Assembly: GCA_903938485.1 (NCBI GenBank)
Contig: CAJADF010000133.1
Span: 1 to 59,203, forward strand
Origin: an uncultured Methylococcaceae bacterium
GTDB taxonomy: Bacteria; Pseudomonadota; Gammaproteobacteria; Methylococcales; Methylomonadaceae
Reading direction: 5' to 3'
DNA: 59,203 nt
Part shown: positions 1-59,203 of the stretch, piece after piece
Position numbering within the stretch: position 1 is the stretch's first letter
Layout of the letters: each line of letters begins with the position of its first letter
The notes under the pieces: model-generated
What the model was told of the DNA's origin: nothing
Database searches by the model: none
The model's input: only the letters and a program-made list of their open reading frames with translations
Position numbers and translations under genes: made by a program

Positions 1-52
1 ATACTATCGACTAACAGCCACCATTATAGTGGCATATCACTTGCATAGCTAT

Positions 53-2284
53 TTATTTCCAAATACTAATGATATTGGTGAAGTCATCAGTCCAAGGTTT
101 CATATCAAAATACAGCGGCATTTTTTCCCAGTTTCCCAATTGGCTTACACTAAGTGGCGATAAGGTCTCTGGATTTTTTGCCATAACTACCCAGTCCGTA
201 GCCACTACTAAAGGCGGTGGATTCTGCGGTCTGTATTCCTGAATTAAGGCGGCTAGATGCATTTTTTCAGCATGAATTGATAGGACTTTTTTAAGTGCTA
301 AATGTCGATTTGTCATATGAAAAGCCAATATGCCATTTGGTTTTAATTTCTTAAAATAAATGTCTAAGGCTTCTTTAGTAATTAAGTGCGTTGGCACCGC
401 ATCTGAACTAAAGGCATCCATGATTAATAAATCAAATTGGCCATCAGTTTCTTTATCTATAGATAAGCGTGCATCACCAATTTGAATCTTAGGCTGATGG
501 GCGCAGAGTTTCATGTAAGTGAAATATTCAGGGTTACTGGCTATATCAACGACTAATGGGTCAATTTCATATAAAGTCCATTGTTGTGTGGCTTTTGCAT
601 AGCAATTTAAAGCGCCAGCTCCCAAGCCAACAACGCCTATGTTCCAATTTGCATTTTTGTTATCAAACTCTTTAAAAAATTGTCCGATAGGGCCAGGGCG
701 GCTGTAATAAGTTAAAGGTACTTGTTGCAAATCTTTTGGTAAACGTTGTGCGCCATGTTTAGTCGTGCCATGCACTAGTTCATGATAGGTTTCATCTTGA
801 TTATTTTCATATGTTAATACGCTTTCTCGTACGGCTAATACGCCAAAGAAAGTGCGTTCTTGGAAGAGTGTGTGGGATTCAAAGCCATGCAGACTCAAAG
901 ATAAGAAGATAACTGCACCGATTGTAAAGGCAAAGGCCACCGTTTTCTGTCTTAACGCAAAAGTGATAAAAGTAATAACGATGAGGCTGATAACGATAAT
1001 ATCAAAGTATTGTAGTAAGTCGTCTACGATAAAGTAAACACTGATGCCTATGGCAACGATTACTGTTGGGAAAAGGAATTGCAGTAGGATGCTTTTTGTA
1101 GAAATTGCGTTTATACGCGGGCGTAATAACAGGGCCGCAATAATCATTAATGGGTATTCATAGATACCATTAAAGATAAAAGGCGCGACAAAAGTATTAA
1201 ACATACCGCCCAACATGCCACCAAAAGACATGATGAGGTAAAAATTAGTTAAGTGTTGGGTGGCGGGTCTGTGTTTTGACAGTTCACCATGACATACCAT
1301 CACAGAGAAGAAAAATGCGATGACATGTAAGATTAAATATCCCCAGTAAGGTAGGTCGGCTGGGTTTATAAAAGCGTAGGTAATAAATGGAATGAAGACC
1401 AAGGGTTGTAAGCGGAGTATGACGGGGTGTATTGCATCATTCCATGAAGAAAAAACGATAATAAATGATAATAAATAGACGGTTAACGGAATAATCCATA
1501 GTAAAGGGACTGACGCTATGTCTGTACTAATAAAATTGGTTAAGCCGATTAAAAGACTAGAGGGCACGAAAGCTAAAGCTAACCAATACAGTTTTGTTAT
1601 TAGAGGTAATTTTTCTGCGCTTTGAGTGGGAGCTTCTTCGCTAACGGTGAGTGATTGTTTGCTTTTATAAAGTAAGAAAGCACAGCCTGCAATTAAAGTG
1701 CAAAGTAATAAATAGCCAAGACTCCAGTCTGTTTTTTGTGCGCTTAAGTCAATGTTGGGTTCAATTAAAAAAGGGTAGCTGATTAAGGCAATAAGGCTGC
1801 CCGCGTTACTAGCGGCGTATAAAAAATAAGGGTCATCACTGTCTTTGTGATCGAGACTGGCAAACCATTTTTGAATTAATGGTGAGGTAGTGGATACCAC
1901 AAATAAAGGCAAGCCTATGGCAATTAATAATATCCATACTATCCAAAGTGTTGGATTGCTCTCAGTGGGTGGAGTCGTATTTTCAGGTAAGGCTAATGGT
2001 AGGGCTAAACAGCTTAGCAGTATAACAAGGGTGTGTAATTGGATTTGTCTTACGGCTTTAAAGCGGGAAGAAATAGTGTGGGCGTATAGATATCCAAGAA
2101 ACAGAATAGTTTGGTAAAACACCATGCAGGTATTCCAAACTGCAGGTGAACCGCCTAGTAAGGGTAAGAGAATTTTTCCGAACAGAGGTTGCAGTACAAA
2201 CATTAGTGATGCACTGACAAATAATGTCCCTGTAAATAATAATGTCCAAGATAAACTTTGGTTGTTTTTTGCAGGGTGTGTCAT
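53..2284 (-). CDS. Membrane-fused spermidine synthase-like protein
   Basis: This 743-residue protein has an N-terminal half of about a dozen hydrophobic helices (roughly residues 10-470) followed by a soluble spermidine synthase-like Rossmann domain. The SAM-type glycine motif VGLGAGALNCYAK lies near residue 550, and YEIDPLVVDIA follows as the acidic second strand. It belongs to the family usually called fused MFS/spermidine synthase, whose true substrate is mostly unknown. It starts 18 bases after the fdsD stop codon on the same strand, so it is probably the last gene of the formate dehydrogenase transcript. Aminopropyl transfer is inferred from the fold only; it could be another SAM- or dcSAM-dependent enzyme. 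Confidence 0.85.
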   Translation of the reverse strand: MTHPAKNNQSLSWTLLFTGTLFVSASLMFVLQPLFGKILLPLLGGSPAVWNTCMVFYQTILFLGYLYAHTISSRFKAVRQIQLHTLVILLSCLALPLALPENTTPPTESNPTLWIVWILLIAIGLPLFVVSTTSPLIQKWFASLDHKDSDDPYFLYAASNAGSLIALISYPFLIEPNIDLSAQKTDWSLGYLLLCTLIAGCAFLLYKSKQSLTVSEEAPTQSAEKLPLITKLYWLALAFVPSSLLIGLTNFISTDIASVPLLWIIPLTVYLLSFIIVFSSWNDAIHPVILRLQPLVFIPFITYAFINPADLPYWGYLILHVIAFFFSVMVCHGELSKHRPATQHLTNFYLIMSFGGMLGGMFNTFVAPFIFNGIYEYPLMIIAALLLRPRINAISTKSILLQFLFPTVIVAIGISVYFIVDDLLQYFDIIVISLIVITFITFALRQKTVAFAFTIGAVIFLSLSLHGFESHTLFQERTFFGVLAVRESVLTYENNQDETYHELVHGTTKHGAQRLPKDLQQVPLTYYSRPGPIGQFFKEFDNKNANWNIGVVGLGAGALNCYAKATQQWTLYEIDPLVVDIASNPEYFTYMKLCAHQPKIQIGDARLSIDKETDGQFDLLIMDAFSSDAVPTHLITKEALDIYFKKLKPNGILAFHMTNRHLALKKVLSIHAEKMHLAALIQEYRPQNPPPLVVATDWVVMAKNPETLSPLSVSQLGNWEKMPLYFDMKPWTDDFTNIISIWK

Positions 2285-2302
2285 TATTTAAATTTGATTG
2301 TA

Positions 2303-2518
2303 TTAACCAAGTTTTGTAATAGCGCTTTTAACTAAGTCACTTAATTTTGAACCATCTTCTTTGTTGTAGCTAATGATGGCGTTACGCATTCTTGGATCCC
2401 AAGTTCTTACAATGTGATTTTTAATGCCATTTGCAGCCAATTCTTTATCACTTTCTGCATTAAAAAAATTACCAATATCATTGGCCATTCTAATTAGGAT
2501 ATCAATTTTATTGCTCAT
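2303..2518 (-). CDS. fdsD: NAD-dependent formate dehydrogenase, delta subunit
   Basis: This 71-residue protein matches the small FdsD family: an N-terminal segment with IRMANDIGNFF and a conserved middle with HIVRTWDPRMRNAI. FdsD contains no cofactor; in known Fds enzymes it is needed to obtain the active FdsABG complex, probably during molybdenum cofactor insertion together with FdhD. Its start codon overlaps the fdhD stop by four bases (ATGA-type overlap), which indicates translational coupling. Confidence 0.9.
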   Translation of the reverse strand: MSNKIDILIRMANDIGNFFNAESDKELAANGIKNHIVRTWDPRMRNAIISYNKEDGSKLSDLVKSAITKLG

Positions 2519-3351
2519 AATACATTGTTGTTGTGGGTTAAGCGATGAGGGTGAGTGTAAACCACATGTTGGTCACCCCTAGCAAAACCAATTAAGGTTA
2601 AATTCAATTCTTGGGCTAAGCGTATTGCTAAACCAGTGGGTGCTGAAATCGCTGCAAGTAAGTTTATCCCTACCCAAGCTGTTTTTTGCACCATCTCAAA
2701 ACTTGCCCGACTGGTCACTATGACAAAGCCTTTTGATAAATCTTTTTCGGTACGTAATAGACATCCAATGAGTTTATCAAGCGCATTGTGGCGCCCTACA
2801 TCTTCTCTTATATCAATAATGCCTTGCCCAGAGACTACCCACGCCGCCGCATGAACCGCACCTGTAATTTTATTAAGGTTTTGGTAGTTATTAAGCTCTG
2901 CAAAAGCATTATGTAAATCGGTAGATTTAACGCTTAAATCCCCGGTAACTTCACCTGGTTTGCGAATGGCTTGTTTTAAGGTACTTGCCCCACATAATCC
3001 ACATCCTGTGCGACCTGTTAAGTTTTTACCTTTATCTGACATGCATCGGAAGCGTTCTTCAGGAATTTTTAACTGCACTTCAATACCGTTAGATCGGTTA
3101 TAAACACGAGCCGATAATAATTCTTGAGGGCTTTTAATGATGCCTTCAGTAATGCTAAACCCTAAAGCGAATTCTTCAAGATTGGTGGGTGTGGCCAACA
3201 TAACAACATGGGGTATGCCATTATAAATTAAAGAAATCGGGACTTCTTCAGCAATATAGTCTAATTCACGGGTATGTTGAATACCCTTCCAGCGGTCTAC
3301 TGTTACTTCTTGATAACTAGGCCAGCCCAGATCTAATATGACTTCGTCCAT
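2515..3351 (-). CDS. fdhD: Formate dehydrogenase accessory sulfurtransferase FdhD
   Basis: FdhD passes sulfur from a cysteine desulfurase to the bis-MGD cofactor of formate dehydrogenase, which is required for activity. The 278-residue protein is of normal length. It carries the diagnostic GRTGCGLCGAS motif (near residues 112-122), whose CxxC cysteines are the sulfur carriers, and the later DVGRHNALDKLIG segment typical of the family. It sits between fdsA and fdsD in the formate dehydrogenase operon, the usual position in fds clusters. Confidence 0.95.
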   Translation of the reverse strand: MDEVILDLGWPSYQEVTVDRWKGIQHTRELDYIAEEVPISLIYNGIPHVVMLATPTNLEEFALGFSITEGIIKSPQELLSARVYNRSNGIEVQLKIPEERFRCMSDKGKNLTGRTGCGLCGASTLKQAIRKPGEVTGDLSVKSTDLHNAFAELNNYQNLNKITGAVHAAAWVVSGQGIIDIREDVGRHNALDKLIGCLLRTEKDLSKGFVIVTSRASFEMVQKTAWVGINLLAAISAPTGLAIRLAQELNLTLIGFARGDQHVVYTHPHRLTHNNNVL

Positions 3352-3426
3352 GATTTAATTCACCGTTCAACGCTATTGAGTTGAACGGTGCACGTTTTTG
3401 CAATATGTTTAGCAATGGCAAGGCCA

Positions 3427-6282
3427 TTAGCCATTGATAATGCCTTGTTCCAATAATTCGAGTTGAGTGTCAGTAAATTCCTGGTAGTTAGCTTGCCACT
3501 CAGAGGTTTGATTTACTTTACTGATTTGTACAGCCGTTACTTTATACTCAGGGCAGTTAGTCGCCCAGTCTGAGTTATCCGTTGTAATAACGTTTGCTCC
3601 CGATTCAGGGAAGTGGAAAGTAGTATAGACAACGCCAGGTTGAACTCTATCAGTCACTAAAGCACGCAATACAGTTTCACCGGTACGGCTCTTAATGCCT
3701 ACCCAATCATTTGTGTTGATGCCACGGTCTTCTGCGTCATGTGGATGAATTTCTAATACATCTTCAGAGTGCCATGCGTTGTTTTCAGTACGACGAGTTT
3801 GAGCACCCACGTTGTATTGCGACAATATACGACCAGTGGTTAGAATTAATGGATATTTACCATTAACGCGTTCACTGGTTGCCACAAACTCAGTTAACAT
3901 GAATAAGCCTTTGCCATTATCCCGCATAAAGGTTTCTTCGTGCATAATGGGCGTGCCTGTTGAGGCTTCATCGTAGCAAGGCCATTGAATACTACCCAAC
4001 TCATCAATTTTGTCATAGCTAACACCCGTAAAAGTAGGTGTTAAGCTAGCAATTTCAGCCATAATTTCTGATGGATGAGCATAGTTCATGGGATAACCTA
4101 AAGCATTAGATAGCATTTGAGTCACTTCCCAATCTGCATAGCCTGCTAAAGGCGTCATGACCTTACGAACGGGTGAAATACGACGTTCTGCGTTAGTAAA
4201 AGTACCGGTTTTTTCTAGGAATGAAGCGCCAGGTAAAAATACATGCGCGAATTTAGCCGTTTCATTTAAGAAGATATCTTGGACGATAACACATTCCATT
4301 GCCCGTAAAGCCGAATGAACATGTTGAATATCTGGGTCAGATTGGGCAATATCTTCACCTGCACAATAGAGACCCATAAAGCTTTTATCTAAAGCCGCAT
4401 CAAACATATTTGGGATACGTAAGCCGGGTTCAGAACTGAGTTCTGCATTCCAAGCACCTTCAAATAAGTTGTGAGTATCTACATCAGACACGTGACGATA
4501 GCCTGGGAACTCGTGGGGGAAAGAGCCCATATCACAAGAACCTTGTACGTTGTTTTGACCGCGTAATGGATTTACACCCACACCCACGCGACCTAAATTA
4601 CCCGTTGCCATCGCTAAGTTCGCAATACCAATAACCATAGTAGAACCTTGGCTATGTTCTGTTACCCCTAGACCATAATAGATAGCTGAGTTGTTAGCCG
4701 TTGCATACAATCTTGCCGCAGCTCTTAAGTCTGCAGCAGGAATACCCGTAATAGATTCTGTGTTTTCTGGAGAATGGCGAGTATCAGAAACAAAGGTACG
4801 CCATTTGTTGAATGACGCGACATCACAACGCTCATTAACAAACGCTTCATCGACTAGATTTTCTGAAACAATCACATGCGAAAAGGCATTAATAACAGCA
4901 ACGTTCGTGCTAGGACGTAGTTTTAAATGATAATTAGCGGTGACATGTGGTGAGTTTTTAACTAAATCTATCTCACGTGGATCAACAACGATCAGCTTAG
5001 CGCCTTGACGTAAGCGTTTTTTCATTTGTGAACCAAAAACAGGGTGACCATCAGTTGGGTTAGCACCAATCACAATGATAACGTCAGCTTGCATCACGGA
5101 ATCAAAGTCTTGAGTTCCTGAAGACTCACCAAAAGTTTGTTTTAATCCGTAACCTGTTGGCGAGTGACATACACGTGCGCAGGTATCTACGTTATTATTA
5201 CCAAAGCCAGCGCGAATCAGTTTTTGCATCACGTAAACTTCTTCGTTAGTACAACGCGATGAAGTGATGCCACCAATAGCATCTTTGCCATATTGTGTTT
5301 GGATGCGTTTTAATTCTGAAGCCGCATGATTAATCGCTTCTTCCCAACTTACTTCTTGCCACGCATCTTTAATGCTGGCTCGAATCATCGGTTTAGTAAT
5401 ACGATCTTTATGGGTTGCATAGCCAAATGCAAATCGACCTTTAACACAAGAATGACCGTGGTTCGCTTGGCCATTTTTGTTAGGTACCATGCGAATGACT
5501 TGTTCACCTTTCATTTCTGCTCTAAATGAACAACCTACACCACAATAGGCACAGGTAGTAACAATAGCATGTTCAGGTTGACCATGATCAATAACAGATT
5601 TTTCCATTAATGTGGCAGTAGGGCAGGCTTGTACACAAGCACCACACGACACACATTCAGAATCCATGAAGTCTTCGTTTTGGCCTGGCGATACTTTAGA
5701 GTCAAAGCCACGACCATCAATTGTTAAGGCGAAAGTGCCTTGGGTTTCTTCACAGGCTCTTACACAACGTGAACAAACAATACATTTACTTGGGTCAAAA
5801 CTGAAATAAGGGTTACTTTCGTCTTTTACAGCCTGTAAGTGCGTTTCAACAGGGTTATAACGTACTTCGCGTAAACCAACTGCTCCGGCCATATCTTGTA
5901 ATTCACAATCACCGTTTGCCGAACATGTTAAGCAATCTAACGGGTGATCAGAAATGTATAGTTCCATAACGCCACGGCGTACTTCCGCTAATTTTTGACT
6001 TTGTGTGGAAACTTTTAAGCCTTCACCACACGGTGTGGTACAAGAAGCTGGCATACCACGACCACCTTCAATTTGTACGATACATAAACGACAAGATCCA
6101 AACGGTTCCACACTATCAGTTGCACACAGTTTTGGGATATCAATACCGATAGAAGAGGCCGCTCGCATGATGGAGGTGCCTTCAGGAACGCTGACTTTAA
6201 AGCCATCGATCTCTAAATTAACTAATTTGGTTGAGGGGCTTGCTGGGGTGCCAAAATCTTTATCTTTATTGATACTCATCAT
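3427..6282 (-). CDS. fdsA: NAD-dependent formate dehydrogenase, alpha (molybdenum catalytic) subunit
   Basis: This is the catalytic subunit, which oxidises formate to CO2 at a molybdenum bis-MGD centre. Its 951 residues are normal for FdsA. In order it shows an N-terminal [2Fe-2S] ferredoxin domain (cysteines from about residue 53), the NuoG-type HPLDCLTC segment, two ferredoxin [4Fe-4S] motifs (CIVCSRCVRAC and CVSCGACVQAC) and the CAYCGVGC cluster that opens the molybdopterin domain. The active-site region reads CARVCHSPTGYG; the cysteine before HSPT is the Mo ligand, so this is a cysteine and not a selenocysteine enzyme. The C-terminal dinucleotide-binding domain includes LTTGRILSQYNVG. The enzyme is cytoplasmic and soluble. 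Confidence 0.96.
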   Translation of the reverse strand: MMSINKDKDFGTPASPSTKLVNLEIDGFKVSVPEGTSIMRAASSIGIDIPKLCATDSVEPFGSCRLCIVQIEGGRGMPASCTTPCGEGLKVSTQSQKLAEVRRGVMELYISDHPLDCLTCSANGDCELQDMAGAVGLREVRYNPVETHLQAVKDESNPYFSFDPSKCIVCSRCVRACEETQGTFALTIDGRGFDSKVSPGQNEDFMDSECVSCGACVQACPTATLMEKSVIDHGQPEHAIVTTCAYCGVGCSFRAEMKGEQVIRMVPNKNGQANHGHSCVKGRFAFGYATHKDRITKPMIRASIKDAWQEVSWEEAINHAASELKRIQTQYGKDAIGGITSSRCTNEEVYVMQKLIRAGFGNNNVDTCARVCHSPTGYGLKQTFGESSGTQDFDSVMQADVIIVIGANPTDGHPVFGSQMKKRLRQGAKLIVVDPREIDLVKNSPHVTANYHLKLRPSTNVAVINAFSHVIVSENLVDEAFVNERCDVASFNKWRTFVSDTRHSPENTESITGIPAADLRAAARLYATANNSAIYYGLGVTEHSQGSTMVIGIANLAMATGNLGRVGVGVNPLRGQNNVQGSCDMGSFPHEFPGYRHVSDVDTHNLFEGAWNAELSSEPGLRIPNMFDAALDKSFMGLYCAGEDIAQSDPDIQHVHSALRAMECVIVQDIFLNETAKFAHVFLPGASFLEKTGTFTNAERRISPVRKVMTPLAGYADWEVTQMLSNALGYPMNYAHPSEIMAEIASLTPTFTGVSYDKIDELGSIQWPCYDEASTGTPIMHEETFMRDNGKGLFMLTEFVATSERVNGKYPLILTTGRILSQYNVGAQTRRTENNAWHSEDVLEIHPHDAEDRGINTNDWVGIKSRTGETVLRALVTDRVQPGVVYTTFHFPESGANVITTDNSDWATNCPEYKVTAVQISKVNQTSEWQANYQEFTDTQLELLEQGIING

Positions 6283-6297
6283 TAATTCCTCGTGTCT

Positions 6298-7854
6298 TTA
6301 TACGGCTGTGTTAGCTTGATCATCAACACCGAAGTCTTTCGGAAAATGATTTAAAGCACTTAGTACAGGATAAGGCGTCATACCACCCAGAGCGCAAAGC
6401 GACCCGTTTAGTAGGGTGTTGCAAAGGTCACGCAGTAAAGGGATGTTTTTATCCAGCGCTTGACCAGCAATAATTTCGTCCATGACTTCGTAGCCCCGCG
6501 TTGAACCAATGCGGCAAGGCGTACATTTACCACAAGATTCAGCGGCACAAAATTCCATGTTATAACGGGCTAACTCTGCCATGTTAGCTGTGTCATCAAA
6601 TGCTACAACACCACCATGACCTAAAACGGTCCAATTGGCAGCAAAAGCTTCATAGTCTAAGGGCGTGTCAAATTGAGATTCAGGTAAATACGAGCCTAAC
6701 GGTCCGCCCACTTGTACGGCTTTGATGGGCCGACCCGTTGCAGAGCCACCACCAAAATCATAGAGTAACTCGCGTAAGGTCATCCCGAAGGCAACTTCAA
6801 CTAAGCCTGTGTGTTTAAGATTTCCAGCCAGTTGCAGAGGGAGTGTTCCACGTGATCTACCCATACCAAAGTCACGGTAATAATCACCGCCTTTATCTAA
6901 GATGATAGGTACAGACGCTAATGAAATAACGTTATTAACAACCGTAGGTTTACCAAACAAACCACTGATGGCGGGTAGTGGCGGTTTAAAACGCACTAAG
7001 CCACGTTTACCTTCTAAGCTCTCCATAAGAGAAGTTTCTTCGCCACAAACATAAGCTCCAGCGCCTAAACGAACTTCTAGGTTAAAAGTTTTTCCACTGC
7101 CTTGAATGTTGTCTCCTAAATATCCTGCAGCGTAGGCTTTTTCAATGGCAGTATTTAGGGCAATGTGTGCATGGGGATATTCAACGCGTAGATAGATGTA
7201 ACCTTGTGTTGCGCCGACTGCGATACCCGCGATAGTCATACCTTCTATTAGAACAAACGGGTCACTTTCCATAACCATTCGGTCAGAGAATGTGCCTGAA
7301 TCGCCTTCATCAGCATTACAAATAATATATTTTTGTTCTGAGGGAGTGTTAAGAACGGTGTTCCATTTAATACCTGTAGGGAATGCAGCTCCACCACGCC
7401 CACGTAAGCCAGAGTCTGTTACAGCTTTTACGATGTCAGTTTGTGATGCTTTGAGTGCGTTACCTAGACCGTTATAACCATCGTGCTTGATGTAGTCTTC
7501 TAAGCTAATGGGGTCTGTAATACCAATGCGCGCAAAAGTTAAACGTTGTTGTTTTCTTAGATAGTCAATTTCTTCAGTTAATCCAAGGTAGAGAGGATGA
7601 GCGCCGCCATTAATAAAGTCTGCTTCAAAAAGACTAGTGACATCTTTTACTTCTACAGGGCCATAAGCTATTCTGCCAGCCTGTGTTAAAACTTCAACAA
7701 GTGGTTCAAGCCAGTAAAGACCGCGCGAGCCGTTACGGACTAAATTAATACTAATGTTACGTTTTTGGGCTTCTTGACTAATCGCTTTAGCAACACGATC
7801 AGCGCCAATTGATACAGCAGTAGAGTCGCATGGGACGTAAATCGTTATGCTCAT
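6298..7854 (-). CDS. fdsB: NAD-dependent formate dehydrogenase, beta (FMN/NADH) subunit
   Basis: This NuoF-like subunit (518 residues) passes electrons to NAD+. An N-terminal thioredoxin-like domain (about residues 1-115) has lost the cluster cysteines, as is normal for FdsB. The NuoF part carries the FMN site [13 protein letters not shown] (about residue 155), the NADH-binding region with [12 protein letters not shown], and the [4Fe-4S] motif [10 protein letters not shown] with the further cysteine in SLCALGG. It overlaps fdsG by four bases and is followed 15 bases later by fdsA, giving the classic fdsGBA order. Confidence 0.95.
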
Positions 7855-8327
7855 GCGATTTCCTCGGCTTGATTTATAATATTTTCAAAATTTTCTGCTG
7901 TCACACGACCGTATATCTCATGGTCAATCTGCATTGCAGGAGAACATGCACAGTTGCCTAAGCAATAAACAGGCTCTAATGAGAATTTCCCATCTGCTGT
8001 TGTTTCATGATAATCGATTCCTAGAGACGCTTTAACATGTGCTTCTAATTTTTTTCCACCCATAGCTTGGCATGATTCTGCTCTACATAAGTGAATAGTC
8101 TGTTTGCCCGGAGCAGTGTCACGAAAGTAGTGATAGAAGCTAATTACACCGTGAACTTCCGCACGAGAAAGATGTAATGCTTTAGCTATTGCTGGAACGC
8201 TATCGGCAGGGACATAACCTAATTGATCTTGAACTGCATGTAAAATAGGTAATAATGCGCCTGGTTTATCCTTAAGTGCAGTGATGATGTCTTGCACTAT
8301 CGTTTCCATTGTGTTCAATTCAGTCAT
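7851..8327 (-). CDS. fdsG: NAD-dependent formate dehydrogenase, gamma ([2Fe-2S]) subunit
   Basis: This 158-residue NuoE-like thioredoxin-fold subunit is the first gene of the operon. It carries one [2Fe-2S] cluster held by four cysteines: CRAESC in the middle and CLGNC further on, followed by the family signature CSPAMQID. It works with FdsB in electron transfer from the molybdenum centre to NAD+. An AGAG-type ribosome-binding site lies just before the ATG. Confidence 0.94.
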
Positions 8328-8399
8328 TCTCTTATCTCAACGCCGATTTTGTTTGCAAAAGTGGCACGTATCCCTAGTGCTACCTTAAAAATATCGCCT

Positions 8400-8428
8400 A
8401 GCATAGCACAAGAAAATTTATGTGTAAA
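8400..8428 (-). promoter_or_regulatory. Candidate promoter of the fds operon
   Basis: On the minus strand, TTTACA (-35) and TATGCT (-10) are separated by exactly 17 bases, and a TG dinucleotide stands just before the -10. The first codon of fdsG lies about 70 bases downstream. The rest of the 8328-8674 gap shows only the csp terminator. This is a pattern match with no activity evidence. Confidence 0.45.
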
Positions 8429-8633
8429 AGACACAATGTGTACGTTTTATTACAAACAGTAGATAAATAAACGGCTTGATAAATCATTTCATTTTAGGAA
8501 ATAAATAGATTAATGTTGCGTATCTAATGTTGTAAAAAGTTTACTTTGTGTTTAATTATTAAGTTTTATATACGACTTTATTTTAGATTAGCAAGCGATT
8601 AAAGCTGAGTAATTTGAGGCGTTGTATCGAGGA

Positions 8634-8667
8634 AAATCTTTAGCCTTATGATTAAGGCTAAAGATTT
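8634..8667 (-). terminator. Rho-independent terminator of the cold-shock gene
   Basis: A perfect 15-base inverted repeat (arms 8634-8648 and 8653-8667) with a four-base loop lies seven bases after the csp stop. Read on the minus strand it is followed by a short T run. It separates csp from the fds operon. Confidence 0.8.
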
Positions 8668-8674
8668 GATAGCA

Positions 8675-8875
8675 TTAGATGATTGTTACTTCTTCTGCTT
8701 GAGGTCCTTTTTGACCTTGAGTAACAGTAAACTGTACTTTTTGGCCTTCATCTAGAGATTTAAAACCTGAACTGTTGATATTACGAAAATGTACAAAAAC
8801 GTCAGGGCCATTCTCTTGTTGAATGAAACCAAAACCTTTTTCCGCATTAAACCATTTAACTGTACCAGTTGTCAT
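8675..8875 (-). CDS. Cold-shock family RNA/DNA-binding protein
   Basis: This 66-residue single CSD (OB-fold) protein binds single-stranded RNA or DNA and acts as an RNA chaperone. Both nucleic-acid motifs are present: RNP1-type KGFGFI at residues 13-18 and RNP2-type VFVHF at about 26-30. The gene stands alone: an AGGA ribosome-binding site precedes its ATG and a strong hairpin follows it. Which Csp paralogue it is cannot be told from the sequence. Confidence 0.95.
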
Positions 8876-9108
8876 TGTTTAGTCCTGTATTATGTAAGTA
8901 AGCCTTAATAGGCGGTAGCGCTGGGAAATTTAAGAATTACTTATGATAAGCAGGACGAGCAAGTTGATAACAACTTCGTAAAGATAAGCATAACGGTAAA
9001 ACTATTTTCAAGCTAAGTGGATTCTATAATTATGATTCGCTAAAGTCAATAATTATAAATAGCGATTTTTGACAGATTTAGTTGTTGTTTATAAATTGAT
9101 AATTAAGG
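8876..9108 (-). other. Long upstream region of the cold-shock gene
   Basis: No gene is visible in these 233 bases between csp and the end of ubiB. The part next to csp is a plausible long 5' leader, as in other csp genes, but no cold-box sequence could be assigned with confidence. A nine-base AT-rich inverted repeat (9025-9033 with 9049-9057) lies near the ubiB end. Confidence 0.3.
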
Positions 9109-10659
9109 TCACTGGAAAATGACTACTAGACTGATGACTAAGGTACTTAAAATCATAGTCCAAACCGTAGTTCTATGATTGTCATTAAGTTGTTGACGTA
9201 GTTGTATGAGTTCTCGATGTTGCGTATCCGCTTGTTGTTGAGCTTGAGCGGCGTTGTTAAGAGCCTTATAAACTAAACTAGGTACTTCTGGGAATTGTTC
9301 TGCAAATTCAGGAAATTGTTTTATTAATTTGTTGATTTTAGCTTTAGGTCCTATTCGATCATGAAACCATTGTTCAAGATAAGGTTTCGCTGTTTGCCAT
9401 AAATCAAGTTCTGGATAGAGTTGACGACCTAACCCTTCAATATTTAATAAAGTTTTTTGTAGTAGAACCAATTGAGGTTGTACAACCATGTCAAAACGTC
9501 GTGCAGTTTGAAAAAGTCTTAATAACAATTGTCCGAACGAAATATCTTTAAGAGGTTTCTCAAATATAGGCTCGCAAACACTTCTAATCGCTGACTCAAA
9601 TTCTTCTATTCTTGTTGTACTGGGGACCCAGCCAGATTCGACATGCATTTCTGCTACTTTTCGGTAGTCGCGGTTAAAAAATGCTAAGAAATTTTCAGCT
9701 AAATAACGTTGGTCTGATAACGATAATGTGCCAACAATACCAAAGTCAACCGCGATATATTTATCGGGTAATTCCACAAAAATATTGCCGGGGTGCATGT
9801 CGGCATGGAAAAAATTATCTCTAAATACTTGGGTAAAGAAGATTTCAACACCGCGTTCAGCTAAGACTTTAAAATTAGCGCCGCCCGCTTTTAATTGTTC
9901 TATTTCACCTACAGGTATGCCATGGATTCTTTCCATTACCATGACGTTTTTTCGTGTAAATGTCCAATAAATTTCTGGTATGTAAAGTTGTTCAGATTTA
10001 TCAAAGTTTCTGCGTAATTTTGCGGCATTCGCAGCTTCTCTGATTAAATCTAGTTCGTCTAACGTGGTTTTTTCAAACTCAGAAACGACTTCTGTTGCGC
10101 GCAATCTTTTTGCATCCGGCCAAAATTTTTCTGCAAAGTGAGCCAGTTCATAAAGTAAGCCAATATCTGATTGGATTTGTTTCTCAATATTAGGGCGTAA
10201 TACTTTAACAATGACACTTTCACCCGTATGTAAAACAGCGGTGTGAACTTGGGCAACAGAAGCAGAAGCTAAAGGCGTGGCGTCGAACTGCTTGAATGCC
10301 TCTTGGATTGACATTTCTAGCTCTTTTTCAATGATACCTATAGCGATATTATTGGCAAATGGAGGAACGCGGTCTTGGAGTTTGACTAGTTCATCCGCTA
10401 TGTCATCAGGGAGTATATCTTTACGCGTTGATAGAGCTTGGCCAAATTTTACATAGATGGGGCCGAGTTCTTCTAATGCGCGTCTAATTCTAACGGCTTG
10501 GGAATCTTTTCTAGATTTAAGCCAGAAACTGGGTGTTATAAAAGCTAAATATCGAATAGGGCGAAACAAGTTGGTTTTTAAAACTATTTCATCTAATCCA
10601 TGATATATAAGTACCCAATTGATGTGGATTAGGCGTAAGAGAATTTGCGGGCGAATCAC
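9109..10659 (-). CDS. ubiB: Ubiquinone biosynthesis atypical kinase/ATPase UbiB
   Basis: UbiB is an ABC1/ADCK-family protein needed for ubiquinone synthesis, thought to use ATPase activity to help extract lipid intermediates for the Ubi complex. The 516 residues show the family KxGQ motif (YVKFGQALSTR, about residue 70), the catalytic-type NFFHADMHPGNIF segment and the metal-binding AVDFGIVG. A single hydrophobic helix at the extreme C terminus is the membrane anchor. It overlaps ubiJ by four bases in the conserved ubiE-ubiJ-ubiB order. Confidence 0.95.
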   Translation of the reverse strand: MIRPQILLRLIHINWVLIYHGLDEIVLKTNLFRPIRYLAFITPSFWLKSRKDSQAVRIRRALEELGPIYVKFGQALSTRKDILPDDIADELVKLQDRVPPFANNIAIGIIEKELEMSIQEAFKQFDATPLASASVAQVHTAVLHTGESVIVKVLRPNIEKQIQSDIGLLYELAHFAEKFWPDAKRLRATEVVSEFEKTTLDELDLIREAANAAKLRRNFDKSEQLYIPEIYWTFTRKNVMVMERIHGIPVGEIEQLKAGGANFKVLAERGVEIFFTQVFRDNFFHADMHPGNIFVELPDKYIAVDFGIVGTLSLSDQRYLAENFLAFFNRDYRKVAEMHVESGWVPSTTRIEEFESAIRSVCEPIFEKPLKDISFGQLLLRLFQTARRFDMVVQPQLVLLQKTLLNIEGLGRQLYPELDLWQTAKPYLEQWFHDRIGPKAKINKLIKQFPEFAEQFPEVPSLVYKALNNAAQAQQQADTQHRELIQLRQQLNDNHRTTVWTMILSTLVISLVVIFQ

Positions 10660-11279
10660 GGGTTACCTTTAGAATGAGAATTGTGTAGGCGTTCGATACG
10701 GCTATTCAAGCGATCAAAATCGCAACGTAATTGGTCAACTTCTTTATAAAATATGTCAATTTCAGGTGCTGAAGGAAGGTCACGAGTCTCTTCTTGAAGA
10801 AATTCTGCAATATTTAATTTAAATGTTTCAGCAGTTTGTTCGCTCCAGCTTTTACTAGATTGAAAAAATTGACCCAAACTGTTTGCAACCGTATTGCCGG
10901 TGTATTGGGCAATTAATGGCTCTAAGTTTAAGTCTAATTTTTCGAAGAGTTCTTGGAATTTTTTACCCGTTTGCATATCTCCTTCAATCTTAACATCACC
11001 AGAAAAAATTGAGCGCATCGGACTAGCACTGATTCCCATTAGTCCAAATGCAAAGACTGAGCCAGTAAGGCGAGTATCTGCTTCTTTAGGGCTAAAATCT
11101 AGCAGTTGAATAGAATTTGGGGTAGGGCAAAGGTAAAGGGTTTCGTTGAAAGGTTGAATATTTATTGCGATTATTTTATTAGCTAATGGCGACAGATATT
11201 GAGAGATGTTATTGTCTAAGCTAAGGAAAATATTGAGTGCATTTTCTAATGCACTCATTAATAGTGGTTTGATGATCAT
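10656..11279 (-). CDS. ubiJ: Ubiquinone biosynthesis accessory factor UbiJ (SCP2 domain)
   Basis: This 207-residue protein has a lipid-binding SCP2-like N-terminal domain (about residues 10-125) and a charged, probably coiled-coil C terminus around DQLRCDFDRLNSRIERL. In E. coli UbiJ works with UbiK as a scaffold for the cytosolic Ubi complex. Identification rests on the domain together with its place between ubiE and ubiB. Its start lies one base after the ubiE stop, which indicates coupling. Confidence 0.88.
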   Translation of the reverse strand: MIIKPLLMSALENALNIFLSLDNNISQYLSPLANKIIAINIQPFNETLYLCPTPNSIQLLDFSPKEADTRLTGSVFAFGLMGISASPMRSIFSGDVKIEGDMQTGKKFQELFEKLDLNLEPLIAQYTGNTVANSLGQFFQSSKSWSEQTAETFKLNIAEFLQEETRDLPSAPEIDIFYKEVDQLRCDFDRLNSRIERLHNSHSKGNP

Positions 11280-11280
11280 G

Positions 11281-12030
11281 CTAGATTTTGTAGCCTCTAT
11301 GCACAGCTACTATACCTTGTGTCATGTTGAAGTATTCGCAACGTTCTAAGCCGGCGTTTATCATCATGTTCTTGAGCTCTTCTTGCTTAGGGTGCATGCG
11401 AATAGATTCGGCAAGGTATCGGTAGCTGTCTTCATCTTTTGCAACTATTTTGCCAATTTTTGGTAGTAGTTTAAATGAGTAGAAGTCGTAAACAGTCTCG
11501 GTGATTTTATCGATTGGATGTGAGAATTCAAGTACGATAACACGACCACCTGGTTTAAGAACACGATACATCGAGCGTAAGGCAGCATCCTTGTCAGTGA
11601 CATTTCTAAGGCCGAATGCAATACAAACGCAATCAAAAGTGTTGTCTTCGAATGGAAGGCATTCTGCATTAACCTGAGCGTAGCGAACGTTTTCAATTAA
11701 TCCCTTGTCTATAAGTCGGTTACGACCTGTTCGTAACATTTCAGAATTAATATCTGCAAGCACTACCTGACCATTTTTACCAACACGCTGTTCGAAAAGT
11801 ATGGTTAAATCGCCTGTTCCGCCAGCTAAGTCGAGTACTTGTTCGTCTTTTCGAACGTTGCTCAATTGAACGGCTACGCGTTTCCAGATTCGGTGAATAC
11901 CCATAGACATTAAGTCATTCATAATATCGTATTGGCCTGCAACTGAGTCGAATACACCGCGGACTAAATTAACTTTTTCTTCTGTCGCAACTTGTTTAAA
12001 ACCAAAGTGAGTGGTGTTGTCGTTTGTCAT
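11281..12030 (-). CDS. ubiE: Ubiquinone/menaquinone C-methyltransferase UbiE
   Basis: UbiE methylates the quinone ring in ubiquinone (and, where present, menaquinone) synthesis with SAM. The 249-residue protein has the family opening FGFKQV, the SAM motif [11 protein letters not shown] near residue 65, the [10 protein letters not shown] motif and the C-terminal [11 protein letters not shown]. It is of normal length and lies 9 bases after the DUF971 gene. Confidence 0.96.
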
Positions 12031-12039
12031 TATTTATGC

Positions 12040-12429
12040 CTAGTTTTTTAATGTTTCTTTACGCTTATGTCCAGCCGATTCAAGTTCATTTAGGTAATTA
12101 ACCCATAATGTTTGATATTCAGAGCCTAATTTGTATAGTAAGTCCCACGTATATATTCCGCTGATGTGCCCATCACTAAAGACAGGGCTAATAGCGTAGT
12201 TACCTATAGGCTTAATTTCTGTGATGCCTACATCTTCTTTATTAAATTGTAAAACTTCTTGACCAGGGCCGTGGCCAACAGCTTCTGCTGATGGTGTGAA
12301 GACTCTAAGGTATTCACAAGGTAATTGAAACTGACTGCCATCATCAAAACTAATTTCAAGTATGTTAGATAATTGATGAAGTTTAATTTCAGTTGGCCAG
12401 CAATTACAAGGTTTAACAGTTAAACGCAT
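12040..12429 (-). CDS. DUF971 (gamma-butyrobetaine hydroxylase N-terminal-like) protein
   Basis: This 129-residue single-domain protein contains the segments LEISFDDGSQFQLPCEYLRVFTPS and GHISGIYTWDLLYKLG, which define DUF971. The domain also occurs as the N-terminal part of gamma-butyrobetaine hydroxylases and in iron-sulfur proteins such as some ApbC/Mrp fusions. No catalytic residues can be assigned. It lies between hslU and ubiE, a frequent gammaproteobacterial arrangement. Function unknown. Confidence 0.85.
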   Translation of the reverse strand: MRLTVKPCNCWPTEIKLHQLSNILEISFDDGSQFQLPCEYLRVFTPSAEAVGHGPGQEVLQFNKEDVGITEIKPIGNYAISPVFSDGHISGIYTWDLLYKLGSEYQTLWVNYLNELESAGHKRKETLKN

Positions 12430-12459
12430 TATGATAAGTGTAATTAATTTTAAGTTTTA

Positions 12460-13785
12460 TTATAGAATATAACGACTTAAATCTTCATCATCCGCAAATT
12501 CAGTTAAATGCTGATCTACGTATGTTGCATCAATGACGATATTTTTATTTTCTAGATCAGTTGCATTATAGGAAATTTCTTCAAGTAGTCGTTCTAAAAG
12601 GGTGTGTAGTCTTCTTGCGCCAATATTTTCGACGCGTTCGTTAACTTGCCAACCTAATTCTGCTATGCGTTGAATGCCATCGTCAGCAAATGATAAATTA
12701 ACACCTTCTGTTGCTAATAGCGCAATGTATTGTTCAGTTAGTGACGCATTAGGTTCTGTTAAAATGCGGACGAAATCATCAGCGGTTAAGGCATTTAGTT
12801 CTACCCGAATTGGAAATCTTCCTTGTAGTTCTGGGATCAAATCAGACGGTTTTGCAATATGAAATGCCCCCGAGGCAATAAATAAAATATGGTCGGTTTT
12901 TATTGCTCCATATTTTGTACTTACCGTACTTCCCTCTACTAAAGGCAATAAATCTCTTTGCACGCCTTCTCTGGATACTTCGCCACCGCCGCCGCCTAAC
13001 TCAGAGCGCTTACAAATTTTGTCAATTTCATCAAGAAACACGATGCCATTTTGTTCTACTGATTCCACCGCTCTAAAGCGAATCTCATCTTCATTAACGA
13101 GTTTGCTTGCTTCTTCTTCTTGTAATGACTGTAAGGCTTTTTTGATAGGCATCTTACGGGATTTTGTTTTTCCAGTACTTATGTTTTGAAACATGCTTTG
13201 CAACTGGCTAGTCATTTCTTCCATGCCAGGTGGTGCCATGATTTCAACACCCATTGGCGCTATGTGAACGTCAATCTCGATTTCTTTGTTGTCTAGATCA
13301 CCCTCACGCAGTTTTTTACGCATTTTTTGGCGAGTTGACTCTTCAGTTTCTGATAGCATGCCACCATCTGCTCGTGGTAATAAAGTATCGAGTATTTTAT
13401 CTTCGGCGGCGTCATAAGCCTTGTTTTCTACCTTAGCCATTTCGGCGATACGAGTCATTTTAACAGCCGTATCAATGAGGTCGCGAATGATTGATTCAAC
13501 ATCTCGACCAACGTATCCAACTTCAGTAAATTTTGTCGCTTCAATTTTTATAAAAGGAGCATTAGCTAAACGCGCAAGTCTGCGCGCAATTTCTGTTTTA
13601 CCGACTCCAGTCGGTCCAATCATTAATATGTTTTTTGGCGTAATTTCGTTTCTTAAAATGGGGTCTACTTGTTGTCTACGCCACCTATTTCTAAGTGCAA
13701 TAGCAACTGATCTTTTTGCGCTTGATTGACCGACAATGTGTTTATCAAGTTCATTTACAATTTCTTTAGGGGTCATTTGTGTCAT
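12460..13785 (-). CDS. hslU: ATP-dependent protease ATPase subunit HslU
   Basis: HslU is the AAA+ unfoldase that feeds substrates into the HslV peptidase. The 441-residue protein shows Walker [10 protein letters not shown] (about residues 56-64), the GYVGRDVES pore-loop region, an I domain between about 110 and 240, Walker [12 protein letters not shown], and the extreme C terminus DLSRYIL that inserts into HslV. It starts four bases after the hslV stop. Confidence 0.97.
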
Positions 13786-13789
13786 GCGT

Positions 13790-14335
13790 TTACTCGTTTG
13801 GCTCTGCGTCTAGTTCTTCGATACGAAGATTGTGATTGGTGTATATGCAAATATCCGCAGCGATATTTAATGATCTTTCCACTATTTCTCGTGCACTTAG
13901 GTCTGTGTTTTCAAGTAAAGCGCGTGCCGCTGCTTGGGCAAATGCGCCACCGGAACCAATTGCCATTAAATCGTATTCAGGTTCAATTACATCACCTGTG
14001 CCCGATATGATTAGTGAAGTTTTAGCATCAGCAATAGTCAATAAGGCCTCTAATTTGCGTAAAGCCCGCTCTGTACGCCAGTCTTTAGCCATTTCAACAG
14101 CCGCTCTGGTTAAATTACCTCGATGTTTTTCAAGCTTACCTTCAAAATGCTCGAATAGTGTAAATGCATCTGCAGTAGCGCCTGCGAATCCTGCAATGAC
14201 TTTATCGTGGTATAAGCGTCTAACTTTTCTAGCATTTCCCTTCATTACGGTGTTTCCTAGCGTGACTTGGCCGTCACCACCAATTACTACTTTATCGCCA
14301 CGGCGTACAGAAAGTATTGTTGTTCCTCTAAACAC
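13790..14335 (-). CDS. hslV: ATP-dependent protease peptidase subunit HslV
   Basis: HslV forms the proteasome-like double ring with HslU. In this 181-residue protein the N terminus reads [13 protein letters not shown]: the nucleophilic threonine is probably Thr5, exposed after removal of the four leading residues. The start codon is GTG with a weak ribosome-binding site; no in-frame alternative before a stop looks better. It heads the run hslV-hslU-DUF971-ubiE-ubiJ-ubiB. No convincing sigma-32 promoter was found upstream. Confidence 0.95.
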
Positions 14336-14559
14336 TTTATTAATCTCAAATTACAAAAAATAGTTAGCTGATTTTACATGGTATGAATTTTAATTGTGCG
14401 AAAAATTGAGAGCATTAAAGCTGAGTTGGTTTTGATCAATTACTTTCTTGAAGTTAATATGCTTAAAAAAATAATACATGACAAGTAAGGTATGTTAGAC
14501 CTATCATTTTGATTATTTGATTGATTCAGTGATTTAAAATGCATTATAAGTTTATAAAT

Positions 14560-16503
14560 ATGTTTAAACGTTTAATCGCGACTTTAGTATCGATTTCTAT
14601 GTTGCTAGCTTGTACTCCAACACGCCAAATTGCGCTTGATTATCCTTCTAATCAAGTGGGTGAGTCTAATTCAGCTCAATCAATTGAATCAATTTCATTT
14701 GAACCTATTTCTGGATTTAAGGGGATAGATGGCGATGATTACTATATGAGGTTGATTTCAGAGTTTGATTTTAAAGGCGAAAATGTCTTAAAGTCGGGTT
14801 GTAATAACTTGTCGCCAAGCTATGAAAATGGAGATTTGTTTTCATCTTTGATCTTCTCAGTTCGAAATGATGCCTTAAAGTATAAGAATGACGTCACGGG
14901 ATTTTTATATCAATCTAGTACAGGCAAGTGTAATTTTAAGTTCGAAGCAAAAAAGACGGCTTTGATGCCTTGGGTGCGTTTAGATTATGGGAAGGAGACT
15001 GCTATTGAATATAACTTTAACTCAAGTGCAAATCACGAAGTTAATATGGCTGGGTTGGCAGGAGATGTTACTGCGGCAAGTAGCTTGTTAGCGTTAACAG
15101 GTGTTGGGGTTGGTGTTGCAGCTGTAGGCCAAATTGCCGGACAATGGGCCAAGACTACTGCACAAACTAGTCCTGCTCCAAAAACATCTGCTAAGCAAAG
15201 TTCGGAGTCACATTCTTTACCGAATCTGGTTAGTTTTTCTGGTAACACGGGGGCTTTAAAGAAAGCCAAATTCAAGGTTTATAGTGTTGCAGAAGGCGGC
15301 GTTAATGTTTTAGGGGCAGAAACCCAAGTTCTTGGGGAATTAAAAGTGTCTCCAGAGCTTTCAGCTTCTTTATTGTTGAATACTAATAGTGATGGAATTC
15401 CTGACGCAAGAGATTTAAATTTAAGTGAGATTGGTTATCTGCCAAGTAAAATGGTGGATGGTGATACAAAATTAGTGCAGTTACTTGAGCAGACTAAAGC
15501 CACTGATAAACCAAATCTGAACCCTGACTGGGCTAATTATAGTGATGTTGAAAGTAATTGTAAAAAAGTCAAAATCATTTTACGTGATTTAGGTTTCAAT
15601 AAATTTGATCGAAATGCTTTTTTATATTATTTTTTGCTAAATAGCCCTGATTGGAGAAATTACAATAGTACCTCTGAGCAACTTCTGAGTGATGATGTTT
15701 CAAGTAAAACTATGGAGACTATTAAAGCAAAAAGCTTTGGATCTTGTTTGGTTTCAGATGATTATATTGTTATGAAGGCGATGGGGTTGCATGTTAATTC
15801 ACAACTTGATTGGCAAGAATTTCAAGTTTCGGGTAATAAAAAATCTAAGCTTTTATTGCCTTTAAGGTCAATAGAACGGCAGTTTGCGCGTATTTTGACA
15901 AATTCAAATACGGTTGAGGTTGAGCAACAGTTATACCCTTTATTGTTTACCACGGCTAAGGGTGATGGAACCGTTTTATTGCAGAATTATTTGGGTAATT
16001 TTGGTTTAGAGAAATTGCTTGCCGATCCAAAAAATCAAACTAATGTAGAGCCTAGCTCCCTAGCGGTTTCAACAGCTGCAGCTGACGGTTATGGCGTTAA
16101 CGTTGTGACTGTTCCCCTTCAAGTTAGTAAACCAACTGTCCCAGATCCAATGGTAACTGAAACAATTTCAGTTGCACAAATTCCTGCGGAAGGAATAGTG
16201 ATAACTGCGCGCCAGTTAGCACAGGTTATTTCGGGTTTATTATTCAATGAATTTAGTTGTGCACGCTTATTATCAGATCAACAAGGGCAGTTTAATACTA
16301 ATGATGGGATTGTATTGTTCACAACAAAGCAGGGAAGTCCAAGGCTCAAGGGTGGAGCTATTGAATTTGAATTTTCCGCTGGAAAAATAGTTCGTATAGC
16401 CTTTCAATTGCCTACCTATAAAGATTTTGAGCAAAGTGTAATTGATCATCCGGTTATGGGAGATTGTAAAATTGATACGAGCTTTATAAATCAATTGCAT
16501 TAA
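14560..16503 (+). CDS. Large orphan lipoprotein, function unknown
   Basis: I do not recognise this protein. Starting at the ATG at 14560 (seven codons after the longest possible start at 14539) gives 647 residues with a clear lipoprotein signal: MFKRLIATL, a hydrophobic core, then lipobox LLAC. The mature protein contains a Gly/Ala-rich hydrophobic stretch (about residues 165-195, VTAASSLLALTGVGVGVAAV) that could be a membrane or amyloid-like segment, several scattered cysteines and a low-complexity linker rich in Ser and Ala. It is divergent from hslV and stands alone. A secreted or outer-membrane structural role is a guess. Confidence 0.8.
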   Translation: MFKRLIATLVSISMLLACTPTRQIALDYPSNQVGESNSAQSIESISFEPISGFKGIDGDDYYMRLISEFDFKGENVLKSGCNNLSPSYENGDLFSSLIFSVRNDALKYKNDVTGFLYQSSTGKCNFKFEAKKTALMPWVRLDYGKETAIEYNFNSSANHEVNMAGLAGDVTAASSLLALTGVGVGVAAVGQIAGQWAKTTAQTSPAPKTSAKQSSESHSLPNLVSFSGNTGALKKAKFKVYSVAEGGVNVLGAETQVLGELKVSPELSASLLLNTNSDGIPDARDLNLSEIGYLPSKMVDGDTKLVQLLEQTKATDKPNLNPDWANYSDVESNCKKVKIILRDLGFNKFDRNAFLYYFLLNSPDWRNYNSTSEQLLSDDVSSKTMETIKAKSFGSCLVSDDYIVMKAMGLHVNSQLDWQEFQVSGNKKSKLLLPLRSIERQFARILTNSNTVEVEQQLYPLLFTTAKGDGTVLLQNYLGNFGLEKLLADPKNQTNVEPSSLAVSTAAADGYGVNVVTVPLQVSKPTVPDPMVTETISVAQIPAEGIVITARQLAQVISGLLFNEFSCARLLSDQQGQFNTNDGIVLFTTKQGSPRLKGGAIEFEFSAGKIVRIAFQLPTYKDFEQSVIDHPVMGDCKIDTSFINQLH

Positions 16504-16577
16504 TGTTGACTTGTGAAGTTAAATATACCATAATTTTATTATGGTTAATAGTGTCTTGATCACTCAGGAGAAAGATA

Positions 16578-16975
16578 ATGGCTTTAATTGCTTGAACAGC
16601 AAGTCAGTATGCTATTAATGTTTGGTTTGCAGATGAGGAGCATAAGGTTTTATTTAATAGTTAAATAAGTTGTATGATTTAGCAACCAGTGGTGCTGATC
16701 TTTCCGCTGTGGGCGCACAATGAGATGATTTGATCGCTTATGTAGTAGATCATGTCGCTCATGAAAAAAAGAAAGGGTGGTAACAAGTTTCACTGGCGCT
16801 TTATCGCCATAAAGAGGAGCATGTTGCCTTCGTTGGAATTGCTGGCGGTTTGCAAGCAAAGTTTCACGCAGGTGAAGCAGATTTTACACAATAGGTCGGG
16901 CAGTTGATAAAAGGTTGGTTGGATAGTCATATGCCCACTTTTGATCAAGTTTATGCTGATGCTTTGAATAGCTAA
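16578..16975 (+). pseudogene. Decayed bacteriohemerythrin gene
   Basis: Read across stops, this stretch translates as a bacteriohemerythrin of normal size. It opens MALIA-stop-TASQYAINV, then ADEEHKVLF, then after a one-base loss near 16660 LNKLYDLATSGADLSAVGAQ, DDLIAYVVDHVAHEKK, YRHKEEHVAFVGIAGGLQ and a typical end VGQLIKGWLDSHMPTFDQVY. Iron-ligand motifs such as DEEHK, HVAHE and HKEEH are still visible. In-frame stops lie at 16593 (TGA), 16721 (TGA), 16781 (TAA) and 16892 (TAG). Hemerythrins bind O2 at a di-iron site; this copy cannot make an intact protein. Confidence 0.85.
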
Positions 16976-16996
16976 TAAGGTACTAAATTAATTATA

Positions 16997-17035
16997 AAAA
17001 GCTTGTGTCTTGGGGAGGTCACAAGCTTTTTTTTT
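16997..17035 (+). terminator. Rho-independent terminator after the hemerythrin remnant
   Basis: An 11-base inverted repeat (arms 16997-17007 and 17020-17030, core AAGCTTGTG) is followed by a run of T. It would have ended the hemerythrin transcript and still insulates the cox operon. Confidence 0.85.
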
Positions 17036-17226
17036 GAAGATACAAATTAAAATCAAGCAAACGACGTCTAGTATAGATTGGCGTCATGAGTTAAAATCTA
17101 CACGTTTTTTGAGATAATTATTACGTAAAGGGATTGTGTAAGCTATTTAGGGATAGTTTCACATTACGATCTATATAAATACTTATAATTCAAGAGTTTT
17201 ATAACTACAATCGAAGGGGCTGCTCC
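17036..17226 (+). promoter_or_regulatory. Upstream region of the cox operon
   Basis: No gene is seen here. A TATAAT hexamer occurs at 17184-17189, but no well-spaced -35 box could be assigned. The coxB ribosome-binding site is the GAAGGGG just before its GTG. The promoter must lie in this stretch, but its exact position is uncertain. Confidence 0.35.
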
Positions 17227-18348
17227 GTGAACAAAGAAAAGCAACTATTCGCAGGTCTGATTTTAATGGCTTTAGGGCTTGGAACAGCGCATGCGGACTA
17301 TACGCTCAATTTAATGAAAGGGGTTACTAAGGTCAGTAATGACATTTATGACCTACATATGCTGATCTTATGGATCTGCGTTTTTATAGGCATTGTGGTT
17401 TTTGGCGCAATGTTTTATTCAATATTTCATCATCGTAAATCTAAGGGGCATGTAGCTGCACAATTTCATGAAAATACAACAGTCGAGATAATCTGGACTA
17501 TTATTCCAACCCTAATTTTAGTGGCTATGGCTATTCCTGCTACTAAAACTTTATTGGAATTGAGTGACGTTGAAAAATCAGATATGACCATCCAAGTGAC
17601 AGGTCGTCAATGGTATTGGGATTATAAATATTTAGATAACGATATTCATTTTGAAAGTCATTTAGATGAAGCGAGTGAACGAGTTCATAGAACGGTGGGT
17701 GCTGACCCTCGTTCAGTTCCAAATTACTTGTTGAATGTGGATAAACCTTTGGTTATACCTGTTCATAAGAAAGTACGATTTGTATTGACTTCAACAGACG
17801 TTATTCATTCTTGGTGGGTACCTGATTTAGGTTGGAAAAAAGATGCTAATCCTGGATTCATCAATGAAGCATGGACTTTAGTTGAAAAACCAGGTACTTA
17901 TCGTGGTCAATGTACAGAGTTATGTGGACGAGATCATGGTTTTATGCCAATCGTTGTTATCGCAATGGAACAAGCTGATTATGATGCTTGGGTTGCTAGA
18001 ACTATTGAGCAGCAAAAACAAAAACCAGACTTAAGTGATCAGAGTCGTCAGCAGTTAATGGCTCATGGTGAGTCAGTGTATTTAAAAAACTGTGTCGGAT
18101 GTCATCAAATTGATGGTGCTGGTGTACCAGGTTTAATTCCTGCCTTAACAGGTAGTGCAATAGCAACAGGTAAATGGGAGTCTTTAGATGGCTTCTTACG
18201 TGCGGGTACTTCAAAAATGCCTAAGTTTGAGAAGCTCAATGGCAAAGAATTTGCCGAGTTGATGACTTATGTGCGTAATAATTTGGGTAATAAAGTTGGC
18301 GACGAGTTGCAGCCAAAACAAACTGCATTACCGGATGATGATGAATAG
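17227..18348 (+). CDS. coxB: Cytochrome c oxidase subunit II with fused cytochrome c domain
   Basis: Subunit II takes electrons from cytochrome c at the binuclear CuA centre. The 373-residue protein has a signal peptide ending near HADY, two transmembrane helices (about 42-65 and 85-107), the aromatic GRQWYWDYKY patch, and the CuA motif GQCTELCGRDHGFM near residue 230. A C-terminal class I cytochrome c domain carries heme motif CVGCH (about 291-295) and a methionine ligand around SKMPKFEKL. This is the caa3-type or Proteobacterial extended form. The start codon is GTG. Confidence 0.96.
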   Translation: MNKEKQLFAGLILMALGLGTAHADYTLNLMKGVTKVSNDIYDLHMLILWICVFIGIVVFGAMFYSIFHHRKSKGHVAAQFHENTTVEIIWTIIPTLILVAMAIPATKTLLELSDVEKSDMTIQVTGRQWYWDYKYLDNDIHFESHLDEASERVHRTVGADPRSVPNYLLNVDKPLVIPVHKKVRFVLTSTDVIHSWWVPDLGWKKDANPGFINEAWTLVEKPGTYRGQCTELCGRDHGFMPIVVIAMEQADYDAWVARTIEQQKQKPDLSDQSRQQLMAHGESVYLKNCVGCHQIDGAGVPGLIPALTGSAIATGKWESLDGFLRAGTSKMPKFEKLNGKEFAELMTYVRNNLGNKVGDELQPKQTALPDDDE

Positions 18349-18403
18349 TTTTCGGATTCTGCTATCAACTTACTCTTTTTTTATAATTTTAGAGGTATAA
18401 ATT

Positions 18404-20044
18404 ATGTCTGCTGCTGAAGATGCACATGATCACCATGATGATCACCACCACGATCACGGACCTGAAAAAGGTTTGTTAAGATGGATTATTACTACGAATC
18501 ATAAAGACATAGGTACTTTGTACTTATTGTTCGCTTTAACTATGTTTTTTGTGGGTGGCGCTATGGCGATGGTAATTCGAGCTGAATTATTTGAGCCAGG
18601 TTTACAATTTGTAGATCCTGCATTTTTTAACTCAATGACTACAATGCATGCATTAGTTATGGTATTTGGTGCAGTTATGCCCGCTTTTGTTGGATTAGCT
18701 AATTGGCAAATTCCGTTGATGATTGGTGCAACTGATATGGCATTACCTCGCATGAATAACATGAGTTTTTGGATGTTAGTTGCGGGTGTTTTATTGCTAG
18801 CGAGCACTTTATTTATGGAAGGTGGCGCACCTAATGGAGGTTGGACTTTATACCCTCCTTTAGTATTGCAACCCATTACTGTTGGTAAAGCATTACCTTT
18901 CGCTATTTTCTCAGTGCATTTATTGGGTATCTCATCAATCATGGGTGCTATCAATATTATCGCAACTATTTTCAATATGCGCGCCCCCGCTATGAAATTA
19001 ATGGACATGCCATTGTTCGTATGGACTTGGTTGATTACTGCTTTCTTGTTAATTGCTGTTATGCCAGTATTTGCTGGTGCAGTGACTATGTTATTAACGG
19101 ATAAGTTTTTCCATACTAGCTTCTTTAATGCGGCGGGTGGTGGTGATCCAGTATTGTACGAACATATCTTCTGGTTCTTTGGTCACCCAGAAGTATATAT
19201 TATGATTCTGCCTACTTTCGGTGTGGCATCTACAATCATTCCTGTTTTTGCTCGTAAGCCATTATTCGGTTATGCATCGATGGTTTGGGCAACTGCATCT
19301 ATTGCATTTTTGTCATTTATCGTATGGGCGCATCACATGTTTACTGTGGGTATGCCAATTGCGGGTGAGTTGTATTTTATGTACGCAACCATGATTATTG
19401 CGGTACCAACAGGGGTAAAAGTGTTTAACTGGACTGCAACTATGTGGAAAGGAGCAATGACATTTGAAACTCCCATGTTATTTTCAATAGCATTCGTGGT
19501 TTTATTCACTTTGGGTGGCTTTACTGGTTTGATGATGTCAATTGCACCATCTGATTTTCAATACCATGATACCTATTTTATTGTGGCACATTTCCATTAC
19601 ACCTTAGTACCTGCATCTGTGTTCATATTGATGGCTGCGGGTTATTTTTGGTTGCCTAAATGGACTGGCAATATGTATAACGAAAAAATTGGACAGTTAC
19701 ATTTTTGGTTGTCCGTTATTTCTGTAAATATATTATTTTTCCCACAACATTTTTTAGGTTTAGCGGGTATGCCTAGAAGGATTCCAGATTATGCGGTGCA
19801 ATTTGCAGATTGGAATATGATTTCTAGTGTGGGTGGTTTTATATTTGGAGCAAGTCAATTACTTTTTCTTTATATAGTTATTGATACTATTAGAGGCGGA
19901 ACTGGTGAGAAGGTTTCTGATGAAGTATGGGAGGACGCAAGTAAGCATAGCTTAGAGTGGACATTGCCTACTCCGCTTCCTTATCATACTTGGACTACGC
20001 CACCAGCAAGTGTTCCTACTGAACACGTGTTGGATTCACATTAA
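18404..20044 (+). CDS. coxA: Cytochrome c oxidase subunit I
   Basis: This is the catalytic heme-copper subunit (546 residues, about 12 membrane helices). HALVMVFGAVMP holds the low-spin heme ligand region. The CuB/active-site helix reads WFFGHPEVYI (the His-Pro-Glu-Val-Tyr cross-link motif of A-type oxidases), and HDTYFIVAHFHY holds the heme a/a3 ligands. It lies 55 bases after coxB with an AGAGGT ribosome-binding site. The N terminus is unusual: seven histidines occur within residues 8-18, before the first helix. Confidence 0.97.
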   Translation: MSAAEDAHDHHDDHHHDHGPEKGLLRWIITTNHKDIGTLYLLFALTMFFVGGAMAMVIRAELFEPGLQFVDPAFFNSMTTMHALVMVFGAVMPAFVGLANWQIPLMIGATDMALPRMNNMSFWMLVAGVLLLASTLFMEGGAPNGGWTLYPPLVLQPITVGKALPFAIFSVHLLGISSIMGAINIIATIFNMRAPAMKLMDMPLFVWTWLITAFLLIAVMPVFAGAVTMLLTDKFFHTSFFNAAGGGDPVLYEHIFWFFGHPEVYIMILPTFGVASTIIPVFARKPLFGYASMVWATASIAFLSFIVWAHHMFTVGMPIAGELYFMYATMIIAVPTGVKVFNWTATMWKGAMTFETPMLFSIAFVVLFTLGGFTGLMMSIAPSDFQYHDTYFIVAHFHYTLVPASVFILMAAGYFWLPKWTGNMYNEKIGQLHFWLSVISVNILFFPQHFLGLAGMPRRIPDYAVQFADWNMISSVGGFIFGASQLLFLYIVIDTIRGGTGEKVSDEVWEDASKHSLEWTLPTPLPYHTWTTPPASVPTEHVLDSH

Positions 20045-20106
20045 GCTTTAAAAGTCTGTAGCGTAGCAAATAAATAATGTTGCGCTACTTAACTTTGAAT
20101 ATAAAC

Positions 20107-20202
20107 ATGACAATAAAAAATAAGAATATTTTAACAGCGGTTATATTAGGGGCTATCACCTTAGTTTTCTATTTATTTGCTGTCGCACAAGCCGTATCTT
20201 AA
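20107..20202 (+). CDS. 31-residue membrane peptide of the cox locus
   Basis: A short ORF begins MTIKNKNIL and continues with one hydrophobic helix, TAVILGAITLVFYLFAVAQ, ending AVS. Its stop overlaps the ctaG start (TAATG), which indicates coupled translation. One-helix peptides at this position between coxA and ctaG are known in Proteobacteria as cytochrome oxidase small assembly proteins. Family membership is inferred from position, size and topology. Confidence 0.65.
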   Translation: MTIKNKNILTAVILGAITLVFYLFAVAQAVS

Positions 20203-20753
20203 TGACAGATTCTATTAGTAAAAAAAATCTTAAATTAGCTCGAAGCTTATTATTAGTTGCAGTTGCTATGTTTGGTTTTGGTTATGCTTTAGTGCCTATT
20301 TATGATGTGTTATGCGAGTGGAAATGGATAGAGCGTGATAGGCCAGATGATATAAAGAAAGTATCAGAATCCGCTTATAAAGTGGATGTTAATAGGGAAA
20401 TTACTGTGGAGTTCTTAACAGTATTAAATGAATCTACCCCTATGGATTTTCATGCAGAAGTTAAGCAAATAAAAGTGCATCCTGGGGAATACCATACGGT
20501 AAATTTTTATGCTGAGAATAAAACAAATAAAGAAATGAAATCTAGAGCTATCGCTAGTTTTTCACCCGCTCTTATAAGTAAATATTTTGAAAAAATTGAG
20601 TGTTTTTGTTTCTCAGAGCAAACCTTTAAAGCGAGGGAAACTAAAAAAATGCCGATGCGTTTTGTTATTAATCCAGAAATACCTGAGCAATATAAAACTA
20701 TTACACTTTCATACACATTTTTCGATAATACTGAAAGGTCAGTAAATAATTAA
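20202..20753 (+). CDS. ctaG: Cytochrome c oxidase copper assembly protein CtaG/Cox11
   Basis: Cox11 delivers copper to the CuB site of subunit I. The 183-residue protein has one N-terminal transmembrane helix (about residues 11-31), the family segment GYALVPIYDVLCE, and the copper-binding ECFCFSEQ motif (about 136-143). Its C-terminal end matches the periplasmic immunoglobulin-like domain (MPMRFVINPEIP). It lies between coxA and coxC as is standard. Confidence 0.95.
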   Translation: MTDSISKKNLKLARSLLLVAVAMFGFGYALVPIYDVLCEWKWIERDRPDDIKKVSESAYKVDVNREITVEFLTVLNESTPMDFHAEVKQIKVHPGEYHTVNFYAENKTNKEMKSRAIASFSPALISKYFEKIECFCFSEQTFKARETKKMPMRFVINPEIPEQYKTITLSYTFFDNTERSVNN

Positions 20754-20768
20754 AAAAAGGGGAAACTA

Positions 20769-21620
20769 ATGTCTACAAATAGCACCTATTACATACCGCA
20801 TAAAGCGACTTGGCCCGTTATTGGTACGGTTGGGTTGATGATTATGCTTGCGGGATTTGCCAACTTCTTAAACGGATCTTCAATTGGGCAGCCATTGATG
20901 ATAGTTGGTTTATTAACATTTATTACTATGTTGGTCGGATGGTTCAGTTTACAAGCTAAAGAAAGTGAATCGGGCATGTATAATCATGAGGTCGGAATCT
21001 CGTATAGACATGGCATGATGTGGTTTATCTTCTCGGAAATAGTATTCTTTGCTGTGTTTTTTGGAACATTGTGGTACACAAGAAATTTATCGGTACCTTG
21101 GTTAGGTGAAGGGGCAACTAAGGAACTTTTATGGCCTGCTTTTGATGCCACTTGGCCAACAAACGGTCCTGGTAAAGTGGGTGGTGAATTTGAACCCATG
21201 GGTGCATGGGGTTTGCCTTTTTTAAACACTTTACTTTTATTAAGTAGTGGCGTGACTTGTACATGGGCTCATCATGGTTTGCTAGCTAAGAACCGAGGCC
21301 AATTGATTAAAGGTTTAATTGCTACTGTTGCATTGGGTTTTTTGTTTGTATGTTTTCAAGCGATTGAATATCATGAGGCATATACAGAAATGGGCTTAAC
21401 ATTAGGATCGGGTGTTTATGGCTCGACATTCTTTATGTTAACGGGGTTTCATGGCTTCCATGTTTGTGTGGGTGCTATCATTTTAAGTGTTGTATTGTTT
21501 CGTAGTACAAGAGGACATTTTTCCCCAGAGAATCACTTTGCATTTGAAGCTGCAGCATGGTACTGGCATTTTGTGGATGTGGTTTGGTTAGGTTTGTTTA
21601 TTTTTGTTTATTTAATGTAA
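20769..21620 (+). CDS. coxC: Cytochrome c oxidase subunit III
   Basis: This 283-residue membrane protein with seven predicted helices stabilises the subunit I active site. Family motifs include GMMWFIFSEIVFF, LLLSSGVTCTWAHHGL, FMLTGFHGFHVCVG and the closing AAAWYWHFVDVVWLGLFIFVY. It has a good AGGGGA ribosome-binding site and is followed by a hairpin, so it is the last gene of the cox transcript. Confidence 0.97.
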   Translation: MSTNSTYYIPHKATWPVIGTVGLMIMLAGFANFLNGSSIGQPLMIVGLLTFITMLVGWFSLQAKESESGMYNHEVGISYRHGMMWFIFSEIVFFAVFFGTLWYTRNLSVPWLGEGATKELLWPAFDATWPTNGPGKVGGEFEPMGAWGLPFLNTLLLLSSGVTCTWAHHGLLAKNRGQLIKGLIATVALGFLFVCFQAIEYHEAYTEMGLTLGSGVYGSTFFMLTGFHGFHVCVGAIILSVVLFRSTRGHFSPENHFAFEAAAWYWHFVDVVWLGLFIFVYLM

Positions 21621-21639
21621 TATCTGCTACATACTTTAG

Positions 21640-21674
21640 AAAGCGCTGCCTATTTTGGGTGGCGCTTTTTTTTT
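21640..21674 (+). terminator. Terminator after coxC
   Basis: A GC-rich hairpin with arms around AAGCGC and GCGCTT (21640-21650 and 21658-21668, with two weak pairs) is followed by nine T. It ends the coxBA-ctaG-coxC transcript and faces the converging DUF2909 gene. Confidence 0.8.
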
Positions 21675-21698
21675 GTCAGCAAGTTTTTATTGCTTGTT

Positions 21699-21947
21699 TT
21701 ACTCCATTTCTGAAATATGAGGGTTATTCATTTTTACACCAATACCGTGAGGTTTAATGAAGCCTGTAGCAAAAGCAATAAAAATAAATACAAACAAAAT
21801 CAATGAAAGAGTAATACGAAAAGTTAGTGACTTCAGTGTTTTTTGGGATTGCTCTTCAGATTTATGTTTAATTAGATGAAATAAAGCCGAGCCTAGGCTA
21901 ATGATAATTAGTATAAATGCGATTAGAATGATGCTTTGAAGAATCAT
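21699..21947 (-). CDS. Twin transmembrane protein (DUF2909-like)
   Basis: This 82-residue protein has two hydrophobic helices (about 2-24 and 44-66) joined by a basic loop containing HLIKHKSEEQ. It resembles the DUF2909 twin-transmembrane proteins commonly encoded beside cytochrome oxidase genes, here also convergent to coxC. Function is unknown; a role in oxidase assembly is inferred from context. Confidence 0.7.
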   Translation of the reverse strand: MILQSIILIAFILIIISLGSALFHLIKHKSEEQSQKTLKSLTFRITLSLILFVFIFIAFATGFIKPHGIGVKMNNPHISEME

Positions 21948-22053
21948 GATAGTGTTTAATAAAAGATTATAGGTTGATGTATTTTCGTTTATTAATGAAT
22001 TTGTGCCAATAGCTTAACAATAAAAGCGTAAGTATTTATATGATGACCTGCAG

Positions 22054-22767
22054 ATGAACTTTAAGAAAACGCCAACAATTATGTATTTATGTGTATTACC
22101 GATATTAATTTCTTTAGGTTTTTGGCAATTAGATCGAGCTTCAGTGAAGACCTTAATTCTTGAAAAGCGTCAGTCAGGCTTAGCTACTTCAGAAATAGTA
22201 TCGTTATCAAAAAGTACTGAAAACAACCTAGATTTACTGAAATATAAAAAAGTTAAGTTGCAAGGGCGTTATGATAAAGAACATCAATTTCTGATTGATA
22301 ATCAGATAAATGCCGGTAAAGTTGGTTATTTAGTATTAACACCTTTTATACTGTTTGATGGCCCTCAAGCAGTATTAGTAAATAGAGGTTGGGTTCCGCT
22401 TAATACAAATAGAAATCTCTTGCCGGAAATAAAAATACAATCCGATCCTGACGAGCTTACTGGGAGAGTAAATAGTTTTCCAAGTGTTGGAATTAAATTG
22501 GATGGAGCAGAAATACCAAGTTCTAATTGGCCGTCAATTGTTCAAGTAGTTGATACACCTGTTTTAGAAAATATACTGGGCTATACTCTTTTTAGTTTTC
22601 AAGTTGAATTGGATAAAGATTTGCCAGAAGGTTTTAAGCGCGATTGGCAGGTAAGTTCGATTATGTTGCCTGAACAGCACATAGCATATGCTGTTCAGTG
22701 GTTTGCTTTAGCTCTGACATTAACAGTGTTGTTTTTTTGGTATAGTAAGAAGAATAAAGATGATTGA
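22054..22767 (+). CDS. SURF1 family cytochrome oxidase assembly protein
   Basis: SURF1 proteins help insert heme A into subunit I. The 237-residue protein has the expected topology: one helix at each end (about 7-22 and 212-232) and a periplasmic domain between them. Family motifs are GFWQLDRA near the N terminus, LVNRGWVP in the middle and YAVQWFALALTL at the end. It overlaps the next gene by eight bases. It is transcribed divergently from the DUF2909 gene, so a promoter should lie in 21948-22053. Confidence 0.92.
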   Translation: MNFKKTPTIMYLCVLPILISLGFWQLDRASVKTLILEKRQSGLATSEIVSLSKSTENNLDLLKYKKVKLQGRYDKEHQFLIDNQINAGKVGYLVLTPFILFDGPQAVLVNRGWVPLNTNRNLLPEIKIQSDPDELTGRVNSFPSVGIKLDGAEIPSSNWPSIVQVVDTPVLENILGYTLFSFQVELDKDLPEGFKRDWQVSSIMLPEQHIAYAVQWFALALTLTVLFFWYSKKNKDD

Positions 22768-23497
22768 ACAACAGAAAAAAAATCAAATATTAATAGTCGC
22801 TATTTTTTCATTAACTATTATTCCGTTTTTAATCGCGTGGGGATTAAAAGAAAATCCTAATTTAGTTAAAGGAACTACAAATAGAGGTCAATTAGTAACA
22901 CCTCCAATTACAATAGCAGAGCAAGATATCACAGGGTTCGATGCTTTTTCGGTTAATAATCTAAAAGAATTACACGGGCATTGGTTGATTGTTAATGTTA
23001 TTCCAAATGATGGCTGTAATAAGGTGTGTCTAGAAGCCTTGTTAAAGACTAAGCAATTGCGATTGATGTTGAATAAAGAATTACCTCGTACTAGACGCGT
23101 AGCAATTTTATATCAAAATCCGAGTGAAGTTGTTGCGGCGGAATGGTGGTTAAAAGACACCTTGTTATGGCGTTTAAATCTACTTGAAGATAAAGACAGT
23201 CATGATCTTTATGCAAATTTATTGCATCAAGAAAATAAACTGGAAACTTCATTGGTTGATAAACTGATACAAAATGAGAATAAAGAATTAGCACTTAATT
23301 CTGATTTAATAAGAATTAAATTGAGTGCTGAAGTATTAAAAAAAATAGCAGTGATCAGTAATCAACCTGTCCAAGACGGAATACTTTTTTTAATTGATCC
23401 ATTAGGCAACTTAATGATGCAATATGATTCAGGATTTGATACCTATAAGGTAAAAGACGATCTAATGCATTTACTTAGAATTTCACAAATTGGCTAG
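22760..23497 (+). CDS. Oxidase-associated membrane protein with a CxxxC motif
   Basis: This 245-residue protein has one N-terminal transmembrane helix (about 10-26) and a periplasmic domain that looks thioredoxin/Sco-like: HGHWLIVNVIPNDGCNKVC places a CxxxC motif after a beta strand, and GILFLIDPLGNLMMQY resembles the C-terminal part of Sco proteins. The third copper ligand (histidine) of true Sco proteins was not found. Genes of this type are usual between SURF1 and ctaA. A redox or copper role in CuA maturation is inferred. Confidence 0.7.
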   Translation: MIEQQKKNQILIVAIFSLTIIPFLIAWGLKENPNLVKGTTNRGQLVTPPITIAEQDITGFDAFSVNNLKELHGHWLIVNVIPNDGCNKVCLEALLKTKQLRLMLNKELPRTRRVAILYQNPSEVVAAEWWLKDTLLWRLNLLEDKDSHDLYANLLHQENKLETSLVDKLIQNENKELALNSDLIRIKLSAEVLKKIAVISNQPVQDGILFLIDPLGNLMMQYDSGFDTYKVKDDLMHLLRISQIG

Positions 23498-23507
23498 CGA
23501 GTAGAGG

Positions 23508-25457
23508 ATGTTTAGAAAATTTACAATGTTCAGTGTTGTTTTAACAGGAATCATCTTGGTATTGGGATCTCTTGTTAGGATAGGTGATATATATTCCGGT
23601 GTTATTGACCCCGGTTTAATTGAAGTAATAAAAACACAAGGACACAACTACTTAACTACTTCTTTGGTATTAACTGTTTTATATTTAAACGTAGCCACTT
23701 GGTTGCAGAAACCAGTTAAATTTAAACTTGTTATTATTAGTCTTTTACTACTGGTATTAGTTTCAATTCAAACGACATTAGCTTATTTTGCTATTGCCCT
23801 TATTAATTACCCAATAGTTATCGTTATACATGTTCTACTGGGGTTATTTACATTTTGGTTGCTATATTATTTATATTTGCATTCAGATCCTCAATTTAAT
23901 GACTTAGCTGTAAATAAAAAACCACTATCTAGGCTGGTTTTAGGACTACATTTCATTGCATTTATTTCATTGCTAGTACAAATAACTTTGGGTATTTGGG
24001 TTGGTGCTAATCATGCAGGTATCGCTTGTGTTGGTTTTCCACAATGTAATGGTCAATGGTTACCACATGCGGATTTTGCAAGTGCAATTGATCTATTTAG
24101 AGGCTTAATCACACAATACAATGGTGTCATCTCCTATGATGCCCAAGTTGCAGTGAACTATTTGCATCGTGTTATAGCTTTAATCGTATTCATCGTAATT
24201 AGTGTTGTGATGTTTATTGCGACATCAATCCATTCATCTAAGTCAGTTAAAACTGCTGGTATAGTTTTAGGAAGCTTATTATTTGTATTGTATGGATTAG
24301 AAATAGTTGCTCTTAAGTTTAATTTGCCTTTATGGATAGGTGTTTTGCATCACGCTTTGGCTGCAGTATTAATGTTGCCATTGATAGCGATTAGTTTTTA
24401 TAGTCGTTACAGCGTTGACTCATTGTCTCAAATAGAGGTTGTAAATAAACCAATATTAGACACGGGTATATCTAAAGAAGTTAAAGATTTAGCCTCTTCA
24501 ACTGATAAAGTCGACGTATATGAAGAGCCTTTGCCAGAGTCTTTATATGTAAGGCTTAAATCACAGTTAAAAAGAACTAGAACTGGATTAAGCGGCATTT
24601 TGTCAGGTTTGCCGTTGGGCCAAAAAGAAATTAATGCGGAATTAATCGAAGATATAGAAGCTAATCTGTTGATGGCTGATGTGGGTATCGATGCGACTAC
24701 AGAGATTATTAGACATTTAACAAGTAACCTTGAGAGACATGAGCTAAAAGATAGTGAGGCTTTATCGGCAGCATTAAAAGTAGAGTTATTCAGAATACTT
24801 AAACCGTGTAGTCAACCATTACAAATACCCAAACAAAGCGCACCATTTGTAATATTAGTGGTTGGGGTTAATGGTGCGGGTAAGACGACAACGATTGGGA
24901 AATTAGCAAAACGCTTACAAGCCCAGGGGCATAGTGTGATGCTTGCGGCGGGTGATACATTCCGAGCCGCTGCGGTAGAGCAATTACAGGTGTGGGGTGA
25001 GCGTAATAATATTCCTGTTGTAGCGCAGCATACGGGTGCTGACTCGGCTTCTGTTATATATGATGGTTTACAATCAGCTAAAGCAAAAGGAATTGATGTT
25101 TTAATTGCAGATACAGCTGGACGTTTACATACGAAATCAAATCTAATGGAGGAATTAAAGAAAATTAAAAGAATAATGGGGAAATTAGATGAGTCTGCTC
25201 CTCATGAGGTTCTATTGGTTTTAGATGCAGGTACTGGGCAAAATGCGCTGTCGCAGGCTAAGTTGTTTAACGAAGCCGTCTCATTAACAGGTTTAGTGCT
25301 TACAAAATTGGATGGAACTGCAAAGGGTGGGGTGATATTTGCTTTGGCTAAGCATACTGCGACTCCCATTCGTTTTATAGGTATAGGTGAAGGTATTGAT
25401 GATTTGCAGGATTTTGATGCCGAATTATTTGTAGAAGCCTTATTTGTGCAAGATTAA
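23508..25457 (+). CDS. Fusion protein: heme A synthase-like membrane domain + FtsY SRP receptor
   Basis: One uninterrupted 649-residue frame joins two normally separate proteins. Residues 1-300 form a CtaA/COX15-like domain of eight hydrophobic helices. Histidines at about 46, 108, 220 and 281/282 match the four heme-ligand positions, and the second half keeps the cysteine pair (ACVGFPQCNGQW) and NYLHR. The first half is degenerate: ExxHR reads TQGHN and the first cysteine pair is missing. A linker (about 301-341) leads into a complete FtsY NG domain: P-loop GVNGAGKTTT (453-462), DTFRAAAVEQL, DTAGRLHTK and TKLDGTAKGG. The usual acidic A domain is absent. An even number of helices places the GTPase in the cytoplasm. 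ftsE follows five bases later, as in ftsYEX. Confidence 0.92.
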   Translation: MFRKFTMFSVVLTGIILVLGSLVRIGDIYSGVIDPGLIEVIKTQGHNYLTTSLVLTVLYLNVATWLQKPVKFKLVIISLLLLVLVSIQTTLAYFAIALINYPIVIVIHVLLGLFTFWLLYYLYLHSDPQFNDLAVNKKPLSRLVLGLHFIAFISLLVQITLGIWVGANHAGIACVGFPQCNGQWLPHADFASAIDLFRGLITQYNGVISYDAQVAVNYLHRVIALIVFIVISVVMFIATSIHSSKSVKTAGIVLGSLLFVLYGLEIVALKFNLPLWIGVLHHALAAVLMLPLIAISFYSRYSVDSLSQIEVVNKPILDTGISKEVKDLASSTDKVDVYEEPLPESLYVRLKSQLKRTRTGLSGILSGLPLGQKEINAELIEDIEANLLMADVGIDATTEIIRHLTSNLERHELKDSEALSAALKVELFRILKPCSQPLQIPKQSAPFVILVVGVNGAGKTTTIGKLAKRLQAQGHSVMLAAGDTFRAAAVEQLQVWGERNNIPVVAQHTGADSASVIYDGLQSAKAKGIDVLIADTAGRLHTKSNLMEELKKIKRIMGKLDESAPHEVLLVLDAGTGQNALSQAKLFNEAVSLTGLVLTKLDGTAKGGVIFALAKHTATPIRFIGIGEGIDDLQDFDAELFVEALFVQD

Positions 25458-25462
25458 TTAAG

Positions 25463-26119
25463 ATGATTCATTTTCTTAATGTAATTAAGCGTTACGAAGA
25501 GACAGGTGATGTGCTTCGTAACATCAGTTTTAATCTCGAACGGGGTGAAATGGCTTTTCTTACCGGGCATTCAGGTGCTGGTAAAAGCACTCTATTAAGA
25601 TTAATTGCGGTTATGGAGCGTTGTACTCGTGGTCAAATTATTGTTGATGGACATGATTTAAATCTGGTAAGAGAAAGTCAATTGCCATTTATAAGAAGAA
25701 AAATGGGCTTTATCTATCAGGACTATAAGCTACTCAATGATAGAACCGTATTTGATAATGTGGCATTACCGTTAATTATTGCTGGTTTTAGCCATCAAGA
25801 AGTCACCAGGCGTGTCAGAGCTGCATTGGAAAAAGTGAGTTTACAAGGCAAAGAAAAAAAGTACCCATTGGCATTGTCCGGAGGTGAGCAGCAACGAGTC
25901 GGTATTGCGCGTGCTGTGGTTAATAAGCCCCCTATTATTATTGCTGATGAACCTACTGGGAATTTAGATCCAGAGTTATCTGCAGAAATTATGGAATTGT
26001 TTAGACAATTTCAGCAGGTTGGTGTCACGATATTAATCGCAACCCACGATATTTCTTTAATTTCACAATTAAATCAACGTGTCTTAAAGTTAGATCACGG
26101 TCAATTGGTGGTGAATTAA
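25463..26119 (+). CDS. ftsE: Cell division ATP-binding protein FtsE
   Basis: FtsE is the ABC ATPase of the FtsEX complex, which links the Z ring to septal peptidoglycan hydrolase activation. The 218-residue protein has Walker A GHSGAGKSTL (about 36-45), signature LSGGEQQRVGIARA, Walker B IIIADEPTGNLD and the switch histidine in IATHD. It follows the fused FtsY frame by five bases and precedes ftsX by three. Confidence 0.97.
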   Translation: MIHFLNVIKRYEETGDVLRNISFNLERGEMAFLTGHSGAGKSTLLRLIAVMERCTRGQIIVDGHDLNLVRESQLPFIRRKMGFIYQDYKLLNDRTVFDNVALPLIIAGFSHQEVTRRVRAALEKVSLQGKEKKYPLALSGGEQQRVGIARAVVNKPPIIIADEPTGNLDPELSAEIMELFRQFQQVGVTILIATHDISLISQLNQRVLKLDHGQLVVN

Positions 26120-26122
26120 TTT

Positions 26123-27139
26123 ATGAAACGTGTAAATAAAAATCGTATTAAAAAAGATCCACCTATTAAGCAAGTTAAACAAGAAAAACGTCAAACGACT
26201 TTAGCAGGTGGAACGTTTACTGATAAGCTTATTGCTTATCGAGATATACATGCACAGGCATTATTTTCCAGTTTAGGACGCATGATTGCGACACCTTACA
26301 GTTCGATAATGACGATTGCTGTTTTAGCAATATCTATTTCCTTGGCTTGCGGTTTTTATGTTGTCGTGGTTAATATTCACCAATTAACAGGTAATTTGCA
26401 AACTAGTAGTCAAATTTCATTATTTCTTAGGGATGAGGTTTCGGATGCTCATGCTAAAAAGATGTCAGAAAGCATTCTAAATAATCAGAATGTTCAGAAA
26501 GTTGACTTAATCAGTAAAGATCAGGCCTTAGCAGAGTTTAAAGATTATAGCGGTTTTGGATCTGCGATTAATGCTTTAAAGAAAAATCCGCTACCTATCG
26601 TAATTCAGGTTTTGCCTAAAAACACCTTAACAGATAAGCAAGGTTTAGCTGATTTATTAAAAAAATTTCAGCAAATGCCAGAGGTTGATTTCGCACAATT
26701 CGATTTGCAATGGGTAGAGCGTTTGCAAGCGATTGTAGAAGTGGCGCAGGTATTTGCATTTTTGTTGAATATTTTATTAGCGGCTGCTGTCTTATTTGTT
26801 ATTGGAAATACAGTGCGTTTAGAGTTTTATGGTAGACGAGCTGAAGTGGTTATTTCAAAGTTAGTGGGGGCAACTAATGCATTTATTTGTCGGCCGTTTT
26901 TGTATACTGGTTTTTGGATAGGTTTTATATCAGGGGTCAGCGCTTGGTTTATTGTTACCCTCTTAATGTTAATCTTAAGAGGGTCTGTTGAAAGGTTGTC
27001 AGGTCTTTATGAAGGTGACATGCATCTGCAATTTCTCGGCTTTTCAGAAACATTGTTTTTAATTTCTACTTCTTCAATCTTAGGCATATTGGGTGGATGG
27101 GTGGTTTTATTTTGCGAGCTGAGATCCAATAAGCTTTAG
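26123..27139 (+). CDS. ftsX: Cell division permease-like protein FtsX
   Basis: FtsX is the membrane partner of FtsE and activates amidases through its EnvC-type partners. The 338-residue protein has a basic cytoplasmic N terminus (about 1-55), a first helix near 66-88, a periplasmic loop to about 205, and three further helices in the C-terminal half, where the conserved RAEVVISKLVGATNAFI lies. Length and topology are typical for Gammaproteobacteria. Confidence 0.95.
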   Translation: MKRVNKNRIKKDPPIKQVKQEKRQTTLAGGTFTDKLIAYRDIHAQALFSSLGRMIATPYSSIMTIAVLAISISLACGFYVVVVNIHQLTGNLQTSSQISLFLRDEVSDAHAKKMSESILNNQNVQKVDLISKDQALAEFKDYSGFGSAINALKKNPLPIVIQVLPKNTLTDKQGLADLLKKFQQMPEVDFAQFDLQWVERLQAIVEVAQVFAFLLNILLAAAVLFVIGNTVRLEFYGRRAEVVISKLVGATNAFICRPFLYTGFWIGFISGVSAWFIVTLLMLILRGSVERLSGLYEGDMHLQFLGFSETLFLISTSSILGILGGWVVLFCELRSNKL

Positions 27140-27160
27140 TAAAAGTTTGCGAAAAAATTA

Positions 27161-27187
27161 TTAGCACTCTTTGGTCGAGAGTGCTAA
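27161..27187 (+). promoter_or_regulatory. CIRCE operator (HrcA site) in front of rpoH
   Basis: TTAGCACTC (27161-27169), nine bases, then GAGTGCTAA (27179-27187): both arms match the CIRCE consensus exactly and the spacing is the canonical nine. It sits 33 bases before the rpoH start. Its right arm overlaps a possible extended -10 (TG, one base, TAAAAT at 27185-27190), so HrcA binding would block transcription from that promoter. The operator itself is read directly; HrcA control is established for CIRCE in general and inferred here. Confidence 0.93.
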
Positions 27188-27219
27188 AATCGCAAAAAAT
27201 CTTTTTACTTGGAGATAGT

Positions 27220-28077
27220 ATGAATAGCCCACTAGCATTACCCGTTAATTTGTCGGTTGGAACATTCGATGCATATTTGAATTTAGTAAGACAAATGCCG
27301 CGTTTAACGGTTGAAGAAGAAAGAGAGTTAACGCTTAGATACAGAGATGAAGGTGATTTAGAGGCAGCTAGGCAGTTGGTTATGACCAATTTAAGATTTG
27401 TAGTTCATGTTGCTAAAGGATATAGCGGTTATGGATTATCAATGCCAGACATTATTCAAGAAGGTAACATTGGTTTAATGAAGGCTGTTAAACGTTTTGA
27501 TCCTGATGTAGGCGTGCGTTTAGTTTCGTTTGCGGTGCATTGGATTAAAGCCGAAATTCATGAATATGTCATTAAGAATTGGGGCATAGTTAAGATAGCT
27601 ACGACAAAAGCACAACGTAAATTGTTTTTTAATTTACGTAAATCTAAACAAGACTTAGGTTGGTTATCTAATGCTGAGGCTATGGCTTTAGCAGATGATT
27701 TAAATGTAGATTTAAGTGATGTTTATGAGATGGAGAAGCGTTTAAGTAGTCATGACATGTCTTTCGATATGCCTGCAGATGAGTCAACTGAAGAGACTGC
27801 TTTTTATCCCGCCAGTTATCTTCAGCAACATGGATCCGATCCTTTAGAGTTATTAGAAAATGCTGATTGGGAAGGTCATGGACATGATTTATTATCTGAA
27901 GCAATGGCAAAATTAGATGCACGCAGCATCGATATTTTAACCAGTCGTTGGTTAGTTGAAGATAAAGCGACATTACATGAGCTTGCGGAACGATACAATG
28001 TTTCTGCAGAAAGAATTAGGCAGTTAGAACAAAATGCTATGAAGAAAATAAAAGCTTCTATAACCTTAGTTGCTTAA
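27220..28077 (+). CDS. rpoH: Heat-shock sigma factor RpoH (sigma-32)
   Basis: RpoH directs RNA polymerase to heat-shock promoters. The ATG at 27220 is chosen over one 39 bases upstream because GGAG lies correctly before it and the protein then begins MNSPLALPVNL; the upstream option would read through the CIRCE arm. The 285-residue product has region 2 (LRFVVHVAKGYSGYGL, IIQEGNIGLMKAVKRFDP), the RpoH box (QRKLFFNLRK, about residues 131-140) and region 4 with the helix-turn-helix (LHELAERYNVSAERIRQLE). It is last in the ftsYEX-rpoH order. Confidence 0.97.
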   Translation: MNSPLALPVNLSVGTFDAYLNLVRQMPRLTVEEERELTLRYRDEGDLEAARQLVMTNLRFVVHVAKGYSGYGLSMPDIIQEGNIGLMKAVKRFDPDVGVRLVSFAVHWIKAEIHEYVIKNWGIVKIATTKAQRKLFFNLRKSKQDLGWLSNAEAMALADDLNVDLSDVYEMEKRLSSHDMSFDMPADESTEETAFYPASYLQQHGSDPLELLENADWEGHGHDLLSEAMAKLDARSIDILTSRWLVEDKATLHELAERYNVSAERIRQLEQNAMKKIKASITLVA

Positions 28078-28099
28078 ATGTACAAATGTTATAAAAGTA

Positions 28100-28134
28100 A
28101 AAGGCTTATCCATTACATCGATAAGCCTTTTTTA
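28100..28134. terminator. Terminator between rpoH and the TIGR02647 gene
   Basis: A perfect 11-base inverted repeat (28100-28110 and 28120-28130) lies between convergent genes, with T on the plus side and A on the other, so it can serve both strands. Confidence 0.85.
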
Positions 28135-28157
28135 TTTTACTTAAAGCGCTGTTTAAA

Positions 28158-28397
28158 TTAAGCGGGGTTAAGAAGGTTTAGAACTGTTTGTGCTTGTTCT
28201 GCCGCTTCATGACCTAAACTCGTTAAATAGCCGCCATCTTCTTGTGTTACTAAGCCTTTAGCGAATAAACGCTTAGTGGCTTCTATGCATTCAGGAGCCG
28301 CTGTTTTATGTACTTTAATACCTTCTTGGGTAGTACTTAGGTTATAGCGAACTAATATGTTAATTTCATCTACAAGATCTTGTGTGTATGGCATCAT
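28158..28397 (-). CDS. TIGR02647 family small protein
   Basis: This 79-residue protein resembles the TIGR02647 family of gammaproteobacteria, with the pattern QEGIKVH, then ATKRLFAKGLVTQEDGGYLTSLG. The sequence suggests a small winged-helix-like fold, and DNA binding has been proposed for the family, but the function is not known. It is convergent to rpoH, with which it shares a hairpin terminator, and appears monocistronic. Confidence 0.75.
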   Translation of the reverse strand: MMPYTQDLVDEINILVRYNLSTTQEGIKVHKTAAPECIEATKRLFAKGLVTQEDGGYLTSLGHEAAEQAQTVLNLLNPA

Positions 28398-28538
28398 TAT
28401 TCCTTAAATTGATTAGTACAGACGTGCATGATAATGCTATTTTTAATTAAGGGAGTAGGTTTTTTAATTAATTTATAGTTTGATACTCAGGCAAACATTA
28501 TAAGAGAGTATAAATCTAATGTTTTAAACCAGGGAAAA

Positions 28539-28862
28539 TTAATAGCGTTTTGTGCTTGGGTCGCATTGGCAAGACCATGCGTCGATACCACCCGCTAAAT
28601 TAGCTACATTCTTAAAACCTGAATGTACTAGATAACTAGCGGCTTGCTGACTTCTTATGCCATGATGGCAAATAACAATAATTTCATCTTCATAATTAAG
28701 TTCCTTTAAACGATCGGGGATTTCTCTAAGAGGAATTAACACACTATTAGCAATGTGAGTATAGTTGAATTCATTAACTTCTCTTACATCTAATAAAAAT
28801 GGTTTTTCGTTTTGAGTTAGCTTGGTGTTTAAATCGGTTGGTGATAATTGTTTAACGGGCAT
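28539..28862 (-). CDS. Rhodanese-domain protein
   Basis: This is a single rhodanese domain with the active-site loop CHHGIRSQQA, so a sulfurtransferase or related thiol chemistry is likely. The ATG at 28862 is preferred over one 24 bases upstream because GAGGAAG precedes it at good spacing; this gives 107 residues. The N-terminal LLDVREVNEFNYTHI and C-terminal NLAGGIDAWS segments are standard for GlpE/PspE-size proteins. The physiological substrate cannot be told. Confidence 0.88.
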   Translation of the reverse strand: MPVKQLSPTDLNTKLTQNEKPFLLDVREVNEFNYTHIANSVLIPLREIPDRLKELNYEDEIIVICHHGIRSQQAASYLVHSGFKNVANLAGGIDAWSCQCDPSTKRY

Positions 28863-29019
28863 TGACTTCCTCGGGTAATCTTTCAAGATGTTAGTTGTTA
28901 ACTGGTTTGATATAAATGGCGCTAAAAAAAGCCTAATAATACCAATAATGCTTGCTAATTTGGCATTATTCTGATAAAAATGCCCAGTTTTTATTTATCC
29001 TGTCTTTAGGAGTTAATGG

Positions 29020-29454
29020 ATGACCGATAGTACCAAAGCGACTGCTTCACCCTTCAGCTTTAAGCCTTATGTTGAAGTGAAAGATGAAGAATACATGAGT
29101 CCGTCGCAATTAAAACATTTTGAGGCAATCCTAAATAATTGGAAAGCTGAGTTAATGCATGAAGTGGATCGTACTGTAACGCATATGAAAGATGAGGCCG
29201 CTAACTTTCCTGATCCTAATGATAGAGCGACTCAAGAATCAGAGTTTAGCCTTGAGTTAAGAACTCGTGATCGTGAGCGTAAACTGATTAAAAAAATTGA
29301 TGAGTCACTTAAAGAAATAGAGTCCGGTGATTATGGTTTCTGTGAAGCCTGTGGTATCGAGATTGGCATTCGTCGTCTAGAGGCTCGCCCTACAGCCAGT
29401 CTATGTATTGACTGTAAAACTTTAGATGAAATTAGGGAAAAACAAATGGGCTAG
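29020..29454 (+). CDS. dksA: RNA polymerase-binding transcription factor DksA
   Basis: DksA binds the secondary channel of RNA polymerase and acts with ppGpp. The 144-residue protein has a coiled-coil with the tip region [14 protein letters not shown] (key acidic residues DxxDxA present) and a four-cysteine zinc finger, CEACG and CIDCK. A strong TAGGAG ribosome-binding site precedes the ATG. gluQ follows after nine bases, as in many gammaproteobacteria. Confidence 0.97.
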
Positions 29455-29463
29455 TGCCTTATC

Positions 29464-30333
29464 GTGTTCGATAAACAAACCTATATTGGCCGGTTTGCAC
29501 CTTCACCTACCGGCCCCCTGCATTTAGGTTCTCTGTATACCGCTTTAGCAAGTTTTTTAGATGCCAAATCACAACAAGGCTTGTGGTTGTTACGCATTGA
29601 TGATATTGACACCCCCAGAAATATTAAAGGCGCTGCAGAGCAAATTCTAAGAACATTAGCTGTTTTTGGGTTGTATTGGGACGGTGCTGTTAGTTATCAA
29701 AGCCAATCACAAAATTATTATGAAGCCGCTTTACAAAGTTTAAAGCGAGATCAAATGCTTTATGCGTGTCAGTGCAGTCGAAAAACCTTGGCAAATGATG
29801 AGCGTTGTTATTGCCGTTATAAATCGTTAGATCTTTCGATCCCTTATGCTTATCGCGTAAAAACAGCCGCGCTTGAGATAGGTTTTAAAGATCAACTTCA
29901 AGGCTGGATTGATGATAATAACAGAGAGCAGGTTGATTTTGTCTTAAAAAGAAAGGACCAAATTTTTGCTTATCAATTTACTGTGGTGTTAGATGATCAT
30001 TTGCAAGCGGTTAATCATATCGTTCGGGGTTATGATTTATTAGCATCTACAACCAAGCAAATCTATTTGCAAATGTTATTAGGCCTCTCAATGCCTAATT
30101 ATATGCATGTGCCCATCATATTAGACTCTCAGGGCTTTAAATTAAGTAAACAGACCTTGGCTGAGGGCGTGGATATAAATAAGCCTGAGCGGCTTATATA
30201 TAAGCTATTAGGCTTATTAAAGCAAAATCCACCTGTTGAATTAGAAAGAACTTCTGTCGATGAGCAATTAGATTGGGCAATCAGGCACTGGAATCCTAAG
30301 GCATTAACAAATATTCAGAGCGTTAAGGTTTAG
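29464..30333 (+). CDS. gluQ: Glutamyl-Q tRNA(Asp) synthetase
   Basis: GluQ-RS attaches glutamate to the queuosine at the wobble position of tRNA(Asp). The 289-residue protein is a truncated GluRS: HIGH-type motif PTGPLHLGS (residues 15-23), a zinc-binding group (CQCS and CYCRY) and a KMSKS-type motif KLSKQ near residue 225, with no anticodon-binding domain. The start codon is GTG. It follows dksA closely. A substrate tRNA(Asp) gene lies in this window at 51428. Confidence 0.95.
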   Translation: MFDKQTYIGRFAPSPTGPLHLGSLYTALASFLDAKSQQGLWLLRIDDIDTPRNIKGAAEQILRTLAVFGLYWDGAVSYQSQSQNYYEAALQSLKRDQMLYACQCSRKTLANDERCYCRYKSLDLSIPYAYRVKTAALEIGFKDQLQGWIDDNNREQVDFVLKRKDQIFAYQFTVVLDDHLQAVNHIVRGYDLLASTTKQIYLQMLLGLSMPNYMHVPIILDSQGFKLSKQTLAEGVDINKPERLIYKLLGLLKQNPPVELERTSVDEQLDWAIRHWNPKALTNIQSVKV

Positions 30334-30512
30334 TTTGGATTTAGATGTAACGAATTTATTGATGAGATGCTCTGTATTGCATTAGTTGTTTGTAATTCAG
30401 ACAAGTAAAGGGTGGGTCTAGGCACTGATAGTAGTAGGGATGAATATTATCAGTGGAGATAAAAAAGATTTAAGATTTAGACTGAATTGAATATTGATTA
30501 TCAGTGAATACT

Positions 30513-30558
30513 AAAAATCCAGCTTGAGTCTATTCATTTAGACTCAAGCTGGATTTTT
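30513..30558. terminator. Strong bidirectional terminator between gluQ and the Ala-rich orphan
   Basis: A perfect 20-base inverted repeat (30513-30532 and 30539-30558) with a six-base loop begins with five A and ends with five T, so it can work for both converging genes. The other bases between 30334 and 30576 show nothing else. Confidence 0.9.
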
Positions 30559-30576
30559 AAATGTAATAATTTTATT

Positions 30577-31248
30577 TTAGTTAGGGCTTACAGTATTGAT
30601 TAGTGCATCGATTGCATTAATTTTGACAGGATCTTTTGCTGCATTTGCTTGTGAAAGCGCTTTATCTTTAGCGAGGTTGAAGCAAGTACTATCTCCATGA
30701 GTACAAGCAGCGGCTGCTTTAGTAAAAATATCTAATATAGCAGCACTTAATACATTTATATTGCCAGTTCCTGTAGTACTTTTAATGTTGCCAGTAACTG
30801 CAGTATTATTAGCATCTAAGGTAAGAATAGCGTTAATTGATGCACTCATAATAGTATTAGATAATGTTATATCTGAACCCGCATATGAAATAGCGGCCGT
30901 TGTAATGGCTTGAGCAGCAGTTGGAGCTACACTGATAGCAGCAGAAATTATTGCACTTGTAGAGCTAGAATCTATTTTAATAGCGGCAACCGTAATAAGG
31001 TCAGCTATTGTAGGGTTGCCTTTGATCACTATGTTTAAAACGCTTATTTCATTAGCTGTGCTAACTGGTGTGGCATATGCAGAAAGTAGTATTGGTTGAA
31101 TAGTTTCAGAAGCAGCTGGATCTAATTTAGCTATTTGTCTGCTTGCCTCTTGAGCCGATATAGGGGTTGCTAGAGCATTTACAGAAAAAGGCATTACTAA
31201 AGTAGCAAGTAACAGTAGGGTTTTAAATAACTGGTGGTTTGCATTCAT
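30577..31248 (-). CDS. Exported Ala/Ser/Ile-rich protein, function unknown
   Basis: This 223-residue protein is not recognised. It has a clear signal peptide (LFKTLLLLATLVMPFSVNALA, cleavage near residue 27). The mature part is low in charge and rich in Ala, Ser, Thr and Ile, with imperfect repeats of about 15 residues such as AIISAAISVAPTAAQ followed by AITTAAISYAGSDIT. Only two cysteines occur (CTHGDSTC), close together near residue 180, so a disulfide is possible. It interrupts two queuosine-related genes on the opposite strand. Such repeats suggest a structural or surface protein, but that is a guess. Confidence 0.75.
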   Translation of the reverse strand: MNANHQLFKTLLLLATLVMPFSVNALATPISAQEASRQIAKLDPAASETIQPILLSAYATPVSTANEISVLNIVIKGNPTIADLITVAAIKIDSSSTSAIISAAISVAPTAAQAITTAAISYAGSDITLSNTIMSASINAILTLDANNTAVTGNIKSTTGTGNINVLSAAILDIFTKAAAACTHGDSTCFNLAKDKALSQANAAKDPVKINAIDALINTVSPN

Positions 31249-31539
31249 GTGTTGAGCTCACTTATATAGTTATGGGTTAAATTATGAAATGTGTTGGGTG
31301 ATTTATCACTAGTAGTTATTATTAAATACGATAATTGAATCTTAATCGCCTACTATTTTTAACTTATTTAACGGCAAAAGCTATACCATGTCAATATTAA
31401 TTATCATTAATTGCTTATATTGTACATTATACGAGGCTTACTCAGTTAAATAAGCTAATGTTAGCGCTTGAATATGCTTAAATACGGGGGAATATAAAAG
31501 TGATTAATTCCGGTAACTTCTGATAAATAATGCAAAATT

Positions 31540-32643
31540 ATGCATGAATTTAACATTCAATCTCTGCAAGACTTAGCTAAGCAAATAAAGAGTTGGGGCC
31601 AAGAGTTGGGCTTTCAGCAGGTCGGTATTACCGATACAGATTTGACCGAAGCAGAGCAGCATTTAGCGACTTGGTTAGCTAATGGTTATCATGGTGAGCT
31701 CGATTATATGCATCGTCATGGTTTAAAACGGAGTCGACCCGATTTATTGCAACCGGGTACTTTACGCGTTATTTCTGTACGGATGGACTATCAAACTGAA
31801 TCTGTGGCTAATTTAACGCAGTTATTAAATGAACCAACCGCAGCTTATATTTCTCGATATGCCCTAGGGCGTGATTATCATAAACTGATGCGGCAGAGAT
31901 TGCAGAAGTTAGTCGATAAGATTCACCATGCATTAGCCGTATCTGCAACAAACGGATTATCAAAAGAAATGCCGCTATTTAATTTAGATATGCGTCCGTT
32001 TGTGGATAGTGCGCCGGTTTTAGAAAAGGCCTTGGCAGAAAAATCGGGCTTAGGATGGATTGGTAAACATTCTAATCTCATCAATCGTAAAGCAGGTTCT
32101 TGGTTCTTCTTAGGTGAAATCTATACAGCACTGCCGTTGCCCGTTGATGAAGCTACATCTGCGCATTGTGGCGATTGCACGGCTTGCATCAGCATTTGTC
32201 CGACGCAAGCTATTGTCGCCCCTTATCAAGTTGACGCAAGGCGTTGTGTGTCTTATTTAACTATCGAGTTGCAAGGCTCAATACCCGAAGAGTTTCGAAG
32301 TCTAATAGGGAATCGTATCTATGGCTGTGATGATTGTCAGATTATTTGTCCGTGGAATCGCTTTGCTAAATTAACAGCAGAAGCAGATTTTAATCCTAGA
32401 CAACAATTGAATACGCAACAATTGCTGGCGGTATTTAATTGGTCAGAAGCCGAGTTTCTTGCCAAAACTGAGGGGTCTGCTATTCGCCGGATTGGCTATC
32501 AGCGTTGGTTACGCAATATAGCCGTCGCTTTAGGAAATGCGCCTAAATCGATAGACATAAAAGCGGCCTTAAATAGCAAGTTAAGTGCTAGCTCGGACCT
32601 CGTTAAAGAGCATGTGCTTTGGGCTTTGGCAAGACAGCAATAA
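31540..32643 (+). CDS. queG: Epoxyqueuosine reductase QueG
   Basis: QueG is the cobalamin-dependent [4Fe-4S] enzyme that makes the last step of queuosine synthesis on tRNA. The 367-residue protein is of normal length. It has the family DMRPFVDSAPVLEKALAEKS segment and two ferredoxin-type clusters: CGDCTACISICPT with a later cysteine (ARRCVSYL), and CDDCQIICPW. The C-terminal region (about 290-367) is the HEAT-like tRNA-contacting part. It lies near gluQ, which acts on the same modified base. Confidence 0.95.
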   Translation: MHEFNIQSLQDLAKQIKSWGQELGFQQVGITDTDLTEAEQHLATWLANGYHGELDYMHRHGLKRSRPDLLQPGTLRVISVRMDYQTESVANLTQLLNEPTAAYISRYALGRDYHKLMRQRLQKLVDKIHHALAVSATNGLSKEMPLFNLDMRPFVDSAPVLEKALAEKSGLGWIGKHSNLINRKAGSWFFLGEIYTALPLPVDEATSAHCGDCTACISICPTQAIVAPYQVDARRCVSYLTIELQGSIPEEFRSLIGNRIYGCDDCQIICPWNRFAKLTAEADFNPRQQLNTQQLLAVFNWSEAEFLAKTEGSAIRRIGYQRWLRNIAVALGNAPKSIDIKAALNSKLSASSDLVKEHVLWALARQQ

Positions 32644-32657
32644 GCGGCTTTTTAGAT

Positions 32658-34913
32658 TTATTTGGCCATCACATTAATGATGGCTTGTAATTCATGCTTA
32701 ATTGCCGAAGTTTGGCGATTAATAAAAACGGTGTCTAATGGCATGTCGGTGTTTTTAAGCGTATCTTCAAGATCCATTGCTAATTCAGCTAGCTTATCAA
32801 TACCCAAAGTAGCCGCCGAGCCTTTTAAGCTATGAGCTAATCGCTTGGCTTTAACTAAATCTTGCTTGTTGATTGCTTTACAAAAATTATCCATGTCGTC
32901 TTTATGTATATCTATAAAGATAGTCATTAATTCTAGATATTTATGAGCATCGCCTTTTAGTAGGGAATGACAGTAATCTAAATTTAACCCTGGTATCAGC
33001 GCCATACGGGTCTTAGCTTTAAGGCGTCTTTTACGTTTGATGGGCTCTGCATTGGATATTACAGATTTAATTTGTTGGGTTCGAGGTAACCATTTATGTA
33101 AGGTTTCGAATAAGGTTTTAGGGGCAATGGGTTTGGCCAGAAAATCATTCATTCCTGCTTCTATACAAGCCGCTCTATCTTCGGTAAAAGCATTGGCAGT
33201 TAATGCAATAATGGGTTGAGCGGTCCATGCCGATAAACTACGAATGTTTTTGGTGGCTTCAAGACCATTCATAGTAGGCATCTGTATATCCATTAAAATT
33301 AAATCGTAGACTTTGAGTTTGGCTTTTTCAATGGCGCTGACACCATCAATGGCGATATCAATAACAATGCCCGCATCGTGCAATAGTTCTTGAATGATTT
33401 CTCTGATAATAATATTGTCCTCAACTAGCAGAATATGAGTGCCTTGATGGTGTTGACTTAATAATATTTCGGAATTTGAATCTTCTAAAGGTAAAGGTAA
33501 AGGTAAAGGTAAAGGTAAAGGGTTGTCATTGTTTTCAAGTGTGTACCTCTGCAGGCGAGCCGTAAACCAAAAAGTAGAGCCAACGCCTACCCGACTTGAT
33601 ACACCCACTTTTCCGTTCATTAGTTCGGCTAGGCGCTTTGTAATCGATAATCCTAAGCCAGAGCTGCCTATATTATCGTCACGTGAATGTTCACCTTGCA
33701 CAAAATCTTGAAACAAGATTTTAATATCATCAGGGTTAATACCTATGCCACTATCCGTTACCGCAAAGCGAACTAACAACTGCTGATTGTTATCTTCGAG
33801 TAATTCTGTTTTTATAACAATGGAGCCTTTGTGGGTAAATTTAACAGCGTTGCTGGCTAGGTTAAGTAATGCTTGGCGTAGCCGAGTAGGGTCGCCTACT
33901 AAATGTTGAGGCACATGGCCCTGATCAATAATTATATTGAGGCCTTTGGTATCAGCCGTTTGTTTGATAATAATACTTACATTATCAAGAACTTCAGATA
34001 GATGAAAATCTACCGTGTCCATTTGCATTTTTCCGGCTTCGATTTTTGATAGGTCCAGAATATCATTGATTATTGACAATAAATGCTTAGCGGAAACGTC
34101 AATTTGAGCTAATTTATTAGCTTGATCCGAATTAAAAGCACTGCGCTTTAATAAATGCGTTAAACCAATAATCGCAGCCATCGGGGTGCGTATTTCGTGA
34201 CTGATTTTGGCCAGAAATGCACTTTTGGCTAGATTTGCCGCCTCTGCCTGTTCTTTAACCGTCATCAATTCGAGGGTTCTTAGTTCTACCAACTTATTAA
34301 TATTCTCATAATGATTGTCCAAATCGATTTGCATGGCTTTGCGTTTAGAGATGTCACTAATAGCCAGATAGTAAAACGGTTTATCATGAACGGTTTCAAT
34401 CAGTGATTGGTTAAACATTACCCAAATGACATCGTCAGAAGCTTTTAGCAGCCTGAGTTCACAATACTCCGGAACATTAATTTGCGTAAGTTTTTTGGTA
34501 TGTAAGTAATAAATATCTTGGTCTTCTGCAAGGATATAGTCTGAAAGTTTTTTGCCAACTAAATCTAAATCCGGTCTGTCTAATAAATGATTGGTAAATA
34601 GGTTATGCTCTAAAATCACGCTATCGGCGTCTAAAGTGCAATAGCCTACCGGAGCTCGGTCATAGAGTTCTTTATAACGCAGTTCTGCGGCTTTTAATTC
34701 GCTTTGAGTGGTTAATAGTTCTTCATTTTGTAATTCTAGTTCAATTTGATGAACCTGTAATTGATGCATAATTTCTATGTTGGTGCAGCTAGGGAAGCCT
34801 TGAGGTTCAGATAATTTATCTGTTATGTTGATTTTACATAGCGTTTCAGCCCTAAGCTGTAAAGCATAAGCAGATTCTTTTAAAACTTGGGCTTTATCGG
34901 TGGGTTTAGACAT
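32658..34913 (-). CDS. PAS hybrid histidine kinase with receiver and HPt domains
   Basis: This 751-residue protein is a complete phosphorelay in one chain with no membrane helix. From N to C it has a helical region, a PAS domain (about 85-200), HisKA with phospho-acceptor HEIRTPM (about residue 240), HATPase with SNAVKF and the GSSGLGLSI box, a (Pro-Leu)6 linker, a receiver domain with phospho-site DLILMDIQMP, and an HPt domain with AHSLKGSAATLG. Its start overlaps the upstream CheB-CheR gene by eight bases, so the two are co-translated and probably work together. No dedicated output regulator is adjacent. Confidence 0.93.
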   Translation of the reverse strand: MSKPTDKAQVLKESAYALQLRAETLCKINITDKLSEPQGFPSCTNIEIMHQLQVHQIELELQNEELLTTQSELKAAELRYKELYDRAPVGYCTLDADSVILEHNLFTNHLLDRPDLDLVGKKLSDYILAEDQDIYYLHTKKLTQINVPEYCELRLLKASDDVIWVMFNQSLIETVHDKPFYYLAISDISKRKAMQIDLDNHYENINKLVELRTLELMTVKEQAEAANLAKSAFLAKISHEIRTPMAAIIGLTHLLKRSAFNSDQANKLAQIDVSAKHLLSIINDILDLSKIEAGKMQMDTVDFHLSEVLDNVSIIIKQTADTKGLNIIIDQGHVPQHLVGDPTRLRQALLNLASNAVKFTHKGSIVIKTELLEDNNQQLLVRFAVTDSGIGINPDDIKILFQDFVQGEHSRDDNIGSSGLGLSITKRLAELMNGKVGVSSRVGVGSTFWFTARLQRYTLENNDNPLPLPLPLPLPLEDSNSEILLSQHHQGTHILLVEDNIIIREIIQELLHDAGIVIDIAIDGVSAIEKAKLKVYDLILMDIQMPTMNGLEATKNIRSLSAWTAQPIIALTANAFTEDRAACIEAGMNDFLAKPIAPKTLFETLHKWLPRTQQIKSVISNAEPIKRKRRLKAKTRMALIPGLNLDYCHSLLKGDAHKYLELMTIFIDIHKDDMDNFCKAINKQDLVKAKRLAHSLKGSAATLGIDKLAELAMDLEDTLKNTDMPLDTVFINRQTSAIKHELQAIINVMAK
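33486..33521. repeat. Six perfect tandem copies of TAAAGG
   Basis: Six identical hexamers (CCTTTA on the coding strand) encode six Pro-Leu dipeptides between the kinase and receiver domains of the hybrid kinase. A unit of six bases keeps the frame, so slippage would lengthen or shorten the linker without stopping translation. Confidence 0.95.
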
Positions 34914-37218
34914 TATTAAGCTCGTGTTGCAGTTGGGTTACCCTAGCGCGTAAATCTACTATTTCAGTAATATCGATAAAGGTAATCACTACGCCTTCAA
35001 TCACGTTATTGAGCGTACGATAGGGCTGTATTTGCATTCTAAGCCACTTGTTTTGTAGGGTACATATTTCAACCGATTTAACGGTTAAAGTATCTAATAC
35101 CGCGTTAATATCACTGACTAAATGCTGGTAATTAACTAAATTGAGGGCTAAATGGCTAACAGGGCGACCCAGATCACTGGGTATAAGATTCATCACTTCA
35201 CAAGCAGTCGGTGTAAATCTTAAGATACATAAGTCTTTATCTAAAAATAGGGTGGCGATGCCGGTTCCCGCTAACAGATTGTTCATATCGTTATTAGCTT
35301 TTGATAAATCACTGATTCGGCTTTGTAATTCGGCGTTAACGATATTGAGTTCTTCGTTGATACACTGTGCCTCTTCTTTTGATGTTTCAAGTTCTTCATT
35401 GGTCGATTGCAATTCCTCATTCACAGAATGCATCTCTTCTATGGAGCAGCGTAATTCTTCATTAGTGGTTTCTAATTCTTCTTGTACTGCTTGCATATAA
35501 TCATTCTTTAGTTTTAATTCATGTTCTAAAGTGACAATGCGGGCATCAATTTTCTGAGTATCGCTGAGCAAACTTTCAGAAGCAGCACTGGGTTCTGGTA
35601 ACAATGGTTTTGGGGGTTCTGCTTGAGACATATATTTAAGTTCAGTTAATTGTGGAATCAGGCTGTTGAGTTTGTAGTTGTTGGCCGACGGTATTAAATA
35701 GTCCCCGATATGTTTTAATTGATTTTTTTTAAATATTTTTTTGCTTCGATACAGTTTGATGGTGCGATTGAGTGTGTCAAATAAATTATCAAACTCCCCA
35801 ATACTTTCAGAACTGCCTAAAAAAAGGATACCGTGAGAGTTCAGTGCGTAATGGAATAAGGGAATTAAACGCTTTTGTAATTCTAGCGTCATATAAATGA
35901 GTAAGTTACGACAACTAATAAGATCAAGTTTTGAAAAGGGCGGGTCCTTAATGACACTGTGTTCGGAAAATATGACATGATCTCGTAGGTTTTTATTGAT
36001 CCGATAGCCACTGCTCTCGTTATCTATTGTAAAGAACTGTTGTAATCTTTCGGCAGACACATCATAACTGATACTGGCCGGATAAACGCCGTTGCGGGCT
36101 TTTGTTAAAGCATTACGGTTTATATCAGTAGCAAAAATCTGTATTTTTCGAGTTAGGTTTTGGCTATCTAAGTATTCCTGAAAAAGTATGGCTAAAGAAT
36201 AGGCTTCTTCACCTGTAGAGCAACCCGGTATCCAAATTCGCAGGGTGGCTCCAGGTTCTTTATTTTTAAAAAGGCCAGGAATAATGTCTTCTTTTATCGT
36301 CTTAAAAGCTTCTGCATCTCTAAAAAAATGCGTAACCCCAATGAGTAAATCGTTAAGTAACTCGCTGATTTCATGTGGGTTATTTTGTAAGTAATGAATA
36401 TAATGCTCAATACTGTCAATCGCTTGAATAGTCATGCGCCGTTCTATACGGCGAAAAATAGTATTAGATTTATAAAGTGAAAAATCGTGTTGAGTTTCTG
36501 AACGTAATAATTGAATAATCTGTTTTAACGCCGTTGCAGAGTTTAATTGCGTACCGAGTGACGGCTTAAAATAGCTTGGGCAAGCAAGCTGTTCAGCTAT
36601 ATGACTCAGTTGTGCTGGCATGTCTTGGGGATCTAATACATAATCAACCATGCCTGTGGAAATAACACTGCTGGGCATGCCGCTAAACTCCGCAGTCTCT
36701 AAGCTTTGCGCTATGAGTACCCCGCCTTCACCTTTAATGGTTTCTGCTCCCATACAACCATCATTTCCCGTACCAGATAGAATAATAACGATGGCTTTTT
36801 CGCGCTGGTCTTGAGCAAGTGATCTAAAAAAAAAGTCGATAGGTCGGCGGTGTCCGCGTTGAGCTAAAGGTTCAACTGAGTGGAGGTGGCCATTGATAAC
36901 ACTAATATCACGATCAGGGGGGATGATATAAATACTATTGATTTCAATCAACATGCCGTCGGTAATTTCGATTACGGGTAGGCTGGTGTACCGTTGGATT
37001 AATTCAGTTAATAAGCTGGGGTGATCAGGGGCTAGATGTTGAATTAATACAAACGCCATATTGGGCGGGCCATTTTTAGAAAAGCTAGAGAAAAAATTCG
37101 TAAATGCGGCCAAACCACCTGCAGAAGCACCTATACCCACTATTGGGAACTTACAGCTGGCATTATTATCAGGGGGGGCTGGATATGTGCTGCGTTTTGT
37201 TTTGCTTGGATTACTCAT
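34906..37218 (-). CDS. CheB-CheR fusion with coiled coil and PAS domain
   Basis: This 770-residue protein starts with a CheB methylesterase domain that lacks the usual receiver domain; the catalytic triad residues appear in GIGASAGGL (Ser), IQHLAPDHPS (His) and GTGNDGCMG (Asp). A CheR methyltransferase follows (about 215-480; FFRDAEAF, WIPGCSTGEEAYSLA, CRNLLIYM), then a long coiled coil of repeated NEEL(Q/E) units (about 560-650) and a PAS-like domain. Such proteins modulate signalling with partner histidine kinases, here the overlapping downstream gene. No chemoreceptor gene is nearby, so a classical chemotaxis role is unproven. Confidence 0.93.
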   Translation of the reverse strand: MSNPSKTKRSTYPAPPDNNASCKFPIVGIGASAGGLAAFTNFFSSFSKNGPPNMAFVLIQHLAPDHPSLLTELIQRYTSLPVIEITDGMLIEINSIYIIPPDRDISVINGHLHSVEPLAQRGHRRPIDFFFRSLAQDQREKAIVIILSGTGNDGCMGAETIKGEGGVLIAQSLETAEFSGMPSSVISTGMVDYVLDPQDMPAQLSHIAEQLACPSYFKPSLGTQLNSATALKQIIQLLRSETQHDFSLYKSNTIFRRIERRMTIQAIDSIEHYIHYLQNNPHEISELLNDLLIGVTHFFRDAEAFKTIKEDIIPGLFKNKEPGATLRIWIPGCSTGEEAYSLAILFQEYLDSQNLTRKIQIFATDINRNALTKARNGVYPASISYDVSAERLQQFFTIDNESSGYRINKNLRDHVIFSEHSVIKDPPFSKLDLISCRNLLIYMTLELQKRLIPLFHYALNSHGILFLGSSESIGEFDNLFDTLNRTIKLYRSKKIFKKNQLKHIGDYLIPSANNYKLNSLIPQLTELKYMSQAEPPKPLLPEPSAASESLLSDTQKIDARIVTLEHELKLKNDYMQAVQEELETTNEELRCSIEEMHSVNEELQSTNEELETSKEEAQCINEELNIVNAELQSRISDLSKANNDMNNLLAGTGIATLFLDKDLCILRFTPTACEVMNLIPSDLGRPVSHLALNLVNYQHLVSDINAVLDTLTVKSVEICTLQNKWLRMQIQPYRTLNNVIEGVVITFIDITEIVDLRARVTQLQHELNNV

Positions 37219-37250
37219 TTATCGGGTCTCGGGTAGTAAAGAGTAACAAG

Positions 37251-37282
37251 CATTGCCATTAGACTTTTTTTCAATGGCAATG
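37251..37282. repeat. Perfect 10-base inverted repeat upstream of the CheB-CheR gene
   Basis: CATTGCCATT (37251-37260) and AATGGCAATG (37273-37282) flank a 12-base T-rich loop. It lies 33 bases before the CheB-CheR start and 95 bases after the end of the DUF5765-like gene on the same strand. Read on either strand it could be a hairpin terminator or an operator; the T run is inside the loop, which argues against a simple terminator. Confidence 0.55.
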
Positions 37283-37376
37283 AAAGTGGTTGCAAAAGCA
37301 ACACGTTTTGGTGCTTTTACTGGTCTAGCTATTCCTTAAAGCGCTTACCTGAACATTGCCCTAAAAATTGATGAGC

Positions 37377-38096
37377 TTAGTGACTAAGGGCGGTTTCTGT
37401 ATTATCGGATCCGCTAAAAAAATTTTTAAAGTACGGCATAAAACTGACTGTGGTGGGTATTGAATAGAAGCAATAAATCGCAGCAGCCTCACCTGTAGTC
37501 ACTCCAAAGACCCATTGTGGCACAAATAAAGTCATTAAGGCCATAAAACAATGATAGCTGGCAATTTTATAGTTATGCTTCCAAACAAAACCACTTAAAG
37601 CCAAACCAAATAAAGAGCCATGGGTCACTAAGGTGCCAAAGGCGCTAGAAATGTGATAACCAATGTGATACTTACCCATAAATAAACACGAAACCATATT
37701 GCCAATAAAGTTAGGTTTTGCGTCGATGACTTGCCAATCTTTGGGGAGAAAGGCACACAGAATAAAGAAACTACTTAAGCATGCTCCTAAAATGGTGGCT
37801 TTTTTAAGTGCGGTTTTGTCAGAAGAATAAGTAGCCAAGGCCGGCATGATAGCAAAGGCTTGTAAGGCGATATGATAGGTGGAAACTTCACTTAAAAAGC
37901 TATTGAGGCCATAGCCACATTGATCAGCGACTGGATAAGCAAAATACTGAATAAACTCCATTAGCGCAAAATGAAAAATAGCATAGGCTCTAGCAAAGCG
38001 TACCCAAAAAGATTCAGTTTTATCTAAGAAAGTAACTCCTGACGCCGCTAGTCCTATAACACCAAGCCCCAACGACATATCAGCACTAAAACACAT
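37377..38096 (-). CDS. Multi-helix membrane protein (DUF5765-like)
   Basis: This 239-residue protein has about seven hydrophobic helices. The N terminus MCFSADMSLGLG and the later FALMEFIQYFAYPVADQC resemble the DUF5765 family of membrane proteins of unknown function. It lies upstream of the CheB-CheR gene on the same strand, but a 158-base gap with an inverted repeat separates them. No catalytic residues are evident. Confidence 0.65.
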   Translation of the reverse strand: MCFSADMSLGLGVIGLAASGVTFLDKTESFWVRFARAYAIFHFALMEFIQYFAYPVADQCGYGLNSFLSEVSTYHIALQAFAIMPALATYSSDKTALKKATILGACLSSFFILCAFLPKDWQVIDAKPNFIGNMVSCLFMGKYHIGYHISSAFGTLVTHGSLFGLALSGFVWKHNYKIASYHCFMALMTLFVPQWVFGVTTGEAAAIYCFYSIPTTVSFMPYFKNFFSGSDNTETALSH

Positions 38097-38361
38097 ATTT
38101 CCTCCATTTTAATCAATAGTAAAAGTATATTTTACTACAATGTGTGTGTTTTTATGGGTGAACTTGTTATGGTTTAGCAGGAACTTATGCATAAAATTGC
38201 TAATGACTCGGTAAAAAAGTGCTCTGTAGATAAAGCTAATATGACACATATTGCTTAATAATTGCGGGTAGTTAGAGTGATAAGCGTGAGCAAGTAGTGC
38301 GGACAGGGCAACTTGCGGATGTGTAAGGGTATTTTTTGTTTAAAGTGTGGGATGATTAAGC

Positions 38362-39069
38362 TTAATTACGCATTTGTCTGAGTATCCAATTATGGCGGCT
38401 TATTACATAGGCTGTAGGTTTGTCAGCTTTTAGCCTTAAGGGATTAGGTAAGGTTGCGGCGAGTATGGCTGCTTGTGACCGAGTTAGGTTTTTGGCTGAG
38501 GTATTAAAATAGCGTTGACTGGCCGCTTCAATACCAAATAAATGATCACCAAATTCTGCAATGTTGAGGTATACGGCCATAATTCTTTCTTTTGACCAGA
38601 AGATTTCTATTAATAAGGTAAACCACGCTTCCAATCCCTTCCTAAAAAAACTTTTTGCGGGTGTTAAAAACAGGTTTTTAGCGACTTGTTGAGTAATAGT
38701 GCTAGCACCTCTTAATTTACGATTACCATTCATATAAGCATTGGCCGCTGATTTAATAGCGTTTAAATCAAAGCCAAAGTGTTCATAAAAAAGCTGATCT
38801 TCTGACGCAATGACGGCAGCGCTTGCATTAAGTGATATTCTGCCAGGGCTAACCCATTGATAGTCTATAGACTGATAGGTTTGTTCGGTGATTAAATCCT
38901 CATAATGTCTATAAAGCATAAAAGTACTGGTGGGTACGGGCAAAAATTTAAAAACGAGTACCGGGAAGATCGATAGGATGAGAAAGTAAGCGATAAAAAT
39001 AGTTAATAGGGCGCGGACTGAAAAACGTGCCGAACGCTTATTAATGGGATAGCGGTCTGATCTGCTCAA
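38362..39069 (-). CDS. mtgA: Monofunctional peptidoglycan glycosyltransferase MtgA
   Basis: MtgA polymerises lipid II into glycan strands. The 235-residue protein has one N-terminal membrane helix (about 18-42) and the GT51 motifs: EDQLFYEHFGFD with the catalytic glutamate (about 88-99), RGASTITQQVAKNLFL, and KERIMAVYLNIAEFG. The length is normal for the enzyme without a penicillin-binding domain. It overlaps the upstream outer-membrane channel gene by four bases and so appears to be translationally coupled to an export operon. Confidence 0.95.
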   Translation of the reverse strand: MSRSDRYPINKRSARFSVRALLTIFIAYFLILSIFPVLVFKFLPVPTSTFMLYRHYEDLITEQTYQSIDYQWVSPGRISLNASAAVIASEDQLFYEHFGFDLNAIKSAANAYMNGNRKLRGASTITQQVAKNLFLTPAKSFFRKGLEAWFTLLIEIFWSKERIMAVYLNIAEFGDHLFGIEAASQRYFNTSAKNLTRSQAAILAATLPNPLRLKADKPTAYVISRHNWILRQMRN

Positions 39070-40520
39070 GATTTTAATAAGTTGGTTTTGTTAACTGAAG
39101 ATTGATTTTGCCAGCCGCCGCCCAGTGCTTTGTAGAGTGCTACTAAATCCACAGCCATTTGTGCCTGACTATCTGCTAAATTACGTTGAGCTTGGTACAG
39201 CGCTTCTTGAGTTTGTAAAACATCCAGGAACATGGTTAAGCCATTATGATACCGTTCATTAGCTAATTCTAAGGCTAATTGACTACTATTTACAGCGGCA
39301 ATTAGAGCGTGATTACGTTGTTGTTCATTTTGATAAGCATTTAAACTGTCCTCAACCTCTTTAAAAGCAGATAGGACTGTTTTTTCATAATCGATAGAGA
39401 TAACCGCTTGCTGTATCTTTTTACTCTTGATATTAGCGTTTATTTTTCCCCAATTGAAGAGGGGTAAACTGATTGATGATGCGGAAGACCAAGACTTACC
39501 CATGGGGGTAAAGTCCGTTATTTTGCTATTCTGTAAGCCAATAAAAGCGGCTAGATTAAAGCGAGGATATAAATCAGCGGTTGCAACACCAATGTTTGCA
39601 GTGGCTTTGGCAAGTTGTCGCTCTGCTAAACGAATATCAGGTCTGCGCTGTAAAAGCTCAGAAGGTAAGTTATTGATGCTAGGGTTAATGTAGAGTGGAA
39701 TCTGCGAAGATTTTAGCAATAAAGCCATTAGCGCATTGGGCTCTTTATTAAGTAAAATACTTAAACTATGAATAGATTGATTTATAGTTGTGGCGTAATT
39801 AGGTAGAAATGCAGCCGTATTATTAGCTTGTGCTTCTGCCTGAGCAACTTCCAATAAACTAACAAAACCGGCTTGTTGGCGAATCTTAGTTAATTGCACC
39901 GTCTCTATTTGTGACGCTAAGTTCTGTTGAGTAATTAATGTGAGCTGTTGGTAGTTACGTAACTGAATGTAGTGACGGGCCACTTCTGCTAATAAAGTAA
40001 CGAGTATTTGGCGGCTATTTTCAATTTCGCTGTCGATATTTGCATTGGCGGCTTCAATAGCACGTCTCTCGCCACCAAAAATATCGATTTCCCATTGGGC
40101 ATCAAAACCCATTTGAAAGATGTTCATGACTTGATTGCCAGCACCAACACTGCTACCAGAACTGGTTTGTGAGCCAGTGGGAAAGTTATTAAAACGCTGA
40201 GTTTCAGTGCCTTTAGCGGTTAAAGACGGTAGGCCAGCAGTGATAGTAATCCAACGAAGCGTACGTGCATCTTTAACTCTTAATAAAGCTTGTTTTAAGT
40301 CTAAATTCTCAGCGATGGCGTCGGTAATGAGTCGAGTGAGAATCGGATCATTAAATAAAGTCCACCATTCTTCTGCTAGAGCTTGATTAGGCTTTGCTGG
40401 GGTGTTGAGTGAGGTTGACCACTGTTTGGGTGGAACTGTGTTGGGCGCTTTGTAATTGGGCCCTACAGAGCAACAACTTAAACCGAGGCTTATCGCTAAA
40501 AAAAAGGCGGTTTTTATCAT
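39066..40520 (-). CDS. Outer-membrane efflux lipoprotein (NodT/TolC family)
   Basis: This 484-residue protein has a lipoprotein signal (SLGLSCCSVGPNYKAP) and two outer-membrane-efflux repeats typical of NodT/OprM channels. GEWEI-type and RPDIRLAERQLAKATANIGVA segments are diagnostic of the family. It overlaps its upstream HlyD-family partner by four bases. With the adaptor and ABC genes it would form a complete trans-envelope exporter. Confidence 0.93.
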   Translation of the reverse strand: MIKTAFFLAISLGLSCCSVGPNYKAPNTVPPKQWSTSLNTPAKPNQALAEEWWTLFNDPILTRLITDAIAENLDLKQALLRVKDARTLRWITITAGLPSLTAKGTETQRFNNFPTGSQTSSGSSVGAGNQVMNIFQMGFDAQWEIDIFGGERRAIEAANANIDSEIENSRQILVTLLAEVARHYIQLRNYQQLTLITQQNLASQIETVQLTKIRQQAGFVSLLEVAQAEAQANNTAAFLPNYATTINQSIHSLSILLNKEPNALMALLLKSSQIPLYINPSINNLPSELLQRRPDIRLAERQLAKATANIGVATADLYPRFNLAAFIGLQNSKITDFTPMGKSWSSASSISLPLFNWGKINANIKSKKIQQAVISIDYEKTVLSAFKEVEDSLNAYQNEQQRNHALIAAVNSSQLALELANERYHNGLTMFLDVLQTQEALYQAQRNLADSQAQMAVDLVALYKALGGGWQNQSSVNKTNLLKS

Positions 40521-41479
40521 GATGCTGGACCTTTTGGTGCGGCATAGTCTTGCGCCTCGATAAATACATCCATTTGTTGGCCGACAAAAATGGGTAATTG
40601 TTTGCGATCAAAACGATACAATGCTTGTAAGACTCGGGTGTCAACTCGTTCGTTACTATCACCGGTCAACGATTTTTTAGGGACCACATAAGGTTCTACA
40701 TATGCTAACTCTAAGTTAACTTGAAAACTTTTATTGCCGCGTAAAAAGGCTACGGCTTTACTGTTTTTGTCAAAACGCCAAGCATCATTTTCGTCGATAT
40801 CTGCTCGAACATGCACTTGATCTAAATTACCGAGTACTAATAAGGCTGGGTTGACTTTGCCTGCTTGGGCGTATTCACCAGGGCGGATATTGACTTGTAA
40901 GACGACTCCAGCGACTGGGGCGACAATGGTTAAGCGGTTTAATGTGGTTTGTACGTCAGCTAGATTAGCTTCGGCTTGTTGTATAAACGCATTAGCACTT
41001 TCAACTCTGGCTTCTGCTATTGAAACAGTATTATGGCGTTTTAACAATTCTTCTGAACTAATCGCGCGACGATCTGTTACCGCGGTTGCTAAATTGTTAA
41101 GTGTGCGAGCATCGTTTAAGGTGGCTCTTGCAATTAATAAATCGGCTTTAGCTTTAGTTAAATCCGCTTGTTTTATAGCAAGCGTAGCGCGAGCATCTCT
41201 ATCATCAATACTAAACAAAGCCGCGCCCGCTTTAATATTATCCCCCACCTTAACGTTTAAGCTTTTAATGATGCCGGGTAATGGTGTGCCTATCTCGATA
41301 TTGCGACTTTGCGCTTCAACAATCCCCGAGCCCGCTATAAAACTTTTATAGGGGGCAGAGGCGGGTTCAGTTACGGCTTGAGCAATCTGTGTGGGCTTAT
41401 TGCTATTGATGACTGTAAAGATCGCAAAACCTAATCCTGCGGCGGCTAATAGAGGTAATTTGTATTTAAAATTTAACAT
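40517..41479 (-). CDS. HlyD/DevB-type periplasmic adaptor protein
   Basis: This 320-residue protein has one N-terminal anchor helix (about 7-24), a biotinyl-lipoyl-like segment (GTPLPGIIKSLNVKVGDNIKAG), a helical hairpin (about 85-185) and a beta-barrel part (APVAGVVLQVNIRPGEYA). It would bridge the inner-membrane ABC transporter and the outer-membrane channel. It is similar in kind to DevB of cyanobacterial DevBCA. Confidence 0.9.
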   Translation of the reverse strand: MLNFKYKLPLLAAAGLGFAIFTVINSNKPTQIAQAVTEPASAPYKSFIAGSGIVEAQSRNIEIGTPLPGIIKSLNVKVGDNIKAGAALFSIDDRDARATLAIKQADLTKAKADLLIARATLNDARTLNNLATAVTDRRAISSEELLKRHNTVSIAEARVESANAFIQQAEANLADVQTTLNRLTIVAPVAGVVLQVNIRPGEYAQAGKVNPALLVLGNLDQVHVRADIDENDAWRFDKNSKAVAFLRGNKSFQVNLELAYVEPYVVPKKSLTGDSNERVDTRVLQALYRFDRKQLPIFVGQQMDVFIEAQDYAAPKGPAS

Positions 41480-41485
41480 GTTAGC

Positions 41486-42184
41486 TTAGGTCCTAAGAGG
41501 GGCTTTTTTTACATTAATAATATGACCATCATCCATTTCTGCTACTTGGTCAGCAAATTCAAAAATACGTGCGTCATGGGTAACAATCACTAAGGAGCGA
41601 TCTTTTTGTAAGGCGACTGATTTTAATAAATGCATGACGTTTAAGCCGGTTTCATGATCTAAAGCGCTGGTCGGTTCATCGCAAACAATTAAGCGTGGGT
41701 TGTGGATTAAAGCTCTAGCAATAGCGACACGCTGCTGTTGGCCGCCCGATAGTTGGGAGGGTAAAGAAGTCCAGCGTTCACCTAGGCCTACTTGGGTTAA
41801 TAATTCAATGGCTTTGCGCTCAGCAAGATGACGATTCATGCCATTAATAATAAGTGGTATAGCAACATTTTCTGCGGCATTAAGGGCGGGTAGTAAGTTA
41901 AAGGCCTGGAAAACAAAGCCAATGTTTTTGGCTCTAAATTTTAATTTATCTTTGCCTGACAGGTGTTGTAAGTTTTCGCCGAATAATTCACACTCACCGC
42001 TGTTTTGATCAAGAATGCCTGCTATTACAGAAATTAAGGTAGTTTTGCCGCAACCCGAAGGACCCACTAGCATCATGAGTTCGCCCATTGGGATATCTAA
42101 GCTAATACCATCAAGCGCAGTGACAATTTGGCTGTTTGTATCGTAAGTTTTCGTTAAGTTTTGGCAGCGCACAGCTAACGTCAT
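41486..42184 (-). CDS. DevA/MacB-type ABC exporter ATP-binding protein
   Basis: This 232-residue ABC ATPase has Walker A VGPSGCGKTTLI (about 40-51), Q loop FVFQAFNLLP, signature LSGGQQQRVAIARA, Walker B LIVCDEPTSALD and the switch histidine IVTHD. It is of the LolD/MacB/DevA class that works with FtsX-like permeases. It lies two bases after the permease gene. Confidence 0.93.
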   Translation of the reverse strand: MTLAVRCQNLTKTYDTNSQIVTALDGISLDIPMGELMMLVGPSGCGKTTLISVIAGILDQNSGECELFGENLQHLSGKDKLKFRAKNIGFVFQAFNLLPALNAAENVAIPLIINGMNRHLAERKAIELLTQVGLGERWTSLPSQLSGGQQQRVAIARALIHNPRLIVCDEPTSALDHETGLNVMHLLKSVALQKDRSLVIVTHDARIFEFADQVAEMDDGHIINVKKAPLRT

Positions 42185-42186
42185 AA

Positions 42187-43347
42187 TTAGCCTTTAAATA
42201 CGATAGCGGGTTCTAAGCGCAAGACTTTAATCATGCTAATTAAAGCTGCAAATATACAGATGATACTCACACCTGCACCGCTAAAGACTAATAATTGCCA
42301 AGGAAATTTAAACGCCAGAATAGTGTGGCGAGTGGCAAAACCAAATAATGCAGTCAGCCCTACACCTAGGCTATAACCAATACTGCCTACTAACACGGCT
42401 TGCAACAAAATCATTTTGAGTAAGGTCAAGTTACTAGTGCCCATGGCTTTTAATACGCCAAACTGGCGAATATTTTCGAGAGTAAAGTTATAAAAGGTTT
42501 GTCCTGCAATAGCTGCGCCGACAATAAACCCCAGCATGATGGATATTCCGAAGTTAATGGGGATGCCTGTATTGTGCATGAAGTATTGATAAGTGAGCTC
42601 TTTAAATTCAGCTTGAGTGTAAGCAGCCAAACCGGTGTTTTGTTTAATGCGTTGCGTTAATTCATGGAGATCTTGGCCTTGCTTAGACTTGACCAAGATA
42701 AAAGATAAAAGCTTTCTTTCGACCGGTGCATAATTCTTAGCTCTGCTATAAGTCGTGTAAACCATCGGTTGAGATTGAAAGGTACGGGTAGATTTAGCAA
42801 TACCTACCACGATAGCACGCCGGTCGTTAAGTTCTAGGCTGTCACCAATTTTAAGCGGTATGGGTTTTCCACCAGGAATGAGTGAAGGCTTGCCTAGTTT
42901 TTCAGTTGCACCATCTATATCGACTATTACGCTGTCACTGCGTCTTAGGTCATCAAGTTTTCCTTCGATCATCGTCGGAGGCCCGCCTATTAAAGTGGCA
43001 TCGTCTAAACCAATGACATTACACGTCTGAAAAGTACCATCAGTGAGACGAGCTTTTAGTAGGCCTTTAAATAATGGCATGGCCCATTCAACACCGCTAA
43101 TGCCACGTACCCGATAGAGTTCTGTGTCTTGTAAGGGCTTAATATCATCGACAAATTGTACTTTATTATCCATTACCCAAATATCGGGTAGACCAAGATC
43201 GGATATAAAGCTATAGGAGCGTGACATTAAGCCCACAAAGATAGCGGGTTGCTGGGTCATGATTAAGGAGGCAAAAGTGAGTCCCATAATAATACCAATG
43301 TATTTGCCTTTGTCACCCATGAGCATTTTGACGGCAATGTAATTCAT
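42187..43347 (-). CDS. DevC/FtsX-type ABC exporter permease
   Basis: This 386-residue permease has an N-terminal helix (about 17-38), a large periplasmic domain (about 40-255) and three C-terminal helices with the FtsX-like LENIRQFGVLKAMGTSN coupling segment. It is the first gene of the operon permease-ATPase-adaptor-channel-mtgA. The substrate is not known; DevBCA systems export glycolipids, and other members export peptides or drugs. Confidence 0.9.
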   Translation of the reverse strand: MNYIAVKMLMGDKGKYIGIIMGLTFASLIMTQQPAIFVGLMSRSYSFISDLGLPDIWVMDNKVQFVDDIKPLQDTELYRVRGISGVEWAMPLFKGLLKARLTDGTFQTCNVIGLDDATLIGGPPTMIEGKLDDLRRSDSVIVDIDGATEKLGKPSLIPGGKPIPLKIGDSLELNDRRAIVVGIAKSTRTFQSQPMVYTTYSRAKNYAPVERKLLSFILVKSKQGQDLHELTQRIKQNTGLAAYTQAEFKELTYQYFMHNTGIPINFGISIMLGFIVGAAIAGQTFYNFTLENIRQFGVLKAMGTSNLTLLKMILLQAVLVGSIGYSLGVGLTALFGFATRHTILAFKFPWQLLVFSGAGVSIICIFAALISMIKVLRLEPAIVFKG

Positions 43348-43569
43348 CGTGTTAAATTATGAGTCAGGAAATTTGTGGGGAATCAGAAATTATAGGTGTT
43401 TCTGATTGGATTATAAGGTTAAGAAATTTAAATGGCAATGTTAATGCCTCTATCAACTCGTCAGTGCGAACAATAAAGTTGTGATGTATAGCGCTTGCTA
43501 AAGTATAAAATTGAATTAAAGTACGACAACCCCGTAGAATAAAGTTTTATTAGGCTGATAAATAGGTTT

Positions 43570-44424
43570 ATGGATACAAAATTGACAACGACTAATCACG
43601 ATACCGATGTAGTGGGTTTAACTTATGTTTATCCGGTTATATCAAGACGAGTAGGTGGTTTATCCGTGGGTATTAACTTTAATACTAACAATGCTTGTAA
43701 TTGGCGGTGTATATATTGTCAGGTGCCTGATTTAAAATTAGGCGCGGCTCCGGTTTTGGATTATGCATTATTAGAATTTGAGTTGCGCTATTTTCTTAAT
43801 GAGGTATTGCGGGGTGATTTTTATGAGCGCTTTGGTGTTTCTGAAGCAAATAGAGTTATTAAGGATATAGCTATTGCAGGCAATGGCGAGCCTACAAGTT
43901 TAAAAGAATTTGCTAATGCTATTAATTTGGTTGGGGAAATTGCGACTGAAATGGGTGTATTTCCTGATAGTAATTTTGTGTTGATTACCAATGGTAGTTT
44001 AGTGCATCAATTCAAAGTGCAAGAAGGACTAAAAGTATTAAACGCTTACGGTGGTGAGGTCTGGTTTAAATTTGATAGCGCAACCGTTGTTGGTAGGGCT
44101 TTGATTAACAATACTGCGCAAAATTGCAAGGCCAGTATGGAAAATCTAATTTTAGCTAGCCAACTTTGCCATACTAAGATTCAAACCTGTATTGTTAATT
44201 ATAAAGGGCAGGGCTTATCTGTTGTTGAGCGAAACGCGTATTTAGAATTTTTAAGTGAGCTTAAAAAGACTGATGTAGAAATAAAAGATATTCTACTATA
44301 CACGTTGGCTAGGCCTTCTTTACAGCCAGAAGCAGAAGATTTACAGGCTATTTCTTTGGAAACTTTAAACGACTTTGCAGAGGACATTAGATTGCTGGGT
44401 TTTAACCCGAGTGTGAATAAATAA
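43570..44424 (+). CDS. Radical SAM protein
   Basis: This 284-residue protein has the radical SAM cluster motif CNWRCIYC (CxxxCxxC, near residues 43-50) and a GE-type motif GNGEPTS (about 104-110) for SAM binding. The remaining sequence fits a partial TIM barrel with no obvious auxiliary cluster. It resembles radical SAM proteins related to wyosine-type enzymes, but the substrate cannot be told. It stands alone, divergent from the exporter operon, with a 222-base upstream gap in which nothing else was recognised. Confidence 0.88.
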   Translation: MDTKLTTTNHDTDVVGLTYVYPVISRRVGGLSVGINFNTNNACNWRCIYCQVPDLKLGAAPVLDYALLEFELRYFLNEVLRGDFYERFGVSEANRVIKDIAIAGNGEPTSLKEFANAINLVGEIATEMGVFPDSNFVLITNGSLVHQFKVQEGLKVLNAYGGEVWFKFDSATVVGRALINNTAQNCKASMENLILASQLCHTKIQTCIVNYKGQGLSVVERNAYLEFLSELKKTDVEIKDILLYTLARPSLQPEAEDLQAISLETLNDFAEDIRLLGFNPSVNK

Positions 44425-44449
44425 AAGCAGTGTATTTTATATTTTTAGC

Positions 44450-44478
44450 TTGTTATCTTTAAGTCAAATCCCTATAAT
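44450..44478 (+). promoter_or_regulatory. Promoter of tRNA-Leu
   Basis: TTGTTA (44450-44455) and a perfect TATAAT (44473-44478) are separated by 17 bases, and the tRNA begins 18 bases after the -10. It is a strong sigma-70 pattern. Confidence 0.75.
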
Positions 44479-44495
44479 AGTCCGTTCATTAAAGT

Positions 44496-44580
44496 GCGAA
44501 TGTGGCGAAACTGGTAGACGCGCTGGATTTAGGTTCCAGTAGGTAACCCTGTGAGAGTTCGAGTCTCTCCATTCGTACCA
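44496..44580 (+). tRNA. tRNA-Leu (anticodon TAG)
   Basis: This is a class II tRNA of 85 bases with encoded CCA. The acceptor arms GCGAATG and CATTCGT pair, the anticodon loop reads ATTTAGG with TAG in the centre, a long variable arm is present, and the T loop is TTCGAGT. It stands just before tig. Confidence 0.95.
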
Positions 44581-44684
44581 CCCTTTTTTTAAATAGTGCG
44601 AGTCTTCGTTCTATCTTCAAGTTAGATTGATTCCGTCTATATCAATATTCATAAAATTCTTCTATAAATGTGTGAGGTAAAGAG

Positions 44685-45986
44685 ATGCAAATTTCTGTTG
44701 AAAAAACATCAGAACTAAGCAGAAAAATGACTGTTAGCGTTCCAGAAACTATTGTTCAGGAAAAAATTGCTGAACGATTAAAATCATTGGCGCGCGAAGT
44801 TAAAGTTGATGGTTTCCGTCCAGGTAAAGTACCTCAACATGTTGTTAAAAAGATGTACGGCGAACGTATTCGTGGTGAAATCACGGGTGATTTGATCAAA
44901 GATACTTACTATGATGCCTTACAAGATCAAGATTTAAAGCCAGCGGGTTATCCTCACATTGAGCCTTTAGAAGAAACTGAAGGTTTTAAATATACGGCAG
45001 TATTTGAAGTGTATCCAGAAATCACTTTAGAAGGCCTTGCTAATTTAGAAGTCGTTCGCCCAATTTCAAGTGTCACTGATGCTGACGTTGAAGAGATGAT
45101 CGAAAAGCTAAGAGCACAAAAGCAAACGTTACAAATCGTTGAGCGTTCTGCTCAAGATAAAGACAATATCACTATAAGTTTTTCAGGGGTCTCAGAAGGT
45201 GAGAACTTTACTGATGGTCAAGTTGATGACTTTGGCGTTGTTTTAGGCTCAAAGAAAATGATCCCAGGGTTTGAAGACAACCTAGTCGGCTTGAGTACAG
45301 GTGACAATAAAACGTTTACGGTTACTTTTCCTGAAGATTATGGTAATGAAAAGTTAGCAGGTAAAGAGGCAGAATTTCAAATTACTGTTACTAAGGTTGA
45401 AGAGCCTGTTTTAGCAGAGATTAATGAAGAGTTTGTAAAAGCTTATGGCGTTGAAGATGGTTCTGTAGAATCTTTCCGTAATGATGTTAAAAACAACATG
45501 GATAGAGAGTTGGAGCAGGCTTTGCGTGGTAAATTAAAGAATGCGGTAATGGATGCTGTCTATGAAAATGTAAAGATTTCACTGCCTAATTCATTGGTTG
45601 ACGTTGAAGTCGAAGAAATGATGAAGCCTTACTTAGAAACGGCTAAAAGACAAAAAATGCAACTTGAAGATTTAAAGTTGCCTAGAGAGTTATTTGAAGA
45701 ACAGGCAAAGCGTAGAGTAGCATTGGGCTTGATTTTAGGTGAAATTATTCAAAAAAAGGCTATTCAATTAGATGTGAATAAAGTACGCTCTACTATTGAG
45801 GACATGGCTAAAAGTTACGAGCGTCCTGATGATGTGGTTGCTTGGTATTATGCTGATAAAACCCGTTTAAATGACGTGCAACAAATGGTTTTAGAAGATC
45901 AAGTGGTAGAAGTATTGATTTCTGAAGCTAAAGTATCTGATAATGCCGTAAAGTTTAGTGATGTTATGGATAAGCAACAACGATAA
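44685..45986 (+). CDS. tig: Trigger factor
   Basis: Trigger factor is the ribosome-bound chaperone and prolyl isomerase. The 433-residue protein has the ribosome-binding signature GFRPGKVP (about 44-51), an FKBP-like PPIase domain (about 150-245) with GVVLGSKKMIPGFED, and a helical C-terminal chaperone domain. It opens the conserved order tig-clpP-clpX-lon-hupB-ppiD and has a GAGGTAAAG ribosome-binding site. Confidence 0.97.
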   Translation: MQISVEKTSELSRKMTVSVPETIVQEKIAERLKSLAREVKVDGFRPGKVPQHVVKKMYGERIRGEITGDLIKDTYYDALQDQDLKPAGYPHIEPLEETEGFKYTAVFEVYPEITLEGLANLEVVRPISSVTDADVEEMIEKLRAQKQTLQIVERSAQDKDNITISFSGVSEGENFTDGQVDDFGVVLGSKKMIPGFEDNLVGLSTGDNKTFTVTFPEDYGNEKLAGKEAEFQITVTKVEEPVLAEINEEFVKAYGVEDGSVESFRNDVKNNMDRELEQALRGKLKNAVMDAVYENVKISLPNSLVDVEVEEMMKPYLETAKRQKMQLEDLKLPRELFEEQAKRRVALGLILGEIIQKKAIQLDVNKVRSTIEDMAKSYERPDDVVAWYYADKTRLNDVQQMVLEDQVVEVLISEAKVSDNAVKFSDVMDKQQR

Positions 45987-45995
45987 GGTTTTTAA

Positions 45996-46643
45996 ATGTA
46001 TAAACAGCATGTAATGAATCAAGCAAGAGCTTTGGAAGCGGCAGGTGGTTTGGTGCCGATGGTTATTGAGCAAACGGCAAGAGGCGAAAGATCTTTTGAC
46101 ATATACTCAAGACTTTTAAAAGAGCGAGTTATCTTCTTAGTAGGTCAAGTAGAAGATTACATGGCTAATTTGGTTGTTGCTCAATTGCTGTTTTTAGAAT
46201 CTGAAAACCCAGATAAAGATATACATCTTTATATCAACTCTCCCGGTGGTTCGGTGACTGCTGGTATGTCAATTTATGACACTATGCAATTTATTAAGCC
46301 AGATGTGAGTACTTTATGTATTGGTCAGGCTGCTAGTATGGGTGCACTTTTATTGACGGGCGGCGCAAAAGATAAACGTTATTGTTTGCCGCATTCTCGA
46401 ATGATGATTCATCAACCCTTAGGCGGGTTTCAAGGTCAGGCTTCTGATTTTGATATACATGCTAGAGAAATTTTGTTAATAAGAGATAAACTTAATAAAG
46501 TTTTGTCTTTGCATACTGGCCAGCCTATCGAAAAAGTCCAGCAGGATACGGATAGAGACAATTTCTTAAGTGCTGATGATGCCGTTGCCTACGGATTGAT
46601 TGATAAAGTATTAACAAATAGAGTAACAGGTTCTGATTTATAA
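45996..46643 (+). CDS. clpP: ATP-dependent Clp protease proteolytic subunit
   Basis: ClpP is the serine peptidase ring that works with ClpX. The 215-residue protein carries the nucleophile in [11 protein letters not shown] (Ser near 112), the histidine in MMIHQPLGG (near 137) and the usual short N-terminal extension that is removed on maturation. It follows tig by nine bases. Confidence 0.97.
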
Positions 46644-46712
46644 AGATTGATAAGCGCTAACTGCGCTTATTGTCTATATATTTAGGATCTTTTAGGATTT
46701 AAGGACTGATTT

Positions 46713-47993
46713 ATGAGTAATGATAAAAGCGGTAAAGACGGGGATAAGCTGCTTTACTGTTCTTTTTGTGGAAAGAGCCAACAAGAAGTAAGAAAACTAA
46801 TCGCTGGGCCTTCGGTTTATGTATGTGATGAGTGTGTTGATCTTTGTAATGACATTATAAAAGATGAGTTAGATGAAGATGAAGAGTCTTCATTTACCAG
46901 TAACAAACTACCTAAGCCTAAAGAAATTAAGGAAGAGTTAGATGGTTATGTTATTGGTCAGGATCGCGCTAAGAAAATACTCGCTGTTGCTGTTTATAAT
47001 CATTATAAACGACTACGTAGTAAATCAAAAAATGACTCAGTTGAGTTGGCCAAAAGTAATATATTGTTAATCGGGCCCACAGGTTCTGGTAAAACATTAT
47101 TAGCTGAAACTTTAGCTAGATTGCTTGATGTACCTTTTACCATAGCAGATGCTACTACATTAACTGAAGCGGGTTATGTGGGTGAAGACGTCGAAAATAT
47201 CATCCAGAAGATATTGCAAAAATGTGATTACGATGTAGAAAAAGCTGAAACGGGTATTGTATACATCGATGAAATTGATAAGATTTCAAGAAAATCTGAT
47301 AATCCATCTATTACTCGAGATGTATCTGGTGAGGGTGTTCAGCAAGCGCTATTAAAATTAATCGAAGGTACAGTTGCTTCTGTGCCGCCACAAGGTGGTC
47401 GTAAGCATCCGCAAGGTGATTTTTTACAAGTTAATACCGCTAATATATTGTTTATTGTAGGTGGTGCTTTTGCTGGCTTAGACAAGGTTATTAAGGCTAG
47501 ATCAGAGAAGGGTGGAATAGGTTTTTCTGCAGAAGTTAAAACTAAAGACGATTCAAAGAATGTGGGTCAGTTATTCGCAGAAGTTGAATCAGATGACCTT
47601 ATAAAATATGGATTAATTCCAGAGTTCGTTGGTCGTTTGCCTATAATAGCTACTTTGGATGAGTTAGATGAGCAGGCACTGGTTCAAATATTAACTGAGC
47701 CGAAGAATGCTTTAACTAAACAATACAAGCACTTGTTTGAAATGGAAGGCGCAGAGTTAGAGTTTAGAGATGAGTCTCTGGTTGCTATTGCACGTAAGGC
47801 AATGGAAAGAAAAACAGGTGCTCGTGGCTTAAGAACTATTGTTGAGAATGTATTATTAAATACAATGTATGAACTACCCTCTGCAGATAATATTAGTAAA
47901 GTAGTTATTGAAGAGAGTGTTATTTTAGGTGATTCTGAGCCTTTGCTGGTTTATGAAGCTGAAAAGAAAAAAGCAGTAGCTGAATCAAAATAG
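46713..47993 (+). CDS. clpX: ATP-dependent Clp protease ATP-binding subunit ClpX
   Basis: ClpX is the AAA+ unfoldase for ClpP. The 426-residue protein has the N-terminal four-cysteine zinc domain (CSFCGKS and CDECVDLC), Walker [13 protein letters not shown] (about 119-130), pore loop GYVGEDVE, Walker [11 protein letters not shown], and the ClpP-contacting loop region around EKGGIGF. A hairpin terminator follows. Confidence 0.97.
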
Positions 47994-48002
47994 TCGTATT
48001 TT

Positions 48003-48041
48003 AAAGCCCCCTTTTTATTTATAGATGAAATGGGGGCTTTT
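48003..48041 (+). terminator. Terminator after clpX
   Basis: Nine-base arms AAAGCCCCC (48003-48011) and GGGGGCTTT (48032-48040) flank a 20-base loop. The hairpin lies ten bases after the clpX stop and separates clpX from lon. Confidence 0.75.
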
Positions 48042-48352
48042 ATCTCTTATATCATAGATATATTCAATTGCTGAGTTTATGCTTAGCAACCTCATAAAAG
48101 TAAATCATATTGGTGCTTTGCCTTTATTAAGAAAAATTAATTCTTTAGCTTAACAAGTTGGTGTAACAAAAATATAATGTTATGTTGAATTAATGGTTCG
48201 CTATTATGTTGATTTATTATAATATTGACAAACCGCTATTGAAAGTTAATAGTCATTTAATAGATGGATTTTAGCTTAAGAATATTTTATGGGTGCTTCT
48301 TGTTATTTTAGAGAGTGACCCTATAATTTAAAATTGAAAAAATTGTTTACAT
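48042..48352 (+). promoter_or_regulatory. Non-coding region upstream of lon
   Basis: No gene is seen in these 311 bases. A TATAAT occurs at 48218-48223 and a TTGACA at 48225-48230, but neither has a well-spaced partner that would make a confident promoter. No clear sigma-32 or CIRCE element was found here, in contrast to rpoH. Confidence 0.3.
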
Positions 48353-50794
48353 ATGCCGTTAATGGAAATGCACACTATGAAGACGTTGCACCAAAAAGAT
48401 AACTTAGTTCCTGTTCTGCCACTTAGAGATGTGGTGGTCTACCCTCATATGGTTATTCCATTATTTGTTGGTCGTGAAAAATCAATAGATGCGCTTTATT
48501 CGGCGATGGAAGACAATAAACAAGTTTTATTAGTAGCACAAAGAGAAGCAGAGGTAGATGAGCCAGACTTCAAAGATCTATATGAAGTTGGAACATTAGC
48601 AAATATTTTACAGCTGTTAAAACTCCCTGATGGAACCGTTAAAGTGCTTGTTGAAGGAAGTGAACGAAGTAAAATTATGGGCTATGAAGAGACAGGTACT
48701 TTTTTTTCTGCTGTAGTTGAAAAAATAGAAGATGTTTATAATTTAAGTGTAAAAGAACAAGATGTTTTGCAACGCACCGCTCTAAATTCATTTGATCAAT
48801 ATGTAAAGTTAAATAGCAAAATCCCAGCTGAAGTATTGAATGCCTTATCGGGTATTGATGATGCAAGTAGGCTTGCTGATACGATGGCTGCTCATATGAC
48901 TTTAAAGGTCAGTGACAAGCAAATTGTTTTAGAGGCTGCTGATATAGAGCATCGCTTAGAAGAGTTAATGACCATGATGGAAGGTGAGGTTGATCTTCTT
49001 GAGATGGAGAAAAAAATTCGAGTCCGTGTTAAGCAGCAAATGGAGAAGAACCAAAGGGAATATTATTTAAACGAACAAATTAAAGCAATTCATAAAGAAT
49101 TAGGTGACATGGATGAAGCGCCTAGCGAGATGGCTGAGTTAGAAAAGAAAATTACTAACTCGGGTATGACAAAGGAAGCAAGGACAAAAGCGGAAACAGA
49201 ACTTAACAAGCTTAAAATGATGCCGCCTATGTCAGCAGAAGCTACTGTAGTGCGTAATTACATTGATTGGATGATAAACGTGCCATGGAAGAAAAAAACC
49301 AAGGTACGGCATGACCTTAAAATTGCTGAGCAAGTCTTAGACGCTGAGCATTACGGATTAGAAAAAGTTAAAGAACGAATTCTAGAATATCTCGCAGTTC
49401 AGCAACGTGTTAAACAGTTAAAGGGCCCCATTTTGTGTTTAGTAGGGCCGCCGGGTGTGGGTAAAACTTCATTAGGAGAGTCTATTGCGCGTGCAACCAA
49501 TCGTACCTATGTGCGTATGGCTTTAGGTGGGGTAAGGGACGAGGCAGAAATTCGTGGGCATAGACGCACATATATTGGGTCTATGCCTGGTAAAATCTTA
49601 CAAAACTTAGCTAAAGTTAAGACGCGCAACCCAATGTTTTTATTAGATGAAATTGACAAAATGGCTACGGATTTTCGAGGAGATCCCGCTTCTGCATTAT
49701 TAGAAGTGCTTGATCCGGAGCAAAATAATAAATTTGCGGATCATTATCTTGAAGTTGATTTCGATTTATCAGATGTAATGTTTGTAGCGACTGCAAATAG
49801 TATGAATATTCCACCGGCTTTGTTGGATAGAATGGAAGTGATTCGTCTAGCTGGTTACACAGAAGATGAAAAGATTAATATCGCTTTGCGTTATTTAATT
49901 CCTAAGCAAATAAAGAATAATGGATTGCTACAAACTGAAATTGAAATAACTGAGCTAGCGGTGCGCGATATGATTCGTTTTTATTCCCGTGAAGCTGGAG
50001 TTCGTAATCTGGAGCGCGATATATCAAAGGTTTGCAGAAAAGTTGTTAAGAGTTTATTGCTGAAGTCTGATACTGATAAAGTTGTAATTACGGCTGATAA
50101 TTTAGATAAATTCTTAGGTGTAAAACGATTCAAATACGGTTTAGCAGAAGAGCAGGATCAAGTTGGTTGCGTAACTGGTTTAGCTTGGACAGAAGTTGGT
50201 GGGGAATTATTAACCATAGAGACAGCCGTTATACCTGGAAAAGGTAAGCATTCTGCAACGGGTAAGTTGGGGGATGTTATGAAAGAGTCTATAGAAGCTG
50301 CAATGACAGTGGTAAGAAGTCGTTCTCAAATATTGGGTATAGAAAATGATATCTTTCAGAATAATGATATTCATATTCATGTTCCAGAAGGTGCGACCCC
50401 TAAAGATGGGCCCAGTGCAGGTATTGGGATGTGTACTGCTATTATTTCTGCTTTAACTAAGATTCCAGTTCGGGCGAATGTAGCGATGACTGGGGAAATA
50501 ACTTTAAGGGGAGAGGTTTTACCGATAGGTGGATTAAAAGAAAAGTTATTGGCCGCACATCGAGGGGGTATTACTACTGTAGTTATACCAGCTGAAAATG
50601 AAAAAGACTTAGTGGAAATACCTGAAAATATTAAACAGCACTTAGAGATTATTCCAGTGCGCTGGATTGATGAGGTATTGGCGGTAGCATTGCAATATAT
50701 TCCTGTGCCAACAGTTAAAAAAACTGATGAAGAAATAACTAAAATGGATACGGATTCAATGAAAGTATTGCAATCCGGACAAATGGCGCATTAG
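48353..50794 (+). CDS. lon: ATP-dependent protease Lon
   Basis: Lon is the soluble AAA+ serine protease. The product (up to 813 residues) has the N-terminal substrate domain ([21 protein letters not shown]), Walker [10 protein letters not shown] (about 363-371), Walker [10 protein letters not shown] and the protease domain with catalytic Ser near 687 in [10 protein letters not shown] and its lysine partner downstream. Four ATGs occur within the first 25 bases (48353, 48362, 48368, 48377) and none has a strong ribosome-binding site, so the exact start is open. Confidence 0.96.
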
Positions 50795-50851
50795 TTTTAT
50801 TGCTTTATTATGACAAAGCCATTAAAAATAGGCTCTCAAGGCTTATAAAGC

Positions 50852-50881
50852 TTGACAGTCTCTTGCTACAATTGATATAAA
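50852..50881 (+). promoter_or_regulatory. Candidate hupB promoter
   Basis: A perfect TTGACA (50852-50857) is followed 18 bases later by TATAAA (50876-50881). The hupB start lies about 94 bases downstream. E. coli hupB also has its own promoters between lon and hupB. Confidence 0.5.
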
Positions 50882-50974
50882 TGTAGTTGTTTATTTTGGT
50901 GCATGCAATCGTGGATAAGAATAGACATAAGCGTTTTCATAATAAACATAAAATTGACTTCTTTAGGAGGAGTA

Positions 50975-51247
50975 ATGAATAAATCGGAACTTATTGATGC
51001 AATAGCAGAATCTGCTGGTTTAACTAAAGCTGATTCAGGTCGTGCTTTAGACGGTTTTTTGAGTGCAGTAACAGGTGCTTTAAGTAAAGGTGATTCAGTG
51101 GCTTTAGTTGGTTTTGGAACTTTCTTAGTAAAAGAAAGAGCTGAGCGTAAAGGACGTAATCCTCAAACAGGTGAAGAAATCACTATTAAAGCGGCAAAAA
51201 TTCCTTCATTTAAAGCTGGAAAATCTTTAAAGGATGCTGTACAATAG
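50975..51247 (+). CDS. hupB: DNA-binding protein HU
   Basis: HU is the small nucleoid protein. The ATG at 50975 is chosen because TTTAGGAGGAG stands directly before it and the product then begins [11 protein letters not shown], the normal HU start; the frame is open upstream to 50903 without support. The 90-residue protein has the DNA-binding arm signature [21 protein letters not shown]. It sits between lon and ppiD as in E. coli. Confidence 0.97.
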
Positions 51248-51289
51248 TTTTTCTTTGTTGAGCAGCTTTCAAAGCTTAACAAAATAAAA

Positions 51290-51341
51290 AAACCACTATT
51301 AAGGTTTACTTTTAGATATAAATTGTTTAAAATAGTGGTTT
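51290..51341 (+). promoter_or_regulatory. tRNA-Val/Asp promoter inside an inverted repeat
   Basis: TTTACT (51305-51310) and TAAAAT (51328-51333) lie 17 bases apart, and tRNA-Val starts 12 bases after the -10. The promoter is enclosed by 11-base arms AAACCACTATT (51290-51300) and AATAGTGGTTT (51331-51341), so the right arm overlaps the -10. The repeat may be a regulator site or the end of the hupB transcript. Confidence 0.5.
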
Positions 51342-51345
51342 AGTC

Positions 51346-51421
51346 GGGTGCTTAGCTCAGCTGGGAGAGCATCGCCCTTACAAGGCGAGGGTCGGGGGTT
51401 CGAACCCCTCAGCACCCACCA
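51346..51421 (+). tRNA. tRNA-Val (anticodon TAC)
   Basis: 76 bases with encoded CCA. Acceptor arms GGGTGCT and AGCACCC pair, the anticodon loop reads CTTACAA and the T loop TTCGAAC. It is followed six bases later by tRNA-Asp, so they form one transcript. Confidence 0.96.
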
Positions 51422-51427
51422 GACTTT

Positions 51428-51504
51428 GGAGTGGTAGTTCAGTTGGTTAGAATACCGGCCTGTCACGCCGGTGGTCGCGGGTTCGAGCCCCGTCCACTCC
51501 GCCA
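51428..51504 (+). tRNA. tRNA-Asp (anticodon GTC)
   Basis: 77 bases with encoded CCA. Acceptor arms GGAGTGG and CCACTCC pair, and the anticodon loop reads CTGTCAC. This is the queuosine-carrying tRNA that GluQ-RS (29464) would glutamylate. Confidence 0.96.
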
Positions 51505-51513
51505 AAATCAAAA

Positions 51514-51547
51514 GCCCCGAACCGAGATTGGTTCGGGGTTTTTTTTT
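51514..51547 (+). terminator. Terminator of the tRNA-Val/Asp unit
   Basis: GCCCCGAACC and GGTTCGGGG arms around a six-base loop are followed by a run of nine T, ten bases after tRNA-Asp. Confidence 0.9.
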
Positions 51548-51578
51548 GCTCATAATATTGATTCATTAAGGCTAATCT

Positions 51579-53450
51579 ATGTTGACTAAAATTAGAGAAA
51601 AATCACAGGGAGCCCTTGCTTGGGTAATCTTGTCATTAATTTGTGTGCCTTTTGCTTTGTGGGGCATTAATAATTATCTAGATGCAGGGGGAGAGTCATC
51701 GGTTGCCTCAGTTGGATCAAAAGATTTTTTCCAGCGAGATGTTAATAAGGCTTATGAACAATATAGTCAAAACCTAAAAGGCATGGGTATAGATGAGCAA
51801 ACTCTTAAAGCACAGGCATTGCAAAAATTAATTAAAGATGAAGTCTTATTGCAATATGTGCATTCACAAGGTTTAGTTGTAACCGATGATGAAGCGCGTG
51901 ATTTTGTAAAATCGCTACCTTATTTTCAGGTAGATGGTAAATTTAGTGATAAGCAATATAAAACTTTATTAGGTTCTCAACGATTGTCTTCTGCTGAGTT
52001 TGTAAGCAGAATCAAAAATGCTCTAATTATGGAGCAATTTCAACACAGTGTTATGGATAGTAGTTTTGCAACTACATATGATGTTGAGAGTTTCTTTAAA
52101 ATTCAGAATCAGCAACGTGATATTAGTTATATAACCGTTGGTCTTGATCCCGCGCCGGGCCAGCCTTCAACTGAAGAAATTTCAGCATACTATCAGCAGC
52201 ATCAAGACGCATATCATACACCTGAGCAGTTATCTGTTGAGTATGTAGAGCTTAAACTTGAAGATTTAGCTAAAAAAGTACCCGTGTCTGATGAAAAGTT
52301 GAAAGCTTTTTATGAGGAACAAAAGGAACAATATTCTGCACCTGAACGCAGAAGGATCAGTCATATTTTGATATCAATCAATGATAAATTGACTGAAAAA
52401 GAGGCGCTAGATAAAGCAAATAAAACAAAGCAAGAATTAGCAAAAAAAGACTTCGCGGCTTTAGCGGCTGAAGTTTCTGATGATAAATTAACGGCTAAAA
52501 AAGGGGGGGATTTAGGCTTGTTTAATGCGGGTGTAATGGAGAAAGCCTTCGAGGATTCTGCTAGTTCTTTAAAATTGGGAGAGGTTTCTGAGCCGATTAA
52601 ATCATCATATGGATATCATTTAATTAAAGTTACAGAATTAGTGCCAGCGAGTACTAAATCATTTGATAGCGTAAAAGCAGATGTAACTAAAGCGTATCAG
52701 AAAGCCCAAGCTGAAAATACATTCTATGAATCCAGCGAAAAATTAACTCAATTAAGCTACGAGCATCCAGATAGTTTGCAAACGGTATCTGAAGCTTTGG
52801 GTTTAACGGTTCAAAAATCAGCTTTATTTACTAAAGATAACGGTGACGGTATTGCTGCCGAAGAAAAAATACGTAGTGCGGCATTTTCAGAAGAAATTCT
52901 GCAAGGCAACAACAGCGCGCCTATTGAGAAAAATAATGAGCATTTAGTGGTATTAAGATTGTTAGAGCATAAGTCTGCTGCTAAACGTGAATTAAATGAA
53001 GTAAGATTAGAAATATTATTAATGTTAGCACAAGAAAAAGCTCAAAAACTTGCTGTAGAAAAGGCTCAAAAAATAAAAGCGAGCTTAGATGCGGGTAAAG
53101 CTTTAAAAGATATTGCTGCAGAATATAAATTAGAAGTTAAAACAGAAAATGCATTAGTGCGAGCTAAAAGTAAATTACCTGAACCTTTAACAGAGGCTGT
53201 ATTTAAAGCAGCGAAACCTGTTGGTGAAAAGCCTAGTATATTCGTGGTTGCATTGTCTTCAGGTGAGCAAGTGGTTGTTAGATTGTCAAAAGTAACGCCG
53301 GGTGTAATGAGTGATGATGATAAAAAACAAATGGATTTAGCTAAGAAAAATATAGCTAATGCATTTGGTCAAAGTGATTTCAATCAAGTATTGAATAGTT
53401 TACAAAAAGCGGCAGATGTTAAAGTGCATAAAAAAGCACAACAACAATAA
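51579..53450 (+). CDS. ppiD: Periplasmic folding chaperone PpiD
   Basis: PpiD is a membrane-anchored periplasmic chaperone near the Sec translocon. The 623-residue protein has one N-terminal helix (about 12-32), a SurA-like helical part with LGSQRLSSAEFVSRIKNALI, a parvulin domain (about 258-355; ERRRISHILISIND, GGDLGLFNAGVMEKAFEDS, IKSSYGYHLIKV) and a charged C-terminal helical region. It closes the conserved clpPX-lon-hupB-ppiD order, here separated from hupB by two tRNAs. Confidence 0.95.
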   Translation: MLTKIREKSQGALAWVILSLICVPFALWGINNYLDAGGESSVASVGSKDFFQRDVNKAYEQYSQNLKGMGIDEQTLKAQALQKLIKDEVLLQYVHSQGLVVTDDEARDFVKSLPYFQVDGKFSDKQYKTLLGSQRLSSAEFVSRIKNALIMEQFQHSVMDSSFATTYDVESFFKIQNQQRDISYITVGLDPAPGQPSTEEISAYYQQHQDAYHTPEQLSVEYVELKLEDLAKKVPVSDEKLKAFYEEQKEQYSAPERRRISHILISINDKLTEKEALDKANKTKQELAKKDFAALAAEVSDDKLTAKKGGDLGLFNAGVMEKAFEDSASSLKLGEVSEPIKSSYGYHLIKVTELVPASTKSFDSVKADVTKAYQKAQAENTFYESSEKLTQLSYEHPDSLQTVSEALGLTVQKSALFTKDNGDGIAAEEKIRSAAFSEEILQGNNSAPIEKNNEHLVVLRLLEHKSAAKRELNEVRLEILLMLAQEKAQKLAVEKAQKIKASLDAGKALKDIAAEYKLEVKTENALVRAKSKLPEPLTEAVFKAAKPVGEKPSIFVVALSSGEQVVVRLSKVTPGVMSDDDKKQMDLAKKNIANAFGQSDFNQVLNSLQKAADVKVHKKAQQQ

Positions 53451-53465
53451 GTTAGTGACGTAAAT

Positions 53466-53496
53466 AAAAAGGGAGCTTTTTAGCTCCCTTTTTTTT
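53466..53496 (+). terminator. Terminator after ppiD
   Basis: Arms AAAAAGGGAGCT (53466-53477) and AGCTCCCTTTTT (53482-53493) around a four-base loop are followed by more T. Confidence 0.9.
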
Positions 53497-53586
53497 GCTT
53501 AGACATTTATAAATATACACGTGTAAGACTCGATTGGTTACAATTAATCTATCTAAAGCCTTTTCAGTAATGTTCATTTTTTATTT

Positions 53587-55713
53587 ATGAAGATGAGAAA
53601 CCACCTTATCCCAATACTGTTTATTTTATTGAGCGGTTGTGAGGATTTACAACTTAATAACCCCTATGCAGATGATGAAGGCAAGCAAAGTGTCTTATAT
53701 CAATCATTTTCAGAGCGTCCAAAGCATCTTGATCCCGCTATTGCTTATAGTGAAAATGAATATGCCTTTATAGCGCAAATATATGAGCCTCTTTTTCAAT
53801 ATCACTATTTAAAAAGGCCTTATCAATTAACGCCATTAACGGCGACAAAAATGCCTGACATTATTTATCTAAATAAAGAAGGTAAAGTTTTAGGTGAAAA
53901 TGCATCCGAGCAAGAGATTGTTTACACCGATTATGTGCTTAACATTCAGTCCAACATTCAATTTCAACCCCATCCCGCATTGGCTAAAAATGAATTAGGC
54001 GAGTACATTTATCATAAATTAAGTGTAGAGCAAATTCAGGCGTACAAAACTTTAAGCGACTTTAAAGAAGTAGGCACTCGAGAGTTAACTGCTGAAGATT
54101 ATGTTCAGCAAATTAAACGCTTAGCACACCCCAAGCTTCAGTCGCCGATTGCAGAGATCATGAAAAACTACATAGTGGGTTTTGATGATTTCTCTAAACA
54201 AGTTGCAAGCAAGAAAAAGACTGATATCAAAAATTTGTCTCTATCGGGTCTAGAGATTATTAATCCTTATCAATATCGTATTCGTATTAAAGGCAAATAC
54301 CCGCAATTTCTGTTCTGGTTGTCGATGCCATTTTTTGCCCCCATGCCTTGGGAAGCGGATGTGTTTTATGACCAGCCCGGCTTAGCTGATAAAAATATAA
54401 CCTTAGATTGGTACCCTATTGGAACGGGAGCTTATTTTTTAGCAGAAAACAACCCCAATCGGCGGATGATATTGGAAAAGAATCCTAATTTTCATCTGGA
54501 AACATACCCTTCTCAAGGTGAAAGGGATGATCAACAACTTGGCTTGTTAAAGGATGCGGGTAAAAAATTACCATTCATAGACAAAGTGGTTTTTATGCTG
54601 GAAAAAGAGACTATTCCATACTGGAATAAGTTCTTACAGGGTTATTATGATGCCTCTGGTATCGCTTCTGATAGTTTTGATCAGGCCATTCAATTTACCG
54701 GTTCTGGCGGTGTGGCATTAACTGAATCTATGAAGCATAAAGGTATTCAATTACAAACCTTAGTTGAAACTTCAGATTTTTACATGGGTTTTAATATGCT
54801 GGATGCAACGGTGGGAGGATATGCTGAAAGAGCAAGGAAGTTACGTCAAGCCATTTCAATTGCCGTGGATTACGATGAATTTATCTCGATATTTAGAAAT
54901 GGTAGAGGTGTGGTTGCGCAAGGCGTTATTCCACCGGGTATTTTTGGATTTGCAGAGGGTAGGGAGGGTATTAATTCTTACGCTTTTAACTGGAAAGATA
55001 ATAAAGCACAGCGTAAAAGAATAACAGAAGCCCAGCAGTTATTAGCAGAGGCGGGATATCCCAATGGAATTGATCCAAAGACCAAAGAAGCGTTAATACT
55101 TAATTTTGATACCGCCTCAGTCAGTGCCGATGACCGCCCTATGATGAATTGGTATCGTAAGCAGTTTGAGAAGATCGGTATTAAATTGGTTATTAGGGCT
55201 ACTGATTACAATCGTTTCCAAGAAAAAATGCGCTCTGGAAATGAGCAGATTTTTGTGTGGGGTTGGAATGCGGATTATCCCGATCCTGAGAACTTCTTCT
55301 TCCTACTTTATGGGCCAAATTCTAAAGTGAAATTTGGTGGTGAGAATGCGGTTAATTATCAGAGTTCAGAGTTTGATCGCTTATTTGAAAAGATGCGTAA
55401 TATGGATAACACTCCCGAACGCTATCAAATTATTCAACAAATACAGGAAGTGGTCAGGCATGATTCACCTTGGATATTTGGTTTTCATCCCAAGAGTTTT
55501 TCTTTGTATCATAGTTGGTATAGTAATTTAAAACCTAATTTAATGGCGAATAATCGTCTTAAATACACGCGCTTAGATATTGAAAGTAGAGCTGAAAAAC
55601 GTAAATTATGGAATCATGCGGTGTTATGGCCAATCTTTATCGGTGTGATCATCTTGTTAAGTGCCATGATTAAATTAATCTTCTCGTGTTATAGAAAGAG
55701 AGAAATAAGATGA
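53587..55713 (+). CDS. Oligopeptide-type ABC substrate-binding lipoprotein with C-terminal membrane helix
   Basis: This 708-residue SBP_bac_5 family protein has a lipoprotein signal (ILFILLSGC, Cys near residue 18) and the family segments SERPKHLDPAIAYSENEYAF, WYPIGTGAYFL and WGWNADYPDPENFFFLLYGPNS. It also has a hydrophobic helix close to the C terminus (VLWPIFIGVIILLSAMIKLIF) followed by a basic tail, so it may be tethered at both ends. It is the first gene of a three-gene operon and overlaps the first permease by four bases. Peptides are the likely ligand class, inferred from the family. Confidence 0.9.
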   Translation: MKMRNHLIPILFILLSGCEDLQLNNPYADDEGKQSVLYQSFSERPKHLDPAIAYSENEYAFIAQIYEPLFQYHYLKRPYQLTPLTATKMPDIIYLNKEGKVLGENASEQEIVYTDYVLNIQSNIQFQPHPALAKNELGEYIYHKLSVEQIQAYKTLSDFKEVGTRELTAEDYVQQIKRLAHPKLQSPIAEIMKNYIVGFDDFSKQVASKKKTDIKNLSLSGLEIINPYQYRIRIKGKYPQFLFWLSMPFFAPMPWEADVFYDQPGLADKNITLDWYPIGTGAYFLAENNPNRRMILEKNPNFHLETYPSQGERDDQQLGLLKDAGKKLPFIDKVVFMLEKETIPYWNKFLQGYYDASGIASDSFDQAIQFTGSGGVALTESMKHKGIQLQTLVETSDFYMGFNMLDATVGGYAERARKLRQAISIAVDYDEFISIFRNGRGVVAQGVIPPGIFGFAEGREGINSYAFNWKDNKAQRKRITEAQQLLAEAGYPNGIDPKTKEALILNFDTASVSADDRPMMNWYRKQFEKIGIKLVIRATDYNRFQEKMRSGNEQIFVWGWNADYPDPENFFFLLYGPNSKVKFGGENAVNYQSSEFDRLFEKMRNMDNTPERYQIIQQIQEVVRHDSPWIFGFHPKSFSLYHSWYSNLKPNLMANNRLKYTRLDIESRAEKRKLWNHAVLWPIFIGVIILLSAMIKLIFSCYRKREIR

Positions 55714-56687
55714 TTCAATACATTATTCGCCGCTTTTTATATGCAATACCTTTATTAATCGGCGTCAACATACTCACTTTTGTATTATTCTTTGTGGTTA
55801 ATAGCCCAGACGATATGGCACGGATGCAGTTAGGACAAAAACGCGTAACAGAGCAAGCAATTACCAATTGGAAGCAACAGCATGGGTATAATTTACCCTT
55901 GTTATGGAATGAAAAGGCTGAAAGCAAAGATAAAATTACCCAAACCATTTTTTATCAAAAATCAGTAGGCTTATTTTTATTTCGTTTTGGGGTGTCTGAT
56001 AGTGGTAGAAACATAGGTGCAGATATACAAGAGCGGATGTGGCCGAGTTTGGTTTTAGCGTTGCCCACCTTAATAGTAGGGCTGGTTGTTGATGTCAGTT
56101 TTGCGTTGTTGATGGTGTTATATCGTAATAGTGCGGTAGAGCGGGCAGGCATCGTATCCTGTGTTGTTTTATTATCTATTTCATCCTTGTTTTACATTAT
56201 TGGTGGACAATTTATATTTGCCAAGCTATTAAAGTGGGTGCCCATATCGGGTTATGATGATGGATTTTCTGCGCTAAAATTTTTAATATTGCCAATATTA
56301 ATTGGCGTGTTTTCAGGTTCGGGGTCGGGCATACGTTGGTATCGAACTTTGTTTTTAGAAGAAGTAGAAAAAGATTATGTAAGAACAGCAAGGGCAAAAG
56401 GTTTAACGGAAACTCAGGCCTTGTATAGACATGTGTTACCGAATGCTTTAATTCCTATATTAACCGGAGTGGTAGTCATATTGCCGCTATTATTTATGGG
56501 CAGTTTGATAATGGAATCGTTCTTTAGTATTCCCGGTTTAGGAAGTTATACATTAGACGCAATTAATAGCCAAGATTTTGCTATTGTGCGCTCAATGGTG
56601 TTTTTAGGTTCAGTGCTTTATGTATTGGGCTTATTGCTTACCGATATTTCTTATACCTTAGTTGATCCTAGAGTGAGGTTGTCTTAG
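55710..56687 (+). CDS. DppB/OppB-type ABC transporter permease
   Basis: This 325-residue inner-membrane permease begins MIQYIIRRFLYAIPLLIGVN, typical of DppB. It has about six helices and the EAA coupling loop around YVRTARAKGLTETQALYRHVLPNALIPI (split by position, near residues 227-254). It overlaps both neighbours by 1-4 bases. It pairs with the next permease. Confidence 0.92.
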   Translation: MIQYIIRRFLYAIPLLIGVNILTFVLFFVVNSPDDMARMQLGQKRVTEQAITNWKQQHGYNLPLLWNEKAESKDKITQTIFYQKSVGLFLFRFGVSDSGRNIGADIQERMWPSLVLALPTLIVGLVVDVSFALLMVLYRNSAVERAGIVSCVVLLSISSLFYIIGGQFIFAKLLKWVPISGYDDGFSALKFLILPILIGVFSGSGSGIRWYRTLFLEEVEKDYVRTARAKGLTETQALYRHVLPNALIPILTGVVVILPLLFMGSLIMESFFSIPGLGSYTLDAINSQDFAIVRSMVFLGSVLYVLGLLLTDISYTLVDPRVRLS

Positions 56688-58039
56688 TGGAAATATTGTG
56701 GACAGATGCACTCATATTTTTATTGCTTAGCAGTCTTTTTTGTTTAGTGATTTATATGCGTAAGCAAGATCAAATGAAAAGGCCAATACAAAAAATAGTG
56801 CAGAGTAAAGTCGGGGTTGCTGCTCTGGTTATATTGTTATTCTTTATATTTATTGGGTTATTAGATTCAATACACTTTAGACCGAGTAATACTAAAAATA
56901 CAGAAATTATCAGTGCATTAGATTATTGGGCTTCAAATTTAAGAGAGCATGGAGAAAAGACCTATTCTTCACCCTTTTCAACACACTTATACAGCAAAGA
57001 GATTATTGTGTCTCCCGATGGAGCAGTCCACTGGGATTATCCACGATTAGATCATGGTGGTCGGCATATCAATCTACCAGAACATCAGCTTCTATTAGAT
57101 ATATTAAAAAAGCTAGCTATAGGGCTATTGCAAGGGCTGGTCATTTGTAGTTTATTAGTAGTGGGATTTTTAATCATCAGATATAAATGTACAAATAAAC
57201 AAACGACGCTGTTATCGTTAAGCCCTGGTTTAAAAATAGCCTTAAAAGTTGCCGTGGTGGTTATTTCTGTTGCTTATTTTTTAGTTTATTTATCAAACTA
57301 TTATCATGTGTTTGGAACAGATAAGGTTGGAGAGGATGTTTTTTATCAGGCCATAAAAAGTATTCGAACGGGGTTGGTGTTAGGCACCTTAACTACTTTA
57401 ATCATGTTACCTTTAGCCATAGTATTTGGTATTTTGGCGGGGTTCTTTGGTGGCTGGGTAGATGATATTATTCAGTATGTATACACGACGCTTAATGCTA
57501 TTCCTAGTGTGTTGTTAATTGCTGCATCCATATTAATGGTGCAAGTTTATATGGCAGGGCATGAACAAGAATTTACTAGCATAATCGTGCGAGCAGATAC
57601 GCGCTTATTGTTTTTATGTTTAATACTCGGAGTAACTAACTGGACGGGTTTGTGTCGGTTATTAAGGGCAGAAACTTTAAAGCTAAGAGAAATGGAGTAT
57701 GTTCAGGCGGCTAAGGCCTTGGGTGTTAAAAAAGGTATGATATTATTTAGACATATCCTGCCAAATGTTATGCATATCGTATTAATCTCGGTCGTGTTAG
57801 ATTTTAGCTCTTTAGTATTAGCAGAAGCAGTGCTTTCTTATATTAATATTGGAGTGGACTCCACAACTTACAGTTGGGGCAATATGATAAATGGTGCAAG
57901 ATTAGAAATGGCCAGAGAGCCTATCGTTTGGTGGTCATTATCAGCGGCATTTTTATTTATGTTTACTTTAGTATTAGCAGCTAATTTATTTGCTGATACG
58001 GTGCAGGATGCATTTGATCCGCGTAGAAATATAGAGTAA
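56687..58039 (+). CDS. DppC/OppC-type ABC transporter permease
   Basis: This permease of 450 residues is longer than a usual DppC (about 300) because of an N-terminal extension: a first helix (about 4-24), a second (about 44-62), a polar loop to about 135 and a third helix near 145-163. The C-terminal 250 residues are the standard domain with EAA loop EYVQAAKALGVKKGMILFRH and VLAEAVLSYINIGV. The start codon is GTG, one base overlapping the dppB-like stop. No ATPase gene follows; csrA is next. Confidence 0.9.
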   Translation: MEILWTDALIFLLLSSLFCLVIYMRKQDQMKRPIQKIVQSKVGVAALVILLFFIFIGLLDSIHFRPSNTKNTEIISALDYWASNLREHGEKTYSSPFSTHLYSKEIIVSPDGAVHWDYPRLDHGGRHINLPEHQLLLDILKKLAIGLLQGLVICSLLVVGFLIIRYKCTNKQTTLLSLSPGLKIALKVAVVVISVAYFLVYLSNYYHVFGTDKVGEDVFYQAIKSIRTGLVLGTLTTLIMLPLAIVFGILAGFFGGWVDDIIQYVYTTLNAIPSVLLIAASILMVQVYMAGHEQEFTSIIVRADTRLLFLCLILGVTNWTGLCRLLRAETLKLREMEYVQAAKALGVKKGMILFRHILPNVMHIVLISVVLDFSSLVLAEAVLSYINIGVDSTTYSWGNMINGARLEMAREPIVWWSLSAAFLFMFTLVLAANLFADTVQDAFDPRRNIE

Positions 58040-58154
58040 ATGATGTATAGAGAATAACTGATTGATTCAATTAATAAGAATGAATTGTGAAAAGTTCAGT
58101 TAGAAATTTATCAGATTGTTAATAGTCTTTGAGGTTTTATTTCTAATAAAAAGC

Positions 58155-58163
58155 TGATATCAT
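58155..58163 (+). promoter_or_regulatory. Candidate extended -10 promoter of csrA
   Basis: TGATATCAT fits an extended -10 element (TG, one base, TATCAT). No good -35 lies at the right distance. The csrA start is 65 bases downstream. The rest of 58040-58227 shows nothing else. Confidence 0.35.
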
Positions 58164-58227
58164 AGCCAATCTTAGTCGGATGCTGCGCAAGACTAGTAGT
58201 TTTATAATAGACAGTTAGGGAGAAACC

Positions 58228-58416
58228 ATGCTTATATTGACACGTCGTGTAGGTGAAACTTTAATGATCGGTGACGAAGTAACTGTGACTGTTCTTGGAG
58301 TGAAGGGAAATCAAGTGCGCATTGGTGTAAATGCACCAAAAGATGTATCCGTACATAGAGAAGAAATTTACGACAGAATCAAAAAAGAGCAAACAGACTC
58401 CGATTCTGAAGAATAA
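58228..58416 (+). CDS. csrA: Carbon storage regulator CsrA
   Basis: CsrA is the small RNA-binding dimer that represses or activates translation at GGA sites. The 62-residue protein starts [16 protein letters not shown] and keeps the RNA-contacting residues of the first strand (Leu4, Arg6, Arg7) and [10 protein letters not shown] (Arg44). The ribosome-binding site is GGGAG. It is followed directly by tRNA-Ser(GCT) and tRNA-Arg(ACG), as in E. coli. Confidence 0.97.
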
Positions 58417-58425
58417 AGTGTTTTA

Positions 58426-58517
58426 GGAGAGATGGCCGAGCGGCTGAAGGCGCTCCCCTGCTAAGGGAGTATGGGCTTTATCTCCCATCGAGGGTTCGAA
58501 CCCCTCTCTCTCCGCCA
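58426..58517 (+). tRNA. tRNA-Ser (anticodon GCT)
   Basis: This is a class II tRNA of 92 bases with encoded CCA. Acceptor arms GGAGAGA and TCTCTCC pair, the anticodon loop reads CTGCTAA, and a long variable arm is present. It starts nine bases after the csrA stop, so it may be in the csrA transcript. Confidence 0.96.
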
Positions 58518-58591
58518 TATTTAAAAGTTAATTTTTGTAAATAAAGATTGACTAAAACCGAGAAAAAAAAGATAATAAGCGGCTCAATTAG

Positions 58592-58668
58592 GCGCCCGTA
58601 GCTCAGCTGGATAGAGTAATCGGCTACGAACCGATCGGTCGGGAGTTCGAATCTCTCCGGGCGCGCCA
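58592..58668 (+). tRNA. tRNA-Arg (anticodon ACG)
   Basis: 77 bases with encoded CCA. Acceptor arms GCGCCCG and CGGGCGC pair perfectly, and the anticodon loop reads CTACGAA. The A34 is expected to be deaminated to inosine by TadA. It is nearly identical to the tRNA-Arg at 58812. Confidence 0.96.
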
Positions 58669-58685
58669 TTGAAAACAAAGATTAT

Positions 58686-58761
58686 TCCCCTGTAGCTCAG
58701 TCGGTAGAGCGGATGACTGTTAATCATTAGGTCGGCGGTTCGAGCCCGTCCGGGGGAGCCA
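58686..58761 (+). tRNA. tRNA-Asn (anticodon GTT)
   Basis: 76 bases with encoded CCA. Acceptor arms TCCCCTG and CGGGGGA pair with one T-G, and the anticodon loop reads CTGTTAA. It is a queuosine-type (GUN) tRNA. Confidence 0.96.
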
Positions 58762-58770
58762 AATAAAAGG

Positions 58771-58802
58771 AAGCCTTGCATGTTGTGTGTAAGGCTTTTT
58801 TT
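58771..58802 (+). terminator. Terminator after tRNA-Asn
   Basis: Ten-base arms (58771-58780 and 58788-58797, one wobble pair) with core AAGCCTT/AAGGCTT are followed by seven T. Confidence 0.85.
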
Positions 58803-58811
58803 ATGCCTTAT

Positions 58812-58888
58812 GCGCTCGTAGCTCAGCTGGATAGAGTAATCGGCTTCGAACCGATCGGTCGGGGGTTCGAATCCCTCCGGGCGCGCCA
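58812..58888 (+). tRNA. tRNA-Arg (anticodon TCG)
   Basis: 77 bases with encoded CCA. It differs from the tRNA-Arg(ACG) at 58592 at four sites only: acceptor position 5 (C to T, now a T-G pair), the first anticodon base (A to T) and a matching pair in the T stem. The anticodon loop reads CTTCGAA. Confidence 0.95.
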
Positions 58889-58898
58889 TATTTAAAAG

Positions 58899-58927
58899 AA
58901 AGCCCTACATGAATATGTAGGGCTTTT
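58899..58927 (+). terminator. Terminator after tRNA-Arg(TCG)
   Basis: Perfect 12-base arms (58899-58910 and 58915-58926) around a four-base loop run into a T tract. The T tract and following bases repeat those of the preceding terminator. Confidence 0.9.
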
Positions 58928-59015
58928 TTTATGCCTTAAAGAAATATGCGTCACAATCTGTCGTTAGATCTGATTATATTTATGTCCAAATTCCATAAAT
59001 GAGAAAGGTATAAAT

Positions 59016-59203
59016 ATGTTATCAAATAAAAATATTAGAGAAAAAGCAATCCTAGTCGCGCTGATGTTAGTTTCTACTATTCCACTCAAGGCACAAGAAT
59101 GTTATGACTCAACCATCGTTAGTCCCACGCCTTTTGCAGGTATTAAAAAAGATATTTTTAAACTGAGTGATGGCACAATTTGGGAAGTTGAGGATGCGTA
59201 TGC
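59016..59203 (+). CDS. Exported protein of unknown function, truncated by the window edge
   Basis: An open frame begins with an ATG at 59016 and runs off the right edge after 62 codons. It has a signal peptide (KAILVALMLVSTIPLKAQ, cleavage near residue 27). The start of the mature part reads CYDSTIVSPTPFAG, then IFKLSDGTIWEVEDAY, a pattern seen in small exported proteins of unknown function. GAGAAAGG lies 8-15 bases before the ATG. The length cannot be judged. Confidence 0.65.
   Translation, partial: MLSNKNIREKAILVALMLVSTIPLKAQECYDSTIVSPTPFAGIKKDIFKLSDGTIWEVEDAY

Follow-up and report, generated by a model that had tools for sequence, protein, structure and literature searches.

A natural fusion of a heme A synthase-like membrane domain with the SRP receptor FtsY in Methylococcales

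FtsY is the essential receptor that delivers new membrane proteins. In the 59,203-nucleotide stretch of DNA analysed here (the window), one open frame appeared to join such a receptor to a membrane domain resembling the heme A synthase CtaA. Is this joined frame a real gene with a single product, how did it arise, and what could an enzyme-derived domain do for an SRP receptor?

The fused gene and its product

The ctaA::ftsY fusion gene occupied positions 23508–25457 on the plus strand as a single open frame of 649 codons (649 amino acids), running exactly from the ATG at 23508 to the stop codon at 25455–25457, with no internal stop. The Pfam family COX15-CtaA (PF02628) covered residues 46–290 with 83.6 bits against a cut-off of 29.9, which places this part in the COX15/CtaA family. 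SRP54_N (PF02881) and the SRP54 GTPase family (PF00448) matched residues 361–427 and 446–646, respectively, above their cut-offs. The original prediction of a CtaA-like domain and FtsY in one protein was thus borne out by a frame of 649 codons holding both families above cut-off. Four parts were delimited, all on the plus strand: the N bundle of the CtaA-like domain (TM1–TM4, residues 1–135, positions 23508–23912), which is the ancestral heme O/A catalytic half; the C bundle (TM5–TM8, residues 139–300, 23922–24407), the predicted heme b domain; a disordered linker (residues 301–345, 24408–24542); and the FtsY NG domain with its N-terminal helix (residues 346–649, 24543–25454).

The C-terminal part scored 367.5 bits against the NCBIfam ftsY equivalog TIGR00064 (cut-off 260.7) and is thus a member of FtsY. 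It possessed the N domain and a G domain with the G1–G5 motifs (GVNGAGKTT, DTFRAAA, DTAGR, TKLDG and GIGEG, starting at residues 453, 483, 535, 599 and 625, respectively), and residues 338–648 of the fusion aligned with E. coli FtsY structures at 391 bits. A second ftsY, for which a search had been proposed, was not found in the genome of the window (2.51 Mb in 134 contigs, 99.95% complete): the fusion was the only match above the FtsY cut-off, and a second, weaker FtsY match was Ffh (568.2 bits, cut-off 473.2). As the only FtsY of its genome, the fusion should therefore serve as the receptor. At four loci with an unfused FtsY (L114, L115, L116 and L327) the protein measured 329–346 amino acids and started with a short MFGFGKKK leader. 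The helix opening the N domain (LYVRLKSQLKRTRTGL) was retained in the fusion. It had been supposed that the A domain of FtsY is gone and that eight helices stand in its place; the helices are present, but the part they replaced was, judging from the four unfused loci, a short leader and not a large A domain. The linker of the Methylomonas koyamae fusion (L119:4001–6052) contained a long, strongly acidic EA repeat that recalls the FtsY A domain.

The window protein was modelled with 12 relatives using AlphaFold2. The model, with a mean pLDDT of 70.4, showed eight long helices within the first 300 residues (2–29, 37–66, 72–97, 102–125, 139–167, 210–238, 245–270 and 275–298), over which the ten-residue pLDDT means ranged from 53 to 96 and were mostly above 75. 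A simple hydropathy scan detected seven of the eight. In the linker region, pLDDT fell below 50 at residues 313–347 and 349–375. A Methylobacter protein with an intact site displayed the same layout, and with a pTM of 0.51 in both models the mutual placement of the halves was not fixed by them. Searching with the whole model in Foldseek returned 132 PDB matches at E-values up to 0.001; the best 50 of the 132 were all SRP GTPases, and no structural match to the CtaA half appeared among these best 50. The helix count being even, both ends lie on one side of the membrane, and a functioning FtsY requires that side to be the cytoplasm. The eight helices and the sound topology claimed earlier are in agreement with the eight helices of the model, their even number and the known topology of CtaA.

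Family scans upheld the flanks expected from the two parents, with COX1, CtaG/Cox11, COX3 and SURF1 upstream and FtsE, FtsX and RpoH downstream. The upstream genes identified by family match, all on the plus strand, were coxA (cytochrome c oxidase subunit I, 18404–20044), ctaG/cox11 (20202–20753), coxC (cytochrome c oxidase subunit III, 20769–21620) and a SURF1-family cytochrome oxidase assembly gene (22054–22767). They were followed on the same strand by a cox-cluster gene without a Pfam match (22760–23497), which ended 10 nt before the fusion. The product of this gene ended in LLRISQIG, and by motif search 21 of 28 fusion loci had a gene of this kind. Downstream, again on the plus strand, ftsE (25463–26119) started 5 nt past the fusion stop and preceded ftsX (26123–27139) and rpoH (27181–28077), all three above their NCBIfam cut-offs.

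Distribution of the fusion and unity of the frame

Looking for the same junction in related genomes had been suggested as a check. In a first sample of 41 Methylococcales genomes, taken without selection, 33 carried the full-length joined frame, four had fragments and four had separate genes. The full-length fusion was found in 21 of the 25 genomes of the window's genus and in 12/12 of families f2–f6. All fragments belonged to the window's genus (G004, G005, G022 and G023) and lay at contig ends for at least G004, G022 and G023. The four genomes with ctaA and ftsY apart belonged to families f7 and f8, which may be Cycloclasticus-like. Across the order, 311 of 311 genomes matched the query. The single-protein reading therefore stands for the window and is wider than the one genome for which it was made, extending to families f1–f6 of the order.

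Named carriers were Candidatus Methylobacter oryzae KRF1 (664 aa), Methylomonas sp. SURF-1, Methylomonas koyamae R-45383 and an uncultured Methylococcaceae bacterium (687 aa). Family f1 includes Methylobacter and Methylomonas, f4 includes the Methylococcaceae record, and both Methylobacter oryzae and Methylomonas koyamae are placed in Methylococcales by the NCBI taxonomy. The scan of named genomes gave at least 80 loci, mostly ordinary CtaA genes; of the six in which both halves were placed, four were fusions (L117, L118, L119 and L155) and two (L139 and L163) had the two halves apart. The window comes from a draft of 134 contigs, a circumstance in which a junction might be produced by assembly or binning; this one, however, is common to many independent genomes. 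An assembly error can be excluded because the same joined frame is present in 33 of the 41 sampled genomes, some of them single-contig, and in the four named records, so that an artefact is vanishingly improbable. That the fusion is real and conserved is well supported.

Among 369 genomes sampled from the class, the fusion occurred in three of the four members of the order and was absent among the listed matches from the 365 genomes outside it, six genomes of the sample giving no match at all. In a sample of 398 genomes from the phylum, overlapping the former, it occurred in the window's own genome only, among the matches listed. Both lists comprise best-scoring matches, and a much more divergent fusion could escape them. 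The window's genome possessed an AmoC/PmoC-family gene (E-value 1.2e-120), in line with a methanotroph. A link between the fusion and methane oxidation through this gene was considered and rejected, as 16 of 18 genomes with the fusion and 6 of 7 without it had a match, the latter with lower scores.

Residues were counted on 207 loci, one per genome, chosen from listed matches and nearly always for their long frame, and these counts are no measure of prevalence. The aligned set comprised 205 of them, with frames of at least 480 codons, after removal of G023 (contig end) and G088 (halves in separate frames); the site counts also omit G004, whose frame breaks off inside the CtaA part, giving n = 204. 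The set leaves out 104 genomes of the order, including the 20 of f7 and f8 (four of which were read for gene order) and G109. In G088 the separate frames lie on contig C243 (4354–5791), and in G109 the match on contig C246 has one in-frame TGA; these are possible broken or split fusions, or sequencing errors.

The two halves might also work apart, with FtsY translated from an internal start codon or cut free at the linker and the joined frame incidental. Median dN/dS values, obtained from 58 non-overlapping close pairs of fusions, were 0.041 for the FtsY part (57 usable pairs), 0.099 for the C bundle (56 pairs), 0.169 for the N bundle (55 pairs) and 0.274 for the linker (50 pairs, two at 1 or more). 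The linker, with a length of 15 to 60 residues (median 39) in the aligned fusions, is disordered and fast-evolving, as separate halves would allow; the TTG codons at 24423 and 24531, the separate frames of G088 and the TGA of G109 point the same way. The internal starts proposed earlier at these two TTG codons did not hold up, however, because they were not conserved: the commonest junction column with a start-type codon, nearly always TTG, was filled in 67/205 fusions, and 58/205 had no ATG, GTG or TTG at all across residues 300–360. No start codon is common to all, and the joined frame has been kept across six families. A Shine–Dalgarno scan matched 7 of 150 ftsE starts and 1 of 169 fusion starts and is uninformative on internal initiation, control starts rarely matching. 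We consider separately working halves very unlikely; the NG part could be freed by proteolysis in the linker.

Predicted heme sites of the CtaA part and the other CtaA copies

All CtaA reference residues, numbered as in B. subtilis and including H216, R61, R217, C35, C42, C191 and C197, were placed on the alignment by motif. According to passages of PMC8239418 and PMC7327177, CtaA is made of two four-helix bundles: in the C-terminal bundle two histidines bind heme b, and the catalytic site for heme O/A seems to lie in the N-terminal bundle. The residues E57, H60, H123 and H278 are named in PMC8239418.

In the window, the N bundle had a shortened first extracellular loop and a decayed ExxHR motif, TQGHN (residues 43–47, 23634–23648, plus strand), in which T43 replaces E57 and H46 is kept. 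His108, the H123 equivalent (23829–23831, plus strand), was kept too, and the E57/H60/H123 set of an active heme A synthase is therefore incomplete by its glutamate. The ECL1 cysteine pair, also looked for as a mark of an active synthase, was missing in the window and in the 31 aligned members of its genus (one of them cut). In the C bundle the predicted b-type site was complete on the plus strand, with the ECL3 cysteine pair Cys174/Cys180 (CVGFPQC, 24027–24047), His220-Arg221 (24165–24170, equivalent to H216-R217) and His281 (24348–24350, equivalent to H278), the two histidines being predicted heme b ligands. With loop 1 and the catalytic glutamate gone and another CtaA in the genome, the window's CtaA-like part probably has no heme A synthase activity.

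The same asymmetry was observed throughout the aligned fusions. At the N site, E57 was kept in 78, H60 in 140, R61 in 116 and H123 in 137 of the 205, and E57, H60 and H123 occurred together in 62/204. At the C site, H216 was kept in 201, H278 in 202 and each ECL3 cysteine in 201 of the 205. Both heme b histidines were present in 138 of the 142 fusions with a decayed N site, and so were both ECL3 cysteines (138/142). Eight of the 205 frames ran off the 5′ edge of the fetched stretch; among the remaining 197, 60 were intact, and the decayed ones kept the histidines in 134/137 and the cysteines in 135/137. On a FastTree phylogeny of the FtsY part, parsimony counted 20 changes at the N site, a number that alignment noise near the deleted loop may inflate, and 4 at the C site. 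With genus weighting, the five best-kept of the 300 columns in the 142 decayed fusions were the two ECL3 cysteines, which ranked highest, P178, H281 and H220, and the E57 column ranked 295 of 300. One-sided decay, of the N bundle and not of the C bundle, is thus well supported by the alignment. It is not peculiar to the fusion, because unfused CtaA proteins with E57K and H123N are already listed in Table 1 of PMC8239418.

One or both C-site histidines were lost in 4/204 fusions (G237, G246, G297 and G268). The CtaA part was decayed furthest at L306 and L332 (genus g33) and L296 (g36), where the fusion and the helices remain. Two of the three g33 members had no ECL3 cysteines, G268 among them also having lost the heme b histidines, and the g36 member had no histidines. 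Two fetched members of genus g34, which counts 18 genomes, were frames of 565 codons with a shortened N bundle.

A search for a second ctaA had also been proposed, and a separate second CtaA was indeed present in the window's genome, with 187.5 bits compared to 86 for the fused domain. No cox gene was recognised in the 11 kb around it. This second gene (L331:5520–6509, contig C113) overlapped a YgfZ-family gene and had TEYTNR in place of ExxHR, an H60N type. Two or more CtaA matches were found in most genomes of the order.

Where the fused CtaA was the only one found and completeness was 93% or more, it was intact in 5/5 genomes, from two lineages (G251–G254 of genus g29, and G028). COX1 was found in G252, G253 and G028 and not in the drafts G251 and G254. 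Over all 17 genomes with a fused CtaA only, 9 were intact and 8 decayed, compared to 53 intact and 134 decayed in the other 187 (Fisher p = 0.051). These 17 were listed by hand; in the 9 intact ones the single match was shown within the long fused frame, and in the 8 decayed ones the single match was taken as the fused gene from its score. Incomplete drafts were many among them, and G250 (92% complete) and G157 (90%) were awkward decayed cases. A strict rule, by which the N site decays only in the presence of a second CtaA, fits the five most complete genomes and was rejected as not significant over the 17.

It could then be argued that every carrier has in the fused protein a functional heme A synthase, which makes heme A where oxidase subunit I is inserted. 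Such a reading would account for the 62/204 fusions that keep E57, H60 and H123, for the intact site of genus g29 (four genomes) and G028, in which no other CtaA was found, and for the position of the gene behind cox assembly genes in the window and at L117. It has against it the 142/204 fusions, the window's included, that have lost at least one N-site residue, and the two or more CtaA matches of most genomes of the order. As a statement about all carriers it is quite unlikely. For the intact lineages a heme A synthase may well be true, and the conserved residues of the five intact genomes with a fused CtaA only are suggestive of a working enzyme there.

Origin, proposed function and known systems

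The separate genes of f7 and f8 were close to each other. At L114 (f7) the order was coxA, coxC, a SURF1-like gene, a small gene, ctaA, ctaB and an aspartic-protease-family gene, followed on the opposite strand by rpoH, ftsX, ftsE and ftsY (ctaB, rpoH, ftsY and the protease identified by family scan, the other genes read by eye). The gene between ctaB and rpoH had been considered as sco, which was rejected since the family scan assigned it to the clan AA aspartic proteases. Inverting the stretch from ctaB to ftsY in L114 brings ftsY directly behind ctaA and a reversed ctaB behind rpoH. In f6 (L111 and L112) the fusion was followed by ftsE, ftsX, a pmoC-like gene and rpoH, and then by ctaB on the opposite strand; family scans confirmed ctaB and rpoH in both and ftsX in L111, and the pmoC-like gene was named from AmoC matches. 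The latter, found in G035 and G029, lay between ftsX and rpoH at L111:8769–9590 and L112:8530–9366. By motif search, none of the other fusion loci, taken with flanks of about 5 kb, showed a reversed ctaB; the window has none either, and the ctaB of the window's genome was on another contig. An origin by inversion is supported by gene order, through the order in the outgroup and the relic in one family. The fusion would have arisen once, before f1–f6 diverged, by an inversion that set the 5′ end of ftsY against the 3′ end of ctaA, and the original fusion would still have functioned as a heme A synthase. In most lineages the second CtaA would then have become the source of heme A, and the N bundle, with its heme O/A site, would have decayed repeatedly.

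We propose that the present protein, as its sequence suggests, is probably an SRP receptor integral to the membrane, whose anchor binds heme b and whose ancestor was a heme A synthase fused to FtsY. In this model both termini are cytoplasmic, as the even number of helices and the established topology of CtaA suggest. Anchoring would be permanent: the GTPase would remain at the membrane, where ordinary FtsY binds lipids reversibly, and would receive SRP–ribosome complexes there. Because the C bundle has retained both heme b histidines and the cysteine pair, the anchor is probably a b-type heme protein, heme binding being suggested by ligand conservation. Heme would not be strictly required, because 4/204 fusions are without one or both C-site histidines. 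It may simply stabilise the bundle or, as a speculation, let the receptor sense heme or redox state. In the Aquifex heme A synthase the trimer core consists of the C bundles, according to a passage of PMC7327177, so that a structural or oligomeric function of the conserved heme site is no less possible than a regulatory one. The further idea that the SRP receptor is a cytochrome, in which heme occupancy, redox or C-bundle trimerisation controls SRP-dependent insertion and couples the respiratory and methane-oxidising machinery to the heme supply, is speculative and unlikely.

The CtaA part could also be a mere hydrophobic anchor, for which any polytopic domain would do, the histidines being kept for folding and not for heme. 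A working membrane-tethered FtsY would fit this reading as well as the anchored receptor proposed above: passages of PMC2780400, which cite Zelazny (1997), state that FtsY tethered by a transmembrane domain, and placed on an unrelated membrane polypeptide, works in vivo. The fusion and its helices have moreover persisted where the heme b ligands were lost, in G268 (one of three in g33), G297 (the sole g36 member) and G237 and G246 (g28). A plain anchor would not, however, require that two histidines and two cysteines be among the five best-kept of 300 columns in decayed fusions, nor that the C site change 4 times compared to 20 for the N site. This alternative appears somewhat unlikely. Since the heme b half was kept and the catalytic half decayed repeatedly, the pattern points to a use of the heme site other than heme A synthesis, and an enzyme has seemingly been turned into an anchor.

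How tightly FtsY must be bound to the membrane, and whether a soluble FtsY is needed, have been studied with engineered tethers. The receptor being apparently permanently anchored in six families, these questions become testable in nature. Both the fusion and the underlying inversion serve, too, as markers of a branch within Methylococcales. No report of a CtaA–FtsY fusion was found in the open-licence PMC text, and the fusion is undescribed in this searchable literature. A membrane-anchored SRP receptor is already a known kind, as passages of PMC2780400 and of PMC5533587 (citing Maeda 2008) indicate; what is new is an eight-helix, enzyme-derived anchor with heme ligands.

With the E. coli-type FtsY, the fusion shares the NG GTPase, the five G motifs and the helix opening the N domain. 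Lipid-binding regions attach FtsY to the membrane in E. coli, whereas eight transmembrane helices precede the N domain in the fusion. The FtsY of Gram-positive bacteria and Streptomyces lividans is also a membrane-anchored SRP receptor in the passages concerned (PMC2780400, PMC5533587), but through a single transmembrane or hydrophobic N-terminal segment in place of a whole eight-helix enzyme-derived domain with heme ligands. The engineered membrane-tethered FtsY has the same design and is reportedly fully functional; it is man-made, whereas the fusion is natural and present in six families. The CtaA/COX15 heme A synthases of class B type 1.1 (Table 1 of PMC8239418) resemble the fusion in their eight helices and two bundles, in the two cysteine pairs of intact fusions and in the E57, H60 and H123 of 62/204, and differ from it in that the fusion is joined to FtsY and its N-bundle site has decayed in the window and in most aligned fusions. 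In the CtaA–CtaB fusions mentioned in passages of PMC8239418 and PMC9145763, ctaA is likewise joined to another gene, but to one for the enzyme that acts just before CtaA in its own pathway and not to that of the SRP receptor.
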